A stretch of 64,000 nucleotides of DNA, from positions 1-64,000 of the forward strand of contig JAJPEP010000062.1 of the NCBI GenBank assembly GCA_021166845.1, in the 5' to 3' direction. Positions 1-64,000 of the stretch are shown here, in pieces. The translations under genes were made by a program, and so were the position numbers. How positions within the stretch are numbered: position 1 is the first letter of the stretch; each line of letters starts with the position of its first letter. Below the pieces are notes generated by a model. The model was given only the letters and a program-made list of their open reading frames with translations, was not told where the DNA came from and searched no databases. This DNA comes from Thiobacillus sp. (GTDB lineage: Bacteria; Pseudomonadota; Gammaproteobacteria; Burkholderiales; Thiobacillaceae).

Positions 1-1236
1 GGCGAGGTTGCCGGCGATGGTGACTTCCTCGACCGGGTACAGGATCTCGCCGTTTTCCACCCAGAAGCCGGCGGCGCCGCGCGAGTAGTCGCCGGTGACC
101 ATGTTGGCGCCGTGGCCGAGCAGTTCGGTGACCAAGAGGCCCGTGCCCATCTGCTTCAGCAGGCCGTCGAGGTCGTGCTCGCCGGGGGTGACGATGAGGT
201 TGTGGCTGCCGCCGGCATTGCCGGTGGTCGTCATGCCGAGCTTCTTCGCCGAGTAGGTCGACAGGAAATAGCCCTGCAGCACGCCGTCCTTGACGACGTC
301 GCGATCGAGGCAGGCGACGCCTTCGCTGTCGAAGGGGGCGCTGCCGAGGCCGCCGGGAATGAACGGCTGCTCGCGGATCGTCACCCGCGGGGCGAACACC
401 TGCTGGCCCAGGCTGTCGAGCAGGAACGATGACTTGCGGTAGAGGCTGCCGCCGGAGACTGCCGCGACGAAGTTGCCGATGAGCCCGGTGGCGATCGGCG
501 CCTCGAAAATGACCGGGCAGGTGCGGGTGTCGAGCTTGCGGCCGTTCAACCGGCGCACCGTGCGGGTGCCGGCGATGCGGCCGACGCTTTCGGCGGAGTC
601 CAGGTCGTTGGCATTGCGCGCGCTGGTGTACCAGTAGTCGCGCTGCATCGCGCCTTTGTCCTCGCCGATCACCGCGACCGACATGCCGTGGCGCGAGCCG
701 GCGTAGCCGTTGCAGAAGCCGAGGCTGTTGGCGTAGATGAATTGCGAAGTGTGCAGGCTGACGCCCGCGCCTTCGGAGTTGGTCAGCCGCCTGTCGACCG
801 CCAGCGCCGCCGCTTCGCAGGCTTTGGCACGCTCGGCCGCCTCCTCGACGGTGAGGTCCCACGGGTGGTAGAGGTCGAGGTCGGGCACGTCCTTCGCCAG
901 CCGGTCGGCATCCGGCAGGCCGGCCGCATCGTCCTCGGCGGTGTAGCGGGCGATCGTCAGGGCTTTTTCGACGGCGCTTTTCAGCGCGGATTCGGACAGG
1001 TCCGAGGTCGAGGCATGGCCGCGGCGCTGGCCGATGTAGACGGTGACGCCGGCGCCCTTGTCCTTGTTGTACTCGATGGTTTCGATCTCGCCCTGGCGCA
1101 CGCTGACGTTCTGGCCGACGCCTTCGGAGATTTCGGTATCGGCGGCGGTGGCCCCCTGTCGGGCTGCGTGCTCGATGACGATCTGGGACAGGGCAATGAG
1201 CTGGTCGCGGGTGTAGCTGAATTGGGAGCGGGACAT
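1..1236 (-). CDS. pmbA: PmbA/TldE, regulatory subunit of the TldD/TldE protease (3' end cut by window)
   Basis: The reading frame is open from the ATG at 1236 to the left edge, about 412 codons of a family that is usually near 450, so only the C-terminal tail is missing. The N-terminus begins MSRSQFSYTRDQLI, followed by the family hallmark region ATAADTEISEG..VSVRQGEIETIEYNKDKG. As is usual for PmbA/TldE, I see no HExxxH metal site in the visible part. In characterised members it pairs with TldD as a cytoplasmic metalloprotease that processes modified peptides and matures microcin-like substrates. Its partner tldD starts at 62707 in this window. It is divergent from darP, an arrangement common in proteobacteria. 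I see no strong ribosome binding site before the ATG. Confidence 0.93.
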   Translation of the reverse strand, partial: MSRSQFSYTRDQLIALSQIVIEHAARQGATAADTEISEGVGQNVSVRQGEIETIEYNKDKGAGVTVYIGQRRGHASTSDLSESALKSAVEKALTIARYTAEDDAAGLPDADRLAKDVPDLDLYHPWDLTVEEAAERAKACEAAALAVDRRLTNSEGAGVSLHTSQFIYANSLGFCNGYAGSRHGMSVAVIGEDKGAMQRDYWYTSARNANDLDSAESVGRIAGTRTVRRLNGRKLDTRTCPVIFEAPIATGLIGNFVAAVSGGSLYRKSSFLLDSLGQQVFAPRVTIREQPFIPGGLGSAPFDSEGVACLDRDVVKDGVLQGYFLSTYSAKKLGMTTTGNAGGSHNLIVTPGEHDLDGLLKQMGTGLLVTELLGHGANMVTGDYSRGAAGFWVENGEILYPVEEVTIAGNLA

Positions 1237-1307
1237 GTCGGCTTACAAAAGTAAAGTGGGGTGCAATCCGGTTCGGGGCAGCGCGTTTTGGGCGGTCAGA
1301 AACTACA

Positions 1308-1874
1308 ATGGCGATCATAACAGCAACCGAAAGACCCGCCGTGCGCCTGATCGACCCCGATGCAGAACTGGAATTCGACCCCGATGACGTCTATGACGGC
1401 CCCAGCCGGAGCCAGAAGAAGCGCGACGTCGAGGCCCTGCAGGACCTGGGCACGCTGCTGGTCAAGCTGCCCGACGCGCAATTCAAGCGCATCGAGCTGC
1501 CGGACGAGCTGCGCGCGGCGGTGGCCGCCTGCCGCAAGATCACCCAGAACAGCGCGCTGCGGCGGCAGAAGCAATACATCGGCAAGCTGATGCGCGGCGT
1601 CGATCCGGAACCGATCCAGGCGCAGCTCGACGCCTTCAACGGCGTGTCGGCGGCGGAAACCGCCAGGCTGCACCAGGCCGAGAAATGGCGCGACAAGCTC
1701 ATCGCCGACAACGAGGAATTGACGCTTTTCCTCAATAAATATCCCGACACCGACGCCACGCATCTGCGGCAGATCATCCGCAATGCGCGCGACGAGGCGG
1801 CGCGCAACAAGCCGCCGAAAGCTTTCCGCGAGATCTTCCGGGTGATCCGCGAGGCGATGCAGAAAGCGGATTGA
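1308..1874 (+). CDS. darP: DarP/YjgA (DUF615), ribosome-associated assembly factor
   Basis: 188 residues, matching the 170-200 usual for this family. An acidic N-terminus (residues about 18-30, including ELEFDPDDVYDG) is followed by the basic all-helical body, with SRSQKKRDVEALQDLG, RRQKQYIGKLMR near the middle and the C-terminal signature IRNARDEAARNKPPKAFR. In E. coli the protein (DarP, formerly YjgA) binds the 50S precursor and helps peptidyl-transferase-centre maturation. It is divergent from pmbA, a conserved pairing. The start at 1308 is the first Met; a GTG at 1341 (VRLIDPD) would also leave the conserved core intact, so the exact start is uncertain. Confidence 0.93.
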   Translation: MAIITATERPAVRLIDPDAELEFDPDDVYDGPSRSQKKRDVEALQDLGTLLVKLPDAQFKRIELPDELRAAVAACRKITQNSALRRQKQYIGKLMRGVDPEPIQAQLDAFNGVSAAETARLHQAEKWRDKLIADNEELTLFLNKYPDTDATHLRQIIRNARDEAARNKPPKAFREIFRVIREAMQKAD

Positions 1875-1890
1875 TCCGCGAAGGTCGCAA

Positions 1891-2691
1891 ATGACTTTCC
1901 GCCGAATCCGAATCCTGCTGCTGCTGGGCGTGCTGGCCGCCGCGGCCGGCATGACCTGGCTGGAGCAGTCCATGGTGCGAGGCTGGCGGGCGCCGCTGGC
2001 GGTGGCGGTGATTCCGGTCAACGGCGACGGTTCGGTACCGGCGGCAGAGACGATCCGCGCGCTGCAGGCGGCCGATTTCGACGACATCAATGCCTTCCTC
2101 GAACGCGAGACGGCGCGCTACGGGGTGAAGCAGTCGCCGGCCATGCAGGTCGCCTTGCTGCCGGAGTCGAAGCAGAAACCGCCGGCGCCGCCGCGCGACG
2201 GCAGCGTGCTGAAAACCGTGTTCTGGAGCCTGAAATTGCGCTGGTGGGTGTACCGGCAGTCGGACGCATGGTTGCCGCAGCTGGGCACGATCAAGCTGTT
2301 CGTGCTGTATCACGCGCCGCAGGACGGCCTGGCGCTGGAACATTCGCTGGGCCTGCAGAAAGGTCTGATCGGCGTGGTGCACGCCTTTGCCGATCCCCGG
2401 CAGACGCGGCAGAACAATATCGTCATCGCGCACGAGCTGTTGCATACGCTGGGGGCGACCGACAAATATGCCGCCGGGGGCATGCCGGTCTATCCGCAGG
2501 GCTATGCCGAGCCCGAACTGCCGCAGCATCTGCCGCGCCGCGAGGCCGAGATCATGGCCGGGCGGCTGGTGAATGCCGCCGGCCGGCTGGTGATGCCGCC
2601 CAGCCTGGAGCAGTGCGTGATGGGTGCGATGACGGCCCACGAGATCAATGTCGACGAAGGCTTCAGACGGCGTTTTGCCTCGGGCCGTTAG
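1891..2691 (+). CDS. Membrane-anchored metzincin-like putative zinc protease, family not recognised
   Basis: 266 residues. A hydrophobic segment at about residues 7-22 after basic residues looks like an uncleaved signal anchor, putting the rest in the periplasm. Near residue 180 lies HELLHTLGATD, which fits the extended zinc site HExxHxxGxxD in which a third ligand follows the HExxH helix as in metzincins, with Asp instead of His (as in snapalysin-type enzymes). About 55 residues later comes VMGAMTAHE, a plausible Met-turn. The gene starts 16 bp after darP on the same strand and its 3' end overlaps the convergent EI24 gene by 29 bp. Catalytic activity is inferred only from the motif; substrate unknown. 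Confidence 0.7.
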   Translation: MTFRRIRILLLLGVLAAAAGMTWLEQSMVRGWRAPLAVAVIPVNGDGSVPAAETIRALQAADFDDINAFLERETARYGVKQSPAMQVALLPESKQKPPAPPRDGSVLKTVFWSLKLRWWVYRQSDAWLPQLGTIKLFVLYHAPQDGLALEHSLGLQKGLIGVVHAFADPRQTRQNNIVIAHELLHTLGATDKYAAGGMPVYPQGYAEPELPQHLPRREAEIMAGRLVNAAGRLVMPPSLEQCVMGAMTAHEINVDEGFRRRFASGR

Positions 2692-3397
2692 ATGAGCGTT
2701 GCCGCGCGAGTCGTGCGAGGCCGAAGTGGATGAAGGCCAGCGCGGCGAACACCGGCCCCAGCAGGTTGAGCAGGGGGACGAACTGCAGCAGCCCGGTCAG
2801 CAGGCCCAGTCCCCACCAGCCGTTGCGCTCACTCCTGAACAGCGCCGCCATTTCTTCGGCGCTGGCATGCTCGGCGATGGCGTCGTAGCGGAACAGGCGC
2901 TGGTTCAGATACGCGGCGGCGACGAAGGGCACGATCACGCCGATGCCGATCAGCCACAGCGGCAGCGTCACCAGCCACAGGGTAGCGAACAAGGCGATTG
3001 CGACGACGGCGTTCCACAGGCTGCCGATGAGGCCGCCGCCGCTTTCGCGACGGAGCTCGGGGTAATCCCGCCCGGCCACCACGCGGATCAGCGCGGGCAT
3101 GCCGAACAGCGCGGTGATGACGAGCGCGGTCAGCATCACCAGCGGCACGAACAGCATGAGGTGCAAGAGCGCCTGGATGCCATGGGCGATCCAGGCCGGT
3201 TCGAACTCGGCCAGCCAGGTCTGGATGCCGATGACGTCGAGCCCCTGCGCAATCCAGCCGGAGAAGGCGCCCCAGAACGTCACGCCCAGCACCAGCCACA
3301 GCAGCAGGGCGAGCAGTATCGGCCACACCACCACCCACAGCACGCGCAGGTTGAAGAGGTCGCGCAGGGCGCGCGCCAGCGCGTCGAGCACCGTCAT
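2663..3397 (-). CDS. EI24-domain (CysZ-like) integral membrane protein
   Basis: 244 residues with at least four strongly hydrophobic spans, the first at about residues 18-46, then at about 80-105, 128-160 and near the C-terminus. The general architecture and the C-terminal stretch ERNGWWGLGLLTGLLQFVP..NLLGPVFAALAFIHFG are typical of the EI24/CysZ superfamily, some members of which conduct sulfate. Whether this one does is not shown by sequence. Its ATG overlaps the TGA of mogA by 4 bases (3394-3397), so the two are probably translated from one message, though a functional link is not obvious. Confidence 0.8.
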   Translation of the reverse strand: MTVLDALARALRDLFNLRVLWVVVWPILLALLLWLVLGVTFWGAFSGWIAQGLDVIGIQTWLAEFEPAWIAHGIQALLHLMLFVPLVMLTALVITALFGMPALIRVVAGRDYPELRRESGGGLIGSLWNAVVAIALFATLWLVTLPLWLIGIGVIVPFVAAAYLNQRLFRYDAIAEHASAEEMAALFRSERNGWWGLGLLTGLLQFVPLLNLLGPVFAALAFIHFGLARLARQRSSNGPRQNAV

Positions 3398-3954
3398 GCG
3401 GGCGGCCGCAGCGCGGATTTCGGGCGGAATACGGCGATCGTGTCGGCGCGCGCTTCGAGGTACGGCCCGCCGATGAGGTCGATGCAGTAGGGCACGGCGG
3501 CGAAGATGCCGTCGAGCGTTTCCTTGATCGCCTTGGGCTGCCCCGGCAGGTTGAGGATCAGGCTGGCGCCGCGCGTCACCCCAACCTGGCGCGACAGGAT
3601 CGCGGTCGGCACGTACTTCAGCGACACCGCGCGCATCTGCTCGCCAAAGCCGGGCAGCACCTTGTGCGCCACCGCCAGTGTCGCCTCGGGGGTGACGTCG
3701 CGCGGCGCCGGGCCGGTGCCGCCGGTGGTGAGGATGAGCGAACAGCGCTCAATGTCGGCCAGCTCGATCAGTGTGGCTTCGATGCCTGCCTGCTCGTCGG
3801 GAATCAGCCGGGTGACGAATTGCGCGGGGTTGGCCAGCACCTCGCCGAACCAGGCTTCGAGTGCGGGCAGGCCGCGGTCTTCGTAGATGCCGCTGCTGGC
3901 GCGGTCGCTGATGGAAACGAGGCCGATGCGGATGGAATCGTGGGTCATGGTCAT
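3394..3954 (-). CDS. mog: Molybdopterin adenylyltransferase
   Basis: 186 residues, the usual size of the MogA/MoaB family. The N-terminus IGLVSISDRASSGIYEDRG and the nucleotide-binding signature LTTGGTGPAPRDVTPEA (residues about 89-106) are diagnostic, and PGFGEQMR plus NLPGQPKAI complete the fold. In E. coli Mog adenylates molybdopterin before MoeA inserts molybdate, a cytoplasmic step in molybdenum cofactor synthesis. It is the first gene of a two-gene minus-strand unit with the EI24 protein and is divergent from the thioredoxin-like gene; the 64-bp gap between them must hold both promoters. No other moa/moe gene lies in the window. Confidence 0.93.
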   Translation of the reverse strand: MTMTHDSIRIGLVSISDRASSGIYEDRGLPALEAWFGEVLANPAQFVTRLIPDEQAGIEATLIELADIERCSLILTTGGTGPAPRDVTPEATLAVAHKVLPGFGEQMRAVSLKYVPTAILSRQVGVTRGASLILNLPGQPKAIKETLDGIFAAVPYCIDLIGGPYLEARADTIAVFRPKSALRPPA

Positions 3955-4018
3955 AAAAGAGGGTTGTGCGAGGGCCTGAATTTATCAGAATGAAGGCTAC
4001 GTGGATGAGGAGAGCGGA

Positions 4019-4510
4019 ATGAAACGGATCGGGATGCTTCTGGCGGCAGGCTTTTTGTGGGCAACGACGGTGCTGGCTGACCCGCCGCCGGGTTACCCGT
4101 TCGTCGGTTTTGATTCCGGCCTGGCGGCGGCGCGCGCGAGCGGCAAGCCGATCTTTCTCTACTTCGGGCGCTACGGCTGCGCATGGTGCGACCACACCAA
4201 CAGGCAGACCTTTTCCGACACGTCGCTGAAAAAGCTGTACACGAAAAATTACGTGCTGGTGTATGTCGACGCCGAATCGGGCAAGCGGCTGACGCTGCCC
4301 TCCGGCGAGCGCATCACCGAGGCCGAGCTGGGGGTGCGACTGCAGGCCTTCGCCACGCCGCTGTTCGTCTACCTGACGCCGCAGGGCGACAAGATCGTGC
4401 AGATTCCCGGCTTCAAGACGGTGCAGGACTTTCGCGACTACGACCGCTACGTGCGCGGCGGGCATTACAAGCAGAAGACCCTGCTCGAGTTCCTGGGCGG
4501 CAAGTCGTGA
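4019..4510 (+). CDS. Exported thioredoxin-fold protein (SoxW-like)
   Basis: 163 residues from the ATG at 4019, which follows a good ribosome binding site (GAGGAG, 4008-4013). The N-terminus MKRIGMLLAAGFLWATTVLA is a clear signal peptide. The mature protein has a thioredoxin fold with the CxxC motif C-A-W-C after FGRYG (residues about 45-60) and the cis-proline region FATPLFVYL. Such proteins act as periplasmic thiol reductases or thiol-protecting factors; in sulfur oxidisers related proteins (SoxW) keep Sox components reduced, but no sox gene is present here. Its stop overlaps the GTG start of the next gene (GTGA, 4507-4510), so the two are translationally coupled. Confidence 0.85.
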   Translation: MKRIGMLLAAGFLWATTVLADPPPGYPFVGFDSGLAAARASGKPIFLYFGRYGCAWCDHTNRQTFSDTSLKKLYTKNYVLVYVDAESGKRLTLPSGERITEAELGVRLQAFATPLFVYLTPQGDKIVQIPGFKTVQDFRDYDRYVRGGHYKQKTLLEFLGGKS

Positions 4511-5688
4511 GGGCGGCGGCGCTGCTGCTGGCGCTGCTGGCGTGGCCGGCGCAGGCCGCGTGGGAGTGGAGCGCCCCGCTGACCGTCAATTCGGTTCAGG
4601 GCGCGGCGGTTTTTCCGCACCTGGAATCGGCCAACCGCCGCGGTGTCGCGGTGTCGGGCGACACCGTGGCTGTGGTGTGGGAAGACAACCGCGACGGCAG
4701 CCCGCAGTGCTATCTGGCGAACAAGCCCGCGGCCGCGGCGGCCTTCCAGCCGGAAATCCGGCTGAGCCAGGGCGACTGCTACGAACCGGTGGTGGCAGCC
4801 CTCGGCGATGGGCGCTTCGTGGCGGCGTGGGAAGAAGCCGGCAAGGCGCATGCGCGGGTGCTGCCTGGCGGCGCGGTACTGAAGCTGTCCGACGCCGAGG
4901 CGGCGCAGGTCACGCTGGCCGTGGCGGGAGAGCGGATGTATGCCGCGTGGGCCGAGCAGGCCGGGCGCTTCCGACGCATCGTCGTCGCCCGACTGGCATT
5001 GGAAGGGGACGCGCTCAGCGTGAAGACAAGGCGGCCGGTCGAAACGAAAAAACCGGCCGACGAACAGGGCTGGCCGGCGCTGGCCGTGGCGGGTGACGGC
5101 AGCGTGACCGTCGTCTGGGAAGACCGTCGCAGCCGTCACACCGTGCCGATGGCAAGCCGCAGCCGCGATGGCGGAAAGACCTTCGTGCCACCCCTCCGCC
5201 TCACCGACAAGGCGAGCGGCAGCGTGGACGGGCTCGGCGCGGGCAGCGGCGCGATGCGCCCGACGCTCGCGGCCTGGGGCGAAAAGGGTATCGCAGCAGT
5301 GTGGCTCGACAAGCGCGACTTCCTTTCCGGCTATGACGTGTATGCGGCGTTCAACCCGGGTAAGGGCCGCTTCGGCGCGAACCTGCGCGTGCAGGACAGC
5401 TTCGGCGACAACATGGCGCAGTGGCATGCGACGGTCATCGGCGGCACGGATGGACGGCTGCTGGCGCTGTGGGACGATGCCCGCGACGGCACGCCGGACG
5501 TGTGGCTGTCCGAGTGGGACGGCAAGGCCTTCGGCGACGATGTGGCGGTGCCCGCTGCGTCGGGGCCGGGCGCGCAATCCGACCCGGTGGCGACGCTGGA
5601 TGCCGCCGGATCGCTGCACGTGGCGTGGCTGGACCGCGACGAAGCGGCGGGCACGCGCATTCGCTATGCACGTGCGGTGTGGCGTTGA
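4507..5688 (+). CDS. Exported sialidase-like beta-propeller (BNR/Asp-box) protein
   Basis: 393 residues from a GTG start that overlaps the stop of the thioredoxin-like gene. A signal peptide (AAALLLALLAWPAQA) precedes a propeller made of repeated blades, each with a motif like VVWEDNRDG, VVWEDRRS, AVWLDKRD, ALWDDARDG and VAWLDRD. One canonical Asp-box, SRDGGKTF, lies at about residue 218. I see no catalytic sialidase arginine triad, so binding or scaffolding in the periplasm is more likely than glycosidase activity. Two cysteines (in the segments PQCYL and GDCYEP) could be disulfide-bonded, which would make sense of the coupled thioredoxin-like partner. Specific role unknown. Confidence 0.75.
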   Translation: MRAAALLLALLAWPAQAAWEWSAPLTVNSVQGAAVFPHLESANRRGVAVSGDTVAVVWEDNRDGSPQCYLANKPAAAAAFQPEIRLSQGDCYEPVVAALGDGRFVAAWEEAGKAHARVLPGGAVLKLSDAEAAQVTLAVAGERMYAAWAEQAGRFRRIVVARLALEGDALSVKTRRPVETKKPADEQGWPALAVAGDGSVTVVWEDRRSRHTVPMASRSRDGGKTFVPPLRLTDKASGSVDGLGAGSGAMRPTLAAWGEKGIAAVWLDKRDFLSGYDVYAAFNPGKGRFGANLRVQDSFGDNMAQWHATVIGGTDGRLLALWDDARDGTPDVWLSEWDGKAFGDDVAVPAASGPGAQSDPVATLDAAGSLHVAWLDRDEAAGTRIRYARAVWR

Positions 5689-5703
5689 GGGTGAAAATCC
5701 TTT

Positions 5704-5798
5704 ATCCGCGAAGGAACGCGAAGAAAGGCAGAACAAGTTCTTTCCGGCCGATCCAATGATGGTGTCGATGCGGGGTTTCCTTCGCGCCCTTCGCGGAT
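5704..5798. repeat. Inverted-repeat element with CGCGAAGG-type arms
   Basis: ATCCGCGAAGGAACGCGAAG at 5704-5723 is mirrored by CTTCGCGCCCTTCGCGGAT at 5780-5798, a near-perfect inverted repeat about 95 bp across. A third half-arm, TTCGCGGAT, occurs at 5944-5952 on the far side of the 117-bp element at 5814-5930. The stretch 5689-5963 has no gene and consists almost entirely of these nested repeats. Confidence 0.65.
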
Positions 5799-5813
5799 GA
5801 AAAAGATTTCATC

Positions 5814-5930
5814 CCAGATTGTTCATTCGATGATTTATGGCGCGTAGGGTGCACTCCGTGCACCTTCAGACGTAAATCGGTGCACAGAGTGCACCCTACG
5901 CAAAGCATCTCGCGTCAATGAAAAATCCGG
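5814..5930 (+). repeat. 117-bp MITE-like palindromic element, copy A
   Basis: Ends are CCAGATTGTTCATT and its imperfect inverse AATGAAAAATCCGG. The middle is a long palindrome with GTAGGGTGCACTCCGTGCAC and its inverse. It aligns without gaps over 117 bases to the reverse complement of 55984-56100 (I count 17 mismatches). It has no coding potential. The flanking 7-mers (TTTCATC, GTTTATG) are not a clear target duplication. Confidence 0.8.
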
Positions 5931-5963
5931 GTTTATGCCGCTGTTCGCGGATAAAGAGTTTTC

Positions 5964-6941
5964 CTAAATCCAGCCGCGCCGCTTCAGCCGCCGGTACAGC
6001 AAGGCGACCGCCGCGCCGGTCGCCAGCAGCAGCGCCGGGTAGGCCCAAGGCCACGTCAGTTCCGGCATCACCTCGAAGTTCATGCCGTACAGGCTGAACA
6101 CCACGGTGGGCAAGGCGAGCAGCGCCCCCCAGCCGGCCAGCTTCTGCACCGATTCGTTTTGCTTCAGCGACAGCGAGGCGAGGTGGAACTGCATCGCGTC
6201 CGAGGTCGAGATGCGCAGGCGGTCGATCGCGGCCGACACCCGCGCCGCATGGTCGTGGATGTCGCGGTAATAGGCCTTGAGTTCCCGCGTGGACAACTCC
6301 GGGTGCAGGCGAATCAGGTTCTGGGTGATGTCCTGCATCGGTTCGGCGGCGTCGCGCAGCGCGGTCAGGTCGCGCTTCATGGCGTAGAGCCGCTCCAGCA
6401 TATCGCGCCCCGGTTTTGTGCTGCCGATCAACTGGCTTTCGAGGGACTGAAAGCGCTCCTGCATGCTTTCGATCACCGGCCTGAACCGGTCGACGATGAG
6501 GTCGAGCACCAGGTACAGCGCATAGGGCGCGGCCGCCTTGATGCCATTGGGGGGATGCTGCAGGCGGTCGCTCACCCGCTGGTAGCCGGCGCCGCTGTCG
6601 TGGCGGATGGCGACGACGTAGTTGCCGCCGACGAACACGTGCGTTTCGCCCATTTCCATGCGCGCGTCGCACAGCTGCACCGTGCGCGTCGCAATGAACA
6701 TGTGCCCTTCATATTCCTCGAGCTTGGAGCGCTGGTGGGTGGAAATCGCATCCTCCAGCGCCAGCGCATGCAGCCCGAGCTCATCGCCCAGGCGGGTGAT
6801 GGTCTGGCTGTCGGGCGATTTCAGTTCGACCCAGATGAAACGATCCGGCTGGCCGACGTGGTCGCTGATGTCGTCGAGGGAAATGGCCCGGACTTTGGCA
6901 TCGTGGAAGAGCAGACAGTCGATGACGTTCCCCTGCGGCAA
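5964..6941 (-). CDS. corA: CorA-family magnesium/divalent cation channel
   Basis: About 325 residues, close to E. coli CorA (316). The long cytoplasmic helical domain is followed by two C-terminal membrane spans. The first ends in the YGMN selectivity signature (SLYGMNFEVMPEL), and the protein ends in a basic tail. It forms a pentameric inner-membrane Mg2+/Co2+ channel in known members. No ATG fits: the frame is open well upstream into the phosphomannomutase gene. I chose the TTG at 6941, preceded by GAGGG about 11 bases upstream, giving MPQGNVIDCLLF; an ATT at 6950 is an alternative. It starts 14 bp downstream of algC and may be co-transcribed. Confidence 0.85.
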   Translation of the reverse strand: MPQGNVIDCLLFHDAKVRAISLDDISDHVGQPDRFIWVELKSPDSQTITRLGDELGLHALALEDAISTHQRSKLEEYEGHMFIATRTVQLCDARMEMGETHVFVGGNYVVAIRHDSGAGYQRVSDRLQHPPNGIKAAAPYALYLVLDLIVDRFRPVIESMQERFQSLESQLIGSTKPGRDMLERLYAMKRDLTALRDAAEPMQDITQNLIRLHPELSTRELKAYYRDIHDHAARVSAAIDRLRISTSDAMQFHLASLSLKQNESVQKLAGWGALLALPTVVFSLYGMNFEVMPELTWPWAYPALLLATGAAVALLYRRLKRRGWI

Positions 6942-6955
6942 TCGGAAAATGGCCC

Positions 6956-8329
6956 TCAGAACGGCAGCGCGAGGCCGGGCGCCGCTTCGTGAAACACGCG
7001 GCGGAAGTCGGCCTGGATCCGTTCCAGCGCGTCGGCGTTGTCGGCCTCGAAGCGCAGCACGATCACCGGCGTGGTGTTCGACGGGCGGGCCAGGCCGAAG
7101 CCATCGGCGTATTCGACGCGCAGGCCGTCGAGGGTGATGATTTCCTCGGCGTCCGGGAAGCGCGCGGATTTTTGCAGCGTGTCCATCAGCGCGTAATGCG
7201 CGCCCTCGGCCATCTTGATGTTGAGCTCGGGCGTGTTCAGCGTGTCGGGCAGGCCGTGCAGGGTGGCGTCGATGTCGGCCTGTTTCGACAAATATTCGAG
7301 CAGGCGCGCGCCGGCATACATCCCGTCGTCGAAGCCGAACCAGCGTTCCTTGAAGAACACGTGGCCCGACATCTCGCCGGCCAAGAGCGCGCCGGTTTCC
7401 TTCATCTTGGCCTTGATGAAGCTGTGCCCGGTCTTCCACAGCAGCGGGCGGCCGCCGCGCTCGCGTATCCAGCCGAACAGCTTGCGCGTGGATTTCACAT
7501 CGAAAATGATTTCGGCGCCGGGGTTGCGGGAGAGCACGTCGTCGGCGAACAGCATCAGCTGGCGGTCGGGGAAGATGATGCTGCCGTCCTTGGTGACCAC
7601 GCCGAGGCGGTCGCCGTCGCCGTCGAAGGCCAGGCCGATTTCTGCGTCGCTGGTTTTCAGCGCGGCGATCAGGTCCTGCAGGTTCTTCGGCTGGGAAGGA
7701 TCGGGATGGTGGTTGGGGAAGTTGCCGTCGACCTCGCAGAACAGTTCCTCAACCTGGCAGCCCATGTCGCGGTACAGCTTGGGGGCGAATGCGCCGGGCA
7801 CGCCGTTGCCGCAGTCGACGATGATCTTCATCGGGCGGGCGAGCTTGACGTCGGAGACGATGCGCGTGAGATATTCGCCGGCGATGTCGTATTCGCGGTA
7901 GCTGCCGGCGCCGTGCGCCAGATCGTTGTTCACCAGCCGCTCGCGCAGTTTCTGGATGGTGTCGCCGGACAGGGTTTCGCCGCCCAGAACCATCTTCAGG
8001 CCGTTATAGTCGGGCGGATTGTGGCTGCCGGTGACCATCACCGCGCTGTCCGTCTTCAATTGATAGGCCGCGAAATACGTCATCGGGGTGGCGACCATCC
8101 CCAGGTCCACCACGCCGATGCCGGCCTTCTGGATGCCGCGCGCCAGGGCCGCGGCCATGTCGGGTCCCGACAGCCGGCCATCGCGCCCGATGCAGATTTC
8201 GCGCTGGCCGCGCGCCGCCGCTTCGGAACCGATGGCGTGGCCGATGGCCTCGACGATTTCCGCCGTGAAGGTCTTGCCGACGATGCCGCGAATGTCGTAG
8301 GCCTTGAAGATTTCCTTGGGGTATTCCAC
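6956..8329 (-). CDS. algC: Phosphomannomutase/phosphoglucomutase
   Basis: 457 residues of the alpha-D-phosphohexomutase superfamily. The N-terminal FKAYDIRGIVG, the phosphoserine loop TGSHNPPDYNG (about residues 99-109), the metal site FDGDGDRLG (about 235) and the sugar-binding EMSGHVFF (about 320) are all intact. It interconverts mannose-6-P/mannose-1-P and glucose-6-P/glucose-1-P for nucleotide sugar supply (LPS, exopolysaccharide, and the UDP-glucose a cellulose synthase would need). Whether it prefers mannose or glucose cannot be read from sequence. It is followed closely by corA. Confidence 0.93.
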   Translation of the reverse strand: MEYPKEIFKAYDIRGIVGKTFTAEIVEAIGHAIGSEAAARGQREICIGRDGRLSGPDMAAALARGIQKAGIGVVDLGMVATPMTYFAAYQLKTDSAVMVTGSHNPPDYNGLKMVLGGETLSGDTIQKLRERLVNNDLAHGAGSYREYDIAGEYLTRIVSDVKLARPMKIIVDCGNGVPGAFAPKLYRDMGCQVEELFCEVDGNFPNHHPDPSQPKNLQDLIAALKTSDAEIGLAFDGDGDRLGVVTKDGSIIFPDRQLMLFADDVLSRNPGAEIIFDVKSTRKLFGWIRERGGRPLLWKTGHSFIKAKMKETGALLAGEMSGHVFFKERWFGFDDGMYAGARLLEYLSKQADIDATLHGLPDTLNTPELNIKMAEGAHYALMDTLQKSARFPDAEEIITLDGLRVEYADGFGLARPSNTTPVIVLRFEADNADALERIQADFRRVFHEAAPGLALPF

Positions 8330-8449
8330 AGTGCGCTCCCTGATTGACGTTGCGTCGATTTTACCTGTCAGCGCTCCGGCAGCCAGCCGAAATCGATGAA
8401 ATCGCCCGGATGCGAGCGGCGGAACGCGGCTGGGCCGGCGGGCTGACGC

Positions 8450-8872
8450 TTAATGCAGCACCGCAGGCGGGGTGCGCATGGGCGGCGTGCCGCCGACCTG
8501 GAGCGGCGAGGCATGGTGCAGCACCATGCGCCAGCCGCCGGCTTCCCCGCGATACACATTGGTGGCCAGAATCGGCGGGCGCGGCTCGGCTTCCTGCCCG
8601 ACGACCAGGTATTCGCGCACGATGCGGATGACCTGGCCGGCCTCGCGTATTTCATGCGCGAGTTCCACCTGCACGCGAAATTGTCCGGCGGCCTCGAACA
8701 TACTGCGCCAACCGGCCGCCACGGCGGCGCGCCCGTCAAGCGGCGCGGCCAGCGGATGGATGCAGGCGATGCTGTCGTTGTGAGCCCAGACCGCCATCAT
8801 GGCGTCGAGGTTGCGCGCCTCGAAGGCGGCGTAGAAAGCGGCTTCGGCGGCTTCGGGTGTGGGGTAGGGCAT
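8450..8872 (-). CDS. NTF2-like/SnoaL-like domain protein
   Basis: 140 residues from the ATG at 8872 (MPYPTPEAAEAAFYAAF). The open frame continues upstream, but that part is unlike protein and unlikely to be translated. The pattern FYAAFEARNLDAMMAVWAHND, the HPLAAPLDGRAAVAAGW loop and the closing GGWRMVLHHAS strand are typical of cone-shaped alpha+beta NTF2-like folds (DUF4440/SnoaL). Such proteins are often small-molecule-binding or ketosteroid-isomerase-like; no catalytic function can be assigned. It is divergent from bcsA. Confidence 0.75.
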   Translation of the reverse strand: MPYPTPEAAEAAFYAAFEARNLDAMMAVWAHNDSIACIHPLAAPLDGRAAVAAGWRSMFEAAGQFRVQVELAHEIREAGQVIRIVREYLVVGQEAEPRPPILATNVYRGEAGGWRMVLHHASPLQVGGTPPMRTPPAVLH

Positions 8873-8928
8873 GGGTGTGTGTGACTGGTGGCAATGTAAC
8901 GGGCTTGGCAATGGTTTGAAATGGACGC

Positions 8929-11196
8929 ATGGTTCACCATGCCTGTGGCATGGGGTTTGCTTTCGTGATGTGTGTACCACCACATAAACCACACGTCGTG
9001 AAACCCGAATATCGCTCACTCCATCGCGCCCGGCAAGGAATCGTTCTGTTATTTCTGGCCGTTGGGGTGTGGTACCTGAACTGGAGGCTGGGAAGCTTCA
9101 ATGATAAGCATCCGGTCTTTTCATGGCTGCTATATGCCGCCGAGGTGTTTGGTTTTACCACGGCTATCCTGAACATATTCATGACTTGGCGGCTGTCGGT
9201 GCGCACCGCACCACCGCCGGCCGGGGGGCTGAAGGTCGACGTTTTCATCCCGACCTACAACGAGGATATCGAAATGGTGCGGCGCACCGCGCTGGCCGCA
9301 CGGGCGATGGACTATCCGCATGAAACCTGGATCCTGGATGACGGCAACCGCGAGGCAATGCGCAAGATGGCGCAATCGCTGGGGGTTCGCTATCTGTCGC
9401 GTACCAATAATGAGCATGCCAAGGCGGGCAACCTCAACCATGCGTTGCCGCACAGCACGGCCGACCTGATTGCGACCTTTGATGCCGACCACGCGCCGCG
9501 CCAGGATTTCCTGTTGAAGACGCTGGGTTATTTTGCGGATCCCGTGGTGGCATTTGTGCAGACACCACAGGATTTCTACAACCTGGATTCATACCAGAAC
9601 CGCACCGATAGGGGTAGCCGTGTTGCCTGGTCCGAACAGTCACTGTTTTTCCGGGTGATTCAGCGTGGCAAGGATTACTGGAATGCCGCGTTCTACTGCG
9701 GCAGTTGTGCGGTGATCCGCCGTCAGTCGCTCGACTCTATTGGCGGTTTTGCGACAGGCACGGTGACCGAGGATATCCACACCAGCCTGCTGCTGCACAA
9801 GAAAGGCTATCAATCGGTGTATCACGACGAGGCGCTGGCGTATGGCGTGGCGCCTGCCAAAGTCGAGCCTTTCCTCAAGCAGCGTGTACGTTGGGGGGCC
9901 GGTGCGATGAACGTGTGGCGCAAGGAGGGTATTCTATTTGCGCGCGGGCTAACCCTGCCGCAGCGGTTGAACTACATGGCGACGGTGCTCGCCTATTTCG
10001 ATGGCTGGCAGAAGGTCTTTTTCTACTTCGCTCCCGTGTATGTGCTCATGGCGGGTGCCATGCCGATTTCCGTGGGTGGCTGGGTGTTCCTGCTGCATTT
10101 TGTATCGTATTACCTGCTGAACTTCCTGGCATTCGAGGAAATCTCGCGCGGCTATGGACGCAGCCTGCTGATCGAGCAGTACAACATGGCGCGTTTTGCC
10201 AGCTTTGCCTGGTCGACGCTGGGCGTGTTCAAAATGCGCAAGCGCTTTGGCGTGACCGCCAAGAGACAGGGCGCGCGCACGCATAGTCTGGGCTTCCTGT
10301 TGCCGCAACTCGCTGTGGCGAGTCTCAATACGCTGGCAATCCCAGTGGGGATCATGCTGTTCTATTTCAATGGCCATCTGCCGCAGGATGGGATGTGGGC
10401 CAATGTGATCTGGGCCACGATCAATACTTCCCTTGCGGTAATGGTGGTGCGTTTCACCATTGGGCGCGGGATTAACCGGCGCAATGAATACCGTTTTGCC
10501 ATGCCGCTGGCTGCGCGCCTCGATGGAGTGTTGGGAACAGCAGACGATCTGTCACCCGGCGGGCTGAGCTTTTATGGCTTGCTGGGGCCGGTAAAGGTGG
10601 GCGACAGACTTCCAGCTACCTTGTATATGCCGGATGGCATCCTCGATGTGCAACTGGAAATCCGCACGTTGGTGCATGCGGAAAAGGACGATCAGACTTA
10701 TATCCGTTCCGTAGGGGGCATTTTCCATGCGCTACCACAACCTGCGACCCAGCGTATCGAGCAGTTTCTGTATGGTTCGGATGCGCAGTGGCGGGTCAAT
10801 CAATATCGTGAAGACAGTTTGACTCCCTTGCAGCGTTTGGGACTGGTTGACAAACCGGATGCCCCGCCTAAAGGTGTCAACCATTGGGCAAGTTGTGAGG
10901 TTTCGACCGACACTGCCAATGCAGCCGACTGCCTGGCCGGTTTGGTTGGAACACAAATTGAAAACGGGGAGATCCGGCTACTGGTGCACCAGCAACTCGA
11001 TCCATGCTGCAACCATATCATTCAAGTGCACAGCCGGGCGGGTTTACGTACCCTGCATGCAACGGCGGGTTCTTGCGAAACGATTTTGACCGGTTTGGGT
11101 GCGCTCTATCTGTATCGAATGTCCTTGCTGACCACGCCTGCTGTCCCCGCTGTGTTTGGCGATGTGCCCGTAATCCAGGCGGCTATTGCCGCTTGA
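8929..11196 (+). CDS. bcsA: Cellulose synthase catalytic subunit with PilZ domain (BcsA-like)
   Basis: 755 residues from the first ATG; Met8 or Met14 are possible starts. Two N-terminal membrane spans (about 37-52 and 65-85) lead into a family 2 glycosyltransferase with DDGN (137-140), DAD (185-187), TED (280-282) and QRVRW (318-322), the complete UDP-glucose processive polymerase set. Further membrane spans follow, then a c-di-GMP-binding PilZ domain with RNEYR (518-522) and DLSPGG (540-545). It would polymerise and export beta-1,4-glucan across the inner membrane when c-di-GMP is high. No bcsB, bcsC, bcsQ or bcsZ is adjacent; only bcsS follows. Base composition is lower in GC than the surroundings (28 of 60 bases at 10081-10140). 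Confidence 0.9.
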   Translation: MVHHACGMGFAFVMCVPPHKPHVVKPEYRSLHRARQGIVLLFLAVGVWYLNWRLGSFNDKHPVFSWLLYAAEVFGFTTAILNIFMTWRLSVRTAPPPAGGLKVDVFIPTYNEDIEMVRRTALAARAMDYPHETWILDDGNREAMRKMAQSLGVRYLSRTNNEHAKAGNLNHALPHSTADLIATFDADHAPRQDFLLKTLGYFADPVVAFVQTPQDFYNLDSYQNRTDRGSRVAWSEQSLFFRVIQRGKDYWNAAFYCGSCAVIRRQSLDSIGGFATGTVTEDIHTSLLLHKKGYQSVYHDEALAYGVAPAKVEPFLKQRVRWGAGAMNVWRKEGILFARGLTLPQRLNYMATVLAYFDGWQKVFFYFAPVYVLMAGAMPISVGGWVFLLHFVSYYLLNFLAFEEISRGYGRSLLIEQYNMARFASFAWSTLGVFKMRKRFGVTAKRQGARTHSLGFLLPQLAVASLNTLAIPVGIMLFYFNGHLPQDGMWANVIWATINTSLAVMVVRFTIGRGINRRNEYRFAMPLAARLDGVLGTADDLSPGGLSFYGLLGPVKVGDRLPATLYMPDGILDVQLEIRTLVHAEKDDQTYIRSVGGIFHALPQPATQRIEQFLYGSDAQWRVNQYREDSLTPLQRLGLVDKPDAPPKGVNHWASCEVSTDTANAADCLAGLVGTQIENGEIRLLVHQQLDPCCNHIIQVHSRAGLRTLHATAGSCETILTGLGALYLYRMSLLTTPAVPAVFGDVPVIQAAIAA

Positions 11197-11236
11197 TGGG
11201 CATAATGCGTTCCACATTATTTGGTCGAGTCGAATT

Positions 11237-11926
11237 ATGTTGAGATTGCTGTTGGTGGGTCTGGCGAGTGCTGCCATGACACCTGCGTGGGCGCAGGAGG
11301 GGGTTGTACTGGCCGGGGTGGAAGCCAGCCGCGATAACCAGTATGCCTATCTGGGTACGGTGTCGCCATTTGCAGGGCAGCATTTGGGGCAAGGATTCGT
11401 GCAGCGTTACTGGCTTGATTACGTTGCTTATAACTATGAAAAAACACCACTACAGGAGATAGAAACCAGGGTGTCTGCGGTTGAGGCGGCGCTGGGATAC
11501 CAACAAAGCAGTGCAAGTAGCTGGTGGGGGACGTATCTGGGTGCGCGCTACGCCAACACCCGTTTGAGCCCCAGCGACCCGGATAACGATGACCGGGGCG
11601 GACGATTGCGTGCCAAGCTGCAGTTAGAGGGGGAAACGGAAGTGGGCGCGGGCTGGCGTGTCAACGGCATCGCCAGCCACTTGGTCGGCGATGCCAACTA
11701 CTGGATACGTCTGCGCCTGCAGACCATTCTGCGCAACCAGTGGCATATCGGCCCCGAAGTGATCGGGCAGGGGGATTCGAATTACAGCGCCTACAAGGTG
11801 GGCGCGTTCCTCGGCAACATCAAGCTGGGCGCATTTAGTGCGCTCACGCTTAAAGCAGGCGTGAGCAAGCCCGAAAATGACCCGGCATCACTGTACGCCG
11901 GGGCGGAATTCTATATTCCGTTCTGA
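11237..11926 (+). CDS. bcsS: Cellulose biosynthesis protein BcsS-like, outer-membrane beta-barrel candidate
   Basis: 229 residues from the ATG at 11237, 40 bp after bcsA. A signal peptide (MLRLLLVGLASAAMTPAWA) precedes a body rich in alternating hydrophobic/aromatic strands (e.g. YWLDYVAYNYE, WWGTYLGARYA) ending YAGAEFYIPF, the terminal aromatic typical of outer-membrane barrels. This matches the BcsS family, found beside bcsA in various proteobacteria; its molecular role is not established. Here it may stand in for the missing export components, which is inference. Composition resembles bcsA, suggesting joint acquisition. Confidence 0.75.
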   Translation: MLRLLLVGLASAAMTPAWAQEGVVLAGVEASRDNQYAYLGTVSPFAGQHLGQGFVQRYWLDYVAYNYEKTPLQEIETRVSAVEAALGYQQSSASSWWGTYLGARYANTRLSPSDPDNDDRGGRLRAKLQLEGETEVGAGWRVNGIASHLVGDANYWIRLRLQTILRNQWHIGPEVIGQGDSNYSAYKVGAFLGNIKLGAFSALTLKAGVSKPENDPASLYAGAEFYIPF

Positions 11927-11963
11927 ACCCGCCTCGGAGCGAGCATGTTCTCGCCCCGCTTCC

Positions 11964-12707
11964 TTATGACAAACGCTTGCTGCGGCGTGCCCACAGCAAG
12001 CCGATGAATCCGACGCCCAGCAGCGGCAACACGGCAGGAACCGGAACGGCTGCGGGTGCCTGGGCGCCCAGCAATGAAACCTGTACATTGTCCAGCCCCC
12101 AGCTTTCGTCCCCCAGTCCCTGCAGGCCGGCGCCGCGGAAATCGAAGGCAAGCAGGCTGCCGCTATGAGAAAAATCGAAGCTGAAGCGGTAAACAGAATC
12201 CATGACCTGCGAAATTCCAAGAATGCCGTCGTTGAAGACATAACCCAGCGAATACGACTCGGCGGCACCGGTATAGGCCGGATTGTTGGCGTTGGGGCCA
12301 AACGTTTGTCCTGCCGGATTGCCGTTGCTGAATGTGTCTTCCAGCAGCGTGGCGCCGCCTTGCAGGGCCGCCTTGAAAATGTCATTGCCATAGTTAAAAA
12401 ACCCGGCGCCACCCGAACTGCCATCCCATGAGCGGATCAGATAAAGATCAAAATCAAGCTGTACGCCAGTGTGAACGCCCAGGCCTGTCAATGAAAGCGA
12501 GATCGTGTCATTGCCGAATTCGCCTAAAAAGGTACGAGGACCGAACCCGTATGGGGTCGGAGTATTCTGGGTAAGGACGTGCGACCACTCGCTACCGGCG
12601 CCCGACTGAAAATCATTCTGGTAGACGATGGTCGCCCTGGCGGGCAAGCCGATTGTCAGACCGGCAAGACCGGCAACCAGACCAAGATTGAATTTTGCAA
12701 GTTTCAT
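11964..12707 (-). CDS. PEP-CTERM-type exported protein
   Basis: 247 residues. An N-terminal signal peptide (MKLAKFNLGLVAGLAGLTIG..ARA) and a C-terminal sorting signal, VPVPAVLPLLGVGFIGLLW followed by the basic cluster RRSKR, define a PEP-CTERM protein (VPVPA variant). Such proteins are processed by exosortase and are linked to extracellular polysaccharide and floc formation. The middle is a jelly-roll-like extracellular domain (FDFDLYLIRSWDG, SWGLDNVQVSLLG). The exosortase is not in this window. It is convergent with bcsS (37 bp between stops), and its start has a strong GGAGGAG site. Function beyond export is unknown. Confidence 0.85.
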   Translation of the reverse strand: MKLAKFNLGLVAGLAGLTIGLPARATIVYQNDFQSGAGSEWSHVLTQNTPTPYGFGPRTFLGEFGNDTISLSLTGLGVHTGVQLDFDLYLIRSWDGSSGGAGFFNYGNDIFKAALQGGATLLEDTFSNGNPAGQTFGPNANNPAYTGAAESYSLGYVFNDGILGISQVMDSVYRFSFDFSHSGSLLAFDFRGAGLQGLGDESWGLDNVQVSLLGAQAPAAVPVPAVLPLLGVGFIGLLWARRSKRLS

Positions 12708-12730
12708 TTCTCCTCCCGTGGCGTTTTGAT

Positions 12731-12748
12731 TTGCTCAATGATGAGCAA
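12731..12748. promoter_or_regulatory. 7-bp inverted repeat in the leader of the PEP-CTERM gene
   Basis: TTGCTCA at 12731-12737 and TGAGCAA at 12742-12748 form a symmetrical site 24 bp upstream of the PEP-CTERM ATG. It could be an operator or an mRNA hairpin. The rest of the gene-free stretch 12708-13014 is otherwise unremarkable; I found no convincing -12/-24 or -10/-35 pair in it. Confidence 0.35.
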
Positions 12749-13014
12749 TTTTCGTTCCAGCAAGCAGGCGTGACGGCAGGAGGACGCTTGCCCGCAGGTG
12801 CAGTGCGGGAATGGCGAAGAAGGCAGCCCGCGCTTGAGGGCTGTGATTCGCAGCGCATGAGGCGAGGTGTTGTGATGTTGGCGGGAATGTTGCGAGAAAT
12901 TTACTTGATCGCGCTTGAAGTGATAATTCGCCCTGTTGATCGGCCGCCGCCATGTGCGCACCGCTTTCCCCGTCACACCGCTCTCAATCCGGCTCGCCTG
13001 CCATGTCGCCGCCC

Positions 13015-13737
13015 TCAAAACCGCTCGTCCCCGCGCAGGTAGCGCCACTGCCCCGCCGGCAGTTTTCCCAGCGGGACGCGGCCGAGGCGGATGCGTTTCA
13101 TCGACAGCACCCGCAGGCCGACGGCTTCGCACAGGTGCGCGACCTGTCCCGGCAGGGCGCCCTTCAGCGCCACCCGCAGGCGGGTTTCGTTTTGCCAGCT
13201 GACCTTGACGGCGGGCGGGGTCTTGCCGTGGTAAGGGATGCCCCGGTTCAGCCGCTTGAGCCCGTTGGCGGCCAGTTCGCCCGCGACTTCGACGACGACT
13301 TCGTGCTCCAGGGTGGCGGCGTCTTCGGTCAGCCTGCGCGCCACGCGCCAATCCTGGGTGAAGACGACGAGGCCGCTGCCATCGGTTTCCAGCGGCACGC
13401 ATAAAGTCAGTTGGGCGAAGTGCTTTTTCAGCGGATGCAGGCCGGAGGTGTCCTCGGCCCACAGATTGGCGGGGGTGAGCAATTGCGACGCGGGCGGCTC
13501 GCCATCGATCGTGTGATAGCCGGGCGGTTTGTGCAGCAGCAGGGTGACCGGTTCGGCCTGGCTGGGGTCGGCCCGCGGGTCGATTTCGATGCGCTGGTCG
13601 GTGACGCGGAACTGCGGCTCCTCGATGACGATGCCGTCGACCCGCACCCAGCCGCCGGCGATGAACTGCTCGGCTTCGCGGCGCGAGCAGCCGCGCAGTT
13701 CGGCGACGCGTTTGGCAAGGCGGACGGGTTCGGTCAT
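13015..13737 (-). CDS. RsuA/RluF-family pseudouridine synthase homologue lacking the catalytic Asp
   Basis: 240 residues from the ATG at 13737. An N-terminal S4 RNA-binding domain (about 4-55, LAKRVAELRGCSRREAEQFI) is followed by the RsuA-type catalytic fold (LLLHKPPGYHT, about 66-76). In active enzymes the core motif is GRLD..T.GL with Asp as nucleophile. Here the same place reads VPLETDGSGLVVFTQD (114-129), so the RLD is PLE (115-117) and Asp is replaced by Glu117. The conserved Tyr of the following KTY motif is also absent (LEHEVVV, 143-149). The fold and RNA-binding domain are intact and the gene shows no frameshift, so a maintained non-catalytic or altered role is plausible. Confidence 0.8.
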   Translation of the reverse strand: MTEPVRLAKRVAELRGCSRREAEQFIAGGWVRVDGIVIEEPQFRVTDQRIEIDPRADPSQAEPVTLLLHKPPGYHTIDGEPPASQLLTPANLWAEDTSGLHPLKKHFAQLTLCVPLETDGSGLVVFTQDWRVARRLTEDAATLEHEVVVEVAGELAANGLKRLNRGIPYHGKTPPAVKVSWQNETRLRVALKGALPGQVAHLCEAVGLRVLSMKRIRLGRVPLGKLPAGQWRYLRGDERF

Positions 13738-13906
13738 GGCGGTCGGGCGTGCGGATGGAGCCGCGAGTTTACGCCGGACTGGCGGCGCGCACAGCACGGG
13801 CGCATGGCCGCGGTGGGAATGCGGTTGTTATTGCGCGTGCCGGCGCGGTATGCTTTTGGACCCATTAACCCGATCATCGCTTGATCGCTTGCTTTCGGAG
13901 ACGCCC

Positions 13907-14689
13907 ATGAAAATCGCACTTGCGCTGTCATTGTTGTTTTTCACCTCTTCCTCCCTCGCCGCGGTGATCGGCCGGGATGTCACGTACCAGGCGGGCGATA
14001 CCGTCATGAAGGGCCATCTGGCGTACGACGATGCGGTCCAGGGCAAGCGCGCCGGGGTGCTGGTGGCGCCCGAGTGGTGGGGCGCCAACGATTACGCGAG
14101 AAAGCGCGCGCGCATGCTGGCGGAGGCCGGCTATGTGGCCTTGGTGGTCGACCTGTACGGCAACGGCCAGGTGGCCGACAATCCGAAGGACGCCGGCGCG
14201 CTGGCGGGCGGCGTCAACAGGAATCCGCCGCTGGCCTACGCGCGCTTCGATGCCGCGCGCGGCTTCCTCGACAAGCAGCCCAACGTGAAGCAGGGCGAGA
14301 TCGCCGCGCTGGGCTACTGCTTCGGCGGCGGCGTGGTGCTCAACATGGTGCGCTCGGGCATGCCGCTGAAATCGGCGGTCAGCTACCACGGCGTGCTGGC
14401 GACCGACATATCGGTCAAGCCGGGCGACATCAAGGCCAAGCTGCGCATCTTCCACGGCGAGGCCGACCCCATCGTGCCGCCCGAGCAGGTCGAGGCGTTC
14501 AAGACCGAAATGAACAATGCCAAGGCCGACTATATGTTCGTGGCCTACCCCGGCGTCAAGCACACCTTCACCAACCGCGAAGCCGACAGCTACGCCGCGC
14601 AGTTCGGGTTGCCGCTCAAATACGACAATGCGGCCGATACAGATTCGTGGACGCGCACGCTGGAGTTCCTCAAGGCGACGCTCAAATAA
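13907..14689 (+). CDS. Exported dienelactone hydrolase family protein
   Basis: 260 residues from the ATG at 13907, with GGAG just upstream. The N-terminus MKIALALSLLFFTSSSLAA is a signal peptide, which most dienelactone hydrolases lack. The alpha/beta hydrolase body has the nucleophile elbow GYCFGGG with Cys (about residue 137), the acid in HGEADPIVPP (about 185) and the histidine in PGVKHTF (about 221), the complete Cys-Asp-His triad. Substrate is unknown; no chlorocatechol or aromatic pathway genes are nearby. Its stop overlaps the ATG of the next gene (TAATG), so the two are coupled. Confidence 0.88.
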   Translation: MKIALALSLLFFTSSSLAAVIGRDVTYQAGDTVMKGHLAYDDAVQGKRAGVLVAPEWWGANDYARKRARMLAEAGYVALVVDLYGNGQVADNPKDAGALAGGVNRNPPLAYARFDAARGFLDKQPNVKQGEIAALGYCFGGGVVLNMVRSGMPLKSAVSYHGVLATDISVKPGDIKAKLRIFHGEADPIVPPEQVEAFKTEMNNAKADYMFVAYPGVKHTFTNREADSYAAQFGLPLKYDNAADTDSWTRTLEFLKATLK

Positions 14690-15333
14690 TGGCAGACTGC
14701 GACCACGACGACTGCTACATGCCGCGCGGCGGCGGCAGCCTCGGCATTCCGCAGACCGGGCCGTTCGACCCGGCGGCGTTCGAGCAGGCGGTCAATGCCA
14801 TGCTCGTCGCCTGCGGGGTGGCGCCGGATTCGGTGCATACCGGGCGCACCGCCGAGCGGGTGCGCGAGCTGTGGCAGCGCCGCCTGCTCGGCGGTTACAC
14901 GATCGAACCCGCCGCCGCGCTGGGCGAGGGCTTTGCCGACGACGGCAACGACATGGTGGTGGTGCGCGGCATCGCGGTGCACGGCGTGTGTCCGCATCAC
15001 CTGGTGCCGTTTCGAGGGGTGGCGCACGTGGCCTACATCCCCGGCGGGCGGCTGCACGGCTTCGGCCGCATCGCGCGTATGGTCGACGCCATCGGCCACC
15101 GCTTCACCTACCAGGAATGGATGACGCGCGACATCGCCGAGGCGCTGGTGACGCACGGGCAGGCGCTGGGCGCGGCATGCATCGTCGAGGCCGAGCAGCT
15201 GTGCCTGCTGCTGGGCGAAGACCGGCGCGGCGACGAGCGCGTCGTCACGCAGGCGTTTAACGGCTGCTTCCGCGACAGCGACCAGATGCGCAACGAGTTC
15301 CTGCGCGCGGTGGCGCAGTCCGACTTGCGATAG
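14689..15333 (+). CDS. Divergent GTP cyclohydrolase I-like protein
   Basis: 214 residues with the T-fold of GTP cyclohydrolase I. Zinc ligands are kept: C101 and H104 in VCPHHLVPF and C172 in EAEQLC. H103, equivalent to the catalytic His112 of E. coli, is also present. However, the usual CEHH is CPHH, the RPQVQERLT segment has become HRFTYQEWMT, and the conserved HxCM.MRG has become EQLCLLLGED, replacing the second active-site His (E. coli His179) by Gln170. It may act in folate or another pterin/deazapurine route, or have a changed reaction. It overlaps the upstream hydrolase gene by one base and precedes the methyltransferase gene by 11 bp. Confidence 0.7.
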   Translation: MADCDHDDCYMPRGGGSLGIPQTGPFDPAAFEQAVNAMLVACGVAPDSVHTGRTAERVRELWQRRLLGGYTIEPAAALGEGFADDGNDMVVVRGIAVHGVCPHHLVPFRGVAHVAYIPGGRLHGFGRIARMVDAIGHRFTYQEWMTRDIAEALVTHGQALGAACIVEAEQLCLLLGEDRRGDERVVTQAFNGCFRDSDQMRNEFLRAVAQSDLR

Positions 15334-15344
15334 GGGCTTCTCGC

Positions 15345-15815
15345 ATGGCTTCCCCTTCCCACAAGCCGGCCACACGGATGTTGCCGCCCGCGCCCTATGC
15401 CGCCGCGCTGCTTGGCGGCTGGTGGCTGGACCGTAATGTTCATGCGCTGCCGTTGGACTGGGGCACGGCAACGCGGCCGCTGGGCTGGCTGCTGGTGGGT
15501 GTCGGGCTGGCGCTGTTCGGCTGGACTTTGGTTACCTTCCGGCGCCATCGCACCACGGTCAATCCCTACAAGGCGGCGTCCAGCCTGTGCACTGTCGGGC
15601 CGTTCCGCTTCAGCCGCAATCCGATCTATGTCGGCGACTGGTTCATATTCGCCGGCGTGTCGCTGCTGCTGGCCACGGCATGGCCGCTGCTGTTCGCGCC
15701 GCCGATCTGGGCCATGCTGCGTTACGGCGTGATCCGCCACGAGGAAGCGCACCTGCGCGCATGCTTCGGCGACGCCTACCGCGAGTATCAAACCAGGGTG
15801 CGGCGCTGGCTGTAA
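15345..15815 (+). CDS. Isoprenylcysteine/phospholipid methyltransferase-like membrane protein
   Basis: 156 residues with three or four membrane spans (about 17-28, 43-60, 105-125). The C-terminal half carries the family signature: GPFRFSRNPIYVGDW, then RHEEAHLRACFGDAYREYQTRVRRW. This is the ICMT/PEMT fold that binds S-adenosylmethionine at the membrane surface. The methyl acceptor is unknown; many bacterial members are uncharacterised. It is the third gene of a plus-strand unit with the hydrolase and cyclohydrolase-like genes. Confidence 0.85.
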   Translation: MASPSHKPATRMLPPAPYAAALLGGWWLDRNVHALPLDWGTATRPLGWLLVGVGLALFGWTLVTFRRHRTTVNPYKAASSLCTVGPFRFSRNPIYVGDWFIFAGVSLLLATAWPLLFAPPIWAMLRYGVIRHEEAHLRACFGDAYREYQTRVRRWL

Positions 15816-15840
15816 GGCCCTGCGCCGATATTCGCACGGC

Positions 15841-15948
15841 GCAGGGTGGACTCCGTGCACCGGTCGACGGTCGAAGGTGCACGGAGTGCACCCTACCAAA
15901 GCCAGGCATCGATTTTCGCCGCGGGCTGTGGGTGTGAATTCCGGTTAG
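15841..15948 (+). repeat. Direct repeat unit 1 with GTGCAC-palindrome core
   Basis: The core AGGGTGGACTCCGTGCACC (15843-15861) is mirrored by GGTGCACGGAGTGCACCCTA (15876-15895). It continues into about 50 bp (CCAGGCATCGATTT ... GAATTCCGGTTA) that is repeated almost identically 149 bp downstream. The core is shared with the 117-bp elements at 5814 and 55984, but the flanks differ. Confidence 0.7.
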
Positions 15949-15989
15949 GCCGATTGAGTCGGCTTTTCTAATCAGGCAATTTGCAGCAC

Positions 15990-16097
15990 GTAGGGTGCAC
16001 TCCGTGCACCGGTCGACGGTCGAAAGTGCACGGAGTGCACCCTACCAAAGCCAGGCATCGATTTCCGCCGCGGGCAGGGGCGAGGAATTCCGGTTAC
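15990..16097 (+). repeat. Direct repeat unit 2 with GTGCAC-palindrome core
   Basis: Second copy, offset by 149 bp from 15841. The core GTAGGGTGCACTCCGTGCAC starts at 15990, with its inverse ending at 16045, followed by the same CCAGGCATCGATTT and GGAATTCCGGTTA flank. With unit 1 it fills the 298-bp gap between the methyltransferase and tatD genes; I see no gene there. Confidence 0.7.
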
Positions 16098-16113
16098 GCC
16101 AGCTGACGCACCC

Positions 16114-16911
16114 TTACTCCAGGCCGAACAGTTCGCGGGCGTTGCGCGTGGTGGCCTGCGCCACGGTGGCCAGGTCAATCCCGCGCAACTCGGCCAGGGT
16201 CTGGGCGATGCGCGGCAATTCGCCGGGCGCATTGCGGCCACGCCCGACCCATACCGGAGGCATGTCGGGACTGTCGGTTTCCAGCACGATCGCCTCCAGC
16301 GGCAGGTCGGCCGCCAGCCGCCGCAGGTTGTTGGCGCGCGGCCAGGTGAAGGCGCCGCCGAAGCCGAGCTTGAATCCCTGCTTGATGAATGCGTCCGCCT
16401 GCTGCGGACTGCCGTTGAAGGCGTGGGCGATGCCGCCGCGCACCCCGATCCTGCGCAGGTGCTTGAGCAGGTCGTCGTTGGCGCGGCGGCAGTGCAGCAA
16501 CACCGGCAGGTCGAATTCGCGCGCGATCTTGAGTTGTGCAATGCAGAAATATTCCTGGGTCGGATAGTCGAGGTCGACGAAGCGGTCGAGCCCGATTTCG
16601 CCGATCGCCACCGGGCGCTGTGTCTCGATCTGCGCGCGCAGGTCTGCCAGGTGCGCGGGGCGGTGCACGCCGATGTACATCGGATGCAGCCCCCATGCCG
16701 GCAGGCAGCCGGGGTAGCGCGCGCAGGTGGCGGCCACCGCGGCAAAGCTCTCGCGGCTGACGCTGGGAACGATCTGGATGGCCACCCCCGCGGCGATGGC
16801 GCGCGCGTACTCGGCATCGCGGTCGGCATCAAACTCCGCCGCATCGAGATGGCAGTGGGTATCGATAAAAAACGGCGCCCTAAAAGACGCCGTTTCGGTT
16901 GCAGCCGCCAT
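16114..16911 (-). CDS. tatD: TatD-family deoxyribonuclease
   Basis: 265 residues, the usual TatD length. Metal-binding signatures are all visible: FIDTHCHLDAAEF near the start, GLHP (about 80), GEIGLD (about 103), LHCRRA (about 140) and the C-terminal ETDSPDMPP (about 208). TatD proteins are metal-dependent 3'-5' DNases/exonucleases of the amidohydrolase superfamily. The ATG at 16911 lies 7 bases after the stop of the BI-1 gene. The first dozen codons overlap an intrinsic terminator structure, which is unusual; no later start codon gives a better N-terminus. Confidence 0.9.
   Translation of the reverse strand: MAAATETASFRAPFFIDTHCHLDAAEFDADRDAEYARAIAAGVAIQIVPSVSRESFAAVAATCARYPGCLPAWGLHPMYIGVHRPAHLADLRAQIETQRPVAIGEIGLDRFVDLDYPTQEYFCIAQLKIAREFDLPVLLHCRRANDDLLKHLRRIGVRGGIAHAFNGSPQQADAFIKQGFKLGFGGAFTWPRANNLRRLAADLPLEAIVLETDSPDMPPVWVGRGRNAPGELPRIAQTLAELRGIDLATVAQATTRNARELFGLE
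16866..16895 (-). terminator. Intrinsic terminator downstream of the BI-1 gene, inside the tatD start region
   Basis: Read on the minus strand: an 8-bp stem AAACGGCG/CGCCGTTT (plus-strand 88-95 and 70-77 of 16800s) with a 10-base loop, followed directly by a run of six T. It lies 23-52 bases after the BI-1 stop and within codons 6-16 of tatD. Confidence 0.75.
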
Positions 16912-16917
16912 CAACGT

Positions 16918-17583
16918 TCAGTCGTTGCCGGCAAAGCCCAGCAGGTGCAGCAGGCTGGTGAACAGGTTGAAGATCGAGACGAACAGCGTGACCGTCGCCA
17001 TGATGTAGTTGGTCTCGCCGCCATGGATGATGTTGCTGGTCTCGTAGAGGATGAGACCGGACATCAAGAGCACGAACATGGCGGAGACCGCCAGCGACAG
17101 GCCGGGCATCTCGAAGAAGAATGCGCCCAAGCCGGCGAGGAAGGCGACCAGGATGCCGACCATGAGGAAGCCGCCCATGAAGCTGAAGTCCTTGCGGGTG
17201 GTCATCACGTAGGCCGACAGGCCGAGGAAGATCGCGGCGGTTCCGCCCATCGCCATCATCACCACCTGGGTGCCGTTGGGCAGCGACAGGTAGGCGTTGA
17301 GGATGGGGCCGAGCGTGTAGCCCATGAAGCCGGTGAGCGCGAACACGAAGGCGATGCCCAGCCCGCTGTCGCGGAACTTGGTGGTCAGGAACAGCAGGCC
17401 GAAGTAGCCGACCAGGGTGATGATCATGCCGGGATGCGGCAGGTTCATCGCCATCGACAGGCCGGCGGTCAGCGCGGAAAAAGCCAGCGTCATCGACAGC
17501 AGCATGTAGGTGTTCTTGACGACCTTGTTGGTCGACAGCGCCGCGGACTGGCTGCGGCCGAGGGTGGTGACTTGCGGGTTCAT
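16918..17583 (-). CDS. Bax inhibitor-1/YccA family membrane protein
   Basis: 221 residues from the ATG at 17583. Seven hydrophobic spans follow a short N-terminus (MNPQVTTLGRSQSAALSTNK), with the family sequences VFALTGFMGYTLGPIL and LYETSNIIHGGETNYI. E. coli YccA is a substrate and modulator of the FtsH protease; other bacterial BI-1 proteins act as pH-sensitive calcium leak channels. A calcium role would fit the ion-transport genes of this window but is not shown by sequence. A strong intrinsic terminator follows at 16866-16895. Confidence 0.9.
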   Translation of the reverse strand: MNPQVTTLGRSQSAALSTNKVVKNTYMLLSMTLAFSALTAGLSMAMNLPHPGMIITLVGYFGLLFLTTKFRDSGLGIAFVFALTGFMGYTLGPILNAYLSLPNGTQVVMMAMGGTAAIFLGLSAYVMTTRKDFSFMGGFLMVGILVAFLAGLGAFFFEMPGLSLAVSAMFVLLMSGLILYETSNIIHGGETNYIMATVTLFVSIFNLFTSLLHLLGFAGND

Positions 17584-17741
17584 GTGGTTTCCTCGCGTGA
17601 ATGAATAATGGCAGTGCCGATACAGAGTGTTCCAGCGGGCACAGGTTCCCGGGTGCATTCGGGATCGGGTATCAGGATACCGTGATGCGGGCCGGCTTGC
17701 TACCCGCAACCTTTCCGGCGACGGGGTTTTCGGTCGGCGTG

Positions 17742-18506
17742 CTATTCGCCGGGTTTCGCGCCCCGCATCATCAGGTTCATCAGTTCGCCCGGCATCGGGA
17801 AGACGATGGTGTTGGTCCTGTCGCCGGCGATGTTGGACAGCGTCTGCAGATAGCGCAGCTGCATCGCCTGCGGCCGCCCGGCGAGGACATCGGCGGCGGC
17901 CAGCAGTTTTTCCGACGCCTGCAATTCGCCCTCCGCGTGGATCACCTTGGCACGCCGTTCGCGTTCGGCTTCGGCCTGCTTGGCGATGGCGCGCACCATG
18001 GTTTCGTCGATGTCGACGTGCTTGATCTCGACGTTGGAGACCTTGATGCCCCAGGCGTCGGTCTGCGCGTCCAGCAGTTGCTGGATGTCCTGGTTCAGGC
18101 GTTCGCGCTCGGCCAGCATGTCGTCCAGCTCGTGCTTGCCCAGCACCGCGCGCAGCGTCGTCTGGGCCAGCTGGCTGGTGGCGACCAGGTAATCCTCCAC
18201 CTGCAGGATCGACTTGGCCGGATCGATGACGCGGAAATACACCACCGCGTTGACCTTGACCGAGACGTTGTCGCGCGAGATCACGTCCTGGCTCGGCACG
18301 TCGAATACCACGGTGCGCAGGTCGACCCGCACCATCTGCTGGATGCCGGGGATGATGACGATCAGCCCCGGCCCCTTCACCTTCCAGAAGCGCCCGAGCA
18401 TGAACACCACGCCGCGCTCGTATTCGCGCAGGATGCGGATGCTGGCCGCCAGCAGCGCGACGATCAGGAAAACGATGGTAAACCCGCCGAATTCAAACAT
18501 GTTCAT
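17742..18506 (-). CDS. Slipin (stomatin-like SPFH protein)
   Basis: 254 residues: one N-terminal membrane span (about 8-24), then the SPFH/band-7 domain ([21 protein letters not shown], then [24 protein letters not shown]) and a C-terminal helical region ([19 protein letters not shown]). Slipins oligomerise at the cytoplasmic membrane and are partners of NfeD proteins. The ATG overlaps the nfeD stop by 4 bases (18503-18506). Likely role: membrane quality control or microdomain organisation together with NfeD. Confidence 0.92.
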
Positions 18507-19870
18507 TCTCCTTGCAAGGGATCAACGTCCAGAATCAGGTCGTGGCGGGCGCGCACCCGCACCCGGCCGCCGCGTTTGAGCGGTACTTTGCTGCGCACCC
18601 GCCACCGTTCGCCGTGGATGTGGGCCCAGCCCTCGTGTTCCATATCGTCGAGGATCTCGCCGGTGGCGCCGATCATTTCCTCGGCGCCAGTCACCACCGG
18701 GCGCGCGCGCGCCTTGATCGCCATGCCGACGACAAAGAAGCTGAACAGCCCGCTGGCGACCGCCACCGGAATGATCAGCGCCCACGGAATGCCGTAGCCG
18801 GGGACGTCGGTGTCGATCAGCATCACCGAGCCGATGACGAAGGCAACGATGCCGCCCAGGCCCAGCGCGCCGAAGCTGGGCATGAAGGCCTCCGAAATCA
18901 TCAGGACGATGCCCAGCATGATCAGCGCCAGCCCGACATAGTTGATCGGCATGACCTGCAGCGCGAACAGCCCCAGCAGCAGGCAGATGCCGCCGACCAC
19001 GCCGGGGAACAGCATGCCGGGGTTGGAGAATTCGTAGATCAGCCCGTAGATGCCGAGCAGCATCAGGATGTAGGCGATGCCGGGGTCGCCGATCACCGCC
19101 AGCAACCGGCTGCGCCAGTCGGGCTGGACGCGCTCGATGGTGGCATTGGTGGTATCCAGCGTGACCGTTTCGCCGTTCATCTTGACGACGCGGCCGTTGA
19201 GTTGCTTCAAAAGATCGTCGAGGCCGGTCGCCACCAGGTCGATCACCTTCAGTTCCAGCGCTTCGGACGCGGGCAGGCTGACGGCCTCGCGCACCGCCCG
19301 CTCGGCCCACTCGGCATTGCGCCCGCGCAGCTCGGCCAGCCCGCGGATGTAGGCCGCGGCGTCGTGCACCGCCTTGCGCATCTTGGCGTCGCCCGGCGGG
19401 GCGTCGGCGGGCTTGGCCGCTTCAGGTGGGGATGCGCCGGGTTTATCCGGCGCGGGCTTGTCGCCGCCGGCGGGGACCAGTTCGACCGGCGTCGCCGCGC
19501 CCAGGTTGGTCGCCGGCGCCATCGCCGCGATGTGGCTGGCGTACAGGATGTAGGTGCCGGCACTGGCGGCACGGGCGCCCCTGGGCGAGACAGAGGTGGC
19601 GACCGGGACCGGTGAGGCGAGGATGGCCTTGATGATGTCGCGCATCGCGGTGTCGAGCCCGCCCGGCGTGTCCATCTCGATCACGATCAGGTGCGCCTGC
19701 TCCTCGATCGCCTTGTCGATGCCGCGCAGCAGGTAATCGGCGCTGCCGGGGCTGATCGCGCCCTCTACCGTCAGTACCCGCACCATCGCCGCGCCGGCAG
19801 GCGCGGCCAGCCCCAGGATGAGGCAGGCGGGAAGGAGAAAGCGCGACAGGAAGCGAAGCAGGTTGGCCAT
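18503..19870 (-). CDS. NfeD-family membrane serine protease (long form)
   Basis: 455 residues. A signal peptide (to about residue 28) leads to a ClpP-like serine protease domain (about 30-230), with the oxyanion-region [14 protein letters not shown] and the nucleophile Ser103 in [10 protein letters not shown]; the general base is expected near the GAATPVELV-linker boundary. A proline-rich insertion (about 135-165) precedes four to five membrane spans (about 270-390), and the C-terminal OB-fold NfeD domain ends the protein. In archaea such proteases cut the C-terminus of their slipin partner. The slipin gene is coupled directly downstream. Confidence 0.92.
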
Positions 19871-19975
19871 GGCTTCACTTTAGACCGAAAAAGCAGGTCT
19901 GCTCCAGGCCAGGATGGGGGCGGTATTGAAACCCCGTTATCCGCTAATTGAAGGAAGCGTTGAACAATATGGCTG

Positions 19976-20038
19976 TTCATTGCGAGCGCAGCGAAGCAAT
20001 CCAGCGTGTTGATTAAACAAGCATTTCTGGATTGCCCT
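19976..20038. repeat. Short intergenic repeat with CATTGCGAGCG...GAAGCAATCC signature
   Basis: CATTGCGAGCGCAGCGAAGC starting at 19978 is a sequence type that recurs between genes in many proteobacteria. It is followed by CAATCCAG and, 22 bases on, its inverse CTGGATTG, so the whole stretch can fold. It lies in the 188-bp gap between nfeD and mrpG. Recognition of the family is from memory of such repeats, not from a search. Confidence 0.5.
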
Positions 20039-20058
20039 AAAAGAGGAATTCAGTTCGG

Positions 20059-20391
20059 TCAGTCTGCCGGGGTGTCGGTGTCCGGCGCCGGCGTCGGGGC
20101 GAGCGATCTGACCTTTAAATGCAGCGCCGCCTTGGCCAGCAGGTGGGCGGAGACCGGCGCGGTGATGAAGAGGAACAGCGTGACCAGCACCTCGTGCAGG
20201 CTGACGCCTTCCTCGCGCACGCTGAAGTACACGGCGGAGGCGATCAGCAGGCAGCCGACGCCCAGCGTGGTGGCCTTGGTGGGGCCGTGCAGGCGGGTGT
20301 AGAAGTCGCGCAGGCGGGCGAGCCCCAGCGAGCCGATGAAGGTGAAGATCGCGCCGGTGAGAATCAGGAGGGAAAGCAGGATGTCGATCAT
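20059..20391 (-). CDS. mrpG: Mrp Na+/H+ antiporter subunit G
   Basis: 110 residues with three membrane spans. LLILTGAIFTFIGSLGLARLRDFYTRLHGPTKATTLG is the family core, with the RLRDFYTRLHGPTKA loop diagnostic of MnhG/MrpG. It is the last gene of the first Mrp operon, 12 bp after mrpF. It is one of the small subunits that assemble with MrpA-F into the monovalent cation/proton antiporter of the inner membrane. The tail beyond residue 95 is hydrophilic and Pro/Asp rich. Confidence 0.93.
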   Translation of the reverse strand: MIDILLSLLILTGAIFTFIGSLGLARLRDFYTRLHGPTKATTLGVGCLLIASAVYFSVREEGVSLHEVLVTLFLFITAPVSAHLLAKAALHLKVRSLAPTPAPDTDTPAD

Positions 20392-20403
20392 GGTTGTCGG
20401 TCC

Positions 20404-20679
20404 TCATTCGATGATGTCGCCGCGCAGCAGGTATTTGCACAGCGCCACGGTACCGACGAAGCCCATCATCGCGATCAGCAGCGCCGCCTCGAAATAGATC
20501 GCGCTGCCGAGATGGATGCCGAGCAGCACCAAAAGTGCGATGGTGTTCAAGTACAGGGTGTCGAGCGCGAGGATGCGGTCGGGGGTGTCGGGGCCGCGCA
20601 GCAGGCGCCAGAAGCTCAGCAGGAAGGCCAGGCTGACCAGCGCGAAGGAGATCGGGATGACGGTCATCAGCATGTTCAT
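20404..20679 (-). CDS. mrpF: Mrp Na+/H+ antiporter subunit F
   Basis: 91 residues from the ATG at 20679, three membrane spans, with the conserved loop RLLRGPDTPDRILALDTLY characteristic of MnhF/MrpF. The ATG overlaps the mrpE stop by 4 bases, so it is translationally coupled to it. A frame extending much further upstream exists but lies within mrpE and mrpD and is not protein-like. Confidence 0.93.
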   Translation of the reverse strand: MNMLMTVIPISFALVSLAFLLSFWRLLRGPDTPDRILALDTLYLNTIALLVLLGIHLGSAIYFEAALLIAMMGFVGTVALCKYLLRGDIIE

Positions 20680-21170
20680 TCCTCCTGCTCGAAGATCTTT
20701 TTCAGCGGCGCCTCGTAGCGCTGCCTGATTTCCGCGACCAGCGCGGCGGCGTCGCCGGTGTCGATCGTGTGCACGATCAGCGTGCGCTTGTCCGCGCTCA
20801 GTTTTGCCGACACCGTGCCCGGCGTCAGCGAGATAGTGTTGGCCAGAAGGCTGATGGCGAGATCGGTTTCGAGCGCCAGCGGCACCTCGACGAAAACCGG
20901 GCGCAGCCGCTTGGGCCCCCGCAGAATCAGCCAGGCGACCAGGAAACTGCCGCGCACGATGTCGATGACGAATACGCCGAGGAAGCGCAGCAGGGTCAGC
21001 GGATGGCGGATGCGGATGCGCTCCGGCCAGAAGCTCGACGTGGCGAAGGGAATCAGCCAGCCGAGCAGCGCGCCCAGCACGACATGGCCGGCGGAAAGCT
21101 GGTTGACCAGCAGCAGCCACAGGAGGACGAGCGAGACGGTCAGCAGGGGATGCGGCAGCAAACGTCTCAT
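20676..21170 (-). CDS. mrpE: Mrp Na+/H+ antiporter subunit E
   Basis: 164 residues: N-terminal membrane spans (about 8-45), the family segment FLGVFVIDIVRGSFLVAW, then the cytoplasmic part with LLANTISLTPGTVSAKLS, the most conserved MrpE motif. It overlaps mrpD upstream and mrpF downstream by 4 bases each. In Mrp complexes MrpE lies between the A and D parts and is needed for assembly. Confidence 0.93.
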   Translation of the reverse strand: MRRLLPHPLLTVSLVLLWLLLVNQLSAGHVVLGALLGWLIPFATSSFWPERIRIRHPLTLLRFLGVFVIDIVRGSFLVAWLILRGPKRLRPVFVEVPLALETDLAISLLANTISLTPGTVSAKLSADKRTLIVHTIDTGDAAALVAEIRQRYEAPLKKIFEQEE

Positions 21171-22729
21171 GGCGTGCGTTCCAGGACGGCTTCGATGTAC
21201 TGCTGCGGCTGCAGCAGTTGCGTTGCGGTGGCCTGGGCGTAATCGGACAGCGGCCCGGCCCAGATCGCCAGGCCTGCGACCAGCAGCAGCAGGCCGCCGA
21301 CGGGCGCCAGTGCGGCCACCGACGGCGGCGTCAGCGACGCCGCGTCGTGCGCCCTAAAGGACTCCGATCCACTACGGGCTGAAGCCCGTGTGGAGTCGTA
21401 TGGGCTGTGGGTGCGGTAGAACAGCAGGCTGCCGCTTCGCGCCAGCGCGATCATGCTCAGCAGCCCGGTGACCAGAACGATGCTCCACACCCAGGGCAGC
21501 AGCGGCGAGTCGAGCGCGGCTTTGAGCAGCATGAACTTGCCGAGGAAGCCCGACAGCGGCGGTAGCCCGGCGATGGCCGCGGCGGCGACGAAGAACAGCC
21601 CGCCCAGCACGCGCGCGCCGGGCATCTCGGGGCCGGATTCGAAGCGGTCGGCGAATTCGCCGCGCGCCCGGCCGATCGAATCGGCCAGCAGGAACAGCGC
21701 GGCCGCGGCGAAGACGGAGTGCGGCAGGTAGTACAGGCCGGCGGCGATCGCGTCGCGGCTGCCGAGGCCGAAGGCCAGCAGCAGGCTGCCGATCGAGGCC
21801 ACCACCAGGTAGGCCGCCTGCTGCCGCAGCGCGGTGGCGGCCACCGCGCCGAGCACGCCGAGCGTGAGCGTCGCGAGCGCCAGCGGCGCCAGCCAGGGAT
21901 CGAGCAGATTGGCGACCGGCCCGGCGTCGTCGCCGAACATCAGCGTGTAGACGCGCAGGATGCTGTAGGCGCCGACCTTGGTCATGATGGCGAACAGCGC
22001 CGCCACCGGCGCGCTGGTGTGGGCGTAGGCCGCGGGCAGCCACAGATACAGCGGCAGCAGCGCGGCCTTCAGCGCGAACACGGCGAACAGCAGCAGGCCG
22101 GCGGACTGCACCAGCGCCAGGTTGTCCGGCGGCGTCGCCGCGAGCTTCACCGCGAGGTCGGCCATGTTGAGCGTGCCGGTGACGCCGTACAGGGTGCCGA
22201 CGGCGAACAGGAACAGGGTCGAGCCGACCAGGTTGATGACGACGTAATGCAGCCCCGCCTTGACCCGTTTCCGGCCGCCGCCGTGCAGCAGCAGGCCGTA
22301 GGAGGCGAGCAGCAGGATCTCGAAGAAGACGAACAGGTTGAACAGGTCGCCGGTGAGGAAGGCGCCGTTGAGGCCGAACAGCTGCAGCTGGAACAGCACG
22401 TGGAAGTGGCGGCCCTCGGCATCGCTGCCGCGGATCGCGACCAGCAGTGCGAACACCGCCAGCAGAGCAGTCGTCAGCAGCATCCACGCCGCCAGCCGGT
22501 CGACCAGCAGCACGATGCCATAGGGCGCGGCCCAGTTGCCGAGCTGGTAGACAAGCTGGGTGCCGTCGCTGGCCGTTTGCACCAGCGCGATCGCCAGCGG
22601 AATCAGCGCCAGCGTGGCGACGAGGCTGACGCCGCGCTGCAGGCGGTCTTGGCGCAGCATCAGCAGCGTGATGCCGGCGATGAGCGGCAGCACCACCGGC
22701 AGGATGGGCAGATGGGCGAAGCCGTTCAT
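21167..22729 (-). CDS. mrpD: Mrp Na+/H+ antiporter subunit D, carrying an in-frame repeat insertion
   Basis: 520 residues from the ATG at 22729, with 14 or so membrane spans of the NuoM/N antiporter type. The transmembrane glutamate is kept (LFVFFEILLLASY, about residue 140), as are the lysines in FALKAALLPLYLWLP and IMTKVGAYSILR and in SGFLGKFMLLKAAL. Residues 444-460 read YDSTRASARSGSESFRA, encoded by a palindromic element (21350-21402) that I judge to be an insertion in a loop near the C-terminus. It overlaps mrpC and mrpE by 4 bases each. Confidence 0.93.
   Translation of the reverse strand: MNGFAHLPILPVVLPLIAGITLLMLRQDRLQRGVSLVATLALIPLAIALVQTASDGTQLVYQLGNWAAPYGIVLLVDRLAAWMLLTTALLAVFALLVAIRGSDAEGRHFHVLFQLQLFGLNGAFLTGDLFNLFVFFEILLLASYGLLLHGGGRKRVKAGLHYVVINLVGSTLFLFAVGTLYGVTGTLNMADLAVKLAATPPDNLALVQSAGLLLFAVFALKAALLPLYLWLPAAYAHTSAPVAALFAIMTKVGAYSILRVYTLMFGDDAGPVANLLDPWLAPLALATLTLGVLGAVAATALRQQAAYLVVASIGSLLLAFGLGSRDAIAAGLYYLPHSVFAAAALFLLADSIGRARGEFADRFESGPEMPGARVLGGLFFVAAAAIAGLPPLSGFLGKFMLLKAALDSPLLPWVWSIVLVTGLLSMIALARSGSLLFYRTHSPYDSTRASARSGSESFRAHDAASLTPPSVAALAPVGGLLLLVAGLAIWAGPLSDYAQATATQLLQPQQYIEAVLERTP
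21350..21402 (-). repeat. In-frame palindromic element inside mrpD
   Basis: On the minus strand the element runs CATACGACTCC ... CACGGGCTTCAGCCCGTAGT ... GGAGTCCTTTAGGGCG. Its ends GACTCC/GGAGTC and centre ACGGGCT/AGCCCGT pair as an imperfect hairpin. It matches 60763-60812 in yhdP at about 44 of 51 aligned bases plus one 3-base gap, and is read in the same frame in both genes. Confidence 0.8.
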
Positions 22730-23070
22730 GCGTGCCGGTCCTCGTCGTGGTGGCGGCCGTCGACGTGGTCGTTGCCGAGTTCGGCGCGCGCCTTCAGCGC
22801 CAGCACGATGACGAAGGCGGTCATGCCGAAGCTGATGACGATGGCGGTGAGCACCAGCGCCTGCGGCAGCGGGTCGGTGTAGCCCTCGGCCGCGTCGCCG
22901 ATCACCGGCGGTACGCCGATGGCGAGGCGGCCCATGACGAACAGGAACAGGTTGACGGCGTAGGACATCAGGGTGAGTCCCAGCACCACCGGAAAGGTCT
23001 GGCCGCGCAGCGCGAGGAACGCGCCGCCCGCGGTGAGCACGCCGATGACGAGTGCGATGAGCGCTTCCAT
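22726..23070 (-). CDS. mrpC: Mrp Na+/H+ antiporter subunit C
   Basis: 114 residues from the ATG at 23070: three NuoK-like membrane spans and the conserved DPLPQALVLTAIVISFGMTAF, which is the MrpC/MnhC signature. A hydrophilic His/Asp-rich tail (HVDGRHHDEDRHA) ends the protein. The start codon shares one base with the mrpAB stop, and the stop overlaps mrpD by 4 bases. Confidence 0.93.
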   Translation of the reverse strand: MEALIALVIGVLTAGGAFLALRGQTFPVVLGLTLMSYAVNLFLFVMGRLAIGVPPVIGDAAEGYTDPLPQALVLTAIVISFGMTAFVIVLALKARAELGNDHVDGRHHDEDRHA

Positions 23071-25868
23071 CAGTGCTGTTGCCTGTGTTTGGGCGGCGCA
23101 TGGTGCAGGCCGCCGAGATTGACCAGGATCATCAGCGTGGCGCCGACGACGACGAGGAACACACCGAGGTCGAACGCCATCGCCGAGGCCAGCTCGAATT
23201 CGCCGACGACCGGCCAGTCCAGGTGGCCGTAGGTCGAGGTGAGGTAGGGGTAGCCGAACAGCCAGCTCGCCAGCCCGGTGAAGGCGGCGATCGCCAGCCC
23301 CCAGGCGACCAGCGGGCGGCTGTCGGACGTCATGCGCCGGTGCGTCCACTGCGCGCCGTTGGCGAGGTACTGCACGATCAGCGCGACCGAGGTGATCAGG
23401 CCGGCGATGAAGCCGCCGCCCGGCTGGTTGTGCCCGCGCAAAAGGATGAACACCGCGACCAGCAGCGCCAACGGCAGCAGGATGCGGGTCAGCGTGGCCA
23501 TGATGACCGGGTGGGCGTCGGCATTCCACGGGCGCCCGGCGTCGTCGCGGTTGGGCGCCGCCAGTTGCAGGCCCTGCAGCATCGCCACGATGCCGAGCCC
23601 GGCCAGCGCCAGTACGGTGATCTCGCCCAGCGTGTCGTAGCCGCGGAAGTCGACCAGGATGACGTTCACCACGTTGCTGCCGCCGCCGCCCGGCACGCTG
23701 TTCTCCAGGTAATAGCCGGCGATGGTGTCGTAGGGCCGGGTCAGCACCACCCACGCCAGCGCGGCGGTGCCGGCCCCCGCTGTCAGGGCGATCGCGCCGT
23801 CGCGCCAGAGCCGTGCGCGGTCTTTCTCCGGCGCGGCGTGCTGCGGCAGGAAGTAGAGCGCCAGCAGCAGCAGGACAATGGTGACGACCTCCACCGACAG
23901 CTGGGTCAGCGCGAGGTCGGGCGCGGAGAACTTGACGAAGGTGAGCGCCACCACCAGCCCCACCACGCCGATCGTGACCAGCGCGACGAAGCGCTGGCGG
24001 TGCCACCACACGGTGGCGAATGTGGCGACGATCAGCGCGCCGGCGGCGGTGAGGCTGACGGCGTCGAGCGGCAGGCCTTCGCGGCTGCCGGCCAGCGGCG
24101 TGCCGCCCGCCAGCCACGGCGCGATCCCCAGCGTCAGCGCGGCCGCCAGCAGGAACAACACCTGGCGCTGCAGCGAGCCGGTGTCGAGCAGGCGGGTGAT
24201 TGAGCGCGCCAGCGCGAATAGCCATTCCAGCAGGGCGTTGTAGGCGATGCGCGCGTCGAGCCGGCCGGGGCCGCGCTCGTGCCAGGCGAACAGCGGGCGG
24301 CGCGCCAGGTAAATCAGCGTGCCGCCGGTCAGCGCGATCAGGCTCATGACCAGCGCCGGGTTGACGCCGTGCCACAGCGCCAGATGGTAGTCGGGTAGCG
24401 GCGCCTGCAGCGTGCTCTGCGCCGCCACCGCCAGCAGCGGCGCGACGGTGAGCGCGGGCGCGATGCCGACCGCCAGGCACAGCACCACCAGGATTTCCAC
24501 CGGCGCCTTCATCCAGCGTGGCGGTTCGTGCGGCGTGCGCGGCAGGTCGACCGGCTCGCCGTTGAAGAACACGTCGTGGATGAATCGCAGCGAGTAGGCC
24601 ACCGCCAAGGCCCCGGCCAGCGTCGCCAGCGCGGGCAGTAGCCAGCCGCCGAAGTAGCTGCCGGAAATGTGCATCGCCTCGGCGAAGAACATTTCCTTCG
24701 ACAGAAAGCCGTTCATGAGCGGCACCCCGGCCATCGCCGCGGCGGCCACCATCGCCAGCGTCGCGGTGTAGGGCATGAAGGCCCACAAGCCATGCAGTCG
24801 CCGCATGTCGCGGGTGCCCGCCTCGTGGTCGATGATGCCGGCCGCCATGAACAGCGAGGCCTTGAAGGTGGCGTGGTTGATGATGTGGAACACGCCGGCC
24901 ACCGCGGCCAGGGGTGTCGACAGGCCGAACAGCAGCGTGATCAGGCCGAGGTGGCTGATGGTCGAATACGCCAGCAGCCCCTTGAGGTCGTGCTTGAACA
25001 GCGCGACGTAGGCGCCGAGCAGCAGCGTGGCGAGCCCGGTGCCGGAGACCAGCCAGAACCATTCGGGGGTGCCGGACAGTGCCGGAAACAGCCGCGCCAG
25101 CAGGAACACGCCGGCCTTCACCATGGTGGCTGAATGCAGGTAGGCCGACACCGGGGTGGGCGCGGCCATCGCGTGCGGCAGCCAGAAGTGGAAGGGGAAC
25201 TGCGCCGACTTGGTGAACACGCCGAGCAGGACCAGCAGCAGCGTCGGCAGGTAGAGCGGATGCGCGCGGATCAGGTCGCCCGAGGTGAGCACCACGGACA
25301 GCTCGTAGCTGCCGACGATGTGGCCCAGCAGCAGAAAGCCGCCCAGCAGCGCGAAGCCGCCCAGGCCGGTCACCGCCAGCGCCATGCGCGCGCCTTGGCG
25401 GGCTTCCTCGCGGTGCTGCCAGTAGCTGATCAGCAGGAACGACGACAGGCTGGTCAGCTCCCAGAAGACCAGGAGCTGGATCAGGTTTTCCGACAGCACG
25501 ATGCCGAGCATCGAGCCCATGAACAGCATCAGATAGCTGTAGAAGCGCCCCATGCTGTCGCGCTCGGACAGGTAGTAGCGGGCGTACAGCACGATCAGCA
25601 GGCAGATGCCGAGGATGAGCCCGGCGAACAGCAGCGCCAGGCCGTCGAGGCGGAACGCGAGATTGAGTCCCAGCGCCGGCATCCAGTCGTGCTGCTGGAC
25701 CAGCGTGACGCCCTCGAACGGCAGGTGCAGCGAAGGCGCCAGCCAGGCGATTGCCGCCAGCGTGACCGCGCCCGCCGCCCACGCGGAATGCGAGCGTCCG
25801 AGGCGGGACGCCAGCGCAACCAGGGCCGCGCCCACGAACGGGGTCAGTACAGCGAAGAACAGCGTCAT
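23070..25868 (-). CDS. mrpA: Mrp Na+/H+ antiporter subunit A fused to subunit B
   Basis: 932 residues, longer than MrpA alone (about 800), because an MrpB domain is fused at the C-terminus (about 790-932, FILLRGHNQPGGGFIAGL). The N-terminal NuoL-like domain keeps the transmembrane glutamate (LLVFWELTSLSSFLL, about residue 140) and the lysines in GVFTKSAQFPFHFWLPHAM and TMVKAGVFLLARLFP. The C-terminal half of A includes VNVILVDFRGYDTLGEITV, the MbhE-type part. It is the first gene of the first Mrp operon, which runs mrpAB-C-D-E-F-G. The complex exchanges Na+ (or K+) for H+ across the inner membrane. Confidence 0.95.
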   Translation of the reverse strand: MTLFFAVLTPFVGAALVALASRLGRSHSAWAAGAVTLAAIAWLAPSLHLPFEGVTLVQQHDWMPALGLNLAFRLDGLALLFAGLILGICLLIVLYARYYLSERDSMGRFYSYLMLFMGSMLGIVLSENLIQLLVFWELTSLSSFLLISYWQHREEARQGARMALAVTGLGGFALLGGFLLLGHIVGSYELSVVLTSGDLIRAHPLYLPTLLLVLLGVFTKSAQFPFHFWLPHAMAAPTPVSAYLHSATMVKAGVFLLARLFPALSGTPEWFWLVSGTGLATLLLGAYVALFKHDLKGLLAYSTISHLGLITLLFGLSTPLAAVAGVFHIINHATFKASLFMAAGIIDHEAGTRDMRRLHGLWAFMPYTATLAMVAAAAMAGVPLMNGFLSKEMFFAEAMHISGSYFGGWLLPALATLAGALAVAYSLRFIHDVFFNGEPVDLPRTPHEPPRWMKAPVEILVVLCLAVGIAPALTVAPLLAVAAQSTLQAPLPDYHLALWHGVNPALVMSLIALTGGTLIYLARRPLFAWHERGPGRLDARIAYNALLEWLFALARSITRLLDTGSLQRQVLFLLAAALTLGIAPWLAGGTPLAGSREGLPLDAVSLTAAGALIVATFATVWWHRQRFVALVTIGVVGLVVALTFVKFSAPDLALTQLSVEVVTIVLLLLALYFLPQHAAPEKDRARLWRDGAIALTAGAGTAALAWVVLTRPYDTIAGYYLENSVPGGGGSNVVNVILVDFRGYDTLGEITVLALAGLGIVAMLQGLQLAAPNRDDAGRPWNADAHPVIMATLTRILLPLALLVAVFILLRGHNQPGGGFIAGLITSVALIVQYLANGAQWTHRRMTSDSRPLVAWGLAIAAFTGLASWLFGYPYLTSTYGHLDWPVVGEFELASAMAFDLGVFLVVVGATLMILVNLGGLHHAPPKHRQQH

Positions 25869-25989
25869 CGATGGAATCGGGATGGGGTCCGGCGGGCGGC
25901 GGAAAACGCGGCCATTCTAACGTGAGTTGCACCGCCATGAGCCCGCGTCGGGCATGGGCAGTGCGTTGCGCGGTTCAGCGGGGCGCCGC

Positions 25990-27069
25990 TCAGGGTGCGG
26001 GGGTGGCGACGGGTTCGTCCGCGTAGCGCCAGATGTTCACGTCGCGGCCGGATTCGCGGATGTGCTCGGTCCTGGCGGACAGGAAGCGCTGGAAGTTGGC
26101 CTCCCGGAGGTGTTCGCCCGACGCGACGTAATCGAACATGCCCAGGGTATGGAACACGCGGAAGGACGACTCCCAGCGGATGACTTCCTTGCCGGCATGG
26201 TCGAACAGGACGATGCCGGGGGCGTAGTTGACGCCGAGCTGGCGCACCCAGTCGCGCACCGCCATGCGCTGGCCTTGCGGCGTGGTGATGAGGTCGCGCG
26301 ACCACATGTCGAGCTGCACGTTGTCGAACCTGGCGATGGCCGCGCGGGTTTCCGGGTCGGCCAGCACGCGGCGATGCGGCACCTCGCAGTCGGGGCAGTC
26401 CTTCTGCTCGAAGAACACCGCGAGCGGCCTGGCCGCTTTGCCGCGGCGCCGCAGGTCGGTGGCGTTCTTCAGGAAGAAATCCTCTCCGATCATCTCGCCC
26501 GTGGCCTGTTTTTTGGGCGCTTCGCGCGCAGCGACGAAATCGCGGAAGGCGACCCTGCTTTCATGGCGTCCGCCGACCCAGTCGAGCGCGGCCTGCATGC
26601 GTGCCGGCGGCACATAGCCGTTGAGCCGCAGGACGGTTTTGCCTGCCTCGTCGAAAAACAGCAGGCTGGGGGTGAACTGGATCTTCAGCGCCGCGCTGTA
26701 GCTCTTTTCCGTGTAAGGCTTGCCGTCCAGCCCGACGACCTCGCGGTCGCCCCAGATGTTGACCGCGACGACGTCGAACTTTTCCCTCATCGTGGCCTCG
26801 ATATCGCGCTGCGACAGGTTGCGTTCCACCAGCGCCGAGCAATACGGGCAGCCGTCCTGGGTGAACATCAGGATGACGCGCTTGCCGTTTTTGCGCGCCT
26901 CGTCGATGTCTTCCCGCAGGTCCAGAAAGCTGGCCTTGAACCAGGCGGGATATTCGGTTGCCTTGCCGCCGTAGTAGGCGCCCATCCGGGCAGGAGCCGG
27001 TTCCGAGGCATGCACGGAAAAAGCCGCGAGCAAGCACAGCACGGCAGGTAGAAAGCGTTTCATCATCAT
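25990..27069 (-). CDS. Exported protein with two thioredoxin-like domains
   Basis: 359 residues (three consecutive Met at the start; GGAGAA lies upstream). Signal peptide to about residue 22 (MMMKRFLPAVLCLLAAFSVHA). Domain 1 (about 45-165) has RVILMFTQDGCPYCSALVERN with C-P-Y-C and the cis-Pro segment QFTPSLLFFD. Domain 2 (about 195-330) has LAVFFEQKDCPDCEVPHRR with C-P-D-C and NYAPGIVLFD. Both look like SoxW/thioredoxin_2-type periplasmic thiol oxidoreductases, so a relay within one polypeptide is possible. It stands alone between the Mrp operon and mscS; partners unknown. Confidence 0.85.
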   Translation of the reverse strand: MMMKRFLPAVLCLLAAFSVHASEPAPARMGAYYGGKATEYPAWFKASFLDLREDIDEARKNGKRVILMFTQDGCPYCSALVERNLSQRDIEATMREKFDVVAVNIWGDREVVGLDGKPYTEKSYSAALKIQFTPSLLFFDEAGKTVLRLNGYVPPARMQAALDWVGGRHESRVAFRDFVAAREAPKKQATGEMIGEDFFLKNATDLRRRGKAARPLAVFFEQKDCPDCEVPHRRVLADPETRAAIARFDNVQLDMWSRDLITTPQGQRMAVRDWVRQLGVNYAPGIVLFDHAGKEVIRWESSFRVFHTLGMFDYVASGEHLREANFQRFLSARTEHIRESGRDVNIWRYADEPVATPAP

Positions 27070-27121
27070 GGGGTTCTCCGTCCGTTGGCATCGGCATTGC
27101 CGATGCCAATCGTAGCAGGTG

Positions 27122-27159
27122 ATCGGGCGGGCAAGCCCGATGGGTTAGACTTGCAAGTC
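27122..27159. promoter_or_regulatory. Hairpin and perfect palindrome between the thioredoxin-like gene and mscS
   Basis: ATCGGGC (27122-27128) pairs with GCCCGAT (27135-27141). Seven bases later lies the perfect 12-bp palindrome GACTTGCAAGTC (27148-27159). They sit in the 263-bp divergent gap that must hold the promoters of both flanking genes. A regulator site is possible but unproven. Confidence 0.35.
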
Positions 27160-27332
27160 AACAGGTGGCCGGCAATTCGGGCCTTGTCCCGTGCGCCGCC
27201 ACCACTGTTTCGGCCAAACAAACTTCGGACCGCGCCCCGCTGTCATCGTTCTCGCCGTGCCGACATCCGCGAGACGCGCGCATGCCGCATCGCCATTTCC
27301 GACGCGCCCCGCACACTCAAAGGAGATCATGA

Positions 27333-28250
27333 ATGGAAATACTCGCCACCTTGCAACAGGCCCTGGGCGACTGGCTGTGGCTGCTGGAAAGCGCGCTCCA
27401 TGTCGTGATCATTCTGGCGCTGACCTGGCTCCTGCTCAGGCTGTCGCGCAAGGGACTGGCGCGGCTGCGGACGCACATGCAGCAGGACCTCGGCGATCGC
27501 GAACGGATCAAGCGCCTGGATACGCTGGAACGCGTATTCCGCTATGTCGCCGCCGTGATCATCACGCTGGTCGGCGGCATGCTGGTGCTCTCCGCGGTTG
27601 GCATTTCCATCGCACCGATCCTGGCCACCGCCGGCGTGCTCGGCATCGCCATAGGCTTCGGCGCGCAAAGCCTGGTCAAGGATTACTTCAACGGCTTCTT
27701 TCTGCTGCTGGAAAACCAGGTGCGCCAGGGCGACGTGGTGGAGGTGGCCGGCAAGGGCGGGCTGGTCGAGGAGATGACGCTGCGCTACATCCGCCTGCGC
27801 GACTACGAAGGCAGCGTGCATTACATTCCCAACGGCACCATCGACAGCGTCACCAACCGCAGCCGCGGCTTCGCCTTCGCGCTGCTCGACATCGGGGTGG
27901 CCTACCGCGAGGACGTCGACGAAGTCTATGCCGTGATGCGCGAGGTGGCCGCCGGCATGCGCAGCGACCCCGAACTGGGCGAGAAAATCGTGGAGGACCT
28001 CGAAATCGCCGGCGTCGACAAGTGGGCGGATTCGGCAGTCGTCATCCGCTGCCGCTTCAAGGTCATGCCGCTCGAGCAATGGACGGTCCGCCGCGCATTC
28101 CTGTATCGCCTGAAGAAGGCCTTCGACGCCGCCGGCATCGAGATCCCCTATCCCCACCTCACACTGTACGCCGGCCAGGACAAGGACGGCAGTGCGCCGC
28201 CGCTGCGGGTGCTGCAGCAGATCGCGACGCCTGCGCAAGACGCGCCCTGA
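27333..28250 (+). CDS. mscS: MscS-family mechanosensitive channel
   Basis: 305 residues, close to E. coli MscS (286), with three N-terminal membrane spans. The pore helix is ILATAGVLGIAIGFGAQSLVKDYFNGFF (about 91-118) with its Gly/Ala pattern, followed by the beta domain (GDVVEVAGKGGLVEEMTLRY, HYIPNGTIDSVTNRS) and the alpha/beta C-terminal domain. It opens under membrane tension in hypo-osmotic shock. AAGGAG precedes the ATG by 9 bases. The neighbouring antiporters make an osmotic or ionic stress context. Confidence 0.93.
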   Translation: MEILATLQQALGDWLWLLESALHVVIILALTWLLLRLSRKGLARLRTHMQQDLGDRERIKRLDTLERVFRYVAAVIITLVGGMLVLSAVGISIAPILATAGVLGIAIGFGAQSLVKDYFNGFFLLLENQVRQGDVVEVAGKGGLVEEMTLRYIRLRDYEGSVHYIPNGTIDSVTNRSRGFAFALLDIGVAYREDVDEVYAVMREVAAGMRSDPELGEKIVEDLEIAGVDKWADSAVVIRCRFKVMPLEQWTVRRAFLYRLKKAFDAAGIEIPYPHLTLYAGQDKDGSAPPLRVLQQIATPAQDAP

Positions 28251-28341
28251 CCGCTAAGGCTTGACGGCTTGTTAGCCGTGGTGGTTGCAGCAGTGCGAAA
28301 TTCGGGGCGAGGGCACCCCTCCATGTCACGGCAACGGGAAT

Positions 28342-28405
28342 TTTGTGGGAGCGGGTTTACCCGCGATCGGGGCGGGGCCATCGGGGCTAAAGCTCCTCCT
28401 ACAAA
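28342..28405. repeat. Inverted pair of REP-like repeats
   Basis: TTTGTGGGAGCGGGTTTACC on the plus strand faces GCTAAAGCTCCTCCTACAAA, whose complement reads TTTGTAGGAGGAGCTTTAGC. Both resemble the TGTAGGAGCGG(C/G)TTT-type extragenic palindromes common in pseudomonads and relatives, arranged head to head as in BIMEs. Confidence 0.6.
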
Positions 28406-28449
28406 TCACCTGGCGAACCATCTCGGTTAGTCTAACGTGGTCGGGCCGC

Positions 28450-28740
28450 TTGCGGCGCGTCCCAGCGACCAAAGAGCGCCTTGACCGCAATGTTGGAAAT
28501 GTGAATTGCAGCCTGAGAGGCCGGGCGAATTACTTCCACTGCCGGAACTCAAGCCTGGCGACGAGCATGGTCAGAACTCATGCGGAAGACCGGCCGCGAA
28601 CCCACTTGATGAAGCGCCACAAGATCAAGGACAGAGGGACCGGGCTGTACCGGTTCCACACCGCGACCTCTCCGCGCGCTACGGGCTGTACAAGGTTTCT
28701 ACGGGAGCGGGCTGGCGCTCGGCGCATGCCTCGGCATGAA
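28450..28740 (+). pseudogene. C-terminal remnant of a group II intron reverse transcriptase/maturase
   Basis: In one frame the translation includes NCSLRGRANYFHCRNSS (28504-28554) followed by basic residues and MKRHKIKDRGTGLYRF (28609-28656). This resembles the maturase (X domain) and C-terminal part of bacterial group II intron proteins, where a sequence like LRGWANYFR is conserved. The frame has no upstream RT domain (no YADD), and the remnant passes into the intron domain V at 28751. The 5' limit is approximate. Confidence 0.6.
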
Positions 28741-28822
28741 GAGCATCGGAAAGCCGTGTGCGGGAAAACCGCATGCACGGTTTGATGAGGGAGGGTAGGC
28801 GTGAGCCTGTTCTCTACTCTAC
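28741..28822 (+). ncRNA. 3' end of a group II intron RNA (domains V and VI)
   Basis: AGCCGTGTGCGG, the loop GAAA, and CCGCATGCACGGTT (28752-28782) form the domain V hairpin with the catalytic AGC at its 5' side and the two-base bulge. TTTGATGAGG, a G-rich stem and CTCTACTCTACCC (28812-28824) follow, as at the 3' end of many bacterial group II introns. The 5' half of the intron (domains I-IV) is absent, so this is a fragment that cannot splice by itself. Confidence 0.7.
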
Positions 28823-28856
28823 CCATTTATTTTTTTCGATTACGAGGCGGGAAGGC

Positions 28857-28887
28857 ATAAAAAACGGGCTCCCGAAGGAGCCCGTTT
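28857..28887 (-). terminator. Intrinsic terminator of the porin gene
   Basis: On the minus strand an 11-bp stem AAACGGGCTCC/GGAGCCCGTTT with loop TTCG is followed by a T run. It lies about 40 bp after the porin stop codon. Confidence 0.85.
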
Positions 28888-28924
28888 CAACTTCACTATC
28901 CAGACTGGCTTGCGCCAGCGGAAA

Positions 28925-29989
28925 TCAGAAGGTGTGAGCGATGCCGATGGACAGCACGTCCACATCCTGACCCGGCGTGGCGGTGTAGCCGGTGGTCGAC
29001 AGGGTTGCAGCCGTGGTGGCGGCGTTTTCAACCGTGGCGTACAAAGCGAACAGCTTGGTGCGCTTGCTCAGGTTGTAGTCAGCGCCAACAGTCCAGTAGT
29101 CGAACTCGGTGTCGGCGGCAGAATCGCCGTCTTCGGAAACACCGTAGGCGGCCTTCAGGTCGATGGCGCCCATGGAGTAGACGCCACTCACGTACCAGGC
29201 GTCACGCGTATTGGCGCTGGCGGCCACATCGCTGTCGATGCTCTCATACACGGCGCCCAGCTTGGCGTTGCCGAACGCGTAGCCGAGGCCCACTTTCCAG
29301 GCGTCGGTATCATCGACGCCGGTGGAACCGCCGCCAGCGCCACCCGAGTAGGCCTCGTACGCCAGGCTGGCGAAGAGCGGGCCGTTTTCGTACATGCCCA
29401 TGGCACTAACGGCATCAGCGTTATTGTTGCCAGCGGCAGCATCGGTATCTTCGTTCAGCTTCACTTCCACATAGGCCAGTGCAGCATGGAAACCGCTGAA
29501 GGTCGGGGAGATGTAGGCAACGGTCTGGTTCGCACGGGTATCAAAAATCGTGCCGCTCGCGGTCGTGCCGATGATGGTGTTGTAGTCGCCGGCGGTGTCG
29601 CCGAACGGATCCAGCTTGCCGGTGGCCAGCTTGTAGGGGGTGTCGTGACGGCCCAGCACCACGGTGCCCATGGACTTGCTGGACAGGCCGACGAAGGTGT
29701 TGCGGTTGGCGAACTCGTCGTCGGCGGCGCTGCCGGTGTTCGCGTTCAACTGGGTCTCCACCTGCCAGATTGCGGACAAGCCGCCACCCAGGTCTTCGGA
29801 ACCCTTGAAACCGATGCGGGAAACGTTGTCACGGCCGGTCACGATGTCGTCGGAATCGCCAGCCTCATTGGTGTCGGCAAAGTCGACGGAGAAGGCCATG
29901 CGGCCGTAGATGTCAACGTTGGCAGTGGCCGCAAAAGCGGGAGCGGAAACGACACCGGCAACGGCCAGGGCGATCAGTGATTTTTTCAT
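28925..29989 (-). CDS. Gram-negative porin (betaproteobacterial type)
   Basis: 354 residues. The signal peptide MKKSLIALAVAGVVSAPAFA is followed by ATANVDIYGRMAFSVDF, the first strand of the porin family. The typical RIGFKGSEDLGGGLSAIWQVE and NRNTFVGLSS...LGRHDTPYK follow, and the protein ends VLSIGIAHTF with the C-terminal Phe needed for BAM recognition. It would form a trimeric 16-stranded diffusion pore in the outer membrane. AGGAGAAAGC precedes the ATG; a single-gene unit is closed by the terminator at 28857-28887. Codon choice looks biased to common codons, suggesting high expression. Confidence 0.93.
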   Translation of the reverse strand: MKKSLIALAVAGVVSAPAFAATANVDIYGRMAFSVDFADTNEAGDSDDIVTGRDNVSRIGFKGSEDLGGGLSAIWQVETQLNANTGSAADDEFANRNTFVGLSSKSMGTVVLGRHDTPYKLATGKLDPFGDTAGDYNTIIGTTASGTIFDTRANQTVAYISPTFSGFHAALAYVEVKLNEDTDAAAGNNNADAVSAMGMYENGPLFASLAYEAYSGGAGGGSTGVDDTDAWKVGLGYAFGNAKLGAVYESIDSDVAASANTRDAWYVSGVYSMGAIDLKAAYGVSEDGDSAADTEFDYWTVGADYNLSKRTKLFALYATVENAATTAATLSTTGYTATPGQDVDVLSIGIAHTF

Positions 29990-30594
29990 TGCTTTCTCCT
30001 AAGAAAGTAAAAACAGAAACCGTTATATGGTTGAAGCTCTGTAAAACTGTCCTGCACGGATATGTGCTTGGGGGACGCAATCGATTATCCAGACCCGGGG
30101 CCGACCGGCAAGCAAAGCTGTTGTTTTTCCTGTTCCTTGGCGGAAAAAGTGTTGTTTTGTTGCACAATCACAACAATACAAGCGCAAACAGAATCCGCCT
30201 GCACGAGGCTTTGTGGGCGCGTTTGTGGGCGCGAGAGCATCGCCCCCGGTTTTCCCTCACCCAGGTTCGTCAGCGTCGAGGGGTTGAAAACAGAAATGGG
30301 GCGCATAAACACAGAAATGGCACGAGAAATGGGACACATAAACACAGAAATGGCACTGAAATGGGGTCATACACCACAGAAATGACTCATTTGCGGGAGG
30401 TTCAACTCGACTCCATCCTTCAATCAGGCCTTGGGCCGGTTCTGCTCCTTGTACGCCCACTCCAGAAACGCAACTCGATTCCTTTCCTGTTCTGACAACG
30501 CCGGCATCGTTTCATATTGCATCCCTGACGCCGCGATCGTTTCCCGCCGATAAGGACGGCAGCGCAGCAGACTGCCGAGCCCGCGCAAGCCGTG
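29990..30594. other. 605-bp gene-free region upstream of the porin
   Basis: No credible gene. The part next to the porin (30000-30200) is AT-richer than the rest of the window and should contain its promoter: on the minus strand TATAAC (30029-30034) is a fair -10, but I see no good -35. The rest contains the 33-bp repeats at 30304-30385 and the untranslated 3' side of the NuoL-like operon. Confidence 0.5.
30304..30385 (+). repeat. Imperfect tandem repeat of about 33 bp (three units)
   Basis: CATAAACACAGAAATGGCAC begins at 30304 and again at 30337 (33 bp apart). A degenerate third unit begins CATACACCACAGAAATGAC at 30368. The 9-mer ACAGAAATG also occurs just before the first unit (30292). The units are adjacent with no unique spacers, so this is not a CRISPR array. 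Confidence 0.65.
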
Positions 30595-32280
30595 CTAGGC
30601 CGCGCCCGCCAGCAGCGTGATCACCGCCGCCAGCAGCGCCAGCCACAAGGCGCCCGCCGTGCCCCAGGCGCGCAGCTTCGATTCCATTTGCGGCGAGCGG
30701 GTCGCGACGCCTGGGCCGGCCGGCAGCGCGATCCGCCGTTTGGGCAATGTCGGCGCCCGCCGCCTGAGATAGGCCAGCCCGCGCAGCAGCGGCACCAGCA
30801 CGTCGCCCGGCGGCAGCATGGGCGTGCGCCAGCGCAGGCGCAACGCAATGACGCCGAGCGCGAGCGCGGCCAGCGGCGGCCAGGCCGCGTCCAGCAGGGC
30901 GCTGGGGCTCAGCGCCTGCGGCAGCAGGTAATGTGGTGGCATTGCCCAGACCAGCCCGACCGATGCCAGCACCAGCAGCAGCCAGGGGATGTCGAATCTG
31001 CTTGCGGCGTGTGCTGAGCCGAGGGGCGGCGTGGCTGGCGCGTACTGGTCCCGGATCAGCCACAGCAGGCGGGCCATCAGCAGGGTCGTGCCGAGCGCGG
31101 CCAGCGGCAGCAGGCCGGCCAGCAACTCTGGCCAGGGCGCAGCCAGGTTCGCCAGTGCGCTTTTCAACTGGATTTTCGCCAGCATGCCGCTGCTCAGCGG
31201 CGCACCGGCCAGCGCCAGCGCCGGCAGCGCGAGCACGGCCAGATAGGTGGAATGGGCGCCTCGCACACGAATCAGGCCAGCGCCGAGAAACAGCGCGCTT
31301 TTCGCCAGCGCGTGGTGCAGCGCGTACAACCCCACCGCCGGCAACAGCAGCGGCCATAAGGCCGGCGCGGCCAGGCCGGCGCCGACCCCCAGCGTCATGA
31401 AGCCCGTCTGGCTGATACTGGAATAGGCCAGCAGCACCTTGGGATTGCGCTGCGCGAGTCCCGCCGCCACCCCGAGGAACATCGCCGTGAGTCCGGCGAC
31501 CATGAGCACCGCGCCTGCTTCCGGCAGGGCGTGCGCGCCCAGCGGCAGGAAGCGCAGCCAGCCCAGCAGGCCGGCTTTCAGCATCACCCCCGACAGCACC
31601 GCGCTGGCCGGCACCGGCGCCACCGGGTGCGCAAGCGGCAGCCACATGTGCAGCAGCGGCACGCCGACCTTGATGCCGAAGCCGGCGATCAGCAGCACGG
31701 CGGCGAGGCCGGCAAGCGGACTGGCTGCGAGATCGACGAGCCGGTGCGACTCCGCCGCGCCGACGGCCAGCAGCATACCCACCACCTGCAGCGCTTCGCC
31801 CAGCACCGCCATCGCCAGATACACCCGGCCGGCATGCAGCGCTTCGACGGTGCCGCTGTGCACGACAAGGCCGTAGGCGGCGAAGCTCATCAGGGCGAAC
31901 AGTAGATAGAAGCTGACCGCGTCCATGGCGAGGCACAGCCCGATATTGCCCGCCTGGGCGGCGAGGAAGAACGTCCAGAAACGGTGTTTGTCGACGTCGT
32001 CGCTGAGCCAGCCGTGCGCGAACCCGCCGGCCAGCAACCACACCAGCGAAGTGAACAGCAGGAACAGCCGGCCGGTGTCGTCGAGGCCGAGGGTGGTGCC
32101 GAGCAGCACGCCGGGCAGATCGAGATGCGTATCGGCCGTTGCCGTGAGCGCCAGGATCAGCCCTGCCAGCGGCGCCCACGGCGCCAGGCGCAAGCCCATC
32201 GCACGGCTGGCGGGAAACAGCGCCAGCGGCACGATCAGCAGCGGCAGCAGGATGGGAAGGATGAGGCTGGCCGTGCCCAT
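30595..32280 (-). CDS. NuoL/M-like antiporter subunit 2 lacking the conserved Glu
   Basis: 561 residues, 13 or more membrane spans, complex I/Mrp antiporter-like family. The half-channel lysines are present (K204 in GFGIKVGVPLL, K235 in MLKAGLLG). At the place of the essential glutamate the sequence reads FYLLFALMSFAAYGLVV with A129, while E162 lies one helix later in AVLGEALQVVG. It is closely related to the adjacent upstream gene and probably arose by duplication. Last gene of the second Mrp-type operon, 12 bp after its paralogue; a long basic linker and one more span form the C-terminus. Confidence 0.85.
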   Translation of the reverse strand: MGTASLILPILLPLLIVPLALFPASRAMGLRLAPWAPLAGLILALTATADTHLDLPGVLLGTTLGLDDTGRLFLLFTSLVWLLAGGFAHGWLSDDVDKHRFWTFFLAAQAGNIGLCLAMDAVSFYLLFALMSFAAYGLVVHSGTVEALHAGRVYLAMAVLGEALQVVGMLLAVGAAESHRLVDLAASPLAGLAAVLLIAGFGIKVGVPLLHMWLPLAHPVAPVPASAVLSGVMLKAGLLGWLRFLPLGAHALPEAGAVLMVAGLTAMFLGVAAGLAQRNPKVLLAYSSISQTGFMTLGVGAGLAAPALWPLLLPAVGLYALHHALAKSALFLGAGLIRVRGAHSTYLAVLALPALALAGAPLSSGMLAKIQLKSALANLAAPWPELLAGLLPLAALGTTLLMARLLWLIRDQYAPATPPLGSAHAASRFDIPWLLLVLASVGLVWAMPPHYLLPQALSPSALLDAAWPPLAALALGVIALRLRWRTPMLPPGDVLVPLLRGLAYLRRRAPTLPKRRIALPAGPGVATRSPQMESKLRAWGTAGALWLALLAAVITLLAGAA

Positions 32281-32292
32281 GTCCTAGCCCGC

Positions 32293-33912
32293 TCAACGCG
32301 CGAGGAGGGCGGCCAGGATGAACACGCCTGCGAGCCACAGCCCCCCGGCCAGCGACCAGGCGCGCAGGCGGGCTTCCAGTCGCGGGGGATGCGCAGCGGT
32401 GCGCGGTAACGCGGGTGGCGTCGCCGGTTGCGGCAGGTGGCGGCGCTGACGCCACAGCGCAGCGAGCAGGCGTTCGAGCGGCTGCAACAGGTCGCCGGCG
32501 GGAACGGCGGGCGCGCGCAGTCTTGAATGCAGGGCCGCGAGGGCCAGCGCCAGCGCGGCGAGCAGCGGCCAGCTTGCCGCCAGCATGGCTGGCGTTGTCA
32601 ATGCAGTCTGCCAGCCTGCAGCTGGCGTCAGCCACGCGGCCAGCCCGGTGACGCCAAGCAGCGTCAGCAGCCAGGGTGCCATCAGGCCACGGCTTGAAGC
32701 ATCCGGCTGTGCCGATTGGCGCTGCAGCAGCCACAATAGGCGCAGCATCAGCAGCGCGGTGCCGAGCGCGCCGACCGTCAGCAGCGGCGGGAGCAAGTCG
32801 GCCCAGGGTGCCGGTAACGCTTGCAGGACCAGCTTGAGTCCGTTCTTGGCGAGCATGCCGCTGGTGAGGGGCGCGCCTGCCAGCGCCAGCGCCGGCAGTG
32901 CCATCCCGAGCAGGACGCCCGGTGTGGCGCCGCGTCGCTGCAGCACGCCGAGGCCGAGGAACAGCGTGCTTTTCGCCAGCGCGTGGTGCACGGTGTAGAG
33001 GATGACCGCCGGCAGCAGCAGCGGCCATAGGCCAGGTGCCAGGAGGCCGGCGCCGACGGCAACCGCTAGGTACCCCATCTGGCTGATGCTGGAGTAGGCG
33101 AGCAGCGCGCCGGGCTGGCGCTGGGTCAGGCCGATGACGCTGCCGAAGAAAATGGCGAGCAGGCCGGCCAGCAGCATCCCTGTGCCGGCATCCGGCAACG
33201 CTGTCTCGCCCAGCGGCAGGAAGCGCAGCCAGCCGAGCAGGCCGGCCTTGATCATCGCCCCGGCCAGCACCGCCGCGCCGGGGGCGGGGGTGGCCGCATA
33301 CGCCAGCGGCAGCGAAACGTGCAGCAGCGGCAGCCCGGTTTTCACGCCGAAGCCGAGGATCAGGCAGGCCACGGCGAAGGACATGTGGGTGGCGTCGGCG
33401 ACGAGCAAGAGGCCGGTCAGGATCAGCATTTCGCCCGCCAGCGCCAGCACCAGGTAGACCCGCCCGGCGTGCCGCGCGGCGGGGCTGCGGTCGTGCACGA
33501 CGAGGCCGTAGGCGGCGAAGCTCATCAGGGCGAAGAAGCCATAGAAGCTGACCGCGTCGAACGCCAGGCAGGCGCCCAGATTGCCCGCCTGGGCCAGCAG
33601 GAAAAAACCGGCAAAGACGTGGCGGCGCTCATCATGCGCCAGCCAGCCGCGGGCAAACCAGCCGGCGGCGAGCCAGATCAGCGCGGTGAACAGCAGGAAG
33701 ACGCGGCCGGTTTCGTCGAGGCCGAGGCGGGCGCCGAGCAGCAGCCAGGGCAGGTCGAATTCGTACGGGATTGGCGCGGCCAGCGCCAGCAGTAGCGCCG
33801 GCAGCGGCGCCCACGGAACCAGCCGCAGGCCGAGCTTGCGGCTGTGCGGAAGCCACAGCAGCGCGGCGACCAGCAGCGGCGTCGCCAGACCGAGGGCGAT
33901 CAGGGCGTCCAT
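32293..33912 (-). CDS. NuoL/M-like antiporter subunit 1 lacking the conserved Glu
   Basis: 539 residues, same architecture as the gene just downstream. K191 (GFGVKTGLPLLH) and K222 (MIKAGLLGWLR) are present, as is SGMLAKNGLKL late in the protein. The glutamate helix reads FYGFFALMSFAAYGLVVH with A128 where the neighbouring paralogue at 33900 has Glu (FLFYELLTLATYPLVVH). A new E161 appears in ALAGEMLILTG where that paralogue has AGGALLLTG. The start overlaps the upstream gene by 13 bp. Presumed inner-membrane subunit of the second Mrp-type complex. Confidence 0.85.
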   Translation of the reverse strand: MDALIALGLATPLLVAALLWLPHSRKLGLRLVPWAPLPALLLALAAPIPYEFDLPWLLLGARLGLDETGRVFLLFTALIWLAAGWFARGWLAHDERRHVFAGFFLLAQAGNLGACLAFDAVSFYGFFALMSFAAYGLVVHDRSPAARHAGRVYLVLALAGEMLILTGLLLVADATHMSFAVACLILGFGVKTGLPLLHVSLPLAYAATPAPGAAVLAGAMIKAGLLGWLRFLPLGETALPDAGTGMLLAGLLAIFFGSVIGLTQRQPGALLAYSSISQMGYLAVAVGAGLLAPGLWPLLLPAVILYTVHHALAKSTLFLGLGVLQRRGATPGVLLGMALPALALAGAPLTSGMLAKNGLKLVLQALPAPWADLLPPLLTVGALGTALLMLRLLWLLQRQSAQPDASSRGLMAPWLLTLLGVTGLAAWLTPAAGWQTALTTPAMLAASWPLLAALALALAALHSRLRAPAVPAGDLLQPLERLLAALWRQRRHLPQPATPPALPRTAAHPPRLEARLRAWSLAGGLWLAGVFILAALLAR

Positions 33913-35408
33913 TGCAGGTACTCGCGATCGGTGATGAGACTGGCCCAGTCCAGCGGGCTGAAGGCGCTGCCGGCGAACAGCCCCGCCAGCAGCGTGGCGG
34001 CGGCGGTGGCCAGCGGCGGAATCAGCAGCAGCGGCGCCGTTTCCCAGCCGCGCCGGCGCGGGATTTTTTCATTCGGCCACGGCGCGCTCGACGGCCTGAA
34101 CCAGGCGCGATGCAGGATGGGCAGGAAGTAGGCGGCGTTCAACAGGCTCGACGCCGCCAGCACCGCCAGCACCCACGGCATGCCGGCGTCGAGCGCGCCG
34201 AGGCCGAGATACCACTTGCTGATGAAGCCGGCCAGCGGCGGCACCCCGATCATGCCGAAGGCGCCGAGAGTGAAGGCGAGCGTGGTCCACGGCATGCGCC
34301 GGCCGACCCCGTCCATCTCGCTGATCTTGTGGATGCCGATGGTTTCGGCGTAGTTGCCGGCGCAGAAGAACAGGGTGATTTTCATGATGCCCTGGTGCAC
34401 CAGATGCACCAGGCCGCCGACGGTGCCGAGCGGGCCGAACAGGGCGACGCCGAGAACGATGTAGGAGACCTGGCTGACGGTGGAGTAAGCCAGGCGTTTT
34501 TTCAGATCATCCTGGAACAGCGCGCGCAGGCTGCCCCAGAGGATGGTGATCGAGGCGGCGATCGCCAGCGGCAGCAGCAGCGCGAGCGATTGCGCAAACT
34601 CGACGCCGTAGACATCGTAGACGACGCGCACGATGCCGAAGGCGCCGGCCTTGACCACCGCCACCGCGTGCAGCAGCGCCGACACCGGCGCCGGCGCCAC
34701 CATCGCCGTCGGCAGCCAGCCGTGCAGCGGCACCAGCGCGGCCTTGACCCCGAGGCCCGCGATCAGGATCAGAAATATGAGCTGCAGTTGCCCGGCGGTC
34801 TCCGGCGGCAGCGCGGACAGCGAGCCGCCCTGGACGAAGTCGACCTGGCCGGCCAACCCGTACAGCCACACCGTGCCGGTCAGCAGCAGGGCGCCGCCCG
34901 CGAGCGTGTAAGCGAGATAGACGTGGCCCGCGCGCATCGCCTTGTCGGTGCCGCGGTGCACCACCAGCGGATAGGTGGCGAGCGTCAGAAGCTCGTAGAA
35001 GAGGAAGAAGGTGAACAGGTTGCCCGCCATCGCCACGCCGACGGTGGCGGTGACGCACAGGCTGAAAAAGCCGAAGAAACGGCTGCGGTGCGGCGCGCCT
35101 TCCAGGTAGCCGATGGCGTACAGGGTGGTGAACAGCCACAGCGCCGCCGACAGGCTGACGAACAGCAGCGCCAGCGCATCGGCGCGCAGCACCAGATCGA
35201 GTCCCGGCAGCACGGTGTGGCGGAACACGTATTCGTGCCCGTTCTGCACGCCCCACAGCATCACGCCGATGAGTGCGAGCTTGGCGAATGCGCCGATCAG
35301 GTTGAGCGTGGTGCGCAGGCGGATGCGCGATTCCGCCAGGAAGAAAATGATCAATCCCGGCAGCAGGGAACTCAGCACCACCAGCGCGGGCAGCCAGGGG
35401 TCGATCAT
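33900..35408 (-). CDS. NuoM/MrpD-like antiporter subunit (second Mrp-type operon)
   Basis: 502 residues from the ATG at 35408. A complete antiporter-like subunit: E139 in FFLFYELLTLATYPLV, the Lys of AGLGVKAALVPLHGWLP, the Lys of AVAVVKAGAFGIVR, the typical RLAYSTVSQVSYIVLG, and FISKWYLGLGAL. It overlaps the upstream MrpD-like gene by 4 bases and the downstream NuoL-like gene by 13. Expected to conduct protons or Na+ as part of the complex. Confidence 0.88.
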   Translation of the reverse strand: MIDPWLPALVVLSSLLPGLIIFFLAESRIRLRTTLNLIGAFAKLALIGVMLWGVQNGHEYVFRHTVLPGLDLVLRADALALLFVSLSAALWLFTTLYAIGYLEGAPHRSRFFGFFSLCVTATVGVAMAGNLFTFFLFYELLTLATYPLVVHRGTDKAMRAGHVYLAYTLAGGALLLTGTVWLYGLAGQVDFVQGGSLSALPPETAGQLQLIFLILIAGLGVKAALVPLHGWLPTAMVAPAPVSALLHAVAVVKAGAFGIVRVVYDVYGVEFAQSLALLLPLAIAASITILWGSLRALFQDDLKKRLAYSTVSQVSYIVLGVALFGPLGTVGGLVHLVHQGIMKITLFFCAGNYAETIGIHKISEMDGVGRRMPWTTLAFTLGAFGMIGVPPLAGFISKWYLGLGALDAGMPWVLAVLAASSLLNAAYFLPILHRAWFRPSSAPWPNEKIPRRRGWETAPLLLIPPLATAAATLLAGLFAGSAFSPLDWASLITDREYLQWTP

Positions 35409-36865
35409 GCCGCCCGCCCGACCGCCAGCAGGTCCAGCAGCGGCGCGCCGAACAGCCCCAGCAGGATCGCCGCCAGCGCCAGCGCAAAGGCGCTGAACTC
35501 CAGCGTGCGCGGCACCCGCGCCACGCGGTCGCCCTGTGCCACCGGCAGGAAGGCGCGGCGCAGCACCTTGAACACGTAAGCCGCGGTGAGGAGCCCGCCG
35601 GCGATCATCACGACCACCCACCACCACTGGCCGGTTTCCAGCGCCGACCCCAGCAGCAGCCACTTGGCGGAGAAGCCGCCGGAGGGCGGCAGGCCCATCA
35701 GCGTCACCCCGGCGAGGCCGAAGCTGAACAGGGTCAGCGGCAGGCGCGCGCCGACGCCGCCCAGGCGGCCGATGTCGTCGCGCCCGGTGGCGACGATCAT
35801 GCTGCCGGCCGCTGCGAACATCGCCGCCTTGGCGAGGCCGTGCGCCACCGCCTGCATCACGCCGCCCTGAACGGCGCTGTCGGCGACGCCCGGCGGCGCC
35901 AGGGTGGCGAGCGGGAACAGCAGGAACAGGTAGCCGACCTGCGCCACGGTGGAATAGGCCACCAGCATTTTCAGGCGCGACTGTGTCAGAGCCAGCACCG
36001 AGCCCCACAGGATCGCCGCCGCGCCGAGCGCTCCCAGCAGCTGCGCGGCGGCCGCCGTGGCGAGCGGCGCGAACAGCTCCAGCCACAGGCGCAGCGCCAG
36101 GTAGAACGTCGCCTTGATCACCAGCGCCGAGAGCAGCGCCGACACCGGCGCCGGTGCGCCGCCGTGGGCGGGCGGCAGCCAGAAGTGGAACGGGAACAGC
36201 GCGGTTTTCAGCATGAGCCCGAGCAGCATCAGCGCGGCCGCCAGCGTCACCGTGAATGGCGCGTCGGCATGGATCAAGGGCGTCAGCACCGCCAGCGACA
36301 CGCTGCCGTACGTGCCGTAGAGCAGCGCGACGCCGAGCAGCCAGGCGCCGGAACCCAGCAGGGTGGCGAACAGATAGCGCACCGCCGCGGTCACCGGCTG
36401 CTGGCCGCCGGCGATCGCCACCAGGCCGACCGCCGCCAGCCCCAGCAGTTCGAGCGTGACGTAGATGTTGAACAGGTCGGCCGACAGGAACAGCGCGTTG
36501 AGGGCGGCCAGCAGGAAGCCGGTCATCGGCCAGAACAGTTCGCGCCCTTTCGGGCTCGCGGCGAAATAGCCGCGCGCGTAGACCGCCAGCGGCAGCGCGA
36601 CCGCCTGGGTCAACAGCAGCATCGCCGCGGCGAGGCCGTCCGCCATCAGGTCGATTCCCAGCGATGCACCCCAGCCGCCGACCGCATGGACGCGCGCGCC
36701 GCTGTCGAACAACTGGCCGGCGAGCTGCAGGGCGAGCGCGCCTTGCAGCGCGATCGTCGCGATGGCGAGCCGCCCGCCGCGCCCCGGCCCGAGCACGAAG
36801 GCCAGCGTGCCCCACGCCAGCGGCAGCACGATCAGCCACGGCAGGGGATCGAGAAAATCAGTCAT
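35405..36865 (-). CDS. MrpD/MbhH-like antiporter subunit (second Mrp-type operon)
   Basis: 486 residues with the NuoN/MrpD layout: the glutamate in IYVTLELLGLAAVGLV (about residue 138), Lys in GLMLKTALFPFHFWLP and in ALVIKATFYLALRL, and GGFSAKWLLLGSAL. Within the operon it occupies the MrpD/MbhH place, directly after the MrpC-like gene with which it overlaps by 8 bases. It differs from the mrpD of the first operon by having no repeat insertion. Confidence 0.88.
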   Translation of the reverse strand: MTDFLDPLPWLIVLPLAWGTLAFVLGPGRGGRLAIATIALQGALALQLAGQLFDSGARVHAVGGWGASLGIDLMADGLAAAMLLLTQAVALPLAVYARGYFAASPKGRELFWPMTGFLLAALNALFLSADLFNIYVTLELLGLAAVGLVAIAGGQQPVTAAVRYLFATLLGSGAWLLGVALLYGTYGSVSLAVLTPLIHADAPFTVTLAAALMLLGLMLKTALFPFHFWLPPAHGGAPAPVSALLSALVIKATFYLALRLWLELFAPLATAAAAQLLGALGAAAILWGSVLALTQSRLKMLVAYSTVAQVGYLFLLFPLATLAPPGVADSAVQGGVMQAVAHGLAKAAMFAAAGSMIVATGRDDIGRLGGVGARLPLTLFSFGLAGVTLMGLPPSGGFSAKWLLLGSALETGQWWWVVVMIAGGLLTAAYVFKVLRRAFLPVAQGDRVARVPRTLEFSAFALALAAILLGLFGAPLLDLLAVGRAA

Positions 36866-37178
36866 CCGCCGGCTCCGCGTCGGGCCGGTCTTCCGGCAGC
36901 CGCATCTGTCCGGTCAGGTCGAGCAGCTGGCGGGCCAGCGCCAGTGCCAGCGCGGTGGCGGCGATGGCGACGACGATGCCGGTCAGCACCATCGCCTGCG
37001 GCACCGGGTCGATCATGCCGTCGCGCTGGCCCAGCCCCACCAGGACCAGGAAGACTCCGCTGCCGAGAATGTTGAAGGCGAGGATCTTGCGCAACAGATG
37101 CGGCTGCAGCAGCAGGCCGGCCAGCCCGATGGCGAACAGCGCGGCGCCTGCCAGCGCGTAGAGCAGCGCGGCGCTCAT
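36858..37178 (-). CDS. MrpC/MbhG-like subunit (second Mrp-type operon)
   Basis: 106 residues from the ATG at 37178; three NuoK-like spans with RKILAFNILGSGVFLVLVG and the signature DPVPQAMVLTGIVVAIAATALAL. The acidic tail ends PDAEPADD. It overlaps both neighbours (4 bases with the MrpB-like gene, 8 with the MrpD-like gene). Confidence 0.9.
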   Translation of the reverse strand: MSAALLYALAGAALFAIGLAGLLLQPHLLRKILAFNILGSGVFLVLVGLGQRDGMIDPVPQAMVLTGIVVAIAATALALALARQLLDLTGQMRLPEDRPDAEPADD

Positions 37179-37837
37179 TGGCGCCACTCCGCGCTGGCGA
37201 GATAGAGGCCGGCCAGCGTGAGGCCGATCGACAGCGTGAGGCCGGCCTCGACCAGCAGGATCAGCGCCCCCGCCATGGCGGGAGGGTACTGCAGCAGGCT
37301 GTCGTGCGGCAGCCCGGCGACGGCCACCGCCAGAAAGGCCAGCAGACCCAGCGCCAGCCCGCCGCGCAGCAGCACGCCCGGCTGCGCCCAGGCGGGCAGC
37401 AGCCCGGCCAGGCGCAGCAGCACCCCGGCGGCGGCCAGCACCGCGCCGGCCTGAAACGCGCCGCCCGGCGCATACGCGCCGATCCACAACAGATAGCCCG
37501 CCACCAGCATCATCAGCGGCGCCAGCACCCGCGCCAGGGCCTGCAGCATCGGATGGGCGGGCGCGACGGGATGGGCGTGGCCGCTTGCGTGGCGCGAAAG
37601 CGCGAACACGCCGAGCAGCGCCAGCAGCAGCACCGCCACTTCCAGCAGGGTGTCGTAGCCGCGGAAGTTGAGCAGCACTGCGGTGACCGGGTGCGCAACG
37701 CCGCTGGCGTCCAGGTTCGCCGCCACCTGCCCGGGCAGGCGCACCGCGAATTCGGGCAGCGCCAGCATGGCCGCGCCGAGCGCCAGCGCCAGTCCGGTGC
37801 AGAGCAGGGCGATCAGCGCAGTGAGCCAGGCTTTCAT
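37175..37837 (-). CDS. MbhE-MbhF (MrpA C-terminus plus MrpB) fusion subunit
   Basis: 220 residues from the ATG at 37837. The N-terminal part contains VTAVLLNFRGYDTLLEVAVLLLALLG (about 52-77), which corresponds to the last part of MrpA (compare VDFRGYDTLGEITVLAL in the first operon). The rest, with AGYLLWIGAYAPGGAFQAGAV, is MrpB (compare RGHNQPGGGFIAGL). So a segment elsewhere found at the end of MrpA is here joined to MrpB as a separate protein, as MbhE and MbhF are separate from MrpA in hydrogenase clusters. Confidence 0.82.
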   Translation of the reverse strand: MKAWLTALIALLCTGLALALGAAMLALPEFAVRLPGQVAANLDASGVAHPVTAVLLNFRGYDTLLEVAVLLLALLGVFALSRHASGHAHPVAPAHPMLQALARVLAPLMMLVAGYLLWIGAYAPGGAFQAGAVLAAAGVLLRLAGLLPAWAQPGVLLRGGLALGLLAFLAVAVAGLPHDSLLQYPPAMAGALILLVEAGLTLSIGLTLAGLYLASAEWRQ

Positions 37838-38094
37838 TGTTCCGGCTCCCGCCGTTTTGCCCGCAGGTGGCCGACGGCGTCGAGCAGCAGGGCGCCGGTG
37901 AGTCCGGCGCCGATGGCGGCCTCGGCCAGCGCGATGTCGGGTGCGCCGAGACGCGCCCAGGCCAGCGCCATCAAGAGGCCGAAGACGATGAACAGCACCA
38001 CCGCGCGGAACACGTCGGCGGTGATGAGCGCGCGTGCCGCGCTCCACAAGAGCGCCGCGACCAGCAGCAGGTCGAAGGCCAGCGCCGGCGTCAT
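37834..38094 (-). CDS. MbhD-like subunit (DUF4040, MrpA C-terminal segment)
   Basis: 86 residues from the ATG at 38094; three membrane spans with RALITADVFRAVVLFIVFGLLMALAWARLGAPDIALAEAAIGAGLTGALL. The APDIALAEAAIGAG motif is the hallmark of the MbhD/DUF4040 part of MrpA. Free-standing DUF4040 proteins are typical of Mbh/Mbs-type modules rather than of ordinary Mrp operons. It overlaps its neighbours by 4 bases each. Confidence 0.87.
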   Translation of the reverse strand: MTPALAFDLLLVAALLWSAARALITADVFRAVVLFIVFGLLMALAWARLGAPDIALAEAAIGAGLTGALLLDAVGHLRAKRREPEQ

Positions 38095-38402
38095 TTCCGG
38101 TCTCCGGCCTGCCACGGCACGATGCCGTTCTGGCGCGCGCGGCGGGCGATCAGGAAGCCGACGGTGGCGCTGGCGGCAAGCGCCAGGAGCCAGATCAGGA
38201 CCAGCTTCAGCGCCGTCGCCGGGCCGGGCGCCTGCAGCAGCAGGCCGAGCACGATGAAGCCGAGCCCGAGGTTGTCGGCCTTGGCCAGCGCGTGCAGGCG
38301 GGTGTAGACATCGGGAAAGCGCAGCAGGCCGACGGTGCCGGCGAAGAAGAACGCGGCGCCGATCAGCAGCAGAATGAAGCTCGCGACTTCAGTCGTCGTC
38401 AT
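38091..38402 (-). CDS. MrpG/MbhC-like subunit (second Mrp-type operon)
   Basis: 103 residues from the ATG at 38402; three spans with GAAFFFAGTVGLLRFPDVYTRLHALAKADNLGLG. The RFPDVYTRLHA.AKA loop is diagnostic of the MnhG family. It overlaps the MrpF-like gene by 14 bases. Confidence 0.9.
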   Translation of the reverse strand: MTTTEVASFILLLIGAAFFFAGTVGLLRFPDVYTRLHALAKADNLGLGFIVLGLLLQAPGPATALKLVLIWLLALAASATVGFLIARRARQNGIVPWQAGDRK

Positions 38403-38667
38403 GCGTGGCTTCCTCTTCGCGCCAGGCGCGCTGGGCAAACGCCGCGCCGCTGATCGCCGCCAGCAGGGCAAACACCAGCGCTGCGTCGAGCAGGGCGGCG
38501 CTGCCAGTCGCAAAGCTCAGCAGCAACAGGATCGCCACGCCGGTGGTGCCGAACAGCAGCGCCGCCAGCAGGCGGTCGGCCGGAGTGGGGCCGCGCGCCA
38601 CCCGCAGCAGGGCGACCAGGAGGTTGGCGAGCAGAAAGACGGCGAGGATCGGCAACAGGGTGTTCAT
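38389..38667 (-). CDS. MrpF/MbhB-like subunit (second Mrp-type operon)
   Basis: 92 residues from the ATG at 38667, with the MrpF loop RVARGPTPADRLLAALLFGTT between the first two of three spans. Overlaps mrpE2 by 4 bases and the MrpG-like gene by 14. Confidence 0.88.
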   Translation of the reverse strand: MNTLLPILAVFLLANLLVALLRVARGPTPADRLLAALLFGTTGVAILLLLSFATGSAALLDAALVFALLAAISGAAFAQRAWREEEATHDDD

Positions 38668-39164
38668 GTCTCCGCCAGCTTCAGCCCCAGCATGTGGGCC
38701 ACGCGGATTTCGGCGCGGCGCACTTCGGCTTCCGCCGGCGTCTGCCCGTCGAGCAACACGTGCAGGCACAGGCGGTTGCCCTCCAGCCCCACGCTCAGGG
38801 TGCCCGGCAGCAGGTTGAGGGTGTTGGTCAGCAGCACGCGGCCGACGCCCTCGGGCAGGCGCAGGGGGATCTCGTGGATCCCCGGCCGCAGATCCATTCG
38901 CGGACGCAGCGCGAACCACGCAACCTGGATGCCGCCGCGCAGCGACTGGTCGACAAAGAAAATCACAAAGCGCAGCAGGCCGATGCGCGACACATAGGTG
39001 GGCACCGGCGGCAGCAGGTGCAGGCTGAGGCTCACCGCGGCGAGAATGCTGGCGGCCCCCACCCCCCAGCTGTCGGCGCGACCGTCGGTCAACGCCCACC
39101 ACAGCAGGGCGAACAGGGCGCTGCGCCAGAGTATCGCGCGCACGGCGGAGACGGAAAATTTCAC
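38664..39164 (-). CDS. MrpE/MbhA-like subunit (second Mrp-type operon)
   Basis: 166 residues with N-terminal spans and LLRFVIFFVDQSLRGGIQVAW plus LLTNTLNLLPGTLSVGLEG, the MrpE core motifs. It is the first clear antiporter subunit of the second operon, which then runs E-F-G-MbhD-MbhEF-C-D and three antiporter-like subunits. Its start overlaps the stop of a small DUF502-like gene by 4 bases. Confidence 0.9.
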   Translation of the reverse strand: MKFSVSAVRAILWRSALFALLWWALTDGRADSWGVGAASILAAVSLSLHLLPPVPTYVSRIGLLRFVIFFVDQSLRGGIQVAWFALRPRMDLRPGIHEIPLRLPEGVGRVLLTNTLNLLPGTLSVGLEGNRLCLHVLLDGQTPAEAEVRRAEIRVAHMLGLKLAET

Positions 39165-39379
39165 TTGGCCTGCTCCTCCGCGGCAGCGCGCGGGGGATTA
39201 TTGAAGCGCACATTTTCCGGGGCGTTGGTGCCGCCGGTCATGACAAAGCTCATTACCTCCTCCATCGTCCAGTCGGTCATCACCACGTCGGCCAGTAGCA
39301 GAACTTCAATGTAGCCCGTGGTCGGGCTGGGCGAGGTGGTGGGGAGCGGCTTGCGGCGGGGCGGGGCTTCGTTGGGCAT
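39161..39379 (-). CDS. Small protein resembling only the C-terminus of DUF502 membrane proteins
   Basis: 72 residues from the ATG at 39379. PTTSPSPTTGYIEVL, then VVMTDWTMEEVMSFVMTGGTNAPENVRF, resembles the C-terminal end of DUF502 proteins (pattern PTTPNPT.G followed by D...EDA...I.GG). The membrane-spanning N-terminal part of that family is missing. It sits 11 bp after the universal stress gene and overlaps mrpE2 by 4 bases, so it is probably translated. Either a truncated relic or a small regulator; recognition rests on motif memory alone. Confidence 0.55.
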   Translation of the reverse strand: MPNEAPPRRKPLPTTSPSPTTGYIEVLLLADVVMTDWTMEEVMSFVMTGGTNAPENVRFNNPPRAAAEEQAK

Positions 39380-39390
39380 GAATGGAAGGC

Positions 39391-40287
39391 TCAGGCAGGA
39401 TGGCCGGCGACGAGCACGTCGCTGCTGCAATAGGCCAGCACATGCTTGGTGACGCTGCCGAGCAGCAGTTCTTCCAGCGTCGACTGGCCGTGCTTGCCCA
39501 TGGCGATGAGGTCAACGTCGAGCGACTGCTCGTGCTCGAGGATGCGCAGGGTCGGCGCGCCGTGCACCACGTGGCGCGTCAGTTGTCCCGCCGGAATCGA
39601 CAACTGGTCGACGAACCGCGCCATCGCATCGAGCGCATCCTCGCGAGCGCGTACCCGGTATTGATGGATCTGCTCGTCGGCGATGCCGGCAAAACGCAGG
39701 GTGCTTTCTATGTCGACTTCGTACGCATGCAGCAGGACGATCTCGGCGTCGGGCAGCCAGCGGTGCGCGGCCTGCGCGGCCGCCAGGGCATGGGCCGAGA
39801 AGTCGACCGGCACCAGCACGCGCCGATAGGCGCCCTGCGGGCGCTGCTTGACCGCGAGCACGGGGCGGCGGGTCCTGCGCAGCACGCGTTCGGTGGTGGA
39901 GCCGAGCAGGAACTCGCGAACGAAATGCGCACCGCGCGCGCCCATCACCAGCAGGTTTGCATGCAGTTCGTCGGCGAGGTCGGTGATGGCATCCAGCGCC
40001 ACCCCCTGGGCGAGCCGGGTGCCGATCGGGCAGGCGTACTGCGCGTTGAGGCGGGCCGCCAGCTCCGTCAGGGCCTGCTGCGTCTCGTCGGCGACGCGCG
40101 CTTCCATCGCCGGCGCCTCGTCGCGCATCAGCCCGCGCAGCCGCGCCAGCATCGACGCACTGACGACGTGGGCCAAGGTGAGCCGTGCGCCGGCATGGGC
40201 ACTCGCAAGCTGCGCCGCGCGTTCCAGCGCATGGCGCGCCGGGGCGGAAAAGTCGGTGGTGGCGAGTAGCGAAAGGGATGAAGTCAT
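39391..40287 (-). CDS. Universal stress protein with two UspA domains
   Basis: 298 residues from the ATG at 40287. Domain 1 (about 5-150) has LLATTDFSAPARHALERA and the ATP-binding signature MGARGAHFVREFLLGSTTERV. Domain 2 (about 155-298) has VLVPVDFSAHALAAAQAA and MGKHGQSTLEELLLGSVTKHV. Tandem Usp proteins bind nucleotides and are often tied to ion transporters. The ATG overlaps the stop of the upstream CPA2 antiporter by 4 bases, suggesting a regulatory partnership. Confidence 0.92.
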   Translation of the reverse strand: MTSSLSLLATTDFSAPARHALERAAQLASAHAGARLTLAHVVSASMLARLRGLMRDEAPAMEARVADETQQALTELAARLNAQYACPIGTRLAQGVALDAITDLADELHANLLVMGARGAHFVREFLLGSTTERVLRRTRRPVLAVKQRPQGAYRRVLVPVDFSAHALAAAQAAHRWLPDAEIVLLHAYEVDIESTLRFAGIADEQIHQYRVRAREDALDAMARFVDQLSIPAGQLTRHVVHGAPTLRILEHEQSLDVDLIAMGKHGQSTLEELLLGSVTKHVLAYCSSDVLVAGHPA

Positions 40288-41960
40288 GATGAGGTCTCCT
40301 GGTTTTTGGTGAGTTCGGACGCGGCGATGCGCGCCGCGAGATCGAGCGCGGCAAAATCGGCCGCCTGGTTGAACGGCAGGATGATCTCGACCCGGCCGAG
40401 GGTGCGCAGGCTTGCGGCATCGGCCTCGTCGCGCGCCACGATGGCGATCTGCCCGCTGTAATGGTGTTCCGCCAGCGCATTGAGCAGGGCGTGGTTGGAG
40501 GCGCGGTCGGGCAGGGTGCTGACCACCCATGGCACCCCCGCCAGCGGCAGGCTTTCGATGTAGTCCGGCGCCTCGCCGTCGCCGAAGCGGGCATCCAGAC
40601 CGAGGTGCTGCTGCGCCCTCACCACTTCGGGATCGAAGTCCACGCCCAGCACATGCAAGTCCTGCTTAAGCAGCGAATGCGCCAGGCGGCTGCCGTAGCG
40701 ACCGAGTCCGAAAATGGCCACGTCGGGGCGCACGCCGTCGCGCGGGGTGTGCTCGACCGCCAGTTCGCGAAAAGGATGTTTCCGCTCGAACAGGCCTAGC
40801 CAGGGCGCCAGCCAGGCATACAGATAGTGCGAGTACAGGATCATGTAGGACGACAGTGCGATGGTGGTCAGGCCGACCAGGGTGGTCAGCCCCAGCGCGC
40901 TGTCGCCGACGTGGCCGAGGCTGATTCCCATGGCGACGAAGACGATGGAAAACTCGGAGATCTGCGCCACCGTCAGTCCGGCCAGAAACCCCGTTCTTTT
41001 CCGGTAGCCCATGTAACCCATGATCGCCATCACGATCAGCGGGTTGCCGATCAGCACGAACAGCGACAGCACGATGGAGGAGGTGATTTCGTCGCCGAGG
41101 GTGGAAAAATCAAGCTTGGAACCGAGGTCGATGAAGAAGAACAGCAGCAGGAAGTCGCGGATGCTGGTGAGCCGCGCGCTGATCGCCTCGCGGTACGCCG
41201 TCGAGGCGAGCGAGAAGCCGGCGATGAAGGCGCCGGCCTCCTTGCTGAAGCCGGCGAATTCGCCGAGCGCAGCCAACGCGGTGCCCCAGGCGATGGCGAA
41301 GATCAGCAGCAGCTCCTGCGAGCGCGCCAGGGTGCCGACGATGCGCGGCAGCAGGTAGCGCATCACGACGAACAGCAGCAGCGCGGCGCCGCCCAGGCGC
41401 GCCAGCAGGGTCAGCGCCAGGGTCATGCCGCTGACGCCGTCCTCGCCCATGCCGCCGAGACCGCTCATCACCATCATTGCGATCACCACGGCGAGATCCT
41501 GCACGATGAGGAAGCCGACCGCGATGCGGCCGTGCAGCGAGTCGAGTTCGCGCTTGTCGGACAGGAGCTTGACGATGATGATGGTGCTGGAGAAGGTCAG
41601 CGCCACCGCCACGTACAGCGCCTCCAGCCAGCCCTTGCCGAGCGCGAGGATGATGAAGAAGCCGAACACGATGGTGAAGCTGAGCTGCCCCAGCCCGGTG
41701 GCGAGCGCGACCGGGCCGATGTGGCGGATGTGCCTGAGGTCGAGTTTCAGCCCCACCACGAACAGCAGCATGGTGATGCCGATCTGCGCCAGGAGGTCGA
41801 TCTGGTCGTGCGCCGACACCAGGGAGAAGCCGGCCGGCCCGAGCAATATGCCCACCGCGATGTAGGCGATCAGAATCGGCTGGCGCAGCCGCACCGCGAT
41901 CGCCCCCAGCACGGTGGTGATGATCAGGAGCAGGGCGAATTCGTCAAAAGGCTGCGTCAT
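40284..41960 (-). CDS. CPA2 (Kef/YbaL-type) cation:proton antiporter with TrkA-N domain
   Basis: 558 residues: 12-13 membrane spans with the exchanger core (LGQLSFTIVFGFF, SSTIIIVKLLSDKRELDSLHGRIAVGFLIVQDLAVVIAMM, FAGFSKEAGAFIAGFSLAS), then an NAD-binding TrkA-N/RCK domain from about residue 405 (VAIFGLGRYGSRLAHSLLKQDLHVLGVDFD). Probably K+/H+ exchange gated by nucleotide. It heads the unit that continues through usp into the second Mrp-type operon. Confidence 0.9.
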   Translation of the reverse strand: MTQPFDEFALLLIITTVLGAIAVRLRQPILIAYIAVGILLGPAGFSLVSAHDQIDLLAQIGITMLLFVVGLKLDLRHIRHIGPVALATGLGQLSFTIVFGFFIILALGKGWLEALYVAVALTFSSTIIIVKLLSDKRELDSLHGRIAVGFLIVQDLAVVIAMMVMSGLGGMGEDGVSGMTLALTLLARLGGAALLLFVVMRYLLPRIVGTLARSQELLLIFAIAWGTALAALGEFAGFSKEAGAFIAGFSLASTAYREAISARLTSIRDFLLLFFFIDLGSKLDFSTLGDEITSSIVLSLFVLIGNPLIVMAIMGYMGYRKRTGFLAGLTVAQISEFSIVFVAMGISLGHVGDSALGLTTLVGLTTIALSSYMILYSHYLYAWLAPWLGLFERKHPFRELAVEHTPRDGVRPDVAIFGLGRYGSRLAHSLLKQDLHVLGVDFDPEVVRAQQHLGLDARFGDGEAPDYIESLPLAGVPWVVSTLPDRASNHALLNALAEHHYSGQIAIVARDEADAASLRTLGRVEIILPFNQAADFAALDLAARIAASELTKNQETSS

Positions 41961-42059
41961 CGTTGTGTGCGTGATTCCTTGCGTCGATGGTCATGCTTGG
42001 CGGGCCAGAACCATGATGGCCGGCTTTACGGCCCCGGACAAGACCGGGCGCGTTCGAGT

Positions 42060-43796
42060 TCAGGGCGCATCCACCAGATGGGTCGGGATCCGCAGTCCGA
42101 CCTGCCTGATGCGGCCGTCGACGATCGCGCGCACCACGAATTCCAGTTTGCCCAGCCGGACGCGATCGCCGACCACGGGCACGCCGGGCAGCTTCCTGGC
42201 GATGAACGCCGCCAGCGTCAGGTCCGACATTTCCGGCGGCAAGGGCAGGCCGTATTGCGCGGCGACATTCGCCATGATCGATTCGCCGTTCAGGATGAAA
42301 TCGCCGTAAAACTGACGCTTGTCGAGATAGGCGGGTGCGCGGGGCGCTGCCAGCAGATCGCCCAGCGCGGCGCTGTCCGCTTCATTGGCCAGGACGTAGA
42401 GCGTATCCCCGGCGGCCAGTTCGTCGGCCGCGTCAGGCATCAGTGCCAAACCATCGCGCAATACGGTCAGCAGGCGCGCCTCGCCGGGCAGGCGCAACGC
42501 GCTGGCGGGGCGGCCGATGAACTGGCCGTCCGCTTTCAGCCGGTAGCCAAAAAAGGCATGGCCGCCGGCAGGCGCCGACGCCAGGTCGAAGCGTTCGGTC
42601 GGCGTCGGCGCTGGCGGAACCTGTAGCCGCAGGCGACGGGCCAGGGCGGGGATGGTCCAGCCCTGCATGGTCAGCGAGATCAGCACCACGAAGAAGGCCA
42701 CATCCAGAATGAGCGCCGCTTCGGGCACACCCGCCAGCAGCGGGAACAGCGCGAGAATGATGGGAACCGCGCCGCGCAGCCCGACCCACGCGATGAATAC
42801 CTGCTCGCGCCACGGAAAATGAAACGGCAGCAGGCACAGCGCCACCGCCAGCGGCCGCGCGACGAACATCAGCACCAGCGCGATCGCCAGCGCGGAGGGG
42901 GCGTGTTCGAGCAGATCGCTGGGGGTGGCGAGCAGGCCCAGCATGAGGAACATGGCGATCTGCGCCAGCCACACCAGGCCGTTATGCACCTGCAGGATGT
43001 TGGTCGATTCGCGCGGCGCGCTGTTGCCCACCACCACGCCCGCCAGATAGGCAGCGAGGAAGCCGCTGCCGCCCAGCACCGTGGTGAGGCTGTAGAGCGC
43101 AAGGCCGCCGGCGAGGACCAGCATGGGATACATGCCGCGCTCCAGCGGCAGGCGGTTGACCAGCCGCACCAGCAGCCAGCCGCCGCCGAGGCCGGCGATC
43201 AGACCCATGCCCATTTGCCGGATGAACAGGCCGAGGGTTTCCCAGCCGGGCGTGCCTTGACCCGAGAGAATCGGCTCGATGAGGGCGATGGTGAGCAGCG
43301 CCGCCATCGGGTCGTTGCTGCCGGATTCGATTTCCAGCGTGGCCGACACCCGCTGTTTCAGCGCCAGCCCCCTGGCGTGCAGCAGAGCGAACACCGCGGC
43401 GGCGTCGGTGGAGCCCACCACGGCGCCGACCAGCAAGCCTTCGAGCAGGCCGAAATCGAGCGTCCAGGCGGCAAACAGGCCGGTCACTACGCAGGTGACG
43501 AGCACGCCGACGGTGGCCAGCACGGATGCCGGGCGCAGGCCGGCGCGAAAGCTGTTGGAACGGGTGTTGAGGCCGCCGTCGAGCAGGATGACGGCGAGTG
43601 CCACGCTGCCCATGGTGTAGGCGATGCCGCTGTCGTCGAACAGGATGCCGCCCGGGCCGTCTTCCCCGGCCAGCATGCCGACCGCCAGGAATACCAGCAG
43701 CAACGGCATGCCGATGCGGTACGACAGGGCGCTGGCGAGGATGGCCAGCAACAAAAGTACCGCGCCGGCGAGGACGAGTTGGTTGAAAAAATCCAT
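42060..43796 (-). CDS. nhaP2: K+/H+ antiporter, NhaP2/CvrA type
   Basis: 578 residues, matching E. coli CvrA/NhaP2 (578). CPA1 exchanger domain with VALAVILLDGGLNTRSNSFR, VVGSTDAAAVFALLHARG and ESGSNDPMAALLTIALIE (about 85-170), then WVGLRGAVPIILALFP. A cytoplasmic TrkA-C domain (about 410-475) and a C-terminal CorC/HlyC-like domain (about 495-578) follow. It exports K+ in exchange for protons under high internal K+ or alkaline conditions. 99 bp upstream of the CPA2 gene on the same strand. Confidence 0.93.
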   Translation of the reverse strand: MDFFNQLVLAGAVLLLLAILASALSYRIGMPLLLVFLAVGMLAGEDGPGGILFDDSGIAYTMGSVALAVILLDGGLNTRSNSFRAGLRPASVLATVGVLVTCVVTGLFAAWTLDFGLLEGLLVGAVVGSTDAAAVFALLHARGLALKQRVSATLEIESGSNDPMAALLTIALIEPILSGQGTPGWETLGLFIRQMGMGLIAGLGGGWLLVRLVNRLPLERGMYPMLVLAGGLALYSLTTVLGGSGFLAAYLAGVVVGNSAPRESTNILQVHNGLVWLAQIAMFLMLGLLATPSDLLEHAPSALAIALVLMFVARPLAVALCLLPFHFPWREQVFIAWVGLRGAVPIILALFPLLAGVPEAALILDVAFFVVLISLTMQGWTIPALARRLRLQVPPAPTPTERFDLASAPAGGHAFFGYRLKADGQFIGRPASALRLPGEARLLTVLRDGLALMPDAADELAAGDTLYVLANEADSAALGDLLAAPRAPAYLDKRQFYGDFILNGESIMANVAAQYGLPLPPEMSDLTLAAFIARKLPGVPVVGDRVRLGKLEFVVRAIVDGRIRQVGLRIPTHLVDAP

Positions 43797-43896
43797 GCGG
43801 CTTACCCTGGACGCCGTCTGGTATGAAGCGGGCGATGGACGCTATGCAGCAGGGCCGGTTTGCAGTGGATGTTGTTCATGATTTTTAACGGAGGCG

Positions 43897-46599
43897 TTAT
43901 TTGTTGCGGCGGATCAGCGCCTTTTCGATTTCCACCACGCTGTAAACGACGACGCCGAAAACAAGAATGCGTCCCCAGGCGGCCAGATCGAGCGGGGCGG
44001 TGGCGAACAGCGACTGCAGCACGGGCAGGTAGGTGAACAGGCCCTGCAGCACGACGAGGATGCCGATGGCGATCAGCACCGCCCGGTTGCCGGCCACGCC
44101 CGACCAGCCGACCACCGGCGCGGTGAGGCGGCGGCAGTTGAACAGATAGAAAATCTCGCCCATGACCAGGGCATTGATGGCGGCGGTGCGCGCGACGTCG
44201 AGCGGCACGCCGCGCTCCAGTTCCCACAGGAACAGGCCGAGCGATCCGGCCACCAGGAACATCGTGACGAACACGATGCGCCACAGCATGAAGCGCGTCA
44301 GCAGCGGTTCGTTCGGGTTGCGCGGCGGCTGGCGCATCGCTTCGGGCTCGGGGCGCTCGAAGGCGAGCGCCAGCGCCAGCGTCACCGCCGTCACCATGTT
44401 GACCCACAGGATCTGCACCGGGGTGATCGGCAGGGTGATGCCGAGCAGGATCGCGATCAGCACCATGCCGGCCTGCGCCATGTTGGTGGGCAGGATGAAC
44501 ACGATGGCCTTTTTCAGGTTGCTGTAGACGGTGCGGCCTTCCTCGACGGCGTGGGCGATCGAGGCGAAATTGTCGTCGGCGAGCACCATTTCCGCTGCTT
44601 CCTTGGCGGCCTCGGTGCCCTTCTGGCCCATCGCCACGCCGACATCGGCGCGCCGCAGTGCCGGCGCGTCGTTGACGCCATCGCCGGTCATCGCGGTGAC
44701 GTGGCCCAGGCTTTGCAGCGCTTCGACCAGGCGCAACTTATGTTCGGGGCTGGCGCGGGCGAAGATGTCGGTCTTCGCCACCACCTCGCGCAGCTGCGCG
44801 TCGTCGAGGGCCTCGATGTCGGCGCCGGTTACCGTGCGCACCCCTTCGCCGGTCGAGTGGCCGCCCAGCCCCAGTTGTTTGCCGATGGCCTGCGCGGTGG
44901 CGGCGTGGTCGCCGGTGATCATCTTGACCTGGATGCCGGCGGCGCGGCAGGTGGCGACCGCCTTGACGGCCTCCTCGCGCGGCGGATCGGCCAGCCCGAG
45001 CACCGCCAGCAGGGTGAAGCCGCCGTCCTCGATGTCGGAAAAGTTCAGCGTCGTCGCGGTTTCGTGCCGCACCGCCAGCGCCAGGAGCCGCATGCCCTGG
45101 GCGGCGGTTTCCTCCATGCGCGCACGCCAGAAACCGGGATCAAGCGGCGCCTCGCCGTCGGCGCTGCGCTGCGTCCCGCACAAGGCCAGCACGCGCTCCG
45201 GCGCGCCCTTGAGATAGATGAAGCCGCGCCCGTCATGGTCGTGGTTGAGCGTGGCCATGAAGCGGTGCTCGGACTCGAACGGGATGACGTCGCTGCGCGG
45301 CAGCTCTTCGCGGGTCTGGTGCGGGTCGAGCCCTGCCTTCAGCGCCAGGGTCAGGAGCGCGCCTTCGGTGGGGTCGCCGGCCAGCTGCCAGCCGGCGTCG
45401 GTTTCGCGCAGCTCGGCGTCGTTGCACAGGAAGGCGGCGTGCGCCACGTCCCGCAGCAGCGGATGCGATTCGGAATCGGCGCGTTCGCCGCCGTGGCTGA
45501 AGCCGCCCTCGGGCGCGTAGCCGCTGCCCGATACTTCGAACATGGCGTCGGCGCCGATGACGGTCTGCACCGTCATTTCGTTGCGCGTCAGGGTGCCGGT
45601 CTTGTCCGAGCAGATGACGCTGACCGCGCCCAGCGTCTCCACCGCGGGCAGGCGGCGGATGATGGCGTTGCGGTGCGCCATGCGGGTGACGCCGATGGCG
45701 AGCGTGATGGTCATGATCGCCGGCAGGCCCTCGGGGATCGCCGCCACCGCGAGGCCCACCGCGGCGAGGAACATGTCGCTCGCGGGGTAACCGCGGACCC
45801 ATACGCCGAAGCCGAAGATCAGCGCCGACAGCAGCAGGATCACGCCCGCCAGCCACTGGCCGAAGCGCGCCATCAGCTTCAGCAGTGGCGTGGTGAGCTT
45901 CTCGACCGTCGCCAGCAGGGTGCTGATGCGCCCCAGCTCGGTGGCGGTGCCGGTGGCCACCACCACGCCGATTCCCTGGCCGTAGGTGACCAGGGTGCCC
46001 GACCACGCCATGCTGGCGCGGTCGCCGAGCGCGGCATCGGCTTCAACCGGGTCGACCTGCTTGTCGACCGCGAGCGATTCGCCGGTCAGCGCGGCCTCCA
46101 TCACCCGCAAGCTCTTGACACTGATCAGCCTCAGGTCGGCGGGCACGCGGTCGCCCGAGGCAAGGTGCACGATGTCGCCCGGTACCAGATCCTCGGCGGG
46201 GATCTCGTGGCGCTCGCCGGCGCGGGTGACGGTGGCGTGCAGCGACAGCATGTCGCGGATCGCGTCGAGCGCCTCTTCGGCACGGCCTTCCTGGATAAAG
46301 CCGATCACCGCGTTGATGACCACCACGCCGAAGATCACCCCGGAATCGAGCCAGTGGCCAAGCAGCGCGGTGATGAGCCCGGCCGCCAGCAGCACGTAGA
46401 TCAGCACATTGTGGAACTGCAGCAGAAGGCGCTGCCAGGCCGGCTGAGGCCGTGGCGGCGGCAGCCGGTTGGGGCCGAATTGCGCGCGCCGCGCATCGAC
46501 CTCGTCCGGGGGCAGGCCTTCGCGCGGCGCTTCGAGTCGGGTCAGGGTGTCGCTGACGGACAGGCTGTGCCAGCGCGGTGAATCTTCGTTGGCGTGCAA
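43897..46599 (-). CDS. P2-type cation-transporting ATPase
   Basis: 900 residues. Actuator domain with LTGES (171-175), membrane helix 4 with AAIPEGLPAIMT (287-298), phosphorylation site DKTGTLT with D332, and hinge TGDGVNDAPALRR. The PEGL ion-site motif and the C-terminal six-span domain place it among Ca2+/Na+-type P2 ATPases (like PacL/PMA1 of bacteria) rather than heavy-metal pumps. The cation cannot be fixed from sequence. It lies 100 bp upstream of nhaP2 and could be the first gene of a long minus-strand transcript. Confidence 0.92.
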   Translation of the reverse strand: MHANEDSPRWHSLSVSDTLTRLEAPREGLPPDEVDARRAQFGPNRLPPPRPQPAWQRLLLQFHNVLIYVLLAAGLITALLGHWLDSGVIFGVVVINAVIGFIQEGRAEEALDAIRDMLSLHATVTRAGERHEIPAEDLVPGDIVHLASGDRVPADLRLISVKSLRVMEAALTGESLAVDKQVDPVEADAALGDRASMAWSGTLVTYGQGIGVVVATGTATELGRISTLLATVEKLTTPLLKLMARFGQWLAGVILLLSALIFGFGVWVRGYPASDMFLAAVGLAVAAIPEGLPAIMTITLAIGVTRMAHRNAIIRRLPAVETLGAVSVICSDKTGTLTRNEMTVQTVIGADAMFEVSGSGYAPEGGFSHGGERADSESHPLLRDVAHAAFLCNDAELRETDAGWQLAGDPTEGALLTLALKAGLDPHQTREELPRSDVIPFESEHRFMATLNHDHDGRGFIYLKGAPERVLALCGTQRSADGEAPLDPGFWRARMEETAAQGMRLLALAVRHETATTLNFSDIEDGGFTLLAVLGLADPPREEAVKAVATCRAAGIQVKMITGDHAATAQAIGKQLGLGGHSTGEGVRTVTGADIEALDDAQLREVVAKTDIFARASPEHKLRLVEALQSLGHVTAMTGDGVNDAPALRRADVGVAMGQKGTEAAKEAAEMVLADDNFASIAHAVEEGRTVYSNLKKAIVFILPTNMAQAGMVLIAILLGITLPITPVQILWVNMVTAVTLALALAFERPEPEAMRQPPRNPNEPLLTRFMLWRIVFVTMFLVAGSLGLFLWELERGVPLDVARTAAINALVMGEIFYLFNCRRLTAPVVGWSGVAGNRAVLIAIGILVVLQGLFTYLPVLQSLFATAPLDLAAWGRILVFGVVVYSVVEIEKALIRRNK

Positions 46600-46658
46600 G
46601 CGATATCTCCGGTTCGGTCGACGTTCGGATGGATCGCGATGAAACGCATTTCGGGAAT

Positions 46659-46687
46659 GTGAAATTTGCCCCAGCGCATCCTACAAT
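46659..46687 (+). promoter_or_regulatory. Candidate sigma-70 promoter for the DUF2062 gene
   Basis: GTGAAA (46659-46664), a 17-base spacer and TACAAT (46682-46687). It lies about 105 bp before the ATG at 46793 in the divergent gap with the P-type ATPase gene. Match quality is 4/6 and 5/6. Confidence 0.4.
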
Positions 46688-46792
46688 TCTGGCACACCTC
46701 AACAATACGGATGCGCAATGCCGGGATTTGCTGTCGCGCCCGCGACGCAGCAGGCTTTAACCTTATCCGTTGCTGCCGCTGTCTGAAACTTC

Positions 46793-47344
46793 ATGCCGCC
46801 GAAGCGTTTCCGCCGTTTTCTTCCCGACCAGCAAGCCCTGCGCGAACACCGTGCGCTGCGCTGGATGGGACCTGTGCTGCATGATCGCCGGCTGTGGCAT
46901 GTCAACCGGCGCGGAGTGGCCCTGGGCCTAGCCATCGGTGTTTTCTTCGGCCTGCTGATGCCGTTGGCGCAGATTTTTTTCGCGGCGATGGCGGCGCTGC
47001 TGCTGCGCGCCAACATTCCGGCCGCGGTCGGCAGCACCCTGATCACCAACCCCATCACCTTCGCGCCGGTGTACTACGCGGCCTATCATCTGGGCGCCTG
47101 GATGCTGGGGCACGCCGACGTGGCGCTGGCCGAGGTCGATCTCGACCGTGTCGCGGCCAGAACCGGGACCGGGCTGGCGCTGTGGGTGGACCGCCTGTAC
47201 ACCGTGGGGCCGCCGCTGGCGCTGGGCTTGCTGACGCTGGCGGTGGTCCTGTCGGTGCTGATCTATTTTGCCGTGCACTGGGCCTGGCGGCTGCGCATCG
47301 TGCGCGCCTGGCAGCGCCGCAAGGCGCGGCGACGCCAGCGCTGA
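46793..47344 (+). CDS. DUF2062 membrane protein
   Basis: 183 residues. RRGVALGLAIGVFFGLLMP (about 39-57) and RANIPAAVGSTLITNPITFAPVYYAAYHLG are the DUF2062 signatures (N.P.T..P.Y). Two or three membrane spans, highly basic tail (RAWQRRKARRRQR). Function is not established for the family. A perfect 13-bp hairpin begins inside its stop codon. Confidence 0.88.
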   Translation: MPPKRFRRFLPDQQALREHRALRWMGPVLHDRRLWHVNRRGVALGLAIGVFFGLLMPLAQIFFAAMAALLLRANIPAAVGSTLITNPITFAPVYYAAYHLGAWMLGHADVALAEVDLDRVAARTGTGLALWVDRLYTVGPPLALGLLTLAVVLSVLIYFAVHWAWRLRIVRAWQRRKARRRQR

Positions 47345-47372
47345 GGCAGGCCGGCAAGCGCCGGCCTGCCTC
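47343..47372 (+). terminator. Perfect 13-bp hairpin after the DUF2062 gene
   Basis: GAGGCAGGCCGGC (47343-47355), loop AAGC, GCCGGCCTGCCTC (47360-47372). Very stable, but with no T run after it, so factor-dependent termination or transcript protection is as likely as intrinsic termination. The remaining gap to 47530 shows nothing notable. Confidence 0.5.
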
Positions 47373-47530
47373 GGCGCGTTCCTGGCCGCCGCTGGCCAAA
47401 AGCGCAAATTCGGCAATACTTGCAGTTCGACACGTGCTTTTCCTGCATGCGGGTTCGTGCAGCCCGTGCGTGATTTGCTGCATGCGTTTGTAAAACGCCC
47501 ATCGATCCGGAGCCGCCTTACCTACCCCCC

Positions 47531-48547
47531 ATGCTGGATCTGGCCGTCATCTGGCTTTCGTTGCTTGCCAGCCTCGCCGTGATCGGCGTGGCGGGCGTCA
47601 GGCTTTCGCGCTATGGCGACATTATTGCCGAGAAAAGCGGGCTGAGCCGCGGCTGGGTGGGCCTGATCCTGCTGGCGACGGTGACCTCGCTGCCGGAACT
47701 GGTCACCGGCCTGTCCGCCGTGACGGTCGCCAAGGCGCCGGATATCGCGGTGGGCGACATCATGGGTAGTTGCGTGTTCAACCTGCTGATCATCGTGTTG
47801 CTCGATTTTCTCTACCGCAAGGAATCCGTCTACACGCGTGCGCGCCAGGGCAACGTGCTGGCTGCCGGCTACGGCATCGCCATGATCGGTTTCGCCGGAT
47901 TCAACCTTCTGCTCTATCGCGCGGGCACGGTTCCTTCCATTGGCCACGTCGGCTTCTACACGCCGGTCATCCTGCTGCTCTATCTATTGGCCATGCGTTC
48001 GCTCTACCGTTATGAGCAGGCTCAAGTCAGCGAGTATGTGGAAAATCGCGTCGAGCTTTATTCTGACACCAGCCTGAAGCAGGCGGTGCAAGGCTACGTC
48101 ATCGCCGCGCTCGCGGTGGTGGCGGCCGGCATCTGGCTCCCCTTTATCGCCAAGGATCTGGCGGCAGTCATGGCCTGGGAGCAGAGCTTCGTGGGGACGC
48201 TGTTTGTCGCTGCGATCACTTCCGCCCCCGAAGTCGTGGTTACGGTGGCCGCCCTGCGCATGGGGGCAGTCGACCTGGCCATCGGCAACCTGTTCGGCAG
48301 CAATCTGTTTGATATCGCCATCCTCGCGATCGACGACCTGGCCTACCTGCCCGGCCCGCTGTTCGTCGATGTTTCGATCTCGCATGCCGCCTCGGCCTTT
48401 TCCGCCATGATGATGAGCGGTCTGGCGGTGGTCGGGCTGATCCTGCGGCCGCCTTCGCGCGTCTACCGCACGGTCAGCTGGGTCAGCCTGCTGCTGCTTG
48501 TCGTCTATCTCCTGAACACTCTGTTCCTCTATCTCTATGACCATTGA
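47531..48547 (+). CDS. Calcium/sodium:cation exchanger family protein
   Basis: 338 residues, about ten spans in two inverted halves. Each half carries the alpha-repeat: LLATVTSLPELVTGLSAV..GDIMGSCVFNLLII (about 48-92) and AAITSAPEVVVTVAALRMG..NLFGSNLFDIAIL (about 228-265), with the ion-coordinating Glu of each repeat (LPELV, APEVV). Expected to extrude Ca2+ (or another divalent ion) against Na+ or H+. Its 3' end overlaps the start of the P-type ATPase gene by 11 bp, so the two are coupled and probably move the same or a related ion. Confidence 0.9.
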   Translation: MLDLAVIWLSLLASLAVIGVAGVRLSRYGDIIAEKSGLSRGWVGLILLATVTSLPELVTGLSAVTVAKAPDIAVGDIMGSCVFNLLIIVLLDFLYRKESVYTRARQGNVLAAGYGIAMIGFAGFNLLLYRAGTVPSIGHVGFYTPVILLLYLLAMRSLYRYEQAQVSEYVENRVELYSDTSLKQAVQGYVIAALAVVAAGIWLPFIAKDLAAVMAWEQSFVGTLFVAAITSAPEVVVTVAALRMGAVDLAIGNLFGSNLFDIAILAIDDLAYLPGPLFVDVSISHAASAFSAMMMSGLAVVGLILRPPSRVYRTVSWVSLLLLVVYLLNTLFLYLYDH

Positions 48548-51212
48548 TTTCGGCGAACAACCCGTCCACTGGCATGGTCTCGACAGCGAGACGGTCGCCG
48601 CGCAACTCGGCAGCGACCTGAGCCAGGGGCTTTCGACATCGGTAGCCGCATCGCGGCTGGCGCAGGTCGGGCCCAACGTGCTGCAGGAGGCGCCCCGGCG
48701 CCCCCCGCTCGTCATGCTGGCGTCGCAGTTCACCGACTTCATGATCCTGGTGCTGATCGCCGCCGCGATCGTCGCCGGCATCATCGGCGAGCCGCAGGAC
48801 GCAATCGCCATCATGGTCATCGTTTTCCTCAACGGCATCCTCGGCTTCGTGCAGGAATACCGCGCCGAGCGCGCGATGGCGGCGCTGAAGAAGATGGCCA
48901 GCCCGCAGGCGCGCGTCATCCGCGACGGCCAGACCGGCCTGATCGACGCGGTCGACCTGGTGCCCGGCGACCTGGTCGAACTGGAAGCCGGCAACATCCT
49001 GCCGGCCGACCTGCGCCTGACCGGGCTGGCCGCGCTCAAGGTCGACGAATCGGCGCTCACCGGCGAATCGCAGGCGATCGAAAAGCAGCTCGCAAGCCTG
49101 GAAAACCCCGGGCTGCCGCTGGGTGACCGCCTCAACCTCGCCTACAGGGGGACGGTGGTGACCTATGGCCGCGCGCGCGGCCTGGTGGTGGCGACCGGGA
49201 TGAAGACCGAGCTGGGGAAGATCGCCGCGTTGCTGTCCGGCGAATCCGGCAAGACGCCGCTGCAGAAGCGGCTGGCGCGCTTCGGCCGGCATCTGGCGCT
49301 GGTGGTGCTGGCGGTCTGCGTCATCATTTTCGTCGCCGGCTGGCTGCGCGGCGAACCGCCGCTGCTGATGCTGCTCACCGCGATCAGCCTGGCCGTCGCC
49401 GCGATACCCGAGGCGCTGCCGGCGGTGGTCACCATCTCGCTCGCGCTGGGGGCGGCGCGCCTGGTCAGGCAGAACGCGCTGATCCGCCGCCTGCCCGCGG
49501 TGGAAACGCTCGGTTCGGTCACCTATATCTGTTCCGACAAGACCGGCACGCTGACGCAGAACCAGATGCAGGTCGACCGCGTGCTGGCCGCGAGCGAAAC
49601 CCGTCCCGGGCTGCAGGGGATCGAGGGCATGCCCTGGCACGAACTGGGACTCGTCATGGCGCTGTGCAACGACGCCGTGGCCGCCGCCGACGGCACCCTG
49701 GCCGGCGACCCCACCGAGACCGCGCTGCTCGAAGCCGCGCAGGCAGCCGGGTTCGACAAGGCCGCGCTGCAGCAGTCGCTGCCGCGCGTGGCGGAGCTTC
49801 CCTTCGATTCCGGTCGCGCCCGCATGAGCACGCTGCATCGCGACGGCGAGGCGGTGCTGATGCTGGTGAAGGGCGCGCCCGAGGGCGTGCTGGCGCTGTG
49901 CATCGATCAGCTTGACGCAGGGGGCACGATGACCATCGATCGGGCCGCGCTGCGGGACGAGGCCGAACGGCTGGCCGCGCAGGGCCTGCGGGTGCTGGCT
50001 TTCGCGCTGAAGCGGCTGCCGGCGGCGCCGGACGCGCTCGACGCCGCCACGCTGGAGGCCGGGCTTAGCTTCATCGGTCTGGCCGGCATGATCGACCCGC
50101 CGCGCCCCGAGGCGGCCGAAGCGGTCGCCGCATGCAAGACCGCCGGCATCGTCCCGGTGATGATCACCGGCGACCACCCCGCCACCGCGCGCGCGATCGC
50201 GGAGCGGCTGGGCATCGTCAAACCCGGCGGCCGCGTGCTCACCGGCAGCGAGCTGGCGCGATTGAGCCTGGCGGAATTCGAGCGCGAGGTGGAATCGGTG
50301 CGGGTCTACGCCCGCATCAACCCCGAGCAGAAGATCAAGATCGTGCGGGCGCTGCAGGACCAGGGCGAATTCGTCGCCATGACCGGCGACGGCGTGAACG
50401 ACGCGCCGGCGCTGAAGATGGCCGACATCGGCGTCGCCATGGGAAAGGGCGGCACCGACGTGGCGCGCGAGGCGGCGGCGATGACGCTCTTGGACGACAA
50501 CTTCGCCACCATCGTCCATGCGGTGCGCGAAGGCCGCCGCATCTTCGACAACATCCGCAAGTTCGTCAAATACACGATGACGAGCAACTCGGGCGAGATC
50601 TGGACCATCTTCCTCGCGCCCTTTCTCGGCCTGCCGATTCCGCTGCTGCCGATCCACATCCTGTGGATCAACCTCGTCACCGACGGCCTGCCGGGGCTCG
50701 CGCTCGCCAATGAACTCGCCGAGCGCAACCTCATGCAGCGGCCGCCGCGGCCGCCGAAGGAAAGCATCTTCGCCCACGGCATGTGGCAGCACATCCTGTG
50801 GGTGGGCCTGCTGATGGGGGGCGTCACCTTGCTGGCCCAGGCCTGGGCGATCCACGTCGCCTCCGCGCACTGGCAGAGCATGGTGTTCACGGTGCTGACG
50901 CTGTCGCAGCTGGGCCATGTTCTGGCGATCCGCTCCGAGCGCGAATCGCTGTTCAGCCAGGGCGTGCTGTCCAACCGGCTGCTGATCGGCGCGCTGGGGC
51001 TGACCTTCACCCTGCAGATGGCGGTGCTCTATGTGCCCTGGCTCAATCCCATCTTCAAGACCGAGCCCTTGAGCATGGGCGAACTGGCTGTGTGCCTGGC
51101 GCTGTCCTCGGTGGTGTTTTTCGGGGTGGAAATCGAGAAGTGGCTGGTGCGGCGCGGCTGGCTATACGCCAATCCGCAACGGCTCCCGGGCGCCATCCAG
51201 GTCAGGCCATGA
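48537..51212 (+). CDS. P2-type cation-transporting ATPase, probably calcium
   Basis: 891 residues. LTGES (175-179), AAIPEALPAVVT (288-299), DKTGTLT with D334, KGAPE in the nucleotide domain and TGDGVNDAPALKMAD. The helix-4 motif is PEAL rather than the PEGL seen in the other ATPase of this window, so the two may differ in ion preference. The start overlaps the exchanger gene by 11 bp; the 3' end overlaps the convergent glnE by 11 bp. Calcium is inferred from the coupled exchanger. Confidence 0.92.
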   Translation: MTIDFGEQPVHWHGLDSETVAAQLGSDLSQGLSTSVAASRLAQVGPNVLQEAPRRPPLVMLASQFTDFMILVLIAAAIVAGIIGEPQDAIAIMVIVFLNGILGFVQEYRAERAMAALKKMASPQARVIRDGQTGLIDAVDLVPGDLVELEAGNILPADLRLTGLAALKVDESALTGESQAIEKQLASLENPGLPLGDRLNLAYRGTVVTYGRARGLVVATGMKTELGKIAALLSGESGKTPLQKRLARFGRHLALVVLAVCVIIFVAGWLRGEPPLLMLLTAISLAVAAIPEALPAVVTISLALGAARLVRQNALIRRLPAVETLGSVTYICSDKTGTLTQNQMQVDRVLAASETRPGLQGIEGMPWHELGLVMALCNDAVAAADGTLAGDPTETALLEAAQAAGFDKAALQQSLPRVAELPFDSGRARMSTLHRDGEAVLMLVKGAPEGVLALCIDQLDAGGTMTIDRAALRDEAERLAAQGLRVLAFALKRLPAAPDALDAATLEAGLSFIGLAGMIDPPRPEAAEAVAACKTAGIVPVMITGDHPATARAIAERLGIVKPGGRVLTGSELARLSLAEFEREVESVRVYARINPEQKIKIVRALQDQGEFVAMTGDGVNDAPALKMADIGVAMGKGGTDVAREAAAMTLLDDNFATIVHAVREGRRIFDNIRKFVKYTMTSNSGEIWTIFLAPFLGLPIPLLPIHILWINLVTDGLPGLALANELAERNLMQRPPRPPKESIFAHGMWQHILWVGLLMGGVTLLAQAWAIHVASAHWQSMVFTVLTLSQLGHVLAIRSERESLFSQGVLSNRLLIGALGLTFTLQMAVLYVPWLNPIFKTEPLSMGELAVCLALSSVVFFGVEIEKWLVRRGWLYANPQRLPGAIQVRP

Positions 51213-53886
51213 CTTGCCGCCACAGCGCCCTCACCGCATCGCGCACGCTTGCCACATCGGCCAGCGGCGCCCGCGCGTACTCCGCGCCGCTGAGCTTGAT
51301 CGCATGCTGCTGGCGGCGCAGTTCGCGGTAGGCGTCGGCGGCGGCTTGCGCGAGTTCGACGGGGACCAGCCCGGCCGCGCCCGCGCGCAGCAGCAGCGCG
51401 ATGTTGCCGACGTTGTCGGCGAGTTCGGGATGCGCATGGCAATGCCGCAGCACCAGATATTGCACGCAGAATTCGACGTCGACGATGCCGCCGCTGTCGT
51501 GCTTCAAGTCGAACAGTTCGTTGTCGTTGGCGTGGCCGGCGTGCATCTTTTCGCGCATCGCCAGCACTTCCTCGCGCAGCTTGCCGGCGTCGCGCGGCAG
51601 GCATAGCACCTCGCGGCGCAGGGCCTCGAAGCTCGCGCCGATCGTCGCATCGCCGCAGACGAAGCGCGCGCGCGTCAGCGCCTGGTGTTCCCACGTCCAG
51701 GCGTGATGCAGCTGGTAGTCGCGGAACGCATCGACCGAACTGACCAGGAGGCCCGCCGCGCCGTCCGGGCGCAGGCGCAGGTCGGTCTCGTAGAGGATGC
51801 CCGCCGGGGTTAGGGTGCCGAGCCAGGTGTTGATGCGCTGCGTCAGCCGCGCGTAGATTTCCTGCGCGCGCTCGTCGGCGTCGTCGTAGAGGAACACCAG
51901 GTCGAGGTCGGAGGCATAGCCGAGCTCCTTGCCGCCGAGCTTGCCGTAGCCGATCACGGCGAAGCGCGGCGTATCGCGGTGGCGCGTCTTCAGCACGGCC
52001 CAGCAGCGGTCGAGTGTCTCGGCAAGCAGCACGTCGGCGAGAAACGACAGATGATCCGACAGCGCTTCCAGCGTCAGCCGGCCGGCCACGTCCTGCGCCA
52101 AGAGGCGCAGCGTCTGCACCTGCTTGAAGCGGCGCAGCGCATCCATCTGTGCTTCGGTGTCGCCGGGATGGGCGTCGAGCTCGTCGCGCAATTGCGCGGC
52201 AAGTTGCGCCCAGTCGGGCACGCTCATCAGGGATTGCGGCGCGATCAGTTCGTCCAGCAATTGCGGTTGCAGCGTCAACACCTGCGCCGCCCACGGGCTC
52301 GCCGCCAGCAGGCGCACCAGCTGGCGCAACGCCGCCGGATATTCGGCCAGCAGCGCCAGGTAGGTGGCGCGGCGCGAGATGGCCTGGATCAGCGCGGCAA
52401 AGCGTTCCAGCGTGGCGGCCGGATCGGGCTGGCCGCCGATGACTTCGAGCGCGGGCGGCAGCAGCGCGTTGAGCCTGAGCTGCGTCGATTCGGCCAGCCG
52501 CGCGGCGTGCTGGCGCAGCGCGTCAAGCGTGGCCAGCACCCGCTGCGGATCGTCGTAGCCGGCGTTTTCCAGCAGCGCGCGGGTGGATCCGGCATCGGCC
52601 GTGCCGCAGCACACGGCGGTCAGCGGGTGGCTCACCTGGTCGGTTTGCGGCGCGGCGAACATCTGCTCGAAATGGCGCGTGACCTTGTTGCGATGGCGGT
52701 CGAGCGCGGCGATCAGCGCGCCATAGTCGGGGAAGTTCATCGCCTCGGCGAGCATCGCCTGCGATTCGGCATCTTCCGGCAACTGCTGGGTTTGCGCGTC
52801 GTCCAGGTATTGCAGCCGGTGTTCCAGCCGCCGCAGGAAATCGTAGGCGGCGGCAAGTTCCTGCTGCGCGTCGGCCGCCATCAGGCCGTTTTTCGCCAGC
52901 TCGCCCAGCACCGTCAGCGTCGGCCGCTGCTGCAGCGCGGCGATGCGGCCGCCGCGGATGAGCTGGTACACCTGCGCGGTGAACTCGATCTCGCGGATGC
53001 CGCCCGGCCCCAGCTTGACGTTGTCGGCCATCTCGCGGCGCGCGACCTCGCGCCGGATCTGCACGTGGAGGTCGCGGATCGCGGCGAACGCGCCGAAGTC
53101 GAGGTATTTGCGGAACACGAAGGGCCGCACGATTGCCATCAGTTCGTCGTGGCGGCCGCCGGTGAGCGGGCGCGCCTTGATCCAGGCGTAGCGCTCCCAC
53201 GGCCGCCCCTGCGCAACCAGGTAGTCCTCCAGCATCGCGAAACCCATCGCGAACGGCCCGGAATCCCCCCACGGCCGCAGCCGCAGGTCGACGCGAAACA
53301 CGTAGCCGTCGGCGGTGGCTTCCGACAGCGCGGCCGTCAGCTTGCGCCCGAGGCGGACGAAGAACTCGTGGTTGCCGATCGGCTTGATTGCGGCGGCAGC
53401 CTCGTCGGCCGCGGTGTCGCCTTCCGCGGGGTAGAGGTAGATGAGGTCGATGTCGGACGACACGTTGAGCTCGCCGCCGCCGAGCTTGCCCATGCCGACG
53501 ATGACCATCCGTTGCGGCTGGCCGTGTTCGTCGCGCGGTTCGCCGTGGCGCGCGGCAAGCGCGGCGTGGTGGAAATCGAGTGCGGCCGCGAGGCAGACCT
53601 CGGCCAGCGTGCTCCAGGTGGCCATCACCTCGGCCAGATCGGCGTTGCCCGCCAGATCGCGCGCGGCGGCGACCCACCACACGCGCTGGCGCAGCTGTCT
53701 GAGGCGCTGGTGCAGCGCGGCTTCGTCGGTGCAGGGCGGTTCGGCGAGAAAGGCCTGCATCGCTTCGCGGGCGAAGGCCTGGTCGAGTTGTCCGGCCACG
53801 GCCTCGGCCAGTTGGGGGTGTGCCGCCAGCAGGCGGCGGCCATAGCGGGAACAGCGGACAACACGGTCGAGTGCGGAATGGCTCAT
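51202..53886 (-). CDS. glnE: Glutamine synthetase adenylyltransferase/adenylyl-removing enzyme
   Basis: 894 residues (E. coli 946). Two homologous nucleotidyltransferase domains: the N-terminal deadenylylating one with GMGKLGGGELNVSSDIDLIY (about 150-170) and the C-terminal adenylylating one with GYGKLGGKELGYASDLDLVF (about 645-665), each with the catalytic DxD. It controls glutamine synthetase in response to PII/PII-UMP and glutamine. Divergent from acs; convergent and overlapping by 11 bp with the P-type ATPase gene. Confidence 0.95.
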   Translation of the reverse strand: MSHSALDRVVRCSRYGRRLLAAHPQLAEAVAGQLDQAFAREAMQAFLAEPPCTDEAALHQRLRQLRQRVWWVAAARDLAGNADLAEVMATWSTLAEVCLAAALDFHHAALAARHGEPRDEHGQPQRMVIVGMGKLGGGELNVSSDIDLIYLYPAEGDTAADEAAAAIKPIGNHEFFVRLGRKLTAALSEATADGYVFRVDLRLRPWGDSGPFAMGFAMLEDYLVAQGRPWERYAWIKARPLTGGRHDELMAIVRPFVFRKYLDFGAFAAIRDLHVQIRREVARREMADNVKLGPGGIREIEFTAQVYQLIRGGRIAALQQRPTLTVLGELAKNGLMAADAQQELAAAYDFLRRLEHRLQYLDDAQTQQLPEDAESQAMLAEAMNFPDYGALIAALDRHRNKVTRHFEQMFAAPQTDQVSHPLTAVCCGTADAGSTRALLENAGYDDPQRVLATLDALRQHAARLAESTQLRLNALLPPALEVIGGQPDPAATLERFAALIQAISRRATYLALLAEYPAALRQLVRLLAASPWAAQVLTLQPQLLDELIAPQSLMSVPDWAQLAAQLRDELDAHPGDTEAQMDALRRFKQVQTLRLLAQDVAGRLTLEALSDHLSFLADVLLAETLDRCWAVLKTRHRDTPRFAVIGYGKLGGKELGYASDLDLVFLYDDADERAQEIYARLTQRINTWLGTLTPAGILYETDLRLRPDGAAGLLVSSVDAFRDYQLHHAWTWEHQALTRARFVCGDATIGASFEALRREVLCLPRDAGKLREEVLAMREKMHAGHANDNELFDLKHDSGGIVDVEFCVQYLVLRHCHAHPELADNVGNIALLLRAGAAGLVPVELAQAAADAYRELRRQQHAIKLSGAEYARAPLADVASVRDAVRALWRQVMA

Positions 53887-53982
53887 GGCTGGGATCGGGC
53901 GGCTTGAATCGGGCTGCGATGAATGAGGCGCTTTGAATTAAAATCGTGCGGTTATCAAACACTTTATCAGTGGAGAGACCGT

Positions 53983-55950
<1,968 letters not shown>

Positions 55951-55983
55951 ACGGCGTGGGGGCAGGTGAGAAAGTGGTTCAAT

Positions 55984-56100
55984 CCAGATTGTTCATTAGG
56001 GCGAGATGCTTTGCGTAGGGTGCACTCCGTGCACCGATTGACACCCGAAGGCGCACGGAATGCATCCTACGCGTCATAAATCGTCTAATGAACAATCCGG
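55984..56100 (-). repeat. 117-bp MITE-like palindromic element, copy B, with 7-bp flanking duplication
   Basis: Terminal inverted repeats CCAGATTGTTCATTA (55984-55998) and TAATGAACAATCCGG (56086-56100) match at 14 of 15 positions. The element is flanked on both sides by GTTCAAT (55977-55983 and 56101-56107), a likely target-site duplication. It is in the opposite orientation to copy A at 5814. It fills most of the 232-bp gap between acs and the eRF1-like gene. Confidence 0.85.
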
Positions 56101-56182
56101 GTTCAATCCCTGTCTTCGCCTTCCCGCGCGTGCCATCAGCTGGAATCTTTAGCCGTTCAACCATCAACCACGAAAGAAAACC

Positions 56183-56572
56183 ATGTCTCATTACCATGCC
56201 GTCGTCTGGCTCGACCACAACGAAGCCAACGTCATGCACATCAGTCCGGATGACGTTGAAAAATCAGTGGTGAGTCCGGCCACGCCGCATCGCAATCTCC
56301 ATCGCAAGCGGGGCTCGGTCAGCGGCAGTCGCCAGCCCGAAGACCAGAGCTATTATCACGAGGTCGTGGAAGCCCTCGCCGGCGCAACGGAAATCCTGAT
56401 CGTCGGCCCAGGCCAGGCCAAGCTCGAATTGATCAAGCATATCCATTCCCACGACCAAGGCGTCTCCGACAAAGTGATCGGGGTGGAAACCGTGGATCAT
56501 CCGAGCGACGCCCAGCTGGTCGCGTTTGCCCGCAAGTATTTCGTGGCCAGGGACAGGATGCTGTCGCAGTGA
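56183..56572 (+). CDS. eRF1 domain 3-like small protein ('translational machinery protein')
   Basis: 129 residues beginning MSHYHAVVWLDHNEANVMHI. The pattern of a beta-strand start with H.VVW.DH.EA, a basic loop HRNLHRKRGSVSGSR (about 33-48), and ALAGATEILIVGPGQAKLELIKHI is that of a bacterial family related to the third domain of eukaryotic release factor 1. No function is proven. The His/Arg-rich loop might bind nucleic acid. It is a single-gene unit closed by the terminator at 56624. Confidence 0.75.
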   Translation: MSHYHAVVWLDHNEANVMHISPDDVEKSVVSPATPHRNLHRKRGSVSGSRQPEDQSYYHEVVEALAGATEILIVGPGQAKLELIKHIHSHDQGVSDKVIGVETVDHPSDAQLVAFARKYFVARDRMLSQ

Positions 56573-56623
56573 TTGCATGATGCCCCTCCAGGGGGCATCG
56601 CTTCTGGTATCGTCAGCAGCCTG

Positions 56624-56648
56624 AGCGCCGGTTCCCCGGCGCTTTTTT
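56624..56648 (+). terminator. Intrinsic terminator after the eRF1-like gene
   Basis: AGCGCCGG (56624-56631), loop TTCC, CCGGCGCT (56636-56643), then TTTTT. The last bases overlap the stop codon of the convergent FMN reductase gene. A second small hairpin, GATGCCCC/GGGGCATC, lies just before it (56579-56599). Confidence 0.85.
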
Positions 56649-57216
56649 ATGCCGGCTTCAGGGCGGCGGCGGTGTTCACCAGTTCCAGCACCAGGTCATG
56701 CAGCCGCGCCGGCGATTTCAACGCGCCGTTTTCCTCGTCGAATGCCTTGTCGGCGCCGGCCAGCGAGAACTGGCCGGGCAGCACCAGCACGCCGAGCGTG
56801 TTCAGGATCTGCCGCAGGTGCGGCAGCATGCGCATGCCGCCGAACTGGCCCGGCGAGGCGGCCATGATGGCCGCCACCTTGTTTTGATACGGAACCAGCC
56901 CCGATTCGCCCTGCCATTCGCGCGACACCCAGTCGATCGTGTTCTTCAGCAGCGGCGGAATCGAGCTGTTGTATTCCGGGCTGGCGATCAGCAGGGCGTC
57001 GTGGCTCTTGAACAGGGCTTTCAGGCGTAGCGCGTTGTCGGGCAGGCCGTCGTGGTCTTCAAGATCGCCGTTGTAGAGCGGCAGCGGATAATCCGCCAGA
57101 TCGATCGGGGTGACGTCGCCGCCCGCGGCACGGGTGGCGTCCACGGCCGCCTGGATCAACTTGCGGTTCCAGGCGTCGCGGCGAATGCTGCCGGAAAAGG
57201 CGAGAATCTTGGGCAT
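56647..57216 (-). CDS. NADPH-dependent FMN reductase family protein
   Basis: 189 residues with flavodoxin-like fold: FSGSIRRDAWNRKL (about 6-19) binds FMN phosphate, LIASPEYNSSIPPLLKNTIDW (about 76-96) is the family signature, and AAIMAASPGQFGG follows. Related to quinone/azo/chromate reductases (ChrR/YieF). The actual electron acceptor cannot be inferred. Confidence 0.9.
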   Translation of the reverse strand: MPKILAFSGSIRRDAWNRKLIQAAVDATRAAGGDVTPIDLADYPLPLYNGDLEDHDGLPDNALRLKALFKSHDALLIASPEYNSSIPPLLKNTIDWVSREWQGESGLVPYQNKVAAIMAASPGQFGGMRMLPHLRQILNTLGVLVLPGQFSLAGADKAFDEENGALKSPARLHDLVLELVNTAAALKPA

Positions 57217-57251
57217 GGCGTGTCCTTGCGTCGGAAAGGGGGGGATTGTAT

Positions 57252-57280
57252 CGGTCTTCCGTCACGGGGACGGAAGACCG
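57252..57280. promoter_or_regulatory. Perfect 12-bp inverted repeat between FMN reductase and hslR
   Basis: CGGTCTTCCGTC (57252-57263), loop ACGGG, GACGGAAGACCG (57269-57280). It lies 36 bp upstream of the FMN reductase start and 121 bp upstream of hslR, with no T run on either side, so an operator or leader hairpin is more likely than a terminator. Confidence 0.45.
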
Positions 57281-57400
57281 GCCGGTTTCAGGAGCGATCC
57301 GGGAAGGTCGAAGCCAATGACTTCGCTGGAATGTTCAAGCGTTGAATACAATATAACCGTGGCTTCTGCCGTGTAAAGCCGGCACAATTCGAGATGCTCG

Positions 57401-57829
57401 ATGCCGACTGACAAGGCCATGTCCGATCAAACTCAGTTCAACACAGGCCGGGCCGGAAAAATGCGGCTCGACAAGTGGCTGTGGGCGGCACGCTTCTTCA
57501 AGACACGCAGCCTTGCCAGCCAGGCCGTCGAGCAGGGCCGCGTGAAGCTCGCCGGCGAGCGCGTCAAGCCGGCGCGGGAGGTCGGGCCGGGCGACCGGCT
57601 GGATCTTCATGTCGGCGACGTCGACTGGACCGTCACGGTGCGCGCGCTGTCGATGCAGCGCGGTCCGGCGCCGGTCGCGCAAGCGCTGTATGAAGAAGAC
57701 CCCGCCAGCCACGCGCGGCGCCAGCAGCAGGCGAGCGAGCGCAAGCTGGCCGCCAGTCCGGCGGCTGCGATCAAGGGGCGCCCCACCAAACGCGACCGGC
57801 GCCTGATTCACCGCTTCACGGATGAATGA
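57401..57829 (+). CDS. hslR: Hsp15-like S4 RNA-binding heat-shock protein
   Basis: 142 residues. S4 domain MRLDKWLWAARFFKTRSLASQAVEQGRVKLAGERVKPAREVGPGD (about 21-65), then a strand-rich part and a basic C-terminus (KGRPTKRDRRLIHRF). E. coli Hsp15 rescues 50S subunits carrying stalled nascent chains. The ATG at 57401 or that at 57419 (MSDQTQF) could be the start; both leave the S4 domain whole. Confidence 0.9.
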   Translation: MPTDKAMSDQTQFNTGRAGKMRLDKWLWAARFFKTRSLASQAVEQGRVKLAGERVKPAREVGPGDRLDLHVGDVDWTVTVRALSMQRGPAPVAQALYEEDPASHARRQQQASERKLAASPAAAIKGRPTKRDRRLIHRFTDE

Positions 57830-57908
57830 ATCGCGCCGAATTCCCTGCCGGGGCCTCCGCAAGGCGCGGACAAGCGCATAGAATCGTGGCATCCGCGAAT
57901 CCTCTTTT

Positions 57909-60900
57909 ATGACTGTTTTTTCATCGCTTTCCGTGTTCCTGCGCCGCGCATCGCGCTGGCTGGCCGCCCTGGCCGCGCTGGCCGCACTGGGCTTTGCGAC
58001 CGCGGCGGCGCTGGTGTTCTTCTGGGTGTTGCCGAATATCGCCGATCACCGCGACACGGTGGAGGAGTTGATGTCGCGCGCGCTGGGCCAGCGGGTGACG
58101 CTGGAGGCGGTGTCGGGGGTGTGGCGGCAGGCGCGCCCCGAATTCCGCCTGCGGGGTGTGCGCCTGTACGACCGGCAGGGCCGCCCGGCGCTTTACCTGC
58201 CCGAACTGGAGGCCGCTATTGCCTGGCGTTCGCTGCTGGTTCTGGAGCCGCGCTTCAACCGCATCGAGTTGCAACGACTGACGCTCGGGGTGCGGCGCGC
58301 GCGCGACGGCCATTTCTACGTCGGCGGCATTCCCATCAATCCGGCCGATCCCGACAGCGGTTTTTCCAGCTGGCTGCTGCGGCAGGGGCGGGTGCACGTC
58401 GGCCATGCCACGCTCACCTGGCTGGACGAGGTGCGCAACGCGCCGCCGCTGATTTTCACCGCGGTCGATTTCACCCTGACCAATGCGCGCCGCACCCACC
58501 GCCTGCAACTGCATGCCGTTCCGCCGGCCAGCCTGGCCCGGCCGCTGACGGTCGACGCGAAACTGAGCGCACGCGATGCGGACGACCTCAAGACCTGGAA
58601 CGGCACCCTCGACGCCAGCACGGCGGCGCTGTCGTTTCCGCATCTGGGCGCCTGGCTGGCCCTGCCGTATCAGCCCCGGCAAGGCGGCGGCGCGCTGAAG
58701 CTGAAATTCGAGGTGGTGCGCGGCGCGCTGGGCGGAGTGGCCGCGGAACTGGACCTGCGCGCGATCGAAACATCCCTGGGGGACGGCCTGCCCGCGCTGA
58801 AGCTGGACGAGGTGCAAGGCCGGGCCGTGTGGCAGCGGGGTTCGGACGGTCAGCGCGTGGCGCTTGAAAACCTGCGCGTGGCGCGGCGGGGCGCCGCCCT
58901 CGGGGCGCCGTTCAGCGCGAGCCTGGCCTGGAACGCCGCGTCACATGAAATCACGGCGCAGTCCCTCAGCCTGAGCGGCTGGCAATCGATATTGCCGAGC
59001 CTGCCGATGGATGCGGCGCTGCGCGTGCGCTTGCATGCCCTGCAACCGCAAGGGCGGCTCGACGGCTTGCGCTTGCACTGGCGCGGCGCGCAGCCCGGGC
59101 TGGACAACTTCAGTATTGCGACCCGCTTCAGCGGCCTCGGCGTGACGGCGGCCGGCAGCCAGCCCGGGCTGTCCAATCTCAGCGGGCGCATCGAGGGGGA
59201 CGCGGCTGCGGGCGTGTTCGAAATAGACTCGAAACAGCTGAGCCTCAGCCTGCCCGGCCTGTTCCGTGAACCGTCGTTCGGATTCGACAGCGTGCATGCG
59301 CGCGGCAGCTGGAAGAAGACGCCACGCGGCCGCCGCCTGACCCTGGACGAAATGGCGTTCGCCAATCGGGATATGGCCGGGTCGGCCAAGGGGCGCTACG
59401 AGCTGATCACAGGCCAGCCCGGCGTGATCGACCTGAGCGCGCATCTGAGCCGCGCCGAGGGCACCGCGGTGTATCGTTACTTCCCGAAAAAAATCGGCGA
59501 CCAAACGGTCGACTGGGTGAGACGGGCCGTCGTGGCCGGGCGCTCCGACAATGTGCGGCTGGACCTCAAAGGCGACCTGTCGCAGTTCCCGTTCGAGCAG
59601 GGCAACGGCGTGTTTCGCGTCGATGCGCAGGCCAGGGATGCGGTGATCGACTATGTGCCGGGCTGGCCGCGGATCGAGGGCATCCAGGGGCGCGTGCTGT
59701 TCCAGGGCAAGACGATGGAGGTGACCTCAAGCCAGGCACGGATCTACGGGGTGGCGCTGGCGCCGGTGAGGGCCGTCATTCCGGACCTGATCCATCACGA
59801 GGAGCAGCTGCATATCGACGGCGAGGCCAACGGGCCCATCCAGGATTTCATCCGCTTTGCCAACTCCAGCCCGGTTGGCGACAAGCTGCGGGGGTTCACC
59901 CGCGACGTGGATGGCAGCGGCCCGATGAAACTTGCCCTGAAACTGATGATTCCGCTGCGCCACAACCACGACACCACGCTGGCCGGCCGGCTGTCGTTTC
60001 TGGGCGACACCCTGCGGCCGGCAGGACTGCCGCAGCTCGACCTGGTGCGCGGCGACATCGATTTCACCGATGACAGCCTGAATGCGAGAAACCTCGGTGC
60101 GCAGTTTCTCGGCGGTCCGCTGCGCATCGACACGGCCACCCGCGATGGCCAGGTGCAGATTCTGGCGCAGGGGCGCGCCGCCGCTGCGGGCATATCGCCC
60201 TGGCTCGGCGCGGAATGGGGCCAGCACTTGTCGGGGCAGGCCGCATGGCGCGGCCGGATCGATCTGGAGCCCGCGGGCGAGCGTGTCCGGATCGAATCCG
60301 ACCTCGTCGGACTGGCGTCCGGCCTGCCCGTGCCGCTGGCCAAGGCCGCCGCGCAGCCGCTGCCGCTGCGGGTGATCCGCCAGCCGCAGGGCGACGGCCT
60401 GCTGAATGAAGTGCGGCTGGGCCAAATCGTCAGCGCCGTGTGGCGCAGCACCGCGGCAGGCGGTTTCGGCCGCGGCGAAATCCGCTTTGGCGGGGACGCG
60501 CAAATGCCGGCCGAGCCCGGCCTGCGTCTGGCCGGCAACGGGCGCGGCATGGATATTTCGGGCTGGGCGGCGCTGCTGCCCGAGGGCAACGGCAAGCCGG
60601 CCTTGCCGCTTTCAGCCATCGATGTCCGCTTCGATACGCTCGACCTGATGGGGCGGCGCTATCAGGCGGTGCGCCTGCAGGGGCGCACCCGCAACGGCCT
60701 GTTGCGCACCCAGGTGAGCGGGCGCGAACTGGACGGCGTGCTGACCTATCGCCCGGCCGGGGCATACGATTCCACAGGGGCTTCCGCCGGTGGTGGATCG
60801 GTCTTTAGGGAGCAGCCCGCCCGCGTGTCGGCGCAGTTCAGGCAGCTGACCATTCCGGCCGCGGCGTCCGCAACCGGTCAGGCGGCGGGCATGAGCATGA

Positions 60901-61733
60901 CGGCCGCGGATTTTCCGAGCCTGGACATGACGGTGGAAGACTTCCGTCTGGAGGAACGGCCGCTCGGGCGACTGGAGGTGGTGGCGCACGGCGCGCCGCA
61001 GGGGCTGGTGATCGATAGCCTGCGGCTCACGCACCCGGACAGCGTGTTCCGCATGAGCGGCCTGTGGCGCGCCGGCGCGCCGAGCGAAACCCATGCCGAA
61101 CTGAGTCTGAACGTGCTGGACGCCGGCAAGTTTCTGGACCGCTTCGGTTATGCCGATACGCTGCGGCGCGGCAGCGCGGACATCCAGGGCAATGCCAGCT
61201 GGACCGGTTCGCCCGCCGATTTCGCGTTCGACACCCTGGCGGGGCAGCTCGACTTCAAGGCCCGCGGGGGGCAGTTTCTCAAGATCAACCCCGGCGCCGG
61301 AAAGCTGCTCGGCGTGCTGAGCCTGCAATCGCTGCCGCGCCGGCTGAGCTTCGATTTCCGTGATATCTTCAATCAAGGCTATGCCTTCGACGATATCGGC
61401 GCCACCCTGCGCATCGCGCGCGGCGTGGTCTACAGCGATGATTTCAGGATGCGTGGGCCGGCCGCCAAGGTCAATATGTCCGGACTGGCCGACCTCAATC
61501 AGGAATCCGTGCAGCTGCGGGTGAAAGTGATCCCCAAATTGTCCGAAGGCCTGGCCGTGGCGGGCGCTCTGATCGGCGGGCCATTGGCCGGGGTGGGTGC
61601 GCTGGCCGCGCAAAAACTGCTGCGTGACCCGTTTGAGGAAGCCATCAGCCAGGAATACATGGTGACCGGGGCGTGGCAGGAACCCGATGTGAAAAAGTTG
61701 GCTCGGGCCAAAACTGGAACCTCTGAACCTTGA
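57909..61733 (+). CDS. yhdP: YhdP-family AsmA-like envelope protein, carrying an in-frame repeat insertion
   Basis: 1274 residues, the usual YhdP/TIGR02099 length. One N-terminal membrane anchor (about 15-38) is followed by a very long periplasmic beta-rich groove domain and the conserved C-terminus (YSDDFRMRGPAAKVNMSGLADL ... VKVIPKLSEGLAVAGALIGGPLAGVGALAAQKLL). YhdP, TamB and YdbH are AsmA-like proteins that carry phospholipids from the inner to the outer membrane in E. coli. Residues 953-968 (YDSTGASAGGGSVFRE) are encoded by a copy of the element also found in mrpD. First gene of a yhdP-nitrilase-tldD unit. Confidence 0.93.
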   Translation: MTVFSSLSVFLRRASRWLAALAALAALGFATAAALVFFWVLPNIADHRDTVEELMSRALGQRVTLEAVSGVWRQARPEFRLRGVRLYDRQGRPALYLPELEAAIAWRSLLVLEPRFNRIELQRLTLGVRRARDGHFYVGGIPINPADPDSGFSSWLLRQGRVHVGHATLTWLDEVRNAPPLIFTAVDFTLTNARRTHRLQLHAVPPASLARPLTVDAKLSARDADDLKTWNGTLDASTAALSFPHLGAWLALPYQPRQGGGALKLKFEVVRGALGGVAAELDLRAIETSLGDGLPALKLDEVQGRAVWQRGSDGQRVALENLRVARRGAALGAPFSASLAWNAASHEITAQSLSLSGWQSILPSLPMDAALRVRLHALQPQGRLDGLRLHWRGAQPGLDNFSIATRFSGLGVTAAGSQPGLSNLSGRIEGDAAAGVFEIDSKQLSLSLPGLFREPSFGFDSVHARGSWKKTPRGRRLTLDEMAFANRDMAGSAKGRYELITGQPGVIDLSAHLSRAEGTAVYRYFPKKIGDQTVDWVRRAVVAGRSDNVRLDLKGDLSQFPFEQGNGVFRVDAQARDAVIDYVPGWPRIEGIQGRVLFQGKTMEVTSSQARIYGVALAPVRAVIPDLIHHEEQLHIDGEANGPIQDFIRFANSSPVGDKLRGFTRDVDGSGPMKLALKLMIPLRHNHDTTLAGRLSFLGDTLRPAGLPQLDLVRGDIDFTDDSLNARNLGAQFLGGPLRIDTATRDGQVQILAQGRAAAAGISPWLGAEWGQHLSGQAAWRGRIDLEPAGERVRIESDLVGLASGLPVPLAKAAAQPLPLRVIRQPQGDGLLNEVRLGQIVSAVWRSTAAGGFGRGEIRFGGDAQMPAEPGLRLAGNGRGMDISGWAALLPEGNGKPALPLSAIDVRFDTLDLMGRRYQAVRLQGRTRNGLLRTQVSGRELDGVLTYRPAGAYDSTGASAGGGSVFREQPARVSAQFRQLTIPAAASATGQAAGMSMTAADFPSLDMTVEDFRLEERPLGRLEVVAHGAPQGLVIDSLRLTHPDSVFRMSGLWRAGAPSETHAELSLNVLDAGKFLDRFGYADTLRRGSADIQGNASWTGSPADFAFDTLAGQLDFKARGGQFLKINPGAGKLLGVLSLQSLPRRLSFDFRDIFNQGYAFDDIGATLRIARGVVYSDDFRMRGPAAKVNMSGLADLNQESVQLRVKVIPKLSEGLAVAGALIGGPLAGVGALAAQKLLRDPFEEAISQEYMVTGAWQEPDVKKLARAKTGTSEP
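60763..60812 (+). repeat. In-frame palindromic element inside yhdP
   Basis: CATACGATTCCACAGGGGCT, then TCCGCCGGTGGTGGATCGG and TCTTTAGGGAGC. It aligns to the mrpD element (minus strand of 21350-21402) with about seven substitutions and one missing codon (AGT in mrpD). The palindrome is decayed compared with the mrpD copy, suggesting an older insertion. Confidence 0.78.
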
Positions 61734-61749
61734 TCGTGGAATCTGTTAC

Positions 61750-62694
61750 ATGACGACGAAAAAACCAGCAAGACCCAGTGTGGCGCGCCCCAAAGGCGCC
61801 CAGGTCAAGAAATCCGCGCCGCAGGCCGGCACCGTGCGCGTGGCGGCGATCCAGATGGCGTCCGGCCCCAGCGTGCCGGCCAATCTGGCCGAAGCCGAGC
61901 AGCTTATCGAGTTGGCGGTCGACGCGGGGGCGCGCCTGGTCGTGTTGCCGGAGTTCTTCTGCATCATGGCGATGAAGGATACCTATGTGGTGAAGGCGCG
62001 CGAGGCCGAAGGCCACGGCCCGATCCAGACGTTTTTGTCGCGCGTGGCGAAGAAACACAAAATCTGGCTGGTCGGCGGCTCGGTGCCGCTGGAGGCCAGC
62101 GTGGCGAACAAGGTGCGCAACAGCTGCCTGGTCTATGACGAGCGCGGCAAGCAGGTGGCGCGCTACGACAAGATCCACTTGTTCGGCCTCGACCTCGGCA
62201 ACGAGCGCTATCAGGAAGCCAAGCTGATCGAACCGGGCGACAAGGCCGTCGTCGTCAACAGCCCGTTCGGCCGCATCGGCCTGTCGATCTGCTACGACCT
62301 GCGCTTCCCCGAGCTGTACCGCGCCATGCCCGACGTCGACATCATCGTGGTGCCGTCGGCATTCACCGCCACCACCGGGCGCGCGCATTTCGAAACCCTG
62401 ATCCGCGCGCGCGCCATCGAAAATCTTGCCTACGTGATTGCCCCGGCGCAGGGCGGCTATCATTTGTCGGGCCGCGAAACCCACGGCGACAGCATGATCG
62501 TCGACCCCTGGGGCGTGGTGCTCGACCGCTTGCCGCGCGGTTCCGGCGTCGTCATCGCAAACATCAACCCGGCCTACCAGGCCAGCCTCAGGAAGAGCCT
62601 GCCCGCGCTCAAGCACCGCTTCATCCAGTGCCAGCAGATCCAGGTCGAAGTGATCGAGCGCCGTGCGGTCCCCAAGCGCGAGCCCACCAAGTAA
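61750..62694 (+). CDS. Nitrilase-family amidase (Nit1/deaminated glutathione amidase-like)
   Basis: 314 residues. A basic, Ala/Pro-rich N-terminal extension of about 30 residues precedes VRVAAIQMASG. The catalytic Glu (LVVLPEFFCIM, about residue 75), Lys (YDKIHLFGLDL, about 142) and Cys (GLSICYDLRFPELYR, about 183) are all present. Members near tldD in proteobacteria usually belong to the Nit1 branch, which hydrolyses deaminated glutathione in metabolite repair. Starts 16 bp after yhdP and ends 12 bp before tldD. Confidence 0.9.
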   Translation: MTTKKPARPSVARPKGAQVKKSAPQAGTVRVAAIQMASGPSVPANLAEAEQLIELAVDAGARLVVLPEFFCIMAMKDTYVVKAREAEGHGPIQTFLSRVAKKHKIWLVGGSVPLEASVANKVRNSCLVYDERGKQVARYDKIHLFGLDLGNERYQEAKLIEPGDKAVVVNSPFGRIGLSICYDLRFPELYRAMPDVDIIVVPSAFTATTGRAHFETLIRARAIENLAYVIAPAQGGYHLSGRETHGDSMIVDPWGVVLDRLPRGSGVVIANINPAYQASLRKSLPALKHRFIQCQQIQVEVIERRAVPKREPTK

Positions 62695-62706
62695 ACAGGA
62701 CGCACC

Positions 62707-64000
62707 ATGAACCCCACCGACGCCTTCGTTCCCATTCAAACCGCCGAACAGCTTTTTCATTCCGCCGAGGCCACGCTGCTGACCCCGAACGGGCTGGACG
62801 CCGACAAGCTCGCACCGGTATTCAGCCGCCTGCTCACCCACGACGTCGACTACGCCGACCTGTACTTCCAGTACTCGCGCTCCGAAGGCTGGAGCCTGGA
62901 AGAAGGCCAGGTAAAATCCGGCAGCTTCAACATCGACCAGGGCGTCGGCGTGCGCGCGATCTCGGGCGAGAAGACCGCCTTCGCCTATTCCGACGACATC
63001 AGCCTCGACGCGCTGGGCGCCGCCGCCGACGCCACCCGCGCCATCGCGCGCGCCGGGCAGAACCGCAGCTTCGGCATGGTGCAGCGCGGCGAAGGCCGCC
63101 AGCTCTACCACGCGGTCGACCCGCTCGCGAGCTTGCAGGACGTCGACAAGGTCGCGCTGCTGGAACGGCTGGAGAAAAAGGCCCGCGCCATGGACCCGCG
63201 CGTCATCCAGGTGATGGCCAGCCTCGCCTCCGAATACGAAGTGATCTTCATCGCGCGCTCAGACGGCCATCTGGCCGCAGACGTGCGCCCGCTGGTGCGC
63301 CTGTCGCTGCAGGTCATCGCCGAGCAGGACGGCCGCCGCGAGCAAGGCAGCGGCGGCGGCGGCGGCCGCTTCGACTACAGCTACTTCACCGACGACATCC
63401 TGGAAAAATACGCGCGCCAGGCCGTGCACCAGGCCATGGTCAACCTCGACGCGCGTCCCGCGCCCGCCGGCAGCATGACCGTCGTCCTCGGCGCCGGCTG
63501 GCCCGGCATCCTGCTGCACGAAGCCATCGGCCACGGCCTCGAAGGCGACTTCAACCGCAAGGGCAGCTCGGCATTTGCCGGACGCATCGGCGAACGCGTC
63601 GCCGCCCCCGGCGTCACCGTCATCGACGACGGCACCATCCCGCTCAGACGCGGTTCCTTGAACGTCGACGACGAAGGCAACCCCACCCAGCGCACCGTGC
63701 TGATCGAAGACGGCATCCTCACCGGCTACATGCAGGACATGATGAACGCCCGCCTCATGGGCATGCCCATCACCGGCAACGCCCGGCGCGAATCGTTCGC
63801 GCATCTGACCATGCCGCGCATGACCAACACCCTGATGCTGAACGGCGACAAGAACCCGGCAGAGATCATCGCCTCGGTGAAGAACGGCCTTTACGCCGTC
63901 AACTTCGGCGGCGGCCAGGTCGACATCACCAGCGGCAAGTTCGTCTTCTCCGCCGCCGAGGCCTACATGATCGAAGACGGCAAGATCACCTACCCGGTCA
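62707..64000 (+). CDS. tldD: TldD metalloprotease, catalytic subunit (3' end cut by window)
   Basis: The frame is open from the ATG at 62707 (AGGA upstream) to the right edge, 431 codons of a protein usually near 480. The zinc site HEAIGHGLEGD (HExxxH, about residue 271) is intact, preceded by VVLGAGWPGILL and followed by FNRKGSSAFAGRIGE. The N-terminal domain has YADLYFQYSRSEGWSLEEGQVKSG. TldD and PmbA/TldE form a heterodimeric protease; pmbA is at the other end of this window. Order yhdP-nitrilase-tldD is typical of beta- and gammaproteobacteria. Confidence 0.95.
   Translation, partial: MNPTDAFVPIQTAEQLFHSAEATLLTPNGLDADKLAPVFSRLLTHDVDYADLYFQYSRSEGWSLEEGQVKSGSFNIDQGVGVRAISGEKTAFAYSDDISLDALGAAADATRAIARAGQNRSFGMVQRGEGRQLYHAVDPLASLQDVDKVALLERLEKKARAMDPRVIQVMASLASEYEVIFIARSDGHLAADVRPLVRLSLQVIAEQDGRREQGSGGGGGRFDYSYFTDDILEKYARQAVHQAMVNLDARPAPAGSMTVVLGAGWPGILLHEAIGHGLEGDFNRKGSSAFAGRIGERVAAPGVTVIDDGTIPLRRGSLNVDDEGNPTQRTVLIEDGILTGYMQDMMNARLMGMPITGNARRESFAHLTMPRMTNTLMLNGDKNPAEIIASVKNGLYAVNFGGGQVDITSGKFVFSAAEAYMIEDGKITYPV

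Follow-up and report, generated by a model that had tools for sequence, protein, structure and literature searches.

A dispersed 51-bp palindromic element inserted in frame into protein-coding genes of Thiobacillus

A palindromic insert in mrpD and a related copy in yhdP

The window, i.e. the whole 64-kb stretch of DNA that was analysed, carries on its minus strand the gene mrpD (positions 21167 to 22729) for subunit D of a monovalent cation/H+ antiporter, as assigned by NCBIfam NF009309 above its cut-off, Pfam Proton_antipo_M, the PDB chains 7qru_D and 6z16_D, and the start and length of the gene. A palindromic element of 51 bp (CATACGACTCC...CCTTTAGGG) lies in frame inside this gene, at positions 21352 to 21402, where the minus strand reads CATACGACTCCACACGGGCTTCAGCCCGTAGTGGATCGGAGTCCTTTAGGG. 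The element codes for YDSTRASARSGSESFRA, residues 444-460 of MrpD when counted from the start at 22729, and its boundaries were set from orthologues without the insert. An imperfect palindrome over these residues had been described in a first-pass annotation of the window, and its sequence was as claimed, the exact insert being these 51 bp. When MrpD was aligned to 7qru_D, the 17-residue block fell within a hydrophilic stretch flanked by hydrophobic segments, which fits the putative loop between membrane segments that had been proposed at first reading.

The related copy announced for yhdP, in the same orientation and reading frame, was also found, as a 48-bp sequence (YDSTGASAGGGSVFR) on the plus strand at positions 60763 to 60810. 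Its host is a yhdP-like gene (57909 to 61733, plus strand; frame open from 57882, first ATG at 57909), the part of which contained in locus L035 matched Pfam YhdP with E = 2.8e-196. Compared to the mrpD copy, that in yhdP shows a net loss of three bases, with 46 of 55 positions identical (E = 2e-9, search inside the window). A third copy is located on the same contig in reverse orientation, 5.7 kb beyond the end of the window (G000:C86:69726-69776; loci L289 and L015), where it lies between the GGDEF and EAL domains of one protein. A different palindromic repeat, roughly 57 bp long and with the core GTAGGGTGCACTCCGTGCACC, occurs four times in the window (5843-5899, 15840-15896, 15989-16045 and 56014-56070) and looks like a GTAG-type REP.

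Hairpin structure and distribution of the element

The 242 matches detected among the loci corresponded to 204 non-redundant copies, 163 of which were nearly full-length; 138 of the latter had exactly 51 bp and the longest reached 78 bp. The element begins with CATACG and ends with TTTAGGG, and a subfamily with the end CCCCTTGTGGGG instead has 54 bp by hand count. In 75 distinct 51-mers, columns 5-19 pair with columns 24-38, leaving T9 and A30 unpaired, and a small CC-TTTA-GG hairpin follows 3' of the main stem. This stem is conserved through compensatory change: in 41 copies, seven pairs varied on both sides, a number reached by 5 of 500 shuffles, the cells changed on both sides amounted to 48 vs. 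14.8 in the shuffles, and the covariation score was reached by none of the 500. By inspection, the element has no terminal inverted repeats, but merely a subterminal GACTCC/GGAGTC; GTAG is absent from both ends and occurs only in the stem region (columns 28-31), and neither strand of the consensus contains CGTC. Head-to-tail copies are common, as in 39 of the 204 the start of the next copy lies at most 12 bases downstream. Two 34-nt hairpins resemble the stem of the element without its ends (G000:C94:15863-15896 and G103:C12:14338-14371), the second of them inside a long open frame.

Further copies in the genome had been anticipated at first reading, and they proved to be many. BLAST returned 24 matches to the stretch from the window, 19 of them with E < 1e-4, and a covariance model based on 41 copies detected 22 at E <= 0.001, the two lists overlapping without being identical. 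Among the eight genomes searched with this model, G103 contained 23 copies, G078 four and G058 one, and none was detected in G053, G065, G068 and G093. By BLAST (E <= 1e-6), 46 of the 117 family genomes contained the element, all but one of them from the genus (45 of its 56); the figure of 45 out of 56 is a lower bound, as BLAST missed G058 and G078, both positive with the covariance model. The element is thus a dispersed family, and it extends further, since 16 of 399 genomes of the order gave matches, spread over four families (that of the genus and three more). Of 369 genomes of the class only that under study matched, in a sample that is thin given the 16 in 399 within the order.

A scan of named records revealed at least 114 stretches with the element, 80 of which were listed by name. 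Among those listed, 51 were Thiobacillus, Sulfuricella or Hydrogenophilales records and the remaining labels were broader or different (Gammaproteobacteria, Proteobacteria/Pseudomonadota, Lysobacteraceae, Sulfuriferula); eight of the 80 came from Thiobacillus denitrificans RG, a record not labelled as a MAG. In one MAG labelled Lysobacteraceae (L080, L084, L095, L120 and L138), copies and tandem arrays were located near the ends of the stretches, which possibly are the points where the assembly broke in longer arrays, and the label itself may be a binning error. No match was found in phages, plasmids or viral contigs, the latter searched with an exact 21-base pattern. Rfam covariance models gave no match at the element in ten loci (E <= 0.1), all seven matches obtained lying elsewhere in L074.

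Filled and empty sites, and the putative mobilisation of the element

The suspicion that MrpD orthologues might lack the block was borne out, as 27 of 30 sequences of the genus were without the element. The 51-bp insert was present in two, from the genome under study and from G103, and a diverged copy in G059. In the mrpD genes of G054, G067 and G079, exactly these 51 bp are missing, next to left flanks that are 97% identical; four of the 27 element-less genes (L196, L198, L200 and L206) have other extra bases nearby. The diverged copy of G059 (L202) occupies exactly the site of the window's mrpD in a distant clade, and its sister L198 (G069) shows an enlarged stretch. Similarly, uvrD of G103, G054 and others lacks exactly the 51 bp of the insert, with left flanks in the empty orthologues of MrpD and UvrD identical at 97-99%. 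Three of the 29 uvrD loci readable at the site were filled and 26 were without the element, which was also found in L129 (a named MAG) and L058 (G067); L271 has another short extra stretch. Loci L058 and L279 were not usable for the UvrD tree and its site readout and were left out of both, L279 being unreadable in the alignment. In YhdP, 14 of 30 sequences were filled and 16 were cleanly empty. Presence and absence therefore differ by exactly 51 bp in MrpD and UvrD, and empty sites exist in all three genes.

No target-site duplication was detected at the three sites examined (MrpD, UvrD and YhdP). The 105 non-tandem full-length copies represented 42 distinct sites, with G immediately preceding the insert at 40 of them and C immediately following it at 27. 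A rule by which the target would be a hairpin loop was considered and not found convincing, as the mean best stem was 4.36 at the 42 junctions vs. 4.07 at shifted controls. Eighteen of the 105 non-tandem copies (in L096, L113, L153, L007 and others) are nested at a single position, GG|CAATCCAG, in what looks like another interspersed repeat.

We consider the element to be a short non-autonomous mobile hairpin of 51 bp, or 54 bp in the subfamily, that is read as extra residues when it lies in a stop-free frame, and we assign to this reading a probability of about 0.9. According to it, the hairpin would insert as one unit, without target-site duplication and usually between G and C, moved by some enzyme supplied in trans. 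Upon landing in a gene in a stop-free frame, the ribosome would read 17 or 18 extra residues, and inserts in loops, linkers and tails would be tolerated and could persist.

A narrower form of this reading, which we regard as possible though rather unlikely, is that the element belongs to the REP type and owes its movement to a Y1 (RAYT) transposase similar to those of IS200/IS605, which would act on hairpins in single-stranded DNA. The irregular hairpin with its conserved unpaired T9 and A30, the lack of target duplication at MrpD and UvrD and the nearly fixed base at the left junction agree with it, as does the presence of Y1_Tnp genes in 38 of the 56 genomes of the genus (E <= 1e-5). However, the terminal GTAG tag is missing, and of the 37 Y1 loci detected in eight genomes, the 30 whose flanks were retrieved had no element there. 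Neither was there any co-occurrence, as the element was detected by BLAST in 15 of 18 genomes without Y1 vs. 30 of 38 with it (Fisher p = 1.0; many of these genomes are drafts), and four carriers (G075, G082, G090 and G106) yielded no Y1 candidate, however weak. Given the lack of co-occurrence with Y1 genes and of copies in the flanks retrieved, the element seems at present not to depend on a Y1 enzyme encoded in the same genome.

The history of the three sites was followed in single FastTree runs without support values. Filled alleles of UvrD appear in two separate clades; in the MrpD tree, the genome under study and G103 are not sisters and the diverged copy of G059 is far off; and filled and empty alleles of YhdP alternate over the tree. 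All 14 filled YhdP rows have the element at the same site and in the same frame, and in each of them stem position 15 is a G, so that it no longer pairs with position 28; this G was found in 5 of the 75 distinct copies and a G-G pair at that place in 2 of the 75. Because site, frame and this rare G are shared, the filled YhdP alleles likely stem from one old insertion. The patchy pattern in the three genes could be explained by re-insertion at one nucleotide, by precise loss or by exchange of short tracts. The case of G081, which is empty at the YhdP site beside filled relatives and differs from them in the codons adjoining it, hints at allele exchange. A more tentative idea, to which we give about as little weight as to the Y1 transposase, is that the element may enter and leave fixed gene sites precisely by means of an undescribed enzyme, so that species would repeatedly gain and lose a 17-residue loop in UvrD, MrpD and YhdP. 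This is put forward because separate clades of UvrD and, if the diverged copy is counted, of MrpD are filled at an identical nucleotide, and because the filled YhdP rows share a stem variant yet are scattered, with clean empty sites between them.

The first-pass annotation had likened the element to the Rickettsia palindromic elements (RPE) and had taken such a family to be undescribed for organisms of this kind. The likeness stands as regards in-frame inserts in unrelated genes, but not as regards one single peptide, since several frames and both orientations are used. With respect to novelty, the kind was already described, also outside Rickettsia, in the available text of two papers (PMC3733652, PMC2229807), but no description of this particular family was found in a literature search that covered few subscription journals, and the word Thiobacillus is absent from the main text of PMC3733652. 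According to the available text of PMC2229807, RPEs are specific to Rickettsia, have 105-146 bp and form in-frame fusions with 19 reading frames of Rickettsia, and one RPE-containing product, Gmk, was shown to be active. The available text of PMC3733652 reports GTAG- and CGTC-tagged REPs inside ORFs of O. terrae, Thauera, R. conorii, Xanthomonas and others, prominently in DNA-repair genes such as those for UvrD and RecB, and includes RPE-4 and RPE-6 among the CGTC-tagged families.

Like the RPEs, the element is a dispersed palindrome in and between genes that encodes an extra segment in frame in unrelated proteins (available text of PMC2229807); judged by the RPE descriptions there, it is set apart by its 51 or 54 bp and by its lineage, and it lacks the CGTC that marks the families of RPE-4 and RPE-6 (PMC3733652). 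With the tagged REPs it shares the small hairpin, the arrays and the occurrence of some copies in ORFs, including UvrD and RecB in the available text of PMC3733652, whereas those REPs have 20-40 bp against 51 bp here, the element has no terminal GTAG or CGTC tag, and the loci that were examined showed no linked Y1 gene. Bacterial MITEs with ORFs (ERIC/RU-1, YPAL and the Correia 107-bp element) are also non-autonomous, with some in-frame fusions as far as the available text of PMC2229807 describes them, in contrast to which our element lacks terminal inverted repeats, shows no duplicated target in MrpD, UvrD or YhdP, and is at most half as long as a MITE. Because in-frame palindromes are known elsewhere, yet the element departs from the tagged REPs and from MITEs in features that were tested, it is filed as a new family that works like the RPEs and the in-frame REPs.

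Host genes, reading frames and tolerance of the insert

Of the 22 copies in the genome under study, 13 are flanked on both sides by coding sequence in one and the same frame, one extends a C-terminus, six look intergenic and two are uncertain. Their hosts, as assigned with Pfam and NCBIfam, include a UvrD-like protein (with two inserts), HolA, HypF, FlgJ, an AddA-like helicase, an HI0933-like flavoprotein, a UbiH-like hydroxylase, and GGDEF-EAL, CYTH-CHAD and PIN-domain proteins, in addition to MrpD and YhdP; the host with the C-terminal extension (L019) is presumably a D-Ala-D-Ala carboxypeptidase. In other genomes, P-type ATPases, an ABC-F ATPase, YicC, PFOR and a NuoG-like protein were found among the hosts, and T. 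denitrificans RG has the insert in a histidine-kinase-like ATPase (L133). Each of 25 host proteins scanned with Pfam matched a known family, and several NCBIfam equivalogs, including uvrD, scored below cut-off, partly because the ORFs were cut by the ends of the loci.

A coding test of the flanks, based on an open frame and codon usage, was passed by 41 of the 204 copies, at 26 distinct sites, although some of these calls may be chance ORFs (e.g. L115 and L107). This criterion superseded an earlier strict filter on codon usage, which gave just eight coding copies. The element was read on both strands and in several frames, and it was stop-free in the frame of the host at all 26 coding sites vs. 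15.0 expected for random frames (product probability 2.6e-7); the calls disregard stops inside the element, but require the frame to continue through it, so copies that shift the frame cannot appear among them.

The filled YhdP genes allowed a closer comparison. Their copies change in length by multiples of three, and in 12 of the 14 the changes at codon positions 1/2/3 numbered 21/6/29, against 70/68/110 in the same register of 61 distinct copies without a coding call. By Fisher tests the difference was significant for position 2 (p = 0.009) and not for position 3 (p = 0.37), both values being nominal as the rows are related. Together with the multiples of three, this pattern favours translation rather than bypass. 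In the alignment to the structure of E. coli UvrD (2is1), the gap opposite the insert is exactly 17 residues long and precedes the conserved LEEERRL stretch by a short distance. We infer that the ribosome reads the insert and that the host protein tolerates it, rather than making use of it.

That the insert is kept because the hairpin or the peptide is useful to the host gene appears improbable. In YhdP, the mean pairwise identity of the element exceeded that of its flanks (0.830 vs. 0.752; at third positions 0.749 vs. 0.567) and just 25 of 805 equally long windows of the gene were as conserved at third positions, and the insert is widely retained, in 14 of the 30 sequences. However, 102 of the 805 windows were equally conserved when all positions were counted, so the excess is modest, and twelve of the YhdP copies have lost between 1 and 5 of the 14 stem pairs. 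Moreover, 16 of 30 YhdP, 27 of 30 MrpD and 26 of 29 readable UvrD genes do without the element. The strong conservation above flanks seen in other genes was set aside as biased, as many of those loci had been fetched by likeness to the element; the YhdP set, fetched by protein, is the sole fair one for this comparison.

Even less probable is that the ribosome skips the element and makes no extra residues, as with the mitochondrial byps, which are bypass elements. A hairpin inside genes recalls them, but a skipped element would need neither a stop-free host frame, found at 26 of 26 coding sites, nor the preserved frame and rarely changed second codon positions of the YhdP copies. Finally, a block native to MrpD or an artefact of the draft assembly (115 contigs) is excluded for practical purposes by the copies in unrelated genes and the clean empty sites in MrpD, UvrD and YhdP, and also by the occurrence of the element in the record of strain RG and in 46 genomes belonging to the family.

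Returning to the reading of a mobile hairpin that becomes translated, the element would provide a further, well-sampled case of selfish palindromes absorbed by proteins as new segments, and this in a high-GC group of bacteria for which many species have been sequenced. The spread of a hairpin, apparently read as a 17-residue loop, through genomes of sulfur-oxidising bacteria would be an unusual route to such segments. As close relatives carry filled and empty alleles, the effect of the 17-residue insert on UvrD, HolA or the antiporter can be measured. The decay of inserts into ordinary linkers may also be traced, for example at residues 428-444 of the UvrD ORF of L011, where a second stretch in a linker of variable length matches the element at the DNA level (27.2 bits) and is probably an old insert becoming ordinary protein. 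In one MAG, three tandem in-frame copies within an ORF for a protein that has the auxiliary lipoprotein domain of ABC transporters (L109:6403-7545, minus strand) give three near-identical 17-residue repeats.
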